In this document: positions 1-32,486 of the stretch, one piece after another
Layout of the letters: every line of letters begins with the position of its first letter
How positions within the stretch are numbered: position 1 is the stretch's first letter
From: an uncultured Bacilli bacterium
GTDB lineage: Bacteria > Bacillota_I > Bacilli_A > RF39 > UBA660
Direction: 5' to 3'
Length of the DNA: 32,486 nucleotides
Assembly: GCA_947589435.1 (NCBI GenBank)
Contig: CANQBI010000018.1
Span: 1 to 32,486, forward strand
Made by a program: the position numbers and the translations under genes
Notes under the pieces: generated by a model
Told to the model about the DNA's origin: nothing
Database searches by the model: none
What the model saw: the letters and a program-made list of their open reading frames with translations, nothing else

Positions 1-1
1 C

Positions 2-1054
2 AAAGTTGGTAAGGCAAACGATAATATGCAAGATGCCCATGAAGGTATCAGACCAACAAGTATTTTAAGAACTCCTGATAGTGTTAAAGCTTACCTAAGT
101 CAAGATGAATATAAATTATATAAACTTATTTATATTAGAAGTTTAGCTTCCCTAATGGCAGATGCGAAAGTAAAAGCCACGACCGTTATCTTTGAAAATA
201 ATGATTATTTATTTAAAACAACGGGTAGTGTTTTAACTTTTGATGGTTATTTAAAAGTTTATAAAGAATATGAAGATACCGAAGATAAAATTTTACCAAA
301 CTTTAAGGATTATAAAAGTAATGTAGTGGTGGCTTCCTCAATCAACAAATACCAACACTTTACGAAACCTGCTAATCGTTATACGGAAAGTAGTTTAATT
401 AAGGAACTGGAAAGTTTAGGTATTGGGCGTCCTTCAACATATGCCACCATTATTAGTACTATTAAAGATCATGATTATGTTAAAGTGGAAGATAAGAAAT
501 TTGTGCCAACGGAAATGGGTATGGAAACAACGGATAAACTTCAAGAATACTTTAGTGATATTATCAATGTTAAATATACCGCAAATATGGAAAAAGATTT
601 AGATGATATTGCCGAAGCTAAAAAAGATAATATTAAAGTTTTACATGAATTTTATGATAAATTTGCTCCGATTATGGATGATGCTTTAAAGAATATGGAG
701 AAAAAAGCTCCAGTATCTATTGGGGAAGCTTGTCCGGAATGTGGAGGAGACCTTGTTATTAGAAAAGGGAAATTTGGGGAATTTGTGGCTTGTTCTAACT
801 ATCCTAAATGTAAATACATTAAAAAGGCGGAAAAAGAAAAGAAAGAAGTTACCAAAGTGGCTGAATGTCCTAAATGTCATAAAGATATAATTGAAAGAAG
901 AACTAAAAGAGGAAAAATCTTTTATGGATGTTCTGGTTATCCTAAATGTGATTATGCTACTTGGTATAAACCAACGGGAGATGTTTGTCCTAAATGTGGT
1001 AATTTAATGGTTAATAAAAACAATAATGTTATTTGTGAAGAATGTGATAAATAG
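2..1054 (+). CDS. topA: DNA topoisomerase I, C-terminal part (5' truncated by window edge)
   Basis: Frame is open to the window edge (KVGKANDNMQDAHEGIRPTSILRTP...); topoisomerase IA motifs (AHEGIRPT, GIGRPSTYATII) and C-terminal Cys4 zinc ribbons (CPECGGDLVIRKGKFGEFVACSNYPKC, CPKCHKD..). Confidence 0.95.
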   Translation, partial: KVGKANDNMQDAHEGIRPTSILRTPDSVKAYLSQDEYKLYKLIYIRSLASLMADAKVKATTVIFENNDYLFKTTGSVLTFDGYLKVYKEYEDTEDKILPNFKDYKSNVVVASSINKYQHFTKPANRYTESSLIKELESLGIGRPSTYATIISTIKDHDYVKVEDKKFVPTEMGMETTDKLQEYFSDIINVKYTANMEKDLDDIAEAKKDNIKVLHEFYDKFAPIMDDALKNMEKKAPVSIGEACPECGGDLVIRKGKFGEFVACSNYPKCKYIKKAEKEKKEVTKVAECPKCHKDIIERRTKRGKIFYGCSGYPKCDYATWYKPTGDVCPKCGNLMVNKNNNVICEECDK

Positions 1055-1078
1055 TTTATTAATTTAAACTATTTTTTC
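1049..1078 (+). terminator. Rho-independent terminator after topA
   Basis: AAATAGTTTA..TAAACTATTT inverted repeat followed by a T-run. Confidence 0.7.
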
Positions 1079-1138
1079 TTGCAATCTAAAATAAATAGCA
1101 CTATAATATTAGGGCTTAAAAGAAAAGAGATAATAATT

Positions 1139-2395
1139 ATGAAAAAAAGTGTTTTAAAAAAGTTATTAAAGAAAATGCAAGAGAAGAATATTTCTTTAGA
1201 TGTAGTGGATAATTTTTTAGCTGTAGATGAAAGTATTTTATCTTTTGTGGCTAAAACTGATTATGATAATATTGAAGATATTATTTCGATTGTCGATAAT
1301 CTAAATTATTATAATGTCAGTAGTATAGATATAATTGCCTCCCTAGATAGTTATGTTTATGCGGAAGATTATCAAAGAAAATTTATTTATAATTATTTAA
1401 CTTCTAGTATACCTGCTAAAGGTAAATTTACTCTTGATGGCTTAAATATTTTAAAAGAGTGTCCCAATGAAATTTCTTCAAAAAGTGCTTTAAATATTTT
1501 ACTTAATAATAATTTAATAAATAAAAAAATTAATCTATCTTTAGCAAAAGTTATGATTAATGCCGAAACTAAAGAAAAAGTAGAATATATTGAAAATTTA
1601 TTTATGGGTAGAGAAATAATTAATACGGAAGATATTTTAAAAAGTGCCTCTATAATTGCGGATTCTCCAAGTAATTTTAATGCGCGTTATGCCTTTTTAC
1701 TTTTAAATAATCATAATTTAAAAGAAGCAGGTAAACATTATGAAGCTGCTAAATTAATTAATATGGCTCCGAATGAATTTAATGCAAGATATGCTTCCAC
1801 TATTTTAAAACATTATGCCTGTGTTAATTCTGATTTTGCTTTTGCAGGAGCTAAAATAATTATTGCCTCTTCCGAAGTATATCAAGCTCATTATGCGGAA
1901 GAGTTATTATCTAGTTCCAAGATAGAAGATTTAGAAGACCGTTTACTTAGTGCTTATATCCTTACGAAAACTAAAAATAACATTGAGACGTCTTATGTTT
2001 ATAAACTACATATTACGGAATACTTCTTAAGAAATAATTTAGCTTACATATTATCTTCTTTAATTGTTAATAAGAATATAGATAAAAATATTCCAAAACT
2101 AAAAGAAGTTATTGATACGGAATTAAAATTAAATATCTTAAAAGAAGAAATTGAAAAGATAATTAAACCTTTAGAAAATACATCTCCTTTAGAATATGAA
2201 GAAGGAATAAAAATATTTAATAATATCTTAGAGCTAGTCTTTGATACTAATTTAAATATTACTTCAATGGAAGAAGATTTAAATCAAAATAGTTTCTATA
2301 CGGAATACAACACAGAAATAGATAGTATCGATAGCGAAGAAGTAAAAGTCGAAGAAGTAAGAAAAAGAGTTTTAAAAAGAAGGGAAGAGATTTAA
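1139..2395 (+). CDS. Hypothetical protein (start probably ATG at 1139 rather than TTG at 1079)
   Basis: Long ORF, MKKSVLKKLLKKMQEKN..; no family recognised. Confidence 0.75.
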   Translation: MKKSVLKKLLKKMQEKNISLDVVDNFLAVDESILSFVAKTDYDNIEDIISIVDNLNYYNVSSIDIIASLDSYVYAEDYQRKFIYNYLTSSIPAKGKFTLDGLNILKECPNEISSKSALNILLNNNLINKKINLSLAKVMINAETKEKVEYIENLFMGREIINTEDILKSASIIADSPSNFNARYAFLLLNNHNLKEAGKHYEAAKLINMAPNEFNARYASTILKHYACVNSDFAFAGAKIIIASSEVYQAHYAEELLSSSKIEDLEDRLLSAYILTKTKNNIETSYVYKLHITEYFLRNNLAYILSSLIVNKNIDKNIPKLKEVIDTELKLNILKEEIEKIIKPLENTSPLEYEEGIKIFNNILELVFDTNLNITSMEEDLNQNSFYTEYNTEIDSIDSEEVKVEEVRKRVLKRREEI

Positions 2396-2448
2396 TGTTT
2401 CTTCCTTTTATAATACAATCATTTTACAAATAGAATTAATTACCACTT

Positions 2449-2468
2449 AACTAGTATTCTAGTTTTTG
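2449..2468 (+). terminator. Short terminator-like hairpin
   Basis: AACTAG-TATT-CTAGTT followed by TTTT. Confidence 0.45.
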
Positions 2469-2490
2469 ATATAATGATATTAGGTGGATA

Positions 2491-3084
2491 ATGAAAAAGA
2501 AATTATTTAAAAATAAAATTCAAATGATTACTTATATTATCTTATACATAATTTGTATAGGTTTATTTGTATTGATTGGGAATATTGAAGTTAAAAATAA
2601 TTCTTTAACTGAATCCTTAAAATTTAGTAATATTTATAAAAATGTTCCTCAAGATAATTTATATGTATTCGCTAATGCTACGGATGTTTTAAATATTGTA
2701 AACGGTAGAAGTGGGGTTGTCTTGTTTGGATTTCCTCAAAATAAATATACGAGTTATTATGCGGAATATTTAGATTTAATGGGTAAAGAAGTTGGTCTTG
2801 ATAAAATATATTATTATAATTTTTTAAATGACCGTGATGAATCTAATGGCACTTATGAAACGATAGTCAAAAACTTAGGAGTTTATACCCCAACTTTAGA
2901 TGAAGGAGTAAGTGATATTATGGCTCCGACGATTTTAGTAGTTAAAGATGGTAATGTTTTACTTTATTATGATGAAGTATCTATTAATAAAGGAAATATT
3001 ACTCCAGATGTTTATTTTACCGAAAATAAAAATGCGGAAATAAAAGAACTATTAAAATCGGTTTTAGAAGAGTATGTTAAGTAG
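2491..3084 (+). CDS. Membrane-anchored thioredoxin-fold-like protein without CXXC (hypothetical)
   Basis: N-terminal TM segment; GVVLFGFPQNKYTSYYAEYLDLMGKEVGLDKIYYYNF...PTILVVKDGNVLLYYDE resembles a bacteriocin-transport-accessory/thioredoxin-like pattern. Confidence 0.5.
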   Translation: MKKKLFKNKIQMITYIILYIICIGLFVLIGNIEVKNNSLTESLKFSNIYKNVPQDNLYVFANATDVLNIVNGRSGVVLFGFPQNKYTSYYAEYLDLMGKEVGLDKIYYYNFLNDRDESNGTYETIVKNLGVYTPTLDEGVSDIMAPTILVVKDGNVLLYYDEVSINKGNITPDVYFTENKNAEIKELLKSVLEEYVK

Positions 3085-3091
3085 GTGAACT

Positions 3092-3853
3092 ATGGAAGAG
3101 AATTTTAAAAATAAATTTGGCTTTTTCGCTTTTGTCTTAATTGTTATAGGGCTTGCTGTTGGAGGTTATTTCTATATGGATTATACCATTAAAGATGTAA
3201 AGACAGGAAGTAAAAAAGAAGAAAAAGTCATAACTGATTATAAAATTGATAAAGATAAAGATTTTATCTATTATAAAGATGAAGAAACAATTAGTGAAGA
3301 AGGGGAAATTTATTATAAGAATGTGGTTATTAATTTAAGTACCCAAGAAGTTTTAAATGAACTTTTAGAAAAAGAAAATAAAATATATAAAGATAATATT
3401 AAATATCGAAGTGATGTAAGTATTCCTACCGAAGAAATAGTTAATTATGATTATGATAATTTATATTCTTTAACTTTTAGAGAATATAAAGATTATACTT
3501 ATAATAATTATGTTAGTTTACTGGTTAATGATTTTTCTTTCTCTTGTTTTGATGATATAACATTTAAAGATACTAAAGCTTATGTCTTTGATACGAAAAC
3601 AGGAAAAAGTTTAACGGAAGAAGAAATTTTAAGTATTTATAGTTTAAGTATGGATGATGTTAAAAATAAGATGCGAGAGTATTTAACCGGTAAACAATCC
3701 ACTGTGGATGGGACAGAAGTTATTAAAATAGATGAGACAGTTAATAATTTAGATAATTATAGTATTTATATTAATGAATTTGGTCATTTATACATTACAT
3801 ATCTTGTCAAAACGACGCAAGTAGATTATAATGAGAATATGGAGGTTAAATAA
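3092..3853 (+). CDS. Membrane-anchored extracellular protein, hypothetical (possibly RsiV/DUF3298-like)
   Basis: Single N-terminal TM then hydrophilic domain; SD GGTGA upstream. Confidence 0.5.
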   Translation: MEENFKNKFGFFAFVLIVIGLAVGGYFYMDYTIKDVKTGSKKEEKVITDYKIDKDKDFIYYKDEETISEEGEIYYKNVVINLSTQEVLNELLEKENKIYKDNIKYRSDVSIPTEEIVNYDYDNLYSLTFREYKDYTYNNYVSLLVNDFSFSCFDDITFKDTKAYVFDTKTGKSLTEEEILSIYSLSMDDVKNKMREYLTGKQSTVDGTEVIKIDETVNNLDNYSIYINEFGHLYITYLVKTTQVDYNENMEVK

Positions 3854-4386
3854 TGGATTTAAATACCGAAGTGAAAATGCAAAAAGCCATTGAGGCTTTA
3901 GATACTAAAATGACCAGTATTAGGGCCGGAAGGGCCAATCCTTCAATGCTTAATGGTTTAATGGTCGAATACTATGGCAGTATGACTCCGATTAATAGTA
4001 TTGCGAATATTACCGTTCCCGAAGCTAAACAATTATTTATTAAACCATTTGATAGAAGTGCTCTTAAAAATATTGAGAAAGCGATTAATGAATCTAATTT
4101 AGGAATTGCTCCCAATAATAATGGGGAAATGATTATTTTAACTATTCCAGAACTTACGGAAGATAGAAGAAGAGAATATGTTAAAATGGCTAAGTCATTA
4201 GGAGAAGAAGCTAAAATTGCTTTAAGAAATATAAGACAAGAAGATAATGATAAGATTAAAAAGGAAGAACTTCCGGAAGATGAAGAAAAATTATATTTAG
4301 AAGATGTTCAAGAATTAATTAATAAATATAATAAAATAGTTGATGAAAAAGTTAAAGAAAAAGAAGAAGAATTAATGAAGATATAA
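3853..4386 (+). CDS. frr: Ribosome recycling factor
   Basis: SIRAGRANPSMLNGLMVEYYGSMTPINSIANITVPEAKQLFIKPFD.. LTEDRRREYVKMAK. Confidence 0.97.
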   Translation: MDLNTEVKMQKAIEALDTKMTSIRAGRANPSMLNGLMVEYYGSMTPINSIANITVPEAKQLFIKPFDRSALKNIEKAINESNLGIAPNNNGEMIILTIPELTEDRRREYVKMAKSLGEEAKIALRNIRQEDNDKIKKEELPEDEEKLYLEDVQELINKYNKIVDEKVKEKEEELMKI

Positions 4387-4404
4387 AAAAGGGTTGATGA
4401 AAAA

Positions 4405-4881
4405 ATGAATAAAAAGGATGAAGTGAAAGTAAAGGATAAGAAGTTTCATTTAGCATTAATAGTGTCGTGTTATTTAATGTTAGATGTTATAGTCTTGTTT
4501 ATTCTTTGTTTATTAGAAGTGTTTTTCAAAGTAAATCATGATATACTTTTAATTGCTAGTATGATTATTGAAGTATTTATGATGATGATTGTACTTTATA
4601 AAGGAAATATTAGGTCAGCAATTATATTTTATATATTGCTCTTAGTATCTCCAGCCTTCTTAGTAGTGCTTGCTAATTGTATGCACTTTATAACGGATGC
4701 TGACCCATTTACCCCAATAGTATTATTGTTATTTAGAACTGGTTATAATTTAAAAGGGGTACTACTTGGTAAATTTATAAGAATGATATTATTCTTTAGA
4801 ATACCAGCATTAATTACTTTACTTATTTATTCATTAAACTACTATATTAAATATTTAACTAGAAAGAGAAAGGCTGCTTAA
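4405..4881 (+). CDS. Multi-pass membrane protein, hypothetical
   Basis: Hydrophobic ORF; terminator-like AAAGGCTGCTTAAAGCCTTTTTATTTT at the 3' end. Confidence 0.6.
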   Translation: MNKKDEVKVKDKKFHLALIVSCYLMLDVIVLFILCLLEVFFKVNHDILLIASMIIEVFMMMIVLYKGNIRSAIIFYILLLVSPAFLVVLANCMHFITDADPFTPIVLLLFRTGYNLKGVLLGKFIRMILFFRIPALITLLIYSLNYYIKYLTRKRKAA

Positions 4882-4942
4882 AGCCTTTTTATTTTGAGAA
4901 TAATATTAATATATATTTTACAAAGTATATGTAAAATTTTCG

Positions 4943-5020
4943 TTAGTTTATTGTTCCAATAAACTAAATATTATATAATATTTAGTTTATTGTTCCAATA
5001 AACTAAATATTATATAATAT
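4943..5020 (+). repeat. Two perfect 39-bp direct repeats, each with two palindromes, in the promoter region of the next gene
   Basis: TTAGTTTATTGTTCCAATAAACTAAATATTATATAATAT x2; each contains TTTAGTTTATTG-TTC-CAATAAACTAAA (12-bp arms in copy 2, 11 in copy 1) and ATATTATATAATAT. Confidence 0.9.
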
Positions 5021-5045
5021 TTGTAGAAAAGGTAGGGAAATACAA

Positions 5046-5795
5046 ATGAATGAAAATAATAACAATGAATTTGAAAATGAAAATGAAGTAAAACAAGAAC
5101 CAAATAATAAACCAAATTTTGATGATTTTAGTTATGGTAAAAATGCTAAGAAAGCTTTAATACCAATGTTTGTAGGCTTATTTACAATGGTGTTACTTAC
5201 GGTAGGAGCAACATGGGCATATTATAATGTAACAATTTCAGGCAGTGCATCTTCTACATCAGTAGGTACTACAATGGGTGCACAAAATGTTGTTACAATA
5301 TCTGGCGGAAAGGGAACTTTGGCACTTAATTTGAGTGCAGAGAATATGTCACAAACTACTGCTGGTAGTAGTGGTAAAGTTTGGTATGCCTCTGCAAATG
5401 GTACTCCTAGTGATGCTAAATATGAAGCAAATGTAGCTACTGCTACGTTAACAACAGGTCAATCTGCTACTTGTACATATACATTAAAGATTACTAACAC
5501 AAATAAAACTTTATATACAGCATATCAAACATTACAAAATAAAGCACTTGGTGAGATTGTATTAACAGTTGATGGCGTTGACTATGATTTATCTAAAGCA
5601 GATACAGATCTTTCTGCAATATTTGGCAATGGTTTAACTATAACAAATAAATCTATTACTTTAAATAGTGGTACAAATAAAACGAAAAATATTATGGCAA
5701 GTTTTAAATTTACAAATACCGCAAAGGACCAATCCTCACTTGCAGGTAAGGGTATGGCTCTTACGGTATCAACGGAGGCATGGAATTGTAAATAA
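5046..5795 (+). CDS. Secreted TasA/camelysin-like surface protein (SipW-type signal)
   Basis: AKKALIPMFVGLFTMVLLTVGATWAYYNVTISGSASST..: positive N-region, hydrophobic core, GATWAYY; Ser/Thr/Asn-rich mature region. Confidence 0.6.
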   Translation: MNENNNNEFENENEVKQEPNNKPNFDDFSYGKNAKKALIPMFVGLFTMVLLTVGATWAYYNVTISGSASSTSVGTTMGAQNVVTISGGKGTLALNLSAENMSQTTAGSSGKVWYASANGTPSDAKYEANVATATLTTGQSATCTYTLKITNTNKTLYTAYQTLQNKALGEIVLTVDGVDYDLSKADTDLSAIFGNGLTITNKSITLNSGTNKTKNIMASFKFTNTAKDQSSLAGKGMALTVSTEAWNCK

Positions 5796-5936
5796 TCAAA
5801 ATAAGCAGGGATAATCAAATTATTCCTGTTTAAACAAATAACGTTTATTTTTAAAAATATTTTAAAAATATATGTTGTACATATCGTATAAAATAATTTA
5901 TAATATAGATATATAGTATAGAAAGTTGGTATATTT

Positions 5937-6614
5937 ATGAATAATAATGATAGAATAGGTGATGCAAAAAAAGCATTAGTTCCTGCGCTTGTTGCTGTTA
6001 TTGTATTAATTGGTTTAGTAGTAGGAGCAACATGGGCTTATTTTACAGTTAAAGTTGATAATAAAGTGACTCAAACAACTGCATCAGCAAATACTCCAGA
6101 AATTCCGTTAGTAACGTTAAATGGAGGAGTAAGTAAATTATCTATGAGTTTAACAGCAGATGATATGGCAAGTGCAAACCAAAAAACTTATTATGCTGGT
6201 GAAAATGGTAAGGTTGAATCTCAAATTGCTCCTACTATTGCGACGGTTACATTAGATAAAGATAAGATAAATACTTATACTTGCAGTTATACAATTACCG
6301 CAAAGGTTTCAGCAGAAAATGAGTCATTAATTAGTGCATATACTTCTAAATCAGCAACTAATACTGGAGAACTTATTTTAAAATTAAATAATCAATCTTA
6401 CGATTTAGCTAATACTTCCCATAATACTGCGATATTAAGTGATTCAGGTTTATCTTATAGTGGTACTATCGAGGTTAAACCTAGTGTACCAACTAATTTA
6501 ACAGCACAACTTAGTTTAGCTAATAATAATAAAGATCAATCATTTCTTGCCAACACTTCAGCAATAATTAATATAAGTGCAAAGATAACAACTTGTAATC
6601 TAAAAACATCTTAG
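5937..6614 (+). CDS. Paralogous TasA/camelysin-like surface protein
   Basis: AKKALVPALVAVIVLIGLVVGATWAYFTVKVDNKVTQTTAS.. matches the preceding ORF at the N-terminus and in late motifs (DQSFLA vs DQSSLA). Confidence 0.6.
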   Translation: MNNNDRIGDAKKALVPALVAVIVLIGLVVGATWAYFTVKVDNKVTQTTASANTPEIPLVTLNGGVSKLSMSLTADDMASANQKTYYAGENGKVESQIAPTIATVTLDKDKINTYTCSYTITAKVSAENESLISAYTSKSATNTGELILKLNNQSYDLANTSHNTAILSDSGLSYSGTIEVKPSVPTNLTAQLSLANNNKDQSFLANTSAIINISAKITTCNLKTS

Positions 6615-6623
6615 TAAAATATA

Positions 6624-6652
6624 TTGACAATTTCTTAATTTCTATGTATATT
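6624..6652 (+). promoter_or_regulatory. Sigma-A-type promoter for abi leader RNA
   Basis: TTGACA (6624-6629), 17-nt spacer, TATATT (6647-6652). Confidence 0.6.
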
Positions 6653-6657
6653 AGTAT

Positions 6658-6733
6658 ATAGAAAAGGACAAGAGGTTAGAAAGAATAATTAATTGAAGAC
6701 ATGGGATAGGTTGTATATCTTATGTCTTTTTCT
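6658..6733 (+). ncRNA. Leader ncRNA upstream of abi gene, ending in a terminator hairpin; candidate abiF-type RNA
   Basis: AAGACATGGGATA-GGTTGTA-TATCTTATGTCTT (13-bp stem with G:U pairs, 6696-6728) then T-rich tract, located between promoter and the SD of the Abi gene. Confidence 0.55.
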
Positions 6734-6750
6734 TTTAGGAGGAATTCATT

Positions 6751-7608
6751 ATAAAAGAAGCTAAAACTAATGAAGAATTAATTAATCACTTAATAACCAA
6801 AGGTGTCAAAGTTAAAAATAAGAAGAAAGCTCTTAAACTATTAGAGAGATATTCTTATTATGCCATTGTAAATACTTATAAAGATGTTTTTAAAGTAAAA
6901 GGGAAATATATTAATGGGGTTACTTTTGAAGAAATATATGCTTTATATGAGTTTGATAAAAATATTAAAGCAATATTTTTAAAATATACTTTAGAGATAG
7001 AATTAATTATTAAAGCTTTATTGGCCAATACGATATCAGAAAAGTATGGAGTAAAGGATTATTTAAAAACAAGTAATTTTGATTCTAAGGCAGATTTAGA
7101 AGAAATTAAAAAGTTAAGAAATAAAATTAATAAAGCAATTAAAAATAATTATGGTAAACACGAAGCAATTACTCATTATAAAGATAAATATGGATTTATT
7201 CCTCCTTTTGTTTTAGTAAAAGTATTAACTTTTGGGGAAATAAGTAAATACTATGGTTTATTAAAACAAAGTGATAGACAAAAGATAAGTAAGTATTTTA
7301 AGTTGTCGGATAAAGAGTTGAGGCAAATGCTTTTGAATATTACTCTTGTGCGCAATTTATGTGCCCACAGTAATAGACTTTATACGTATAGAAGTAGATT
7401 CTTTGTGAATGTGGATAAGCCAAATAGAAATTATCGAGAGTATATAAAATCAACTGATTTATATATGATTACTAAATGTATGGAAATATTATTAGATGCT
7501 AAAAGTTATAATAAATTATTAAAAGATTTTGAAAAAGAAATTAAGAAACTTAGTAAAAAATTAAAATGTATAGATATAAATAAAATTTTAAATATGATGG
7601 GATTTTAA
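6751..7608 (+). CDS. Abi_2/AbiD-AbiF family abortive-infection protein (HEPN), apparent AUA (6751) or AUU (6748) start
   Basis: Frame is open from the stop at 6736: (M)KEAKTNEELINHLITKGVKVKNKKKALKLLERYSYYAIVNTYKDVFK...; HEPN RxxxxH motif RNLCAH; AGGAGG SD at 6737-6742; no ATG/GTG/TTG in frame until 7021. Confidence 0.75.
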   Translation: MKEAKTNEELINHLITKGVKVKNKKKALKLLERYSYYAIVNTYKDVFKVKGKYINGVTFEEIYALYEFDKNIKAIFLKYTLEIELIIKALLANTISEKYGVKDYLKTSNFDSKADLEEIKKLRNKINKAIKNNYGKHEAITHYKDKYGFIPPFVLVKVLTFGEISKYYGLLKQSDRQKISKYFKLSDKELRQMLLNITLVRNLCAHSNRLYTYRSRFFVNVDKPNRNYREYIKSTDLYMITKCMEILLDAKSYNKLLKDFEKEIKKLSKKLKCIDINKILNMMGF

Positions 7609-7692
7609 GTAAATAATAATTATTTTTTTGCATATAATATTAATGAAATTAATAAAAATGTTCAATTTTATTAAAAAATGTTACAAAAATGA

Positions 7693-7720
7693 TTGACATT
7701 TTCAATAAATTGGGTATAAT
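7693..7720 (+). promoter_or_regulatory. Promoter of sRNA A1
   Basis: TTGACA-16 nt-TATAAT. Confidence 0.75.
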
Positions 7721-7726
7721 TAAATT

Positions 7727-7799
7727 AATTGGTACTTAGGAAACTTTCGAAGCCTTAAGTCGTCGAATACTTGGCACTTCGGTGCTGGGTATTTTTTTT
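7727..7799 (+). ncRNA. sRNA A1 (tandem paralogous sRNA)
   Basis: Consensus promoter; ACTTAGG-AAACTTTCGAAG-CCTTAAGT stem; terminator ATACTTGGCAC-TTCG-GTGCTGGGTAT + T8. Confidence 0.7.
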
Positions 7800-7830
7800 A
7801 TAAAAAATTTCACAAATGTATCAAATGTGC

Positions 7831-7858
7831 TTGACACATATTATAAAATGAGTATAAT
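7831..7858 (+). promoter_or_regulatory. Promoter of sRNA A2
   Basis: TTGACA-16 nt-TATAAT. Confidence 0.75.
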
Positions 7859-7864
7859 TATAAA

Positions 7865-7940
7865 TGAGCAGTACTTAGGAAACTTTCGAAGCCTTAAGTC
7901 GACCGGGTTACTGGCACTTCGGTGCTGGGCTCTTTTTTTT
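7865..7940 (+). ncRNA. sRNA A2 (tandem paralogous sRNA)
   Basis: Shares GTACTTAGGAAACTTTCGAAGCCTTAAGTCG (31 nt) and TGGCACTTCGGTGCTGGG (18 nt) exactly with A1; T8 tail. Confidence 0.7.
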
Positions 7941-8019
7941 AATATTTATTTTACAATTTAATGTACTTTAAGATAGTTTAAATAAGTTATTTATGATATA
8001 TTATTTATAGGTGGTAGTA

Positions 8020-8679
8020 ATGGTTTTAGTAATAATTATTATACTTATATGTTTATTTTTAATATTTATAATGTTTAAATCATATAAAGAAAATGAATTT
8101 AATATGTTTGGTTATAATTTGGGTAAATATTTACTTAGACCTATTTTTAAGTTATATTACCCTTATAAAGTTATTAATAAATTAAAAGTACCAGAGAATG
8201 GTCCGGTTATCTTTTGTTGTAATCATATTCATTTTATGGACCAATTCTTAACGGTTATAGAATCAAAAAGACCTATTCATTATTTAGCGAAAAATGAATA
8301 TTTTTTAAGTAAGAAAACTAAATGGTTTTTTGCGGGAACTGGTTGTATTCCGGTTAATCGGAGTATTCATGATGAAAATGCTAAAGATAAGGCTAGAGAA
8401 GTTTTAGATAAAGGATTATGTTTAGGAATATTCCCAGAAGGAACTAGAAATAAAACGAAAAAAATATTATTGCCTTTTAAATTTGGGGCCGTATCTTTAG
8501 CGAAAGAAAAGAATGCATATATAATTCCTATCGGAATTACAGGTCATTATAAGTTTAGAACAAAAGATTTAAGAGTAAACTATGGAGAGGCTTATAAAAT
8601 AGAAAGTGATGACTTAGAAAAAGAAAATAAAAAGTTAGAAGATAAAGTTTTAAGTTTAATAAAAGAGGCGAAGAAATGA
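8020..8679 (+). CDS. 1-acyl-sn-glycerol-3-phosphate acyltransferase (PlsC-like)
   Basis: NHIHFMDQ and FPEGTRNK motifs; ATG at 8020 preceded by GGTGG. Confidence 0.88.
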   Translation: MVLVIIIILICLFLIFIMFKSYKENEFNMFGYNLGKYLLRPIFKLYYPYKVINKLKVPENGPVIFCCNHIHFMDQFLTVIESKRPIHYLAKNEYFLSKKTKWFFAGTGCIPVNRSIHDENAKDKAREVLDKGLCLGIFPEGTRNKTKKILLPFKFGAVSLAKEKNAYIIPIGITGHYKFRTKDLRVNYGEAYKIESDDLEKENKKLEDKVLSLIKEAKK

Positions 8680-10058
8680 ATATTTATTTAAAAGATTTAG
8701 TAAGAGTATCGGAGGGTATTTTAATTAAAGGAGATAATGCTACTTTAATTAATTCTTTTTCGATTGATACGAGAACTTTAAAAAAGGGGGAAGTTTATTT
8801 AGGTATTAAGGGTAGTATAGTAGATGGTAATACTTTTTATAAAGAGGCCATTACAAAGGGTGCTAGTGGGTGTATTTTAGATAAAAATACAGATGTTGAT
8901 AGGGAATTTTTAAAAGATAAAGATGTTTTTATCTTACTTGTGGATGATGTAATTTTATCTTTACAACAAATTGCTACTTATAAAAGAAGTAGGTTAAATA
9001 TTCCAGTTGTGGCTATCACAGGTAGTGTGGGTAAAACGAGCACTAAAGATATGGTAGCAAGTGTTTTAAGTACCAAATATAAAGTTTTAAAAACCGAAGG
9101 AAACTTAAATAATCATTTAGGACTTCCTTTAACGATTATGAAATATTTAGATGAAGATATTATGGTTTTAGAAATGGGAATGAATAACTTAGGAGAGATA
9201 AGAGTTCTATCCAATATTGCGAAACCCACTTTAAGTGTTATTACGAATATTGGAACCTCACATATTGGTAATTTAGGATCAAGAGAAAATATTTTAAAAG
9301 CTAAACTAGAAATCCTAGAGGGTATGGATGAAAAAGTTTTAGTTATTAATAATGATAATGATTTGTTACATAACTTAAAGATAGATGGGAAAATTATTAC
9401 TTATGGAATTAATAATAAAAGTGATTATAATGCCTATGATATTAAATATAATTTAGATAATTTAACTTATAAAATTAATTTATTAGATTGTACCGAAGAA
9501 ATTAAAATAAATGTACCAACAGAAAGTTTTGTGTTAAATAGTTTAGGTGCTTTAAGTGTGGGAATGTATTATGATATAGAGATAGATAAAATAAAAGAAG
9601 GATTAGAGACCTTTAAATTATCAAGTAATAGAATGGAAATAGAAAAGATAAATAATATAACATTTATTAAAGATTATTATAATGCGAGTGTAGATTCTAT
9701 TAATAGTACTCTTAGTTATTTAAGTAATTTAAAGGGAAGAAAGATAGCCGTTTTAGGGGATATGTTAGAATTAGGAAAGTACTCTAAAAGTTTACACGAA
9801 ATGGTTGGTAAGAGTGTATATGAAAAAGGAATAGACATTTTAATTACGGTAGGTAATGATGCTAAGTATATTGCGGATGAAGCTTTAAAATTAGGCTTTA
9901 ATAAAAATAATATTTTTACATATATTCATAATAGAGAAGCTTCTTTAAAACTATTATCAATATTAGAGAGTGGTGATATAGTTTTACTTAAAGCTTCTCA
10001 TGGAATGAATTTTAAAGAGATTTATTCCTTAGTAAAGGATGGTTTAAAAAATATTTGA
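8676..10058 (+). CDS. murF: UDP-N-acetylmuramoyl-tripeptide--D-alanyl-D-alanine ligase
   Basis: SIDTRTLKKGEVYLGIKG, VAITGSVGKTSTKDM, LEMGMNNLGEI, DYYNASVDSINSTL, AVLGDMLELG. Confidence 0.95.
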   Translation: MNIYLKDLVRVSEGILIKGDNATLINSFSIDTRTLKKGEVYLGIKGSIVDGNTFYKEAITKGASGCILDKNTDVDREFLKDKDVFILLVDDVILSLQQIATYKRSRLNIPVVAITGSVGKTSTKDMVASVLSTKYKVLKTEGNLNNHLGLPLTIMKYLDEDIMVLEMGMNNLGEIRVLSNIAKPTLSVITNIGTSHIGNLGSRENILKAKLEILEGMDEKVLVINNDNDLLHNLKIDGKIITYGINNKSDYNAYDIKYNLDNLTYKINLLDCTEEIKINVPTESFVLNSLGALSVGMYYDIEIDKIKEGLETFKLSSNRMEIEKINNITFIKDYYNASVDSINSTLSYLSNLKGRKIAVLGDMLELGKYSKSLHEMVGKSVYEKGIDILITVGNDAKYIADEALKLGFNKNNIFTYIHNREASLKLLSILESGDIVLLKASHGMNFKEIYSLVKDGLKNI

Positions 10059-11101
10059 AAATAGCTATTTTCTTTGGCGGACAAAGTAATGAACATGATG
10101 TTTCGATTGCTTCAGGAACAAGTGTTATCTACAACATTGATAAGGAAAAGTATCAAGTGTATCCCATTTACATAAGTAAAGAGGGAAAGTTTTATCTTTA
10201 TGAAAAAGACATTTATAAAATAAAACCTTTAAAAGTAGGGGCTAAACTAAACAATTTAAAAGAAATTGAAAATATTTTAGAATACTTACAAGATATTGAT
10301 GTATGCATTCCTATTTTACATGGCAAATATGGGGAAGATGGAAGTATTCAAGGATTATTTAAATTATTAAATAAAAAGTATGTGGGGTGTGATATCTTAT
10401 CATCTTCTATTTGTATGGATAAAGTAACTACCAAAATGCTTTTAGAGGGTATTGGTATTAAAGTGACTCCCTATTTATATATTAAGAAAAATGGTCATAA
10501 ATATCTTTATTTTGATTCTAACTTTAATAGTTACTTACTAAGTAAAAGTGAACTTTTAAAACTTGTTAAAGAAAAAATAGGTTATCCTTTATTTGTAAAA
10601 GCCTCTAGTTCGGGTTCTTCCATTGGCACATTTAAAGTAGAGGATGCCTCTAGTTTAATATCTTCTATTACGGAAGCAAGTTTAATTGATGAAAAAATAT
10701 TAATTGAAAAAAATATTGAAGGAAGAGAACTAGAAATAGGACTTCTTGGTAATGATGAAGTTATTTGTAGTCCGGTGGGGGAAATAAAGGCAAGTGATAC
10801 TTATTATTCTTATAAAGCTAAATATAATGATAAAAATTCGCAAACATACTTAGCTAGTTTAAATTTAAAAACTTTAAATGAAATAAAAGATATTGCTAAA
10901 AGAGCTTACATGGCTTGTAGTTGTAAAGGGTTATCGAGAGTTGATTTCTTTTTAGAAAGTAAGAGTAATGAGCTAATTTTAAATGAAATAAATACCATGC
11001 CTGGATTTACCAGTATTAGTATGTATCCCGAGTTATTTATGATGTATGGTTATGATTATAAAACTTTAATTGATAAACTAATAATGCTTTCCTTAAGTTA
11101 G
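10055..11101 (+). CDS. ddl: D-alanine--D-alanine ligase (TTG start overlapping murF stop)
   Basis: FFGGQSNEHDVSIASG, HGKYGEDGSIQG, LEIGLLGN, LNEINTMPGFTSISMYP; KAKY Tyr. Confidence 0.93.
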   Translation: MKIAIFFGGQSNEHDVSIASGTSVIYNIDKEKYQVYPIYISKEGKFYLYEKDIYKIKPLKVGAKLNNLKEIENILEYLQDIDVCIPILHGKYGEDGSIQGLFKLLNKKYVGCDILSSSICMDKVTTKMLLEGIGIKVTPYLYIKKNGHKYLYFDSNFNSYLLSKSELLKLVKEKIGYPLFVKASSSGSSIGTFKVEDASSLISSITEASLIDEKILIEKNIEGRELEIGLLGNDEVICSPVGEIKASDTYYSYKAKYNDKNSQTYLASLNLKTLNEIKDIAKRAYMACSCKGLSRVDFFLESKSNELILNEINTMPGFTSISMYPELFMMYGYDYKTLIDKLIMLSLS

Positions 11102-11123
11102 ATGATAATTATCATCTTTTTTT
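11099..11123 (+). terminator. Terminator after ddl
   Basis: GATGATAATTATCATC + T7. Confidence 0.8.
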
Positions 11124-11209
11124 AATTAAATTTTTACCTTTCATCTTGCGGTAAATATCTTCTTATGGTAATATTTTAGTAGAGTAAAAGTAGTAAGGAT
11201 GAAGTAGTG

Positions 11210-12250
11210 ATGAAGTTTATTAAAGGACTAGGTAAATTTTTTAGTTTTATAGGTGTTTTTTTAGTTTTTTTATTGGTTACGATATATAGTATTGGTCTTA
11301 TTTTTTGTTATGGACCATCTGTTCATGCTCGAAATTTATTTGTCACAACTCTTTTGGAAACGGGCCAAATGAAGTTTATGGTTAAACTTTTTGCAAGCAA
11401 CAAATTAGTGCAAAAAATTGTTAATGATAATAGTATGGCGGCATTTACCGAAGAAGTAGATGAAGATTTAATCAATATGGAAAGTGAACTTGATAAAGAT
11501 GGCATTGAGTTAGTGGAAATTGCGGGTTCTACTTATATGGCCAAGATGATTATTGTAAATGATCCTGCAAGAGTAAAACTCGCGACCATTTATGATGGTT
11601 CTTGGAAAGAATATGGCGTAACTTTAGATAAACTCGTTACAAGTGCCGATGCCTTTGCGGGCATTAATGGAGGTTTGTATTATTCCGATAGTAATAAAGG
11701 AGGAAGACCTTTAGGTTTAGTAGTTAAAGAGGGTGTAATTGAATACAATAATCCAACTGGGATAAGAGGACTTCATTTAGTGGGGTTTAATGAAGATAAT
11801 TTACTTAAGATAATTGATTTAAGTGGTAAAAATGAAAGTGAAGTCGAAAATGTAATAAAGACGGAAAAAATAAGAGATGCGGTCGCTTTTCAAGAAGAAG
11901 CAAGTGATGCGAATAACCATTTTGTTAAATTAATTATTAATGGTGAGGAAAGAGAAGTTATTGGGTCTGGTTCCGGGGCTAATCCGAGAACCGCGATTGG
12001 TCAAAGAAGTGATGGAGCTGTCTTACTATTAGTTACGGATGGAAGAGGTGCTAATGGCCATTTAGGGGCTACGGCTTCGGATTTAATTGAGATAATGAGT
12101 GAATATGGAGCTGTAAATGCGGCGAATATTGATGGAGGATCATCTTCCTCAATGTATTATGATGGCAAATATGAAATGACTTCAGTAACTTTCTATTATG
12201 CTAATTCATCATGGCGTCTTCCTACTGGTTTTGTAGTCGAAAAGAGGTAG
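11210..12250 (+). CDS. Phosphodiester glycosidase (NAGPA) domain protein, membrane anchored
   Basis: FAGINGGLYYSDSNKGGRPLGLVVKEG...NPRTAIGQRSDGAVLLLVTDGRG...GAVNAANIDGGSSSSMYYDGK. Confidence 0.85.
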   Translation: MKFIKGLGKFFSFIGVFLVFLLVTIYSIGLIFCYGPSVHARNLFVTTLLETGQMKFMVKLFASNKLVQKIVNDNSMAAFTEEVDEDLINMESELDKDGIELVEIAGSTYMAKMIIVNDPARVKLATIYDGSWKEYGVTLDKLVTSADAFAGINGGLYYSDSNKGGRPLGLVVKEGVIEYNNPTGIRGLHLVGFNEDNLLKIIDLSGKNESEVENVIKTEKIRDAVAFQEEASDANNHFVKLIINGEEREVIGSGSGANPRTAIGQRSDGAVLLLVTDGRGANGHLGATASDLIEIMSEYGAVNAANIDGGSSSSMYYDGKYEMTSVTFYYANSSWRLPTGFVVEKR

Positions 12251-12253
12251 TTT

Positions 12254-13390
12254 ATGAGGAAATTAAGAAGAAAATGGCAAAGATTAAGTATGTATAAAAA
12301 ATCTTTAATTTTATTTAGTTTATTACTAGTCTCTTTTAGTTTTTTAATCCTTACATATGTATATAATAGTATGGTTATTTATGAACGTAATTTAGTTGAT
12401 AATTATATTAAGTATGTGGCCGAGAAAGGAGTCCTTTCTAGCGAGGTTAAAAGTGATGCTTTTAAAATAAGTCCTTATGAAAAAGATAATGCTAGTATTA
12501 AAGATGGGTTAACTAAACTATTTAATACCGATTTAAAAATTAAGAAAAATGGCCAAGAAAGTACCGATAATATTTTTGCTTATAATTTATATAATGAAGA
12601 TACTTTAATTGGCACCGTTAAATTGAAAAGTAAAGATACTTATAAAAGAATGGCTATCTTAACGATTAATGAATGGAATGTGGAAGATGCTACCTTTAAT
12701 CTTGATAATGGTATTTATAATTATGAAATAACCGTACCCGCAAATTATACCGTTATTGTAAATGGTAAAACTTTAGGTAGTGATATCTTAACAAAAAGTG
12801 GGGATGTCCCAACTTTAGAAAGATTAACGGAATATGTGGAAATTGAAAAAAGTAATACTTATACTTTAAATAATTTAGTTTATAAACCCAAAATTGTTAT
12901 TCAAGATGAAAAAAATGAGGAAGTGGAATATAAAATAGATGACAATAAAATAGTAATTGCCAAAGAATTTAAAACTTATAAAACTTTAGATGATGCTAAA
13001 CAATTTATCAAAGATGATTTTGATATATTAACTCTTGCGGAAAATTATAGTTTATTCTTAACTGATGATTTAAAGGGTAGTTATCATGGATTTGATAAGT
13101 TAATGTCTTATTTAATTAAAGATTCATATATGTATAATATGGCTTATACTTGGGCTCACGGAGTAGACATTACTTTTGTTAGTTCCCATTATTTAAAAAA
13201 TCCCATCTTTACTAATGAAGAAGTAAAGAATATAATAGTTTATAATGATGTGGCATTTAGTGCCGAAGTTTATTTAGAAAAGAATATGATGGTAAGTGGT
13301 AAACTAAGACAAGATATTATGCATGATAGATTATATTTTGTTTACTATGATGGGGGTTATAAACTAGTGAATATGGAAGCAGTTAAGTAA
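12254..13390 (+). CDS. Single-TM extracellular protein, hypothetical
   Basis: N-terminal TM anchor, long extracellular region. Confidence 0.6.
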   Translation: MRKLRRKWQRLSMYKKSLILFSLLLVSFSFLILTYVYNSMVIYERNLVDNYIKYVAEKGVLSSEVKSDAFKISPYEKDNASIKDGLTKLFNTDLKIKKNGQESTDNIFAYNLYNEDTLIGTVKLKSKDTYKRMAILTINEWNVEDATFNLDNGIYNYEITVPANYTVIVNGKTLGSDILTKSGDVPTLERLTEYVEIEKSNTYTLNNLVYKPKIVIQDEKNEEVEYKIDDNKIVIAKEFKTYKTLDDAKQFIKDDFDILTLAENYSLFLTDDLKGSYHGFDKLMSYLIKDSYMYNMAYTWAHGVDITFVSSHYLKNPIFTNEEVKNIIVYNDVAFSAEVYLEKNMMVSGKLRQDIMHDRLYFVYYDGGYKLVNMEAVK

Positions 13391-13403
13391 GAGGTGAATT
13401 AGT

Positions 13404-14441
13404 TTGAAAAATATTTTTATCGTCGTTCCTACTTTAAATCCTGATGAAGCTATTATGCAAAAATTCATTAAAGAATTACATAAGAAGTTTAACCATATTT
13501 TAGTAGTTAATGATGGTAGTAAAAAAGGGCATGATGCTTTCTTTAAAAAGTTAGAAAATGATGGCATTGTGGTTTTAAAACATTATAAAAATTTAGGAAA
13601 AGGAAGAGCTTTAAAGAATGCTTTTAATTATCTTTTAAATGAATATAAAGATATCGAGGGTGTTGTTACTTGTGATTCCGATGGCCAACATAGTGTGAAA
13701 GATATTGAAAATATTGCAAAGATTACTCTTAAAAATCCGGATAGTCTTATTCTAGGAGTTCGTAATTTTGCTAAAGAAAATGTACCTAAAAAGAGTAAAT
13801 TTGGCAATGTTATCACGCGTAATATTTTTAAAATTTTTATTGGTTTATCTATAAGTGATACCCAAACAGGTTTAAGAGGTTTAAGTAAAAAGTTAATGGA
13901 AGATTTTATGGATGTTTCCGGAGAACGTTATGAATATGAAACGAATATGTTAATTTTAACTAAAGATAAAAATATTCCGATTAAAGAAGTCAGAATTGAA
14001 ACTATTTATTTAAATAGTAATGCTAATAGTCATTTTAATCCTTTAATGGATTCCATTATGATTTATCGGTTATTTGTTAAATATTTTTTAGCGGCTTTTT
14101 CTTCCTTCTTATTAGATATCGTTTTATTTGGAAGTATCCTAGGTATTTTAAAAATTAATTCCCGGATTTTAGCGGCCACTATTTTAGCTAGAGTAGTATC
14201 ATCTATTTATAATTATTTAATTAATTCCAATTTAATATTTAAAAATATGAATATAATGACTCTAGTTAAATATTATATATTAGTCATTATTCAAATGTTT
14301 ATCAGTGGTTGTTTTGTTACCTATTTATTTAATTTATTACATTTAAATGTTATTTTAATTAAAGTAATAGTGGATTTCTTCCTTATGATTATTAATTTAA
14401 ATATTCAAAGGGAATATGTATTTAAGGACGGTTCTAAATGA
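13404..14441 (+). CDS. Family 2 glycosyltransferase fused to GtrA-like membrane domain (TTG start)
   Basis: VVPTLNPDEAI.., VVNDGSKKGHD, GKGRALKNAFNY, TCDSDGQH; C-terminal hydrophobic GtrA-like FLAAFSSFLLDIVLFGSL..NYLINSNLIFKN. Confidence 0.85.
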   Translation: MKNIFIVVPTLNPDEAIMQKFIKELHKKFNHILVVNDGSKKGHDAFFKKLENDGIVVLKHYKNLGKGRALKNAFNYLLNEYKDIEGVVTCDSDGQHSVKDIENIAKITLKNPDSLILGVRNFAKENVPKKSKFGNVITRNIFKIFIGLSISDTQTGLRGLSKKLMEDFMDVSGERYEYETNMLILTKDKNIPIKEVRIETIYLNSNANSHFNPLMDSIMIYRLFVKYFLAAFSSFLLDIVLFGSILGILKINSRILAATILARVVSSIYNYLINSNLIFKNMNIMTLVKYYILVIIQMFISGCFVTYLFNLLHLNVILIKVIVDFFLMIINLNIQREYVFKDGSK

Positions 14442-15046
14442 AAAAGAAAATAAGTGTTAGTATTTTATTAATTATGTTTATTATTTTATCCATTTTTGTT
14501 TATTTAGATAATTTACAAGTTGTAGATACCTTTATTTTTAATGTGGTATTTAAAATGCGATGTGATGTTATGACAAATATATTTAAAACTATTACCTTTT
14601 TTGGGAGCACTATTTTTATGGTTATGGCTTGTCTTATCTTTGTCGTTTATTTTTTAATAAGAAAACAAAAAGATAAATCTATTATTATTGGTAGTACTTT
14701 AGTAGTATCCACCATTATTAATAATGTCATCAAAGTAATTATTAGAAGATCTAGACCCGATGTAGTGGCTTTAGCAGTGGAAAAAAGTTTTTCTTATCCG
14801 AGTGGTCATATGATGGCATCGGTAACTTTTTATGGAATCCTATTTTATTTAGTTTTAAAAAGTGATTTAAAAAAGGGTATAAAAATTCCTTTAGAAATTC
14901 TTTTATTTATCTTACCTATCCTTATTGGTTTAAGCAGAATATACTTAGGAGTACACTATCCAAGTGATGTAGTGGGAGCCCTTCTTATGTCAACAAGTAT
15001 AGTATTAGTTACGACAATTATTATTGATAAAAAGGGGAATATATAG
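14438..15046 (+). CDS. PAP2 superfamily phosphatase
   Basis: KVIIRRSRPD.., SYPSGHMMAS, SRIYLGVHYPSDVVGA. Confidence 0.92.
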   Translation: MKKKISVSILLIMFIILSIFVYLDNLQVVDTFIFNVVFKMRCDVMTNIFKTITFFGSTIFMVMACLIFVVYFLIRKQKDKSIIIGSTLVVSTIINNVIKVIIRRSRPDVVALAVEKSFSYPSGHMMASVTFYGILFYLVLKSDLKKGIKIPLEILLFILPILIGLSRIYLGVHYPSDVVGALLMSTSIVLVTTIIIDKKGNI

Positions 15047-15073
15047 TAAAATAAATAAAGAATTGGTGATTAT

Positions 15074-15940
15074 ATGAGAAAATTAAAAATTATCTTAATA
15101 GCAAGTTTAATTTTACTTTTAACTTGTGGTTGTGATATAAAAAATAAAGTTTTAGAAAATGCGACAATCTATACAACTGTCTATCCCGTTAAATACATTG
15201 TCAATTATTTATATGGGGAAGATAGTACGATTGAAAGTATATATCCTAATGGGGTAGATTTAGAAAATTATACTTTAACCGAAAAACAAATTGATACTTA
15301 TTCTAAAGGGGATTTATTTGTTTATGTCGGTTTAGGTAGTGAAAAAGAAATTGCGAAATCATTTTTAAATAAAAATAATGATTTACTAATTATTGATGCT
15401 ACTTATGGTTTATCCGTATCCGAAAATATTTTGGAACTTTGGCTTGCTCCGAATAACTTTTTAATGCTTTGTAAAAACATTAAAAATTCTTTAAATGAAT
15501 ATTTAGATAATAGTTTAAAGGTAGATGCTGTTAATAAGTTATATGATGAGTTATATGCTTCCGTTTCTTGGGTGGATGCCGAACTTAGAAATATCGCGAG
15601 AGAAGCTAAAGAAAACAATAATAATACTTTAGTGGTAACAAATAGAACTTTTAAATATTTAGAAAATTATGGTTTTGAAGTAATTGTTTTAGAAGATTTA
15701 GAAGAACTAAATGCCGAGAAGACTTTAACTGATTTAAAAAATAATTTTAAAAATGGGAAATATAATGCGATTTTAAAATTAAGTAGTGAAGAGGGAAGCG
15801 AACTTGAAAAAGAATTAGTGGATAGATATAGTGCCCAAGAGATTAATATTAACGATATGATTACTAATAGTACAACTTCTGATTATATTGAAATTCAATA
15901 TGAAAATATAGCCACATTAAGAAATTTATTAATAGATTAG
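15074..15940 (+). CDS. ZnuA/TroA-like lipoprotein (metal ABC substrate-binding fold, lacking the usual His ligands)
   Basis: Lipobox LLTCGC; TTVYPVKYIVNYLYGEDSTIESIYPNGVDLENYTLTEKQ; LWLAPNNFLML; protein contains no histidine. Confidence 0.7.
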   Translation: MRKLKIILIASLILLLTCGCDIKNKVLENATIYTTVYPVKYIVNYLYGEDSTIESIYPNGVDLENYTLTEKQIDTYSKGDLFVYVGLGSEKEIAKSFLNKNNDLLIIDATYGLSVSENILELWLAPNNFLMLCKNIKNSLNEYLDNSLKVDAVNKLYDELYASVSWVDAELRNIAREAKENNNNTLVVTNRTFKYLENYGFEVIVLEDLEELNAEKTLTDLKNNFKNGKYNAILKLSSEEGSELEKELVDRYSAQEININDMITNSTTSDYIEIQYENIATLRNLLID

Positions 15941-16031
15941 TATAAATTTGCAAATTTTAGGTCATACTTATATTGTTTATAATTGACTTAAGGGGAGTAC
16001 TTGTGTTAAACTATAGAAGTATTCTTGGTAT

Positions 16032-16122
16032 GGAGTAGTACTCAAGAGGCTGAAGAGGCGCCCCTGCTAAGGGTGTAGGACGGGTAACTGTCGCGAGAGT
16101 TCAAATCTCTCCTGCTCCGCCA
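16032..16122 (+). tRNA. tRNA-Ser(GCU), CCA encoded
   Basis: GGAGTAG/CTGCTCC acceptor, anticodon loop CTGCTAA, long variable arm, GTTCAAATC T-loop, GCCA end. Confidence 0.93.
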
Positions 16123-16132
16123 TATTGTAATT

Positions 16133-16155
16133 TAACCCCAATAATGGGGTTTTAT
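16133..16155 (+). terminator. Terminator after tRNA-Ser
   Basis: AACCCCAATAATGGGGTTTTATT. Confidence 0.75.
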
Positions 16156-16159
16156 TATG

Positions 16160-16371
16160 CAAAAAAACAGTTATCAATAAATGATAACCGTCATAAATGT
16201 CCTACTTAAAGGACCAATGTCCGACAATGAACTTAACAAGTCCTTGTCCCCTTTAATGTCCTACTTAAAGGACCAATGTCTGACAACGAACCTAAAAGGC
16301 CCTTGTCTTCAAAAATTGTCCTACTTAAAGGACCCATGTCTGACAACGAACTTAACAAGCCCTTGTCTTCT
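16160..16371 (-). ncRNA. ncRNA B2: tandem-repeat RNA with own promoter and terminator
   Basis: Minus strand: TTGACT-17-TACAAT promoter (16406-16378), three about 60-nt units, terminator CGGTTATCA-TTTAT-TGATAACTG-T7 (16190-16161). Confidence 0.7.
16198..16370 (-). repeat. 3 tandem units (periods 59 and 60 nt) inside ncRNA B2, each forming two hairpins
   Basis: Minus-strand consensus GACAAGGGCTTGTTAAGTTCGTTGTCRGACATTGGTCCTTTAAGTAGGACA. Confidence 0.9.
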
Positions 16372-16377
16372 AATAGC

Positions 16378-16406
16378 ATTGTATCATATCACACACATTA
16401 AGTCAA
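16378..16406 (-). promoter_or_regulatory. Promoter of ncRNA B2
   Basis: TTGACT (16406-16401), 17 nt, TACAAT (16383-16378). Confidence 0.65.
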
Positions 16407-16407
16407 T

Positions 16408-16518
16408 AAAAAATGAATATCATTAAAGATATTCATTTGGTGTCCGCAAGGGACAAAATCTGATTTATTTCTAAATCGATATGGGGCTCGTAAAGAGCCA
16501 AATATGTAATTAAATTAC
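16408..16518 (-). ncRNA. ncRNA B1: multi-hairpin RNA between pemK-like gene and ncRNA B2
   Basis: Minus strand: GGCTC-TTTAC-GAGCC, GATTTA-GAAA-TAAATC, GTCC-CTTGC-GGAC hairpins and terminator GAATATC-TTTAAT-GATATTC-ATTTTTT. Confidence 0.6.
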
Positions 16519-16524
16519 ATTATA

Positions 16525-16553
16525 TTTATATCATATTTTATATAAGATGTCAA
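16525..16553 (-). promoter_or_regulatory. Promoter of ncRNA B1
   Basis: TTGACA (16553-16548), 17 nt, TATAAA (16530-16525). Confidence 0.6.
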
Positions 16554-16556
16554 ACA

Positions 16557-17075
16557 TTATTTTTGATATGTGAACATTTTTATTAAATTGTCATCAATTT
16601 TATTTAAAACAGATTTATCACAAATACATTTATTTTGGTTTAATGGTATTCTGTTTTTACTTATTGTTTTTATTTGCGATAGATTTGCATAAGAGTCTAA
16701 TTTGCAATTTGATGGAGTAGGATATACATTGTTTAATAATTTACCTAATAGTAATCTATTTTTTCCTTTTTTTGAAGTGAGAGGAATTACTGTAATGCAA
16801 TCTGAGTAAATACTATCATTTTTTGTAATAACAATTGCATAGTGTATAAAACTTAATTCTGCTCCAATGTTTATTCCAAAATCAACTTTAATTAGTTGTC
16901 CTCTCATATATTTTTTATAAGTTACTTTATTTGATTTAGTTTCTTTTAAAAATAAATTACTTTCTTTTTCTAACCAATTATCTAAGGTATTAAATTTTTC
17001 AATACCACTTTTATTTACTTTTTTAAAATTTTCACAAGCCAAATCAATCTTACTTGTTTCAGTATTAATATTCAT
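16557..17075 (-). CDS. PemK/MazF-like family protein with N-terminal extension
   Basis: YMRGQLIKVDFGINIGAELSFIHYAIVITKNDSIYSDCITVIPLTSKKGKNR.. matches the PemK/MazF core pattern; AGAAGGA SD. Confidence 0.75.
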   Translation of the reverse strand: MNINTETSKIDLACENFKKVNKSGIEKFNTLDNWLEKESNLFLKETKSNKVTYKKYMRGQLIKVDFGINIGAELSFIHYAIVITKNDSIYSDCITVIPLTSKKGKNRLLLGKLLNNVYPTPSNCKLDSYANLSQIKTISKNRIPLNQNKCICDKSVLNKIDDNLIKMFTYQK

Positions 17076-17127
17076 TTTTCCTTCTTTCTATTTTTGTGGA
17101 GGCTTGTGTACTTTTTAGTACAAATTG

Positions 17128-17157
17128 ATTATAACATACAAACATATATATGCGCAA
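17128..17157 (-). promoter_or_regulatory. Promoter of the pemK-like gene, overlapped by a palindrome
   Basis: TTGCGC-18-TATAAT on minus strand; ATATGC-GCAA-GCATAT palindrome at 17148-17163 covers the -35. Confidence 0.45.
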
Positions 17158-17221
17158 GCATATTTTCGTGTTTTTTTAAAATTTATTTTATTTGTAAAAA
17201 AAACACTTTAAAAGTATTGAA

Positions 17222-17479
17222 ATGAAATTAATATCTTATTATAATGAAATTGTTATGTATTATAGGATATATGCATTAGGTAGAATAAGTGGATGGGATA
17301 AAATAGGTCAAGCGTATAGTGATGAGGGTTTGGGTAAAATAATTGACATAGTAAATCCTAATCAATATTGTACAGTATTAGTTGTTAAGCACGATGATGT
17401 ACTTAATGCTGATATACCTGGTCCAGTCATTCAATTAGAAAAACCTATACAAAGGAAAAGGAAAAAGAGACAATATTAG
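17222..17479 (+). CDS. Small hypothetical protein
   Basis: 85-aa ORF, weak SD, followed by a terminator; no family recognised. Confidence 0.4.
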   Translation: MKLISYYNEIVMYYRIYALGRISGWDKIGQAYSDEGLGKIIDIVNPNQYCTVLVVKHDDVLNADIPGPVIQLEKPIQRKRKKRQY

Positions 17480-17500
17480 TTTCTTTTTCCTTTTTCTAAT
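17457..17500. terminator. Bidirectional terminator between convergent small genes
   Basis: AAGGAAAAAGAGAC..GTTTCTTTTTCCTTTTT. Confidence 0.6.
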
Positions 17501-17735
17501 TTCTTTTATATTCAAAAATATCCGTGATGTCACATTCTAAATAATCACACATCCTAGCAAGAACAGTTATGTCTATTCTTGCTAAGTCTCCAGTCATAAG
17601 TTTTTTAATTACTTTAAAATCAGTATTAGTATCACGCATTAATTTATTTATACTAATATTTTTCTTTTTAAGTATGTCTTCTAGTTTAAAATAATATTTT
17701 CCATTTTCAATTTTAATATAATTAACATTATTCAT
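17496..17735 (-). CDS. Cro/C1-type (XRE) HTH regulator
   Basis: LEDILKKKNISINKLMRDTNTDFKVIKKLMTGDLARIDITVLARMCDYLECDITDIFEYKRN. Confidence 0.85.
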   Translation of the reverse strand: MNNVNYIKIENGKYYFKLEDILKKKNISINKLMRDTNTDFKVIKKLMTGDLARIDITVLARMCDYLECDITDIFEYKRN

Positions 17736-17912
17736 TGTCTAACCCCATATAATTTATTTTAGCATTATAAAATATTAATAAAAATTGGTGGTTTACCCAT
17801 TGGATAATCAGCCAATATTCTAAAAATATTTATTATGTTAAGATTATTTTGAAAATAGAAAAATTTTTTATATGTTTTTTATATTAGGTATTTTAAACAC
17901 AAGAGGTGGGAT

Positions 17913-18611
17913 ATGATAAAAGAAAAACTAGACAATAAAACTTTAAAGAAAATATTATTTGGAATAATTATATTAATTCTTATAACTTTAATAAGTATCG
18001 CTATTAAAGATACTCATGCTTATTATAATAGTGAAATAGGACCAATTCCAATATTCACTGGTAAAGTAGGAAACTTTGCTGGTGAAGGAGAAAGTGTAAA
18101 AACAGGACCGCTTACAGATAAAGATACAGATGTAAATATAATTTTTTATACTCAAATGCCTGATAATCCCGATAAATATAAAGAAAGTAAATATGTACCA
18201 GCAAGTGGGTACGAATTAAATCATGAAAAATCAAATTGTTATCCAGCAACAGGAGGAGATGCAACTTATAAAGGTAATCAAGATAGTAGTTATTATACTA
18301 TACAAGAAGATGGAACTGTTCATATTGAATATGATGAGACAAAACCAACACAAGTAGTATGTCGATTATATTATGATAGAGATAAACTATCAGATGTAAT
18401 TATCTATGCTTATATAGAAGATAGCATGGGAGACAAAAAATATAATGACAAAACTTATAAATTAAATAATCAAGTACCAAGTGGTTACAATATGACGACT
18501 TATGAGTGTAAAAGTAAAACGGCAAATACAAAATTTACTTATGATACTGATGGATTTCATATAGATACTATAGGACCAGATACATGTTATGCCTATTTTA
18601 GTAAAAGTTAG
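17913..18611 (+). CDS. Exported surface protein with Cys-pair modules
   Basis: N-terminal TM/signal ...DTHAYYNSEIG; two C...C-x-x-Y-[FY] modules (..VVCRLYY, ..DTCYAYF). Confidence 0.55.
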   Translation: MIKEKLDNKTLKKILFGIIILILITLISIAIKDTHAYYNSEIGPIPIFTGKVGNFAGEGESVKTGPLTDKDTDVNIIFYTQMPDNPDKYKESKYVPASGYELNHEKSNCYPATGGDATYKGNQDSSYYTIQEDGTVHIEYDETKPTQVVCRLYYDRDKLSDVIIYAYIEDSMGDKKYNDKTYKLNNQVPSGYNMTTYECKSKTANTKFTYDTDGFHIDTIGPDTCYAYFSKS

Positions 18612-18622
18612 GAGTGAAAATA

Positions 18623-19789
18623 ATGAAAAGAAAGATATTAATTAGCTTAATAACAATATCTATATTATTGGAAGGAGTATTTATTTATCATTTGTTTAGT
18701 CCAACAAATAATAAAGAATTAGAAGAAGTAAATACTAAAGATTTATCAAGCAATGATAAATCTTTAGCAATAATGGTTCAAAATGAAGATGATAGCTGGG
18801 AAGAAGCAAAAGATAGAAGTAAATGGCCAAGCAAAGAAGATTACGGCTATATGGGAGCAGAATGTACTGATAGCGATGGAGCAAAAATAGATGTATCTAC
18901 TATTTTAAAGTTTGATTTAAATACATATCATGCCACAATAGATACTAAAAATAGTATTTATTGCACCTTATATTTTGCTAAAGGAAAACCATTATTACAA
19001 GCACTAGAAGAGACCAAAGGAACATCATTAAATTTATCTACAGTGGTAGATGGAATGTATAGATATAATGGAGCCTCAACCATTGTAAATAATAACTATA
19101 TATGTTTTGGAACAACTGACAAAGAAGAATGCTTAAATAAACCAGATACATATATGTATCGAATAATAGGGATAACAAGTGAGGATGATAATACAATAGG
19201 ATTAAAAAAAGACCAACTAAAGATAATAAAGGCAATCCCATCATCAGAAAACCAAGTGTGGGGTAGTGATTTTAAAAGCGATACAAAATGGGATTCATCA
19301 AAAGTAAAAACGGATTTAACATCATGGTACAATACAAATATAAAAAACAAACAGCCAAATGGAGCATATTGGGATAGTATGGTAACAAGTCAAAAATGGT
19401 ATAATGCTGACCAAAAAAGTAATCCAGGAAATGTAGAACTAAAAACAAGTCAAAGCGCAGCAAGTAAAGTTGCATTAATGTATGCATCAGACTTTAAAAA
19501 TGCTGGTGCTGGTACAAATTGTTGGCTTTTTATAAAAAACGGATGGAGCGGAAATCTTGTTCCAGCATTTGGTGAATTGACGTTAACTAGATATGGCTAT
19601 TACGATGGTGGTGACGCCTGGACATACTATGCGTGGTATGTGAGCCCGAGTGCCGTTCTGGATTGGGGTTATATAGACATTGAGTATTCGGTTCGCCCAG
19701 TCTTCTACCTTCAATCCGCAATAAATTTAACAGGTACAGGAAAATCGGATAATCCGTTTAGAATTAGAAGTATGAATAATGTTTCATAA
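18623..19789 (+). CDS. Exported surface protein with variable-looking aromatic-rich C-terminus (DUF6273-like / DGR-target-like)
   Basis: MKRKILISLITISILLEGVFIYHLF signal anchor; C-terminal TRYGYYDGGDAWTYYAWYVSPSAVLDWGYIDIEYSVRPVFYLQSAINLTGTGKSDNPFRI. Confidence 0.6.
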   Translation: MKRKILISLITISILLEGVFIYHLFSPTNNKELEEVNTKDLSSNDKSLAIMVQNEDDSWEEAKDRSKWPSKEDYGYMGAECTDSDGAKIDVSTILKFDLNTYHATIDTKNSIYCTLYFAKGKPLLQALEETKGTSLNLSTVVDGMYRYNGASTIVNNNYICFGTTDKEECLNKPDTYMYRIIGITSEDDNTIGLKKDQLKIIKAIPSSENQVWGSDFKSDTKWDSSKVKTDLTSWYNTNIKNKQPNGAYWDSMVTSQKWYNADQKSNPGNVELKTSQSAASKVALMYASDFKNAGAGTNCWLFIKNGWSGNLVPAFGELTLTRYGYYDGGDAWTYYAWYVSPSAVLDWGYIDIEYSVRPVFYLQSAINLTGTGKSDNPFRIRSMNNVS

Positions 19790-19837
19790 ATAATAAAACA
19801 AATAGTATAATATAGATAGGTAATCTTGATATAAGTG

Positions 19838-19962
19838 TTAGGTATGGCCTCAACAACAGCAATTATTGGGCGTGGTATGTGAATTCGGATGGCTCCTTGG
19901 GCTGGAATAATTACAATGTGAACAATACGCTTGCGGTTCGCCTTAAGCCTTCTATAACTTGA
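19838..19962 (+). repeat. Non-coding partial copy of the 3' end of the upstream gene; DGR template-repeat-like
   Basis: Conceptual translation VRYGLNNSNYWAWYVNSDGSLGWNNYNVNNTLAVRLKPSIT*; shares GCGTGGTATGTGA and CGGTTCGCC with 19587-19720; AAY-rich. Confidence 0.55.
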
Positions 19963-20038
19963 ATGAATATATGGCTATGGCTATATACTAGGGAAGATAG
20001 AAGACAAAGATTATCTAAGACTTTTAGTCTAAATTAAA

Positions 20039-20090
20039 AACGGAGATGATATATTTTACGAAATATATCTATTACTCCGTTATTTTTTAT
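20039..20090 (+). terminator. Strong terminator downstream of the template-like repeat
   Basis: AACGGAG..GATATATTT-TACG-AAATATATC..CTCCGTT then ATTTTTTA. Confidence 0.75.
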
Positions 20091-20233
20091 TTGCAATATA
20101 TTTACATTTGTCATTTACTTATTAATTTACATAATTTTTTCTTGAAAAATGTCAAATTTTACGCATAAAAAAATTTTTTAAAGAAATTTGCCTCTAAAAA
20201 AAGGAAATTCGATATTTTTTTACAATATTAATA

Positions 20234-20824
20234 GTGAAGGGAGAGAAAAGTCAAAACTTAAAAATTATGCAAACAAAAGAAAAATTAAAAAGTTATACCA
20301 ACATAAAAGAAGCCATTGAAGATTATGTTAAAGAAATTAAAAATAATTTTAAACCATGTGTTGTAATTAGAACTCACAAAAAGGAAGATTATACTAATGA
20401 ATTACAAACGACAATTTATAATAAAGCTAAGGAGGAATTTAAAAAGATTGGTAAAAACATCTTTTTAAATAATGGTGAAGAAATCTATGTATCTAACAGT
20501 GATATTAAAGAAAGCGTTGCTAAGATTGTTAGAAGTGATTATCAAAAGCAATTACTAACAGAACATTTAGAATTGTTTTCTAAATTAGATAAGATAATTG
20601 AAAATGGTAAATTGGTAACTAGTGCTTGTGAAACAAAGAATAGATGGCAAAATCAAAAATGGGATTATTATATAACTCCAATAAAAATTAATGGTCAAAA
20701 ATATATTGTGGAATTTGATACGGCAATTAAGTCTGAGGATAATAAAAAACATTTTCGCATTCAAAGAATATTTAAATTACAAGACATAAAAAAACAAACT
20801 GTTCCGACCGGTATGGTTGAGTAA
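20234..20824 (+). CDS. Hypothetical protein, possibly phage-type nuclease-fold domain (start uncertain: GTG 20234 or downstream ATG)
   Basis: ORF 196 aa; C-terminal WDYYITPIKINGQKYIVEFDTAIKSEDNKKHFRIQRI; weak family recognition. Confidence 0.5.
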   Translation: MKGEKSQNLKIMQTKEKLKSYTNIKEAIEDYVKEIKNNFKPCVVIRTHKKEDYTNELQTTIYNKAKEEFKKIGKNIFLNNGEEIYVSNSDIKESVAKIVRSDYQKQLLTEHLELFSKLDKIIENGKLVTSACETKNRWQNQKWDYYITPIKINGQKYIVEFDTAIKSEDNKKHFRIQRIFKLQDIKKQTVPTGMVE

Positions 20825-20863
20825 TCAACTATTAGACCGGTTTTAGGAACAATTTGTTTTCTA
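20788..20863 (-). ncRNA. sRNA C3 of a three-copy tandem family
   Basis: Promoter TTGACA (20898-20893)-17-TATTAT (20875-20870); AUAGAAAACAAAUUGUUCCUAAAACCGGUCUAAUAGUUGAUUACUCAACCAUACCGGUCGGAACAGUUUGU7. Confidence 0.7.
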
Positions 20864-20915
20864 TAAATAATAATACCATAAATGATACGTATTGTCAACA
20901 AGAAAATTGACTTGC

Positions 20916-20985
20916 AAAAAAACAGGTTGCTGCGACCGTTCTTCTGAATAAATCAGCGAGTCGGTTTGCAAAACAACCTGTTTCT
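20916..20985 (-). ncRNA. sRNA C2 of a three-copy tandem family
   Basis: Promoter TTGATA (21020-21015)-17-TACAAT (20997-20992); AGAAACAGGUUGUUUUGCAAACCGACUCGCUGAUUUAUUCAGAAGAACGGUCGCAGCAACCUGU7. Confidence 0.7.
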
Positions 20986-21023
20986 ATATCAATTGTATCA
21001 TAAAAGAAGTGCTATATCAATAT

Positions 21024-21096
21024 AAAAAACGGAGCACTTCGACCGGCAGGGTTGTATAACAACTCGATCTCCGGTTTTTGAAATGCTTCGTTTCTA
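21024..21096 (-). ncRNA. sRNA C1 of a three-copy tandem family
   Basis: Promoter TTGACA (21131-21126)-17-TATTGT (21108-21103); AGAAACGAAGCAUUUCAAAAACCGGAGAUCGAGUUGUUAUACAACCCUGCCGGUCGAAGUGCUCCGU6. Confidence 0.7.
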
Positions 21097-21213
21097 CAAA
21101 TAACAATATCATAAAAGATACGTATTGTCAACATAAATAAAACGAGTAAATTATTTTTAAGTTTTTTAAAAATTTTATAGTCTTTTTAAAAGTAATAAGG
21201 TATAATAAAAACT

Positions 21214-23409
21214 ATGAAGTTAATTGGTAAAATAAAAAGTACAATTTTTTATAATGAAACAAATGGGTATTTAGTTGCTCTTTTTAAAGTTAGTAAAAAT
21301 TCTTTGGTAGATAAAGAAATCTTAAAGAAAAGTATTACGATAACAGGTAATTTTTTAGATTTAAAATTAGAAACTAATGTGGAAATTGAAGGGGAATTTA
21401 TTAATCATGAAAAGTTTGGTAAACAATTTAATGTTAAAAGTTATGAATATATTTTACCAAAAGAAAATGATGATATAGTTGAGTTTTTAAGTAGTAGTTT
21501 TGTTAAAGGTTGTGGGAAAAAAACGGCCTTAAAAATAGTGGAAGTTTATGGTAGTGATAGTTTAAATATTATTAAAGAAAATAAATTTGCTTTAGATAAT
21601 ATCGAAGGTATGACGGATGTTAAAAGAGATAAGATATATGAATCACTTGTTAATTATTCTAAAACATCTGATATTATTTTGAAATTAAAAAACTTAGGTT
21701 TTTCGATTGAAGAAGCTGGCAGAATTTATAGTAAATATAAAGAGAATATTAAAGATATCGTGGATAACAATATTTATTTATTAAATGAAATAATTGATTT
21801 TAAAAGACTGGATAATATATTTTTAAATAATTATAGTGATAAGTATGATAAAAGAAGAGTTAAAGCTTGTACTCTTGAAGTAATGAAAATGATTTCTTTA
21901 AATAGAGGAGATATTTATTATGAAAAAGAAGTTGTTTTTGAATATTTAATGCGCATCTTTAGTATTGGTATTGATTATGAACTTTTTAATAGTTATTTAG
22001 AGGAATTAGAAAATGAAATGTTTATAGTTATAGATAATAATAAAGTTTATTTAGGGGAGTATTATGCATCCGAAAAAGATATTAGTGAGTTATTATATAA
22101 AATAAGTGATAAAAAAATTAAAAAAATAGATTATAGTGAAAAGATTAAGAAGTTAGAAGAAAAGTTAAAGATAACTTATAATGATGATCAAAAGAGGGCG
22201 ATTAGTGAAGCCTTAAATAATAATATAACCATTATAAGTGGGGGACCGGGAACTGGTAAAACTACGATTATTAATGCGATAGTTAAATTATATATTGAAA
22301 CTAATAGATTAAGTAATTTAGAAGTAATTGAACAAATTGCCCTTTTGGCTCCAACGGGGAGAGCTAGTAAAAAGATGAGTACCTCAACAGGACTTCCCGC
22401 CTCTACTATCCATAGGTATTTAAAATGGAATAAAGATTTAAATGCCTTTGGCATAAATGAGAACAATAAAAATTTTCAAAAATTAATTATTGTGGATGAA
22501 GTAAGTATGATTGATTCCATGCTTTTAGCATCCTTACTTAAAGGCTTACATAGTTATGTGAAACTTATTTTAGTCGGAGATGCTTTTCAACTTCCTTCAG
22601 TATCAGCAGGTCTTGTTTTACAAGATTTAATCGATAGTGATTTATTTAACTTTGTTCCTTTAGAATATATTTATCGTCAAAGTGATAATTCTTATATTCC
22701 ATATTTAGCCAGAGAAATCAAAAATAAAGATTTGAGTGAAAGTTTTACTCTAAAAAAAGATGATTATAATTTTTTAGTAACCGATACTCATAGTATTTCC
22801 AAAACAATTAAAAAGATTGTCGAAGAAGGTCTTAAAAAAGGTTATGATGAAAACCGATTACAAGTCTTGTGTCCGATGTATAAGGGTGAAAATGGCATTG
22901 ATAATTTAAACCAAATTTTAGCGAAAGTCTTTAATCCAGACCGAGGACAAAGAACCATTACATATGGGGATGTCGTATATAGGGAAGGTGATAAAGTATT
23001 GCAACTTGCGAATAACGCGGATAATTTTGTTTTTAATGGGGATATTGGTTTTATTAAAAGTATTGCCACGATTGGAAGTCCTTATAAAAAAGAAGTTGTA
23101 ACGATTGATTTTGATGGTAATTTAGTCATGTATAATAAAAAAGATTTAAAAAACATTAAACATGCTTATGCCATATCAATCCATAAAAGTCAAGGTAGTG
23201 AATTTGACCATGTTATTATGCCCATTTGTTATCAATTTGCTCCGATGCTTTATAATAAAATATTATATACGGGCGTAAGTAGGGCAAAAAAAAGTTTAAT
23301 TATTATTGGCGATGCAGCGGCCTTCTATAAAGGGGTATTTAATGATTATAGTACCTACAGAAAAACCACTTTAAAAGAAAGATTATTAGAGACTTTTATA
23401 CATAATTAA
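21214..23409 (+). CDS. recD2: RecD2-type ATP-dependent DNA helicase
   Basis: ISGGPGTGKTTIINAIV (Walker A), LLAPTGRASKKMSTSTGLPASTIHR, IVDEVSMID, YAISIHKSQGSEFDHVIMP; N-terminal OB/HhH region. Confidence 0.95.
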   Translation: MKLIGKIKSTIFYNETNGYLVALFKVSKNSLVDKEILKKSITITGNFLDLKLETNVEIEGEFINHEKFGKQFNVKSYEYILPKENDDIVEFLSSSFVKGCGKKTALKIVEVYGSDSLNIIKENKFALDNIEGMTDVKRDKIYESLVNYSKTSDIILKLKNLGFSIEEAGRIYSKYKENIKDIVDNNIYLLNEIIDFKRLDNIFLNNYSDKYDKRRVKACTLEVMKMISLNRGDIYYEKEVVFEYLMRIFSIGIDYELFNSYLEELENEMFIVIDNNKVYLGEYYASEKDISELLYKISDKKIKKIDYSEKIKKLEEKLKITYNDDQKRAISEALNNNITIISGGPGTGKTTIINAIVKLYIETNRLSNLEVIEQIALLAPTGRASKKMSTSTGLPASTIHRYLKWNKDLNAFGINENNKNFQKLIIVDEVSMIDSMLLASLLKGLHSYVKLILVGDAFQLPSVSAGLVLQDLIDSDLFNFVPLEYIYRQSDNSYIPYLAREIKNKDLSESFTLKKDDYNFLVTDTHSISKTIKKIVEEGLKKGYDENRLQVLCPMYKGENGIDNLNQILAKVFNPDRGQRTITYGDVVYREGDKVLQLANNADNFVFNGDIGFIKSIATIGSPYKKEVVTIDFDGNLVMYNKKDLKNIKHAYAISIHKSQGSEFDHVIMPICYQFAPMLYNKILYTGVSRAKKSLIIIGDAAAFYKGVFNDYSTYRKTTLKERLLETFIHN

Positions 23410-23444
23410 AAATATTTATTCCATACTAACTATAGAGGTGGATA

Positions 23445-23537
23445 ATGAAAAAAATGAGTTTAATAGTTCCAATTGCTCTTGGTGGTGTTATGGGAATGGG
23501 AGCTTATATTTTAATGAATCAAAATACCAAAAGTTAA
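23445..23537 (+). pseudogene. Small ORF MKKMSLIVPIALGGVMGMGAYILMNQNTKS, probably frameshifted from a longer (~49 aa) protein continuing to about 23592
   Basis: Good SD (AGAGGTGG); alternative frame after AAAA run reads KVKADKLINNLLDKANDMTK*. Confidence 0.45.
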
Positions 23538-23591
23538 AGCTGATAAACTAATTAATAATTTATTAGATAAAGCTAATGATATGACAAAGTA

Positions 23592-23617
23592 AGCACAAAA
23601 AGTGCTTATTTTTGTCT
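23592..23617 (+). terminator. Terminator
   Basis: AAGCACAAAAAGTGCTTATTTTTGT. Confidence 0.7.
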
Positions 23618-23683
23618 AATATAATTAAATTTAATAGTTTATTAAATATTATTATAGTATAATTGTAATAGAGGTGATGATTT

Positions 23684-24808
23684 GTGAAAGGCAAATTAGA
23701 AAAAGATATTAATACTAATGATGTTAATGAAGTTTTATCTTTAACTAAAAAAATCTTAAAAATTCTTTATTTTGTTTTTATTGCTTGTTTAATTTTAGCC
23801 GTTATTATTGCGATTAAGCAACTTAAAATAATGCCTATTTTTACAGATTTATTAAAAGTTATTAGTCCGTTCTTTATTGGTTTTGTCATTGCTTGGCTTT
23901 TAAGACCAATAACTATTAAGGTAAGTCAAAAGATTAAAAATAATACTTTAAGTGCCATAATGGTATTTTCTGCTTTTGTTTTAATCTTATTTGGCATAAT
24001 GTATATTTTTATTCCAACTGTTTATAACGAAGTAAATGAGTTAGTTGGTTTAATTCCAGGATTTGTCGAAAGTATTACGCAAAATATTAATAATCTCTTT
24101 AAAAGCTTAGCCGAGAATGGTTTAAATTTAGGGGATTTCCAAGCCAAATTATTAAGTGAAATTACCACTTTTGGTACGGATTTTGCGAAAACTTTACCAA
24201 ATACCATTATTAATTTTATTGTGGGTCTATTTAGTGGAGTTGGAACATTTTTAATGAGTTTAATTATCGGTATTTATCTTTTAATTGATTATGATAATAT
24301 CGGTGAACATATTAAAAAGTTAATTCCGAATAAATTTAAAAAAGATGTCATTAATCTTTCAAATAGGATGGGTACGGAGGTTAGAAAATGTGTTAATGGA
24401 ACTTTCTTAGTAGCCTTAGTCGTTCTTATATGTGATTCCATTGGTTTTGCTTTAGTAGGTTTAAATGCTCCCATATTATTTGGTTTATTTTGTGGACTTA
24501 CCGATTTAATACCTTTTATTGGACCATATATTGGCGGAGCAGCCGCGGTTATTGTGGGTCTTACCCAATCTCCATTAATAGGTATTGGAACGCTTATTAT
24601 TTGTGTCATTGTTCAAATATTTGAAAATTATATTTTACAACCAATTATTATGAGTAAAGCTAGTCAAACACATCCGGTGGCTATTATTATTGCCCTTCTA
24701 GTCTTTGGTCATTTCTTTGGTATCATCGGTATGATTTTAGCGGCCCCAATCTTGACAATTGCAAGAGTATTATATACATTTACAAAAGAAAAACTAGAAA
24801 ATAAGTAA
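23684..24808 (+). CDS. AI-2E family transporter (GTG start)
   Basis: Multi-pass; FFIGFVIAWLLRPI.., GLTDLIPFIGPYIGGAAAVIVGL, QIFENYILQPIIMSKASQTHPVAIIIALLVFGHFFGIIGMILAAPI. Confidence 0.9.
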   Translation: MKGKLEKDINTNDVNEVLSLTKKILKILYFVFIACLILAVIIAIKQLKIMPIFTDLLKVISPFFIGFVIAWLLRPITIKVSQKIKNNTLSAIMVFSAFVLILFGIMYIFIPTVYNEVNELVGLIPGFVESITQNINNLFKSLAENGLNLGDFQAKLLSEITTFGTDFAKTLPNTIINFIVGLFSGVGTFLMSLIIGIYLLIDYDNIGEHIKKLIPNKFKKDVINLSNRMGTEVRKCVNGTFLVALVVLICDSIGFALVGLNAPILFGLFCGLTDLIPFIGPYIGGAAAVIVGLTQSPLIGIGTLIICVIVQIFENYILQPIIMSKASQTHPVAIIIALLVFGHFFGIIGMILAAPILTIARVLYTFTKEKLENK

Positions 24809-24829
24809 AAAGTATGATATATTAATTTT

Positions 24830-25018
24830 GTAATCAATGCGAAAAGATGTTATTTAAGACATTTTTAAAGAGAGTTAGTGGTTGGTGAAAACTAATAAAT
24901 GGTTTAAATAATTGCTCCTTTTTAAGATTAATCGGTAAAATAAATCGTTAACAATTAAATAAGTAAAACAAAGGATGGTACCGTCTATATAGACTCCTTT
25001 TAGTACCATTCTTTTTAT
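24830..25018 (+). promoter_or_regulatory. T-box leader, Ala-specific (specifier GCT at about 24914-24916)
   Basis: AAAGAGAGTTAGTGG stem I features, AAGGATGGTACCG T-box motif (24971-24983), ATGGTAC..GTACCATTCTTTTT terminator; TGGT matches tRNA-Ala 3' ACCA. Confidence 0.88.
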
Positions 25019-25041
25019 TTTAATAAGAAAGGAAGAGGAAA

Positions 25042-25566
25042 ATGCGAATATTTTTAATTGCTGGTAAAGCGGGAAGTGGTAAAGGAGAGGTAGCTAAATT
25101 AATTAAAGAATACTATATTTATAAGTTACAAAGTTGTGTTATTACGGAATATAGTAAGAATTTAAAATTGCTTGCTCAAGAGTTATCTGATTGGGATGGG
25201 AACCCTAATACGAAACCAAGAAAGTATTTACAAGAACTTGGAGATAAAATAAGAGAAATTGATTCTAAATACTTTATTCGTCACATTCTTGATGATTTAA
25301 AAATCTATGAAACAATGACGGATAATGTTGTCGTATGTGGGGCGAGATTCCCTGAAGAAATTGAAGATATAAAACTAAACTATGATAATGTTTATGTTAT
25401 TTGTGTCGAAAATCAATTTAGTAAAAGTAATTTAACGCTTGAAGAACAAGCGCATATATCAGAAACGGCCTTAGATTCTTATGCGGAATTTGATTATATT
25501 GTGGCAAATGATGATATAAGTGTTTTAAAAGATAAAATATTTAAATATTTGGAAGGATTAGAATAA
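25042..25566 (+). CDS. P-loop nucleoside monophosphate kinase-like protein
   Basis: IAGKAGSGKGEVAKLIKEYY Walker A; (d)NMP/dephospho-CoA-kinase-like length. Confidence 0.65.
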   Translation: MRIFLIAGKAGSGKGEVAKLIKEYYIYKLQSCVITEYSKNLKLLAQELSDWDGNPNTKPRKYLQELGDKIREIDSKYFIRHILDDLKIYETMTDNVVVCGARFPEEIEDIKLNYDNVYVICVENQFSKSNLTLEEQAHISETALDSYAEFDYIVANDDISVLKDKIFKYLEGLE

Positions 25567-27347
25567 TGAAAAAATTAACAGCCGAAAATTTAAGGGAAAT
25601 GTATTTAAAATTTTTTGAAAGTAAAGGACATAAAATAATTGAATCAGCTTCCATTATTCCGGAAAATGATCCAACTGTTTTATTTACAACAGCCGGGATG
25701 CATCCTTTAGTTCCTTATTTACTCGGAACTAATCATCCTAGTGGTAAAAGACTTACCGATGTTCAAAAATGTATTAGAACTAGTGATATTGATGAAGTTG
25801 GAGATGCTTCTCACTTAACATTTTTTGAAATGCTTGGTAATTGGAGTTTAGGTGATTACTTTAAGGAAGACGCCATCAAATTTAGCTTTGAATTCTTAAC
25901 TAGTGAAGATTATTTAGGTATTCCGAAAGATAAATTATATTTTTCTGTTTTTGGAGGAGACGATGATGCTCCAAGAGATAATGAATCATATAATATTTGG
26001 AAAAGTTTAGGAGTTGAGGAAAGTCATTTATTCTTCTTGCCTAAAGAAAATAACTTCTGGATTTTAGGTAGTGGTATTGGTCCATGTGGCCCGGATACGG
26101 AAATGTTCTATGACACGGGAAAACCGGCTTGTGGACCAGATTGTAGTCCGGCTTGTGATTGTGGTAAATACTTAGAAATTTGGAACGATGTTTTTATGGA
26201 ATACTACAAAAGTGAAGATGGTAATTTAACGAAATTAAAACAACAAAATGTGGATACAGGTATGGGCTTAGAAAGAACTATTACGGTTTTAAATAATTTA
26301 GAAAGTGTTTATGATTCTGATATCTTCAAAAGAATTAAAGAAAAATTAGAAGAATTATCCGGACTTAAATATGAAGATAATAAAAAATCATTTAGAATTA
26401 TTATGGACCATGTTCGTACTAGTACCTTTATTCTAGGAGATGACCATGGTATTACGCCAAGTAACATTGGAGCCGGTTATGTCTTAAGAAGACTTTTAAG
26501 AAGAGCCATTAGACATTTAAGAAAATTAAATATTAATGAAAATGTTTTAAAAGAACTAGCTAATCTTTATATTGAAGACTACCAAGAAATATATTCCGAA
26601 CTAACTAGAAATAAAGAAGCAATATTTAGAGAATTAGATAAAGAATATGATAAGTTTAGTAAAACCATTAAAGATGGGGAAAGATTATTTTATAAGACTA
26701 TTAAGCATTTAGAAGGAGATACCCTAAAAGGAGAAGATGCTTTCAAATTGTTTGATACTTTTGGTTTTCCCATTGAAATGACCGAAGAACTAGCAGCTGA
26801 AAATAACTTAAAAGTGGATATTGAAGGATTCAAAAAATGCTTTAAAGAACATCAAGATAAATCAAGAACTATTGATGCTGGTTCATTTAAAGGAGGTCTT
26901 GCGGATACTTCTGAAGAGTCAACGAAATATCATACTTTAGCTCACCTTCTTCTTGCCACTTTACAAGAAATTTATGGTAAAGATGTTATTCAAAAAGGAT
27001 GTAATATAACTAGTGAAAGAATTCGTTTTGATTTTAACTGTGACCATAAACTTACGGATGAAGAAAAGGCGAGAATTGAAAATAGAGTTAATGAAATGAT
27101 TAAAACTAATACGCCGGTTACTTGGAAAGAAATGTCTTATGAAGATGCGAAAAAAGAGGGCGCTCATGGAACATTTGAAAATAAATATGGTAGTTTAGTA
27201 AAAGTTTATACCATTGGTAATTTATCTAAAGAAATTTGTGGGGGACCTCATGTCGAAAATACCGGAGTACTTGGGCATTTTAGAATTACGAAAGAAGAAT
27301 CATCAAGTGCTGGTGTAAGAAGAATTAAAGGAGTTTTAGAAGATTAA
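25566..27347 (+). CDS. alaS: Alanine--tRNA ligase, short form lacking C-terminal C-Ala domain
   Basis: FFESKGHKIIESASIIPENDPTVLFTTAGMHPLVPYLLG, FEMLGNWSLGDYFK; editing-domain HTLAHLL and ICGGPHV; ends at RRIKGVLED. Confidence 0.95.
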   Translation: MKKLTAENLREMYLKFFESKGHKIIESASIIPENDPTVLFTTAGMHPLVPYLLGTNHPSGKRLTDVQKCIRTSDIDEVGDASHLTFFEMLGNWSLGDYFKEDAIKFSFEFLTSEDYLGIPKDKLYFSVFGGDDDAPRDNESYNIWKSLGVEESHLFFLPKENNFWILGSGIGPCGPDTEMFYDTGKPACGPDCSPACDCGKYLEIWNDVFMEYYKSEDGNLTKLKQQNVDTGMGLERTITVLNNLESVYDSDIFKRIKEKLEELSGLKYEDNKKSFRIIMDHVRTSTFILGDDHGITPSNIGAGYVLRRLLRRAIRHLRKLNINENVLKELANLYIEDYQEIYSELTRNKEAIFRELDKEYDKFSKTIKDGERLFYKTIKHLEGDTLKGEDAFKLFDTFGFPIEMTEELAAENNLKVDIEGFKKCFKEHQDKSRTIDAGSFKGGLADTSEESTKYHTLAHLLLATLQEIYGKDVIQKGCNITSERIRFDFNCDHKLTDEEKARIENRVNEMIKTNTPVTWKEMSYEDAKKEGAHGTFENKYGSLVKVYTIGNLSKEICGGPHVENTGVLGHFRITKEESSSAGVRRIKGVLED

Positions 27348-27420
27348 AACTTCTTTTTTAGTATAATTTCTTGATTTTCTATTTTTTATACCATATAATA
27401 AATACAAAGGAGAAAAAAAC

Positions 27421-27666
27421 ATGAATAAAGCAAGTGGTTCAATCCATTTAGATAGTTTAGGGGCAACACCAGATTATAGTGATTTTGATGGACGTGATAC
27501 TAGAAGAAGATATTATGACCCTTTGTCTTATTGTGCCAATAGTGATTTATTTCAAAGACCAAGTAAATTGTGGGGACAAAGAACATTATCTGATGAAGAA
27601 TACGAGCGTCAAGCAGATGATATGAAAAGATTTTGTGGTGGGCCAGTACGAAAAAGAGAGCGCTAA
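27421..27666 (+). CDS. Small hypothetical protein
   Basis: AAAGGAG SD and ATG start; 81 aa charged protein. Confidence 0.55.
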   Translation: MNKASGSIHLDSLGATPDYSDFDGRDTRRRYYDPLSYCANSDLFQRPSKLWGQRTLSDEEYERQADDMKRFCGGPVRKRER

Positions 27667-27778
27667 TTTAGAAATTTTTAGGAGTTTTAGAAGATTAAAA
27701 CTTCTTTTTTTAATATAGTTCCTAAACTTGTCAAAAGTTTTAGGATAAGTTATAATTAATAATAGGGAAGTGGCATAG

Positions 27779-28351
27779 ATGAAAAGAAATGGTTTTGTTT
27801 TTATTGAAACAATTATTGCTATTGTCGTTTTAACAGGTTCTTTGCTTTTAATCTATTCTTCTTTTACGCACTTATATGAAAGTGAAAAGGTAAGAGTTTA
27901 TTATGATGATGCTGCTTTTATTTATCGAACCCATTATTTAAGAGATAAAATAACTTCTTTAAATATTATGCCTATTATAAGAGATTTAGAAAATAATGAA
28001 GATGTTTATTTTCATGTAATTGGTATGGATACGAAAGATTTGTTTTTAGGTTATGAAAGCGAAGGAGCTTTTGTGAGTCAAATGATTCAAGATTTTGCTG
28101 TTAAACAAATGATTATATTAAAAAACAATAAAATAGATAATTTAAAAAAATGTAGTGCTAGTTGTAGTTTAGATAAAGAATGCTTAGAATTTGAAGATTG
28201 TAATTATTTATATTTAACTTTAGATGAAGATTTTATTAATTATTTAAAGACTATTTATGTGGAAGATTCATCAGCCTATATTTTTGCAGTTTCTTATCAT
28301 CCTTGTGAAAATAGTCATTGTCAAAATTTTTATAGTTGGGTAAGTGTGTAA
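27779..28351 (+). CDS. Prepilin-like protein (type IV pilin N-terminal motif)
   Basis: MKRNGFVFIETIIAIVVLTGSLLLIYSSF. Confidence 0.7.
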   Translation: MKRNGFVFIETIIAIVVLTGSLLLIYSSFTHLYESEKVRVYYDDAAFIYRTHYLRDKITSLNIMPIIRDLENNEDVYFHVIGMDTKDLFLGYESEGAFVSQMIQDFAVKQMIILKNNKIDNLKKCSASCSLDKECLEFEDCNYLYLTLDEDFINYLKTIYVEDSSAYIFAVSYHPCENSHCQNFYSWVSV

Positions 28352-28353
28352 TT

Positions 28354-28719
28354 ATGAAGAAAAATGGTTTTATTTCAACATCTCTAATTTATACTTTCTT
28401 TATTATCTTTTTAACCCTTTTAGTTTTTGTTATCTCATCTTATTCGAAAACTAGGTTTTTACTAAATGAGTATAAAGATAAAATTAAAGAGGAATTTTCG
28501 GATATTAATACTTTAGATGTTAATTTATATTTTAAAGTTTGGAACGAAGAGACTAAAGAATATGAAATCGAATATAATATGCCTAAAGAGGGGTATATTT
28601 TTGATAATAATTTAAGTTATTGTGAAAAAGGGTCTACATTAAGTATGGAAGATGGGCGCGTTATTGTTGATACCATAAAAAAAGACCGTTGTTATGCCTA
28701 TTTTAATCTAGATCACTAG
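28354..28719 (+). CDS. Prepilin-like/exported protein with C-terminal Cys-pair module
   Basis: MKKNGFISTSLIYTFFIIFLTLLVFVISSY; SYCEKGSTLSMEDGRVIVDTIKKDRCYAYFN. Confidence 0.6.
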   Translation: MKKNGFISTSLIYTFFIIFLTLLVFVISSYSKTRFLLNEYKDKIKEEFSDINTLDVNLYFKVWNEETKEYEIEYNMPKEGYIFDNNLSYCEKGSTLSMEDGRVIVDTIKKDRCYAYFNLDH

Positions 28720-28728
28720 GAGGTTTTT

Positions 28729-29337
28729 ATGTTAAATAATAAAGGAATGTCTTTAATGGAAATACTGGTAAGTATTATTTTAATAAGTGTCGTATTAGTG
28801 TTCTTATTTGAACTTTTAATTGATTTAAAAAATGAATCCAAGAATAATGATTATGCTTCAAATAACCAAATCAATAGAATGGAAATAATTTATAATTTAG
28901 AAAATGAATTAAATAAATATCGTTTAGTCGGCCTAAAAGATGAATCAACTTCGGATAATTTAGTTTTGGACTTCTATTATGATGTTGAAGGAAAAGAAGT
29001 TAAAACTACTTTAGAAACTTTAAAAGAAGATAATACTTATTTAATGCGTTACAGGGGAATTGATAATAAATTTACTTATAAAATGCAAGGAGCAGAAGTA
29101 AATCCTTGTGCATATTTCACCTCTTATATAGATGAAGATACATCTAATTATTACTTTAAATTAAATATCTTTGTTTATAGTGACCCATATCATGAAAGAA
29201 ATAATTTAGGATTTAATAATGCTTTAGATGATATTGAAATAAGTTATATGGGTAATTCTAATAATTTAAGAAAAGATGAAGAATACTTAACCGCCCATAA
29301 TTATACTAATGAGAAAGTAGGAGCCTGTTCCAATTAA
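28729..29337 (+). CDS. Prepilin-like protein
   Basis: MLNNKGMSLMEILVSIILISVVLVFLFELL; AGGAGG SD. Confidence 0.72.
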   Translation: MLNNKGMSLMEILVSIILISVVLVFLFELLIDLKNESKNNDYASNNQINRMEIIYNLENELNKYRLVGLKDESTSDNLVLDFYYDVEGKEVKTTLETLKEDNTYLMRYRGIDNKFTYKMQGAEVNPCAYFTSYIDEDTSNYYFKLNIFVYSDPYHERNNLGFNNALDDIEISYMGNSNNLRKDEEYLTAHNYTNEKVGACSN

Positions 29338-30216
29338 AATTTGATAAAGTCTTCCTTTAAAAAAGTTTTGGTATTTAATTTGGGTATCATTTAATATTTC
29401 TAAGATTTGGGTATGAATGGACATACCAGCAAAAGAGATAATCAAAATAGCTAATATCTCTTTTTTTAAACTAAGTAAATGGAGTAGAGGTAAACTATTT
29501 AAAGAAGTACTAATTTCTAAAATACCTTTTAAAATTATTTTCCCCATTAAAGAAAGATTTAATAAATTTTCGAAGATTGTACTGATAATTAAATAAAAAA
29601 TAATGGAACCTAAAATCATTAAAAGAGTATCCATACTTTTTTTAATCGCATTAGGAATAATAGTTAAAAGGTTATAGTTATTATTTTCATTCTCATTTAA
29701 TATTATTTTGTTATAGTTATTTTTACCTCTTACAAGTAACCCAATTAAGACATTACTTAAATAAAGGGTAATAATTATTTTTAAAGTAATAAAGTTATTA
29801 AAACTTAATCTTAGAATAGTATATAAAAATAAAGGATTAGGAAAGTAAGTATAATAAATAAGTTTATTGGCGTCCTCTAGGGTAATTTGCATGTTACTTA
29901 GCATTTCTTTTAAGATGTAAGCATTAGAGGGTGTTCCACTAAATAAAGATAGAATAAAGGCTAAAGAGGCAGAGCCAGAGGTATGAAATAGATTATTAAA
30001 ACTGGGACCAATTAATTTATTAAGTAAAGATAAAGCATTAGTCTTAATAATTATTTCATTTAAAATAAACATAATAAAAAGAGATGGAAATACTTTAGTA
30101 AGCCAAAGACTTGTCGCTTTAACGACCACGCTACCTAGTAAATAATTATATTTAAAGGCTAAAATTAAAAAGAATATAAATAAAAATATTAGCAAAACTT
30201 TTTTTAAATTATTCAT
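29287..30216 (-). CDS. ylbJ: YlbJ-like integral membrane protein
   Basis: Multi-TM; KVFPSLFIMFILNEII, SLFSGTPSNAYILKEM, YFPNPLFLYTIL typical of YlbJ/nucleoside-recognition Gate proteins; next to a ylbL-like gene. Confidence 0.75.
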   Translation of the reverse strand: MNNLKKVLLIFLFIFFLILAFKYNYLLGSVVVKATSLWLTKVFPSLFIMFILNEIIIKTNALSLLNKLIGPSFNNLFHTSGSASLAFILSLFSGTPSNAYILKEMLSNMQITLEDANKLIYYTYFPNPLFLYTILRLSFNNFITLKIIITLYLSNVLIGLLVRGKNNYNKIILNENENNNYNLLTIIPNAIKKSMDTLLMILGSIIFYLIISTIFENLLNLSLMGKIILKGILEISTSLNSLPLLHLLSLKKEILAILIISFAGMSIHTQILEILNDTQIKYQNFFKGRLYQILIGTGSYFLISIIMGG

Positions 30217-30256
30217 AAAAATACTCCAAAGTGCTATAATAGATTAGGTGATATAA

Positions 30257-31264
30257 ATGATTAATAAATTATATGAGAATATTAAGAGTTTTTTTAAAGA
30301 AAACTATAAATTTTTATTATTTTTAATTTGTTTAATTTTATTTTTAACTTATGAATTTCCTTATATAATATATAAAACTGGAGGCACGATTCCTTTAAGT
30401 GAAAGAGTCGAAGTCGAAAAGAAATACGAAGAAGAAGGAACACTTTCGATGAGTTATGTAACCGCTAGTAAAGGAACTATTCCTTTTATCTTGCTTTCTT
30501 TTGTTCTTCCAGATTGGGATTTAGTACCTTTGAGTGATGTAACTACCAGTGGTTCATATGATAATGTTATTGAAGTAGGACGGGAATATATGGATGAAGG
30601 TATTGATAATGCGATTATCTCGGCCTTTAAATTATCAAGTTATAAAATCGATATTACCAAAACCATTAATAAAGTTATATATTTGAGTGAAGAAGCAAAG
30701 ACTAACATTAAAATAGGAGATGAAATTATTAGTGTTAATGATAGAAATATTGGAAGTATTACCGAATTACAAGAATATATCAATACTTTAAAAGAAAATG
30801 ATAAAGTAAGTATTAAAGTATTAAATGATGGAAAGTCTTATGAAAGAGAAGCCACCATTTATAAAGCCGAAGATGATACTTTAAAAATAGGGATTGCTTT
30901 TCATACTACTTATGAATATAAAACCGAAATACCGGTTTCGGTTAAAATGAAAAACAGTGAATCTGGTTCTAGTGGTAGTTTTATGATGAGTTTGGCTATT
31001 TATAATGCTCTAACGGAAGAAGATATTACAAAAGGTTTAGATATTGTGGGAACAGGCTCTATTACTAGTGATGGCGTAATTGAAGAAATTGGGGGCGTTA
31101 AATACAAAATTCTAGGAGCCGAAAAAAGGCATGCCGATATCTTCTTTTGTCCTGAAGAAAACTATGAAGAAGCTAAAAAAGTAAAAGATGAACGTCATTT
31201 AAAAATTGATGTTGTAAAGGTCCATACTTTAGAAGAAGCCATTAATTATTTAAAAAATAAATAA
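30257..31264 (+). CDS. ylbL: YlbL/SepM-like PDZ-S16 (Lon-type) membrane protease
   Basis: TM + PDZ (INIKIGDEIISVNDRNI..) + Lon-type SESGSSGSFMMSLAIYNALT (Ser) and GGVKYKILGAEKRHADIFF (Lys). Confidence 0.88.
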   Translation: MINKLYENIKSFFKENYKFLLFLICLILFLTYEFPYIIYKTGGTIPLSERVEVEKKYEEEGTLSMSYVTASKGTIPFILLSFVLPDWDLVPLSDVTTSGSYDNVIEVGREYMDEGIDNAIISAFKLSSYKIDITKTINKVIYLSEEAKTNIKIGDEIISVNDRNIGSITELQEYINTLKENDKVSIKVLNDGKSYEREATIYKAEDDTLKIGIAFHTTYEYKTEIPVSVKMKNSESGSSGSFMMSLAIYNALTEEDITKGLDIVGTGSITSDGVIEEIGGVKYKILGAEKRHADIFFCPEENYEEAKKVKDERHLKIDVVKVHTLEEAINYLKNK

Positions 31265-31302
31265 GATATGGTAAAATAAATTAAGAATAGTAAGAGGTAT
31301 TA

Positions 31303-32094
31303 ATGAAGAAAGTATTATTTGTAATTATTCCTTTAATATTATTTATATCTTTATTTTTAGGACTAAGTAGAAATCCTAAAGTTTTTAATACCCAAAATAC
31401 TTTGGCTATTTATATTAAAGAAAATGGAGAATACATTCCTTATAAAGGTAATGATTTTAAAATAGATGGTTATCACTTAAATTATAATGATACAGTGTGT
31501 TACGATAAAGAAAATAAGGTTTTAGAAAATACGACCGATTATTTAGAAGAAACCACTACAGGGATTAGACTTAAAAGTGATATTACAATATCTTGTAAAT
31601 TATATTTTACAAATGATGATAATGTTAGTTCTAAATTCTACCTAAAAGAAGTAGGTAATAATAAATATACAAATACTCTAAAAAATAATTATTATTTAAA
31701 ATTAGAAGAAACTTTAACTTCTTATTGTCTAACAGAAGAGACAAATGAAAGTTCTTGTATTTGGCAAAATATCAATAATCAAGAAATAAATGGTAGTTAT
31801 GAATTTCAAAATAATAATTATGGTTTAAAAGAAGTATCTATTTATGTTAAAGATGCCACGGAAAATAGTATTTTATATGCCAAAGATAGTATTTATTATG
31901 ATAATATCTCCCCTTTATGTGGCGATATAACTATAAATGATTCTGCGCAAGAACTTGTAAGTGGGACGGTTACTTGTCTTGATAAGGAAAGTGGTTGTGT
32001 AAGTGATTTAATTTCTTTTAGTGATATATCTTTAAATACAGAAGTCAAAATCCAAGATTTAGCCGGGAATGAAAATAGTTGTCTAATTAAATAA
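31303..32094 (+). CDS. Exported surface protein, hypothetical
   Basis: N-terminal signal; Cys-rich; TVCYDKENK..ITISCKLYF module. Confidence 0.55.
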   Translation: MKKVLFVIIPLILFISLFLGLSRNPKVFNTQNTLAIYIKENGEYIPYKGNDFKIDGYHLNYNDTVCYDKENKVLENTTDYLEETTTGIRLKSDITISCKLYFTNDDNVSSKFYLKEVGNNKYTNTLKNNYYLKLEETLTSYCLTEETNESSCIWQNINNQEINGSYEFQNNNYGLKEVSIYVKDATENSILYAKDSIYYDNISPLCGDITINDSAQELVSGTVTCLDKESGCVSDLISFSDISLNTEVKIQDLAGNENSCLIK

Positions 32095-32195
32095 AAATAA
32101 TTTATATTTATAATTTTTTACTTTGGTTATTTATATATTGATGGTCATATTTTAGATTTTTTGATATTCTTAAAATATGAAAGTAGTGTGATTTT

Positions 32196-32360
32196 ATGAA
32201 TAGTGGAGCTATACTTTTCTTTAGAATAGGTATTATTATTGTTTTTTTAATTTTAATGTTATTGCTTTCGACAATTATATTAGGCTTGTTCTTTTCTTTG
32301 ATTTTACATTTTATGAATAAGTTTGGTATATCTTTTAACTTTATTACATATAGAAAATAA
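32196..32360 (+). CDS. Small membrane protein (54 aa)
   Basis: MNSGAILFFRIGIIIVFLILMLLLSTIILGLFFSLILHFMNKFGISFNFITYRK*; followed by a terminator. Confidence 0.4.
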   Translation: MNSGAILFFRIGIIIVFLILMLLLSTIILGLFFSLILHFMNKFGISFNFITYRK

Positions 32361-32365
32361 TTTAT

Positions 32366-32394
32366 TAAAAGGACTTAACAAGTCTTTTTTATTC
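32366..32394 (+). terminator. Terminator
   Basis: AAAGGACTTAACAAGTCCTTTTTTATT. Confidence 0.75.
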
Positions 32395-32433
32395 TAAATA
32401 AAAAAGAGTAATGAATACTCTTTAATTGCTTAA

Positions 32434-32486
32434 TGGTGACCCGTACGGGATTTGAACCCATGAATGCATGCGTGAAAGGCATGTGT
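32434..32486 (-). tRNA. tRNA-Glu(UUC), truncated by window edge
   Basis: Minus strand ...CCTTTCACG (anticodon TTC)...GGGTTCAAATCCCGTACGGGTCACCA. Confidence 0.9.

Follow-up and report, generated by a model that had tools for sequence, protein, structure and literature searches.

Organization of the locus

Within the window (i.e., the whole 32,486-nt stretch of DNA analysed, from an uncultured Bacilli bacterium), a gene for a putative toxin of the Abi_2 family is followed on its 3' side by two predicted transcription units of ~72-75 nt in tandem, A1 and A2, and ~70 nt past the A2 terminator a plsC-like acyltransferase gene begins (Table 1). Each unit has a perfect TTGACA-16-TATAAT promoter, then the 31-nt block, identical in both, and, after a short linker, an intrinsic terminator that finishes with T8. 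Every element that the original prediction had described (the two tandem units, their promoters, the 31-nt block, the shared terminator core and the T8 runs) was found in the sequence. The two promoters are the only 12/12 matches on both strands of these 32.5 kb, where ~0.1 would be expected from Markov-1 shuffles of the window, and the 2.1-kb stretch scanned for terminator-like sites holds five of them against 0.4 expected. Pairing at the terminator base, said to be preserved between the units, is indeed kept, but in A2 the pairs are GGGU/GCUC with a 2-nt internal loop, weaker than the 13 bp of A1.

Table 1. Predicted features of the toxin locus (positions within the window).
Feature	Position	Strand	Details
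Toxin gene promoter, TTGACA-17-TATATT	6624..6652	+	11/12; aligned and kept in five relatives of the AUA sub-lineage
Leader terminator/attenuator hairpin	6695..6729	+	-15.7 kcal/mol; kept in G026a, G026b, G032 and L179
Ribosome binding site, AGGAGG	6737..6742	+	8 nt before the AUA codon; conserved
Abi_2 / AbiD-AbiF family HEPN toxin (putative)	6751..7608	+	candidate AUA start 6751-6753; open frame 6754-7605 (284 aa); stop 7606-7608
HEPN RNase motif, R-N-L-C-A-H	7351..7368	+	R200...H205, numbered from the residue that follows the start
A1 promoter, TTGACA-16-TATAAT	7693..7720	+	TTGACA at 7693; TATAAT ends at 7720
Antitoxin RNA gene A1 (predicted)	7728..7799	+	5' end placed from the promoter; covariance model R1, 53.9 bits
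31-nt identical blocks	7732-7762 (A1), 7871-7901 (A2)	+	sequence
A1 antitoxin hairpin (putative)	7734..7760	+	stem 7734-7740 with 7754-7760; loop AAACUUUCGAAGC 7741-7753; covariation
A1 intrinsic terminator	7765..7799	+	T8 at 7792-7799
Terminator core TGGCACTTCGGTGCTGGG, common to both units	7772-7789 (A1), 7912-7929 (A2)	+	sequence
A2 promoter, TTGACA-16-TATAAT	7831..7858	+	TTGACA at 7831; TATAAT ends at 7858
Antitoxin RNA gene A2 (predicted)	7866..7940	+	5' end placed from the promoter; covariance model R1, 52.4 bits
A2 antitoxin hairpin (putative)	7873..7899	+	stem 7873-7879 with 7893-7899; loop 7880-7892; covariation
A2 intrinsic terminator	7905..7940	+	T8 at 7933-7940

The closeness of the plsC-like gene had raised the alternative that the RNAs regulate it, to which we give next to no probability: both units terminate before plsC, and homologous RNAs adjoin toxin genes with unrelated downstream genes, the homologous loci having no fixed plsC link. 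Farther along the window, the genes for a PemK/MazF-like toxin (PF02452; 16560-17075, - strand), a Cro/C1-type HTH protein (PF13443; 17499-17735, - strand) and an LPD3 / PHD-like protein (20234-20821, + strand) lie close together and resemble a small patch of mobile or defence genes.

A structured RNA supported by covariation

Folding of the single sequences gives A1 a modest z-score (-2.55) and A2 an unremarkable one (0.36); the convincing support for a structured RNA is comparative. The 31-nt block forms a variable 7-bp stem around a 13-nt loop, AAACUUNNGAAGC, which is almost invariant. In an alignment of 17 sequences from relatives, the stem is paired in every sequence (~99-100%), with compensatory changes at all seven pairs, and shifting the stem partners by one column makes the pairing fall from 99% to ~50%. 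Among 59 distinct sequences from loci selected by their toxin protein (see below), 100% of the stem cells are paired and five of the seven pairs show compensatory changes. The block is thus a real structured RNA. An inner CUU/AAG pairing of the loop is possible, but it hardly varies, so that covariation cannot speak to it. The earlier guess that the conserved loop (AAACTTTCGAAG) is the active region fits this pattern, since substitutions in the stem come as compensating pairs and the loop hardly varies.

The Rfam 15 search that the original prediction had proposed, run on the window at gathering and permissive thresholds, gave no relevant match to A1 or A2 and identified no known RNA family for them. 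A covariance model built from the 17-sequence alignment of relatives (R1) yielded 34 matches at 40-55 bits in 38 genomes of the genus, the next score being 22 bits, and it serves to find and annotate such loci in gut Bacilli genomes, where Rfam gives nothing. Weak pattern matches with altered loops (e.g., ATGAAACTTTAGAAACC and AGGAAATTTAAGAAGCC) were dismissed, as they score below 40 bits with R1, and so were four identical matches in one genome (G186, 31.5 bits), whose surrounding sequence has neither the loop nor a toxin.

A putative AbiF-like HEPN toxin

The protein encoded 5' of the RNA units matches PF07751 (3.4e-43) and is assigned to AbiD by PADLOC (2.8e-57). Its residues R200, N201, A204 and H205 (R-N-x-x-A-H, i.e., an RX4H motif) are invariant in 30 aligned proteins, and the R-N-L-C-A-H of the window aligns with the RNSCCH of PbAbiF, R200/H205 corresponding to PbAbiF R210/H215, which are required for activity (PMC12373285). 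By sequence, the best match in the PDB is 8VZ6, with 1.5e-31 in a profile search and 8.5e-15 in a single-sequence search, where it is the sole match; the title of this entry is 'PbAbiF dimer bound to ncRNA'. An AlphaFold2 model computed from a 30-sequence alignment (pLDDT 91.8; a single-sequence model with pLDDT 49 was set aside as poor) found the same structure by fold (8vz6_A; E 5.1e-11, prob 1.00, TM 0.80), no other entry reaching an E below 0.001, and the window toxin, as modelled, folds like PbAbiF. By analogy with its characterized relatives, it would cut RNA and be toxic.

Association of the RNA with Abi_2 genes

The covariance-model search of relatives and the count of co-occurrence with Abi_2 genes, both suggested beforehand, were carried out starting from the RNA (see below) and, as an independent and stronger test, on 80 loci from named genomes, chosen by toxin-protein alignment alone. 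R1 gave 163 matches across 79 of these 80 loci, every one on the toxin strand, and at all 75 assessable ordinary-start loci (a count without the three loci that start at AUA and the two truncated at a contig end, and in which the RNA copies of L191, L226, L250 and L251 were completed from the R1 search result) the RNA is found on both sides, one copy 5' and one 3' of the toxin gene. The loop of the 5' copy lies about 44-63 nt (mostly 44-56) before codon 1 and that of the 3' copy, in intact toxin frames, about 22-44 nt past the stop codon. These relatives are, by title, uncultured gut MAGs (Bacilli, Clostridia, Tenericutes), many of them from the sample series 'Lapin'. The viral distribution is based on annotated phage records, among which a human-gut phage (MT835668) encodes a 33%-identical toxin flanked by the same RNA pair, with stems of entirely different sequence.

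When the search starts from the RNA, 23 of the 34 strong genus matches have an Abi_2 gene, or a fragment of one, at most 1 kb away (profile HMM, 38 genomes), three further ones either adjoin a contig end or are next to the initial or final codons of a toxin, and eight are solo, with no Abi_2 gene or recognisable remnant nearby; elsewhere in the family, nine of the 26 best matches have no detectable Abi_2 gene. At ~1.4 Abi_2 genes per 1.2-Mb genome, the linkage expected by chance in the genus is well under one. Homologues lying consistently away from Abi genes had been named beforehand as the pattern that would speak against a connection, and the opposite was seen, both in the loci selected by protein and in the genus matches. 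From the options first considered (antitoxin, decoy, regulatory or unrelated RNA), this linkage supports an antitoxin or a regulatory RNA of the Abi gene.

The solo copies are counted against an antitoxin role, as is the third RNA copy of the window's own genome (on contig C40), which lies ~340 nt 3' of a second, very different Abi_2 gene, whose protein is divergent (26% identical). Solo copies without a detectable toxin occur at L046, L163, L165, L043, L169, L266, L276, L277, L278 and L284, several with intact promoter and terminator, and our guess is that they are leftovers or protective spare antitoxin genes. One further solo hairpin (L041:130-164, G008:C21) sits directly 5' of the ribosome binding site of a putative DUF3800-like protein, as if the leader RNA had moved to another gene. 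A recurring repeat (TTTTTCGCTTCTGGATGGTGCGAATAATAAATGATTCCAG..CGACAATG) was seen near the RNA copies of L043, L169, L035 and L258.

With around a quarter to a third of the strong matches being solo, some with their own promoter and terminator, and a short repeat element recurring near several copies, the RNA might instead be a free-standing regulatory sRNA or a mobile repeat with other targets that hitch-hikes near Abi_2 genes; this has a very small probability in our judgement, given the fixed spacing and orientation on both gene sides at 75/75 loci and the several solo copies that still adjoin the first codons of a decayed toxin. Conversely, two observations are counted for an antitoxin. Toxin genes with stop-interrupted frames (L195, L207, L213, L246) retain both flanking RNAs, which is what an antitoxin that outlives its toxin would lead one to expect, and L179, whose toxin lacks an RNA next to it, comes from a genome with a solo RNA gene elsewhere (see below).

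Also counted against an antitoxin role is that not every Abi_2 protein needs such an RNA. PF07751 is present in 37/38 genus genomes and 183/195 family genomes, and a second Abi_2 orthologue of ~312 aa (e.g., G000:C46:895-1461, L060-L083, L084) is nearly universal in both; the R1 hairpin was looked for near it and not found in the copies examined. Its aligned copies share a conserved reading frame on the 3' side, and it has the look of a HEPN protein with a housekeeping role, inherited vertically.

Leader and downstream copies

The two copies that flank most toxin genes are of different kinds. Leader copies have promoter scores mostly of 9-12 out of 12 and a U-rich run right after the stem (74/74), a separate terminator being absent. 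In downstream copies the promoters are weaker (8-9), and 62/70 possess a terminator of their own. The antitoxin hairpin of the leader thus probably doubles as attenuator.

Placed directly 5' of the ribosome binding site and ending in a U-run, the leader copies could also be taken for solely cis-acting elements that control transcription or translation of the toxin without acting on the protein, all the more so as RCd22, the RNA of a Clostridioides difficile system discussed below, also terminates transcription ahead of abiF (PMC12373285). We consider this very unlikely, because a copy lies past the stop codon in every assessable ordinary-start locus, usually with its own terminator, and because the window copies, being downstream only and behind their own perfect promoters, cannot be cis leaders of the toxin. 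A type I-like antisense RNA pairing with the toxin mRNA would likewise be a small RNA with a strong promoter at the same locus. It is highly improbable here: RNA and toxin are transcribed off the same strand, the stem drifts by compensatory pairs and does not track the mRNA, and the search for complementarity between the 31-nt core and the toxin mRNA gave no duplex clearly above shuffles, the best one (-19.9 kcal/mol, inside the frame) being equalled in 3/60 of them.

At two other phage Abi_2 loci the leader position is occupied by hairpins of another sequence, whose loops likewise measure 13 nt: GGUCAGG-AAGCGUACGGCGC-CCUGGCC in L109 (upstream of 1408) and GGUUUCAG-AUACUCGAGAGGA-CUGAGACC in L110 (upstream of 891). 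They suggest a separate hairpin for every clade of toxins, and are possibly further members of one structural family.

A sub-lineage with a probable AUA start and free-standing RNA genes

The window belongs to a sub-lineage, referred to here as AUA, which further comprises two copies in G026 (G026a and G026b), G032 and L179. The arrangement of RCd22 and of most relatives, with the ncRNA in the toxin leader and a terminator before the toxin, is not known to be obligatory for AbiF-type systems and was not found in the window, whose leader hairpin is unrelated in sequence to the antitoxin hairpin. No in-frame ATG, GTG or TTG precedes codon 90 of the window toxin, and codons 1-89 are under purifying selection (dN/dS ~0.06-0.31), which implies that the N-terminus must be translated and makes the AUA codon the best candidate for the start. 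This codon is kept in 5/5 members, while the preceding one varies (ATT, AAT, ACT).

In this sub-lineage the RNAs lie solely 3' of the toxin: G032 has a single copy, the window two and G026 four, in tandem with ~140-nt spacing. In L179 there is none beside the toxin, the solo RNA gene being on another contig of its genome. Judging by sequence, the sub-lineage can be read as having weakened the expression of the toxin and moved the antitoxin onto strong independent promoters.

Proposed function

Taken together, it is very probable that A1 and A2 are RNA antitoxins of the adjacent Abi_2 (AbiD/F-type HEPN RNase) toxin, which they would bind and silence; the neutralisation itself is proposed by analogy with the AbiF literature. 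Each RNA would be a short autonomous transcript with one hairpin, whose variable 7-bp stem presents the conserved 13-nt loop. One hairpin per monomer of the toxin dimer would bind near the RNase site and keep the RNase inactive, as with AbiFr and PbAbiF or RCd22 and AbiFCd. In most relatives, the leader copy, a hairpin plus U-run, would make most transcripts end as antitoxin and let few read on into the toxin, a second antitoxin copy lying 3' of the toxin gene. In the window sub-lineage, the leader copy would have been lost, toxin output would be held low by the other attenuator hairpin and the AUA start, and free-standing genes 3' of the toxin, numbering one, two or four, would supply the antitoxin. 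The RNase would then be freed once the RNA is lost or depleted, for instance by a phage that shuts down host transcription.

Comparison with known systems

RNA antitoxins for AbiF-type toxins are already known. Zilberzwige-Tal et al. (Cell 2025) reportedly described AbiF-AbiFr as a toxin-antitoxin system, with a PbAbiF dimer and its ncRNA (PDB 8VZ6). PbAbiF binds one ncRNA per monomer (PMC12737573). The window shares with it a homologous HEPN toxin (E 1.5e-31 by sequence, TM 0.80), the catalytic RX4H and a small structured ncRNA at the locus, and an Abi_2 protein with the HEPN R-X4-H motif, the PbAbiF fold and a conserved structured ncRNA stably linked to the gene are among the features of AbiF-type systems. 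Growth inhibition by the toxin and its neutralisation through direct binding of the RNA, a further feature, are described in the literature for PbAbiF and AbiFCd. Unlike AbiFr, the window-family RNA is without the RF03085 consensus, has copies on both gene sides and, in the window sub-lineage, forms autonomous tandem units.

The abiF RNA of Rfam (RF03085) is also a hairpin of similar size adjoining Abi_2 genes, but its consensus differs: it has a long unpaired stretch, CAAAUC (CAAAU(C) in AbiF-AbiFr), on the 3' strand, whereas the window-family RNA has a conserved unpaired AAA on the 5' strand. The RF03085 model gave no match in the window, the 38 genus genomes or the relatives at any threshold tried, and did detect the phiC2 positive control. 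To judge from these comparisons, the window-family RNA is not RF03085, and given the different bulge placement, the binding mode of PbAbiF may not carry over to it. The AbiF RNA models of Zilberzwige-Tal et al. (AbiF5_iter3 and diverse_rna_xinsi, named in PMC12804078) may nevertheless already cover the window hairpin.

RCd22, from the C. difficile prophage phi027, terminates transcription before abiF and neutralises AbiFCd in trans by direct binding (PMC12373285). An Abi_2 toxin, a leader RNA that terminates and acts in trans, and two hairpin motifs per system are common ground; in RCd22, however, two RF03085 motifs are found in one upstream transcript (PMC12373285), whereas here the hairpins are on separate predicted transcripts, both downstream in the window. 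Type III systems (ToxIN, CptIN, TenpIN) resemble the family in their RNA antitoxin, their repeat-like multiplicity and, for most relatives, the attenuating terminator before the toxin. Their toxin fold is unrelated (the fold search gave no ToxN-like fold, only PbAbiF having E below 0.001), and the window units would be separately transcribed instead of being processed out of a single array of repeats.

The RNA-guided nuclease Cas13 has been proposed to descend from toxins of the AbiF type that have RNA antitoxins. Against this background, the loci described here offer a compact, strongly conserved hairpin with clear covariation and a geometry unlike that of the known abiF RNA, in a graded set of layouts (a leader copy with another one downstream, downstream copies alone, two to four in tandem, and solo). 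The family makes it testable which part of the hairpin is read by the HEPN dimer, whether neutralisation is adjusted through copy number, and by what route leader RNAs can turn into free-standing arrays. We tentatively propose, at somewhat less than even chances, an undescribed class of RNA antitoxins acting on HEPN RNases of the AbiF type. Its inhibitory unpaired stretch would be on the hairpin strand opposite to that of RF03085, the toxin gene would be flanked by a copy at either end, and in one sub-lineage the leader antitoxin would have been converted into an amplifiable array of free-standing RNA genes together with a conserved AUA start. If true, this would provide natural intermediates between a leader RNA and an RNA array within the protein family from which Cas13 presumably arose.

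What the first reader, a model, noticed from the sequence alone, without database searches (positions are those of the whole stretch)
20788..21131. Three tandem, individually promoted paralogous sRNA genes (family C) on the minus strand
Each copy has a sigma-A-like promoter with an exact 17-nt spacer (TTGACA/TATTGT, TTGATA/TACAAT, TTGACA/TATTAT). Each then encodes a 70-76 nt RNA with the order UAGAAAc - outer stem - AAACCG(G) - variable hairpin - (C)CGGUCG - outer stem - U6-7. The outer stems (e.g. AACAGGUUG/CAACCUGUU vs UUGUUCC/GGAACAG) and the apical hairpins (CUGA/UCAG vs GUUGA/UCAAC vs GAGUUGU/ACAACCC) differ in sequence but keep pairing. The ACCG..CGGU core and its flanks are kept. Covariation between tandem copies indicates selection for structure. 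I cannot match it to a family I know.
Basis: partly seen in the sequence, partly recalled or inferred. Interest (0 to 1): 0.85.

Follow-up and report, generated by a model that had tools for sequence, protein, structure and literature searches.

The report
Hairpin RNAs paired with toxin-like domains
Three tiny hairpin RNA genes sit back-to-front at the end of a gene for a phage-derived, RNA-cutting-enzyme-like domain (LPD3), and across related bacteria and their phages nearly every copy of this domain carries such an RNA gene on its opposite strand, so the RNA is probably the domain's built-in antidote.

Summary
On the minus strand at 20788-21131 lie three ~72-75 nt RNA genes, each with a near-consensus extended -10 promoter (17-nt spacer), one long hairpin and a U-run. 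22 related RNAs show strong covariation (57 double-sided changes against 18.8 in shuffles). Rfam has no match.

The RNAs converge on the 3' end of a gene for LPD3, a phage polyvalent-protein domain of unknown function whose predicted fold weakly resembles RelE/CdiA-type (BECR) RNases. At most LPD3 domains found in the order, and in phage contigs, the same promoter-hairpin-U-run cassette lies antisense just after the domain (32 of 38 LPD3 and PBECR3 loci; 1 of 38 on the sense strand; 5 of 760 shuffles). In >1000-codon polyvalent genes it lies inside the coding linker. PBECR3, a predicted BECR RNase, has its own distinct RNA. RNA type follows domain clade in solo and polyvalent contexts. RNAs also survive without LPD3 at several loci, whereas no LPD3 of the window's clade lacks its RNA.

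Best reading: an RNA antidote (type III-like) encoded behind each RNase-like domain. The pairing is shown. Inhibition, RNase activity and expression are inferred.

The parts
21103..21131 (-). extended -10 sigma-A type promoter of RNA copy 1 (TTGACA-17-TATTGT)
21024..21096 (-). RNA copy 1: hairpin AAACGAAGCAUUUC...GAAGUGCUCCGUUU with ACCGG/CCGGU core, ends in U6
20992..21020 (-). extended -10 promoter of RNA copy 2 (TTGATA-17-TACAAT)
20916..20987 (-). RNA copy 2: hairpin AAACAGGUUGUUUU...GCAGCAACCUGUUU with ACCG/CGGU core, ends in U7
20870..20898 (-). extended -10 promoter of RNA copy 3 (TTGACA-17-TATTAT)
20788..20862 (-). RNA copy 3: hairpin AAACAAAUUGUUCC...GGAACAGUUUGUUU with ACCGG/CCGGU core, ends in U7; overlaps the last codons of the LPD3 gene on the other strand
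20267..20824 (+). LPD3 (PF18798) gene, 185 aa from ATG 20267 (an upstream GTG at 20234 is possible); predicted fold weakly resembles RelE/CdiA-CT BECR RNases; proposed target of the RNAs
20140..20266 (+). leader/promoter region of the LPD3 gene; contains AAAGGAAATTCGATATTTTTTTACAATA (20200-20227), a motif found 13 times in the genome upstream of accessory genes

Best explanation
The cluster is the RNA half of a two-component module. The protein half is the LPD3 domain, probably a BECR-fold (RelE/colicin/CdiA-like) ribonuclease that phages carry inside large polyvalent proteins and that bacteria also carry as a solo gene. The RNA half is a short hairpin, probably strongly transcribed, whose gene lies on the opposite strand immediately behind the domain. 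I propose that the hairpin RNA binds the LPD3 protein and blocks it (type III-like antidote or immunity RNA). It would act in trans, with recognition through the invariant 4x1 internal loop and the ACCG/CGGU helix, and three tandem copies would raise the dose. Because the RNA gene sits in the domain's own 3' DNA, domain and antidote move together when phage polyvalent genes are reshuffled or the domain is captured by the host. Shown: promoter sequences, covarying structure, domain-specific pairing, co-diversification, orphan RNAs. Inferred: RNase activity, toxicity, direct inhibition, expression.
For: Pairing: 32 of 38 LPD3/PBECR3 loci have the antisense cassette in the 380 nt after the domain, against 1/38 sense, 3/37 and 1/37 upstream, and 5/760 shuffles. 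In a stricter scan of 294 kb, both strands, 21 of 22 cassettes are these and the other is a promoted hairpin RNA upstream of an Abi-family gene (the stretches were chosen for LPD3/PBECR3 or nearby genes). All 35 cassettes that the scan called have a 17-nt spacer and 30 have the TG. Viral contigs: the LPD3/PBECR3 loci recovered (L014, L119, L120, L122-L124; L123 and L124 are identical over this stretch) all carry it inside the coding linker. Structure: 57 double-sided changes against 18.8 shuffled. Co-diversification: Mantel r = 0.46, p = 0.0002; solo and polyvalent domains of one clade share one RNA type. PBECR3 has its own conserved RNA core. Asymmetry: RNAs persist without LPD3 or beside decayed LPD3, another RNA type has an orphan copy in L072, and every LPD3 of the window's clade that was found has an RNA. 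Fold: the top structural neighbours of models of two separate LPD3 clades include CdiA-CT, RelE and BrnT RNase toxins.
Against: No expression, toxicity or binding data. BECR-fold matches are weak (Z up to 4.9), Foldseek gives no significant hit, and there is no sequence relative in the PDB. LPD3 was described as a domain of unknown function, not an RNase (PMC5512222). Three solo LPD3 loci of a divergent clade (L018, L021, L022) and the divergent PBECR3-like clade (L054-L064) lack the RNA. Cis-antisense pairing is unavoidable where the RNA overlaps the mRNA, so a type I-like mode is not excluded. The best orphan site is shared by two genomes that are about 95% identical there, so its conservation does not itself prove selection.
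Confidence: 0.55

Rival explanations
1. Cis-antisense (type I-like) control: the RNA pairs with the 3' part of the LPD3 mRNA and triggers its decay or interferes with convergent transcription, as RatA and similar 3'-overlapping antisense RNAs of Firmicutes do.
For: In all cassettes called the RNA gene is antisense and convergent to the domain's gene, and it overlaps it in polyvalent genes. Convergent 3'-overlapping antitoxin RNAs are known in Bacillota (own knowledge).
Against: In the second copy of this genome (C22) the three RNAs' hairpins lie beyond the LPD3 stop codon. Window copies 1 and 2 lie 200 and 92 nt past the stop. Orphan RNAs exist without any LPD3 gene. What is invariant is the internal loop and ACCG/CGGU helix, while stems change with compensation, which antisense pairing does not need. 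RNA type follows the protein clade in both contexts.
Confidence: 0.2
2. The RNA is a cofactor, guide or substrate of LPD3 rather than its inhibitor: a ribonucleoprotein effector.
For: Domain-specific RNA folds and co-diversification fit any RNA-protein complex, including a positive one.
Against: Orphan RNAs without the protein occur, but no window-clade LPD3 without RNA was found, the direction expected of an antidote. Separate near-consensus promoters would make RNA in excess.
Confidence: 0.12
3. The hairpins are only terminators or insulators of convergent transcription, and the promoters are incidental.
For: The 14-bp stem plus U-run is a good intrinsic terminator, and copy 3 is hairpin-forming on both strands.
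Against: Every called cassette has a near-consensus promoter at a fixed 17-nt spacing just before the hairpin. Inside polyvalent ORFs a terminator is not needed. The conserved internal loop and helix are not terminator features. Tandem and orphan copies have their own promoters.
Confidence: 0.06
4. The hairpin DNA is a recombination or mobility element (attC-, REP- or palindromic-insertion-like) that helps shuffle domains.
For: Polyvalent proteins are mosaic (PMC5512222) and the element lies at a domain border.
Against: The sequence is different for each domain clade, so it is not a shared recombination site. Promoters are kept in orphan intergenic copies.
Confidence: 0.03

Closest known systems
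Type III toxin-antitoxin systems (ToxIN, CptIN, TenpIN, AvcID; AbiF/RCd22)
   Same: A structured small RNA is genetically paired with a (predicted) ribonuclease-like protein, and RNA units can be tandem; AbiF's RNA acts in trans on the protein (PMC12373285).
   Different: Type III: RNA upstream of the toxin, one promoter, bicistronic operon, terminator between, repeats processed (PMC5086642). Here: RNA downstream, opposite strand, own promoter per RNA, own terminator, single-hairpin transcript, often inside the coding sequence of the protein; protein fold BECR-like if anything, not MazF-like or HEPN.
Type I toxin-antitoxin systems with 3'-convergent antisense RNA (e.g. txpA/RatA)
   Same: Convergent RNA gene overlapping the 3' end of the toxin gene in Firmicutes.
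   Different: LPD3 is a 180-aa globular domain or part of a >1000-aa protein, not a small hydrophobic peptide; the RNA is constrained as a structure and occurs where there is no target mRNA.
DUF3800-associated RNA motifs (Weinberg et al. 2017, own knowledge; one is discussed in PMC7657543)
   Same: Small structured RNAs recurrently next to one protein family of unknown function. This genome has DUF3800 genes with convergent promoted RNAs in the same layout and behind the same leader (L004, L114).
   Different: Different protein family, different RNA fold, no Rfam match.
Polymorphic toxin / CDI toxin-immunity pairs
   Same: Each exchangeable toxin domain is followed by its cognate immunity gene (own knowledge); the LPD3 model's top structural match is a CdiA-CT toxin.
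   Different: The immunity factor would be an RNA and lies on the opposite strand within the linker.

Membership tests
LPD3 (PF18798) | Pfam gathering score | tested here: met
   Window protein 40.1 bits, cut-off 27, E = 4.8e-10
BECR-fold ribonuclease | BECR fold (N-terminal helix followed by 4-5 strands) | tested here: inconclusive
   AlphaFold2 model pLDDT 85.5. Best structural matches CdiA-CT 6cp9 Z 4.9 (rmsd 3.4, 94 aligned) and RelE 1wmi Z 4.3 (3.6, 79 aligned). A second LPD3 clade: BrnT 3u97 Z 3.9 (3.6, 76) and 6cp9 Z 3.9 (4.0, 97). Consistent but below Z 5.
BECR-fold ribonuclease | RNase activity | not testable with these tools
   needs a biochemical assay
Type III toxin-antitoxin | RNA upstream of the toxin in one bicistronic operon with a terminator between | tested here: not met
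   RNA is convergent, downstream, with its own promoter; definition from PMC5086642
Type III toxin-antitoxin | Tandem RNA repeats | tested here: inconclusive
   Arrays of 2-4 separately promoted copies in several solo loci, one two-unit array without an evident second promoter (L007), single copies elsewhere
Type III toxin-antitoxin | RNA neutralises the protein directly | not testable with these tools
   needs binding and growth assays
Type I toxin-antitoxin | Small hydrophobic toxin peptide | tested here: not met
   185-aa predicted globular domain, or domain of polyvalent proteins
Type I toxin-antitoxin | RNA complementary to the toxin mRNA | tested here: inconclusive
   True in cis inside polyvalent genes; hairpins lie beyond the stop in C22 and some RNAs have no LPD3 gene nearby
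Any Rfam 15 family, including DUF3800 RNA motifs | Covariance-model score above gathering cut-off | tested here: not met
   No match in the cluster nor in 17 related loci

The most novel reading that the evidence does not exclude
Phage polyvalent proteins encode, on the antisense strand of the linker behind each RNase-like domain, a dedicated antidote RNA gene: a coding principle in which a multidomain effector carries one RNA immunity gene per toxin domain inside its own coding sequence, and host genomes keep orphan copies as protection against such effectors.
Probability: 0.45. Interest if true: 0.95.

Novelty: new variant of a known kind. Interest (0 to 1): 0.86.

Why it matters
If true, a class of phage effector domains of unknown function gains an activity (RNase toxin) and a cognate regulator that can be tested at once. 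It would show RNA antidotes outside the type I and type III arrangements, encoded antisense within the toxin's own gene so that recombination rarely separates the two. It would also give a computational handle: an extended -10 promoter plus hairpin plus U-run antisense after a domain may flag further toxin-like domains in polyvalent proteins.

Tried and rejected
Rfam at gathering score and at permissive E-values: nothing above chance. A pattern scan of viral contigs gave two chance matches in GC-rich phages (L012, L013). My first genome pattern had a wrong spacing and found nothing, not even the window; it is not evidence. GenBank phages: no protein relative of three LPD3/PBECR3 queries. Foldseek: no significant hit. 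PADLOC and PHROGs: no informative match for LPD3. attC/REP-like DNA element, plain terminator and antisense-only readings were considered and ranked as rivals. One related-loci run failed because of a frame error. The weak hits L049, L061 and L062 were not counted as true relatives. I did not score linkers in polyvalent genes that lack LPD3/PBECR3.

Full report
Observation. The minus strand of 20788-21131 holds three RNA genes in tandem. Each has a sigma-A type promoter with a 17-nt spacer and a TG before the -10, a ~72-75 nt transcript that folds into one long hairpin (z -4.4 to -7.1), and a run of 6-7 U. The hairpin has a 14-bp outer stem AAAC...GUUU, an asymmetric internal loop (four nucleotides 5', usually ending AA, and a single C 3'), an invariant ACCG/CGGU helix and a variable apical hairpin. 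Rfam has no match.

Second copy in the genome and the partner gene. The same genome carries another cluster of three such RNAs on contig C22 (L002). In both places the RNAs run convergently into the 3' end of a homologous gene (83% identical proteins). Pfam identifies the protein as LPD3, 'large polyvalent protein-associated domain 3' (40.1 bits, cut-off 27). LPD3 comes from the polyvalent proteins of phages and conjugative elements, where its function was left open; that paper does not contain the word antisense (PMC5512222).

LPD3 loci elsewhere. LPD3 matches were found in 26 of 385 genomes of the order, and only rarely elsewhere in the phylum. Behind most of the domains, on the opposite strand, stands the same kind of cassette: TTGACA-17-TGnTATAAT, a hairpin of about 50-110 nt and a U-run. 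The sequences differ widely between clades. A scoring script finds the cassette in 32 of 38 LPD3/PBECR3 loci in the 380 nt after the domain, in 1 of 38 on the sense strand, in 3 of 37 and 1 of 37 in the upstream region, and in 5 of 760 dinucleotide shuffles. The cut-offs were set after the first loci had been read by eye, so the shuffles and the other strand are the relevant controls. All 35 cassettes called in an enlarged set have a spacer of exactly 17 although 16-18 were allowed, and 30 have the TG. In 294 kb of fetched sequence, chosen mostly around LPD3/PBECR3, a stricter scan gives 22 cassettes: 21 are these and one is an RNA upstream of an Abi-family gene.

Inside phage genes. In several genomes the LPD3 is a domain of an open frame of 1000-2760 codons. 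There the cassette lies inside the coding linker behind the domain, antisense. The same holds for the viral contigs recovered: L014 (two LPD3-like domains, both by eye, one also by the scan), L119, L122, L123/L124 (LPD3; the last two are identical in this stretch) and L120 (PBECR3). The domain PBECR3 (PF18812, a predicted BECR ribonuclease) has its own RNA with a conserved CGUUUCGGACGU element, in solo genes (L007, L052, by eye L053) and in polyvalent genes (L050, L051, L072). A 2599-aa polyvalent frame (L072) has an LPD3-type RNA behind its LPD3 and a PBECR3-type RNA behind a PBECR3-like domain, the latter recognised by eye. Other linkers of the scanned polyvalent genes gave no comparably strong cassette, apart from the leftover-like RNA in L073.

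Selection on structure and specificity. For the window's RNA clade 22 RNAs were aligned. 95.4% of pair cells are standard, 14 of 24 pairs show double-sided changes, 57 cells against 18.8 +/- 3.5 in shuffles. Adding two pairs below the apical hairpin raises this to 70 cells, with one pair alternating 9 G-C to 9 U-A. The inner ACCG/CGGU helix and the last A of the internal loop do not vary (one exception in one pair), as expected of a protein-binding core. RNA similarity follows LPD3 similarity (Mantel r 0.46, p 0.0002), and pairs such as L037/L047, L036/L030 and L046/L029 show that a solo-type gene and a polyvalent domain of one clade share one RNA type.

RNAs without the protein. A covariance model (R1) found the clade in 12 of 385 genomes. 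At G419:C6 (two copies), G419:C38, G203:C8, G341:C5 and G197:C45 no LPD3 coding sequence is detected in the 3 kb examined. At G270 and G272 the RNA stands beside a decayed LPD3. G419:C38 and G203:C8 are the same site in two closely related genomes, with the outer stem unchanged and the apical hairpin swapped between two variants that both pair. An orphan of another RNA type lies outside the polyvalent gene in L072. Conversely no LPD3 of the window's clade was found without its RNA. This asymmetry is what an antidote predicts.

The protein. An AlphaFold2 model from 17 own-locus sequences has pLDDT 85.5. Structural neighbours are led by CdiA-CT and RelE/HigB toxins at Z 3-5. A model of a divergent LPD3 clade gives BrnT, the same CdiA-CT and RelE-like toxins. 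The scores are low, so the BECR assignment is a lead, strengthened by agreement between two models and by the analogous pairing of the predicted BECR RNase PBECR3 with its own RNA.

Mechanism. I infer that the hairpin RNA is made in excess, binds the LPD3 domain and blocks it, protecting a cell that carries a prophage or a solo LPD3 gene; a phage injecting the protein without the RNA would expose a naive cell. The arrangement resembles polymorphic toxins, where each exchangeable toxin is followed by its immunity gene, but with an RNA on the opposite strand. It is not a type III system by gene order (PMC5086642), though it may work like one; AbiF/RCd22 shows that such RNAs can act in trans on the protein (PMC12373285). 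Rivals (cis-antisense repression, RNA as cofactor, terminator only, DNA element) are listed with their evidence.

Limits. No transcript, toxicity or binding has been measured. The genomes are fragmentary assemblies, and sampling is centred on one bacterial family and its phages. Three divergent LPD3 loci and a divergent PBECR3-like clade have no such RNA, so the rule is clade-specific, not universal. The literature library is partial, so novelty is judged against Rfam 15 and the papers held.

Noticed in passing
L077 (G110:C40) 489-1395, same as L008: A ~905-bp piece of a phage polyvalent gene (LPD3 plus its antisense RNA) lies exactly between two repeats of a type II CRISPR array (repeat GTTTTAATACCATTTAAGATGACATAGATCTAAAAC; Cas9-, Cas1-, Cas2- and Csn2-like frames at 3354-9304), near one end with degenerate repeats: it looks like a giant 'spacer'.
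   Followed up: partly
window 20200-20227 and 12 other sites in G000: A leader AAAGGAAAT..TTTTTTACAATA occurs 13 times in the genome (0 in the reversed control) upstream of LPD3, DUF3800, PDDEXK/Rpn-like, MazF-like, DUF1016-like and transporter genes: a shared, non-sigma-A-looking promoter of accessory genes.
   Followed up: partly
window 6660-6733 (+) and 7021-7608 (+): Promoted hairpin RNA upstream of an abortive-infection (phrog_2158) gene on the same strand: looks like an AbiF-type RNA-protein pair.
   Followed up: partly
window 16191-16406 (-) and 16557-17075 (-): A PemK/MazF-like gene followed on the same strand by a strong promoter and three 59-nt tandem repeats that could be a repeat-RNA antitoxin, in reversed order to a normal type III locus.
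   Followed up: no
L004 / L114 (G000:C6) and L115 (G000:C7): DUF3800 genes behind the shared leader; on C6 they are followed by convergent promoted RNAs with a different fold and no Rfam match: same layout with a third protein family.
   Followed up: partly
window ~19850-19970 and L004 1785-1905: Near-repeat fragments encoding ...NNYWAWYVNSDGSLGWNNYNVNNTLAVRLKPSI-like peptides, resembling variable or template repeats of a diversity-generating element, without a reverse transcriptase seen nearby.
   Followed up: no
L073 7415-7474 (+): A second antisense RNA, of the type that follows an LPD3-like domain in L080, lies directly behind a PBECR3 RNA with no domain of its own between them: perhaps a leftover of domain loss.
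   Followed up: no
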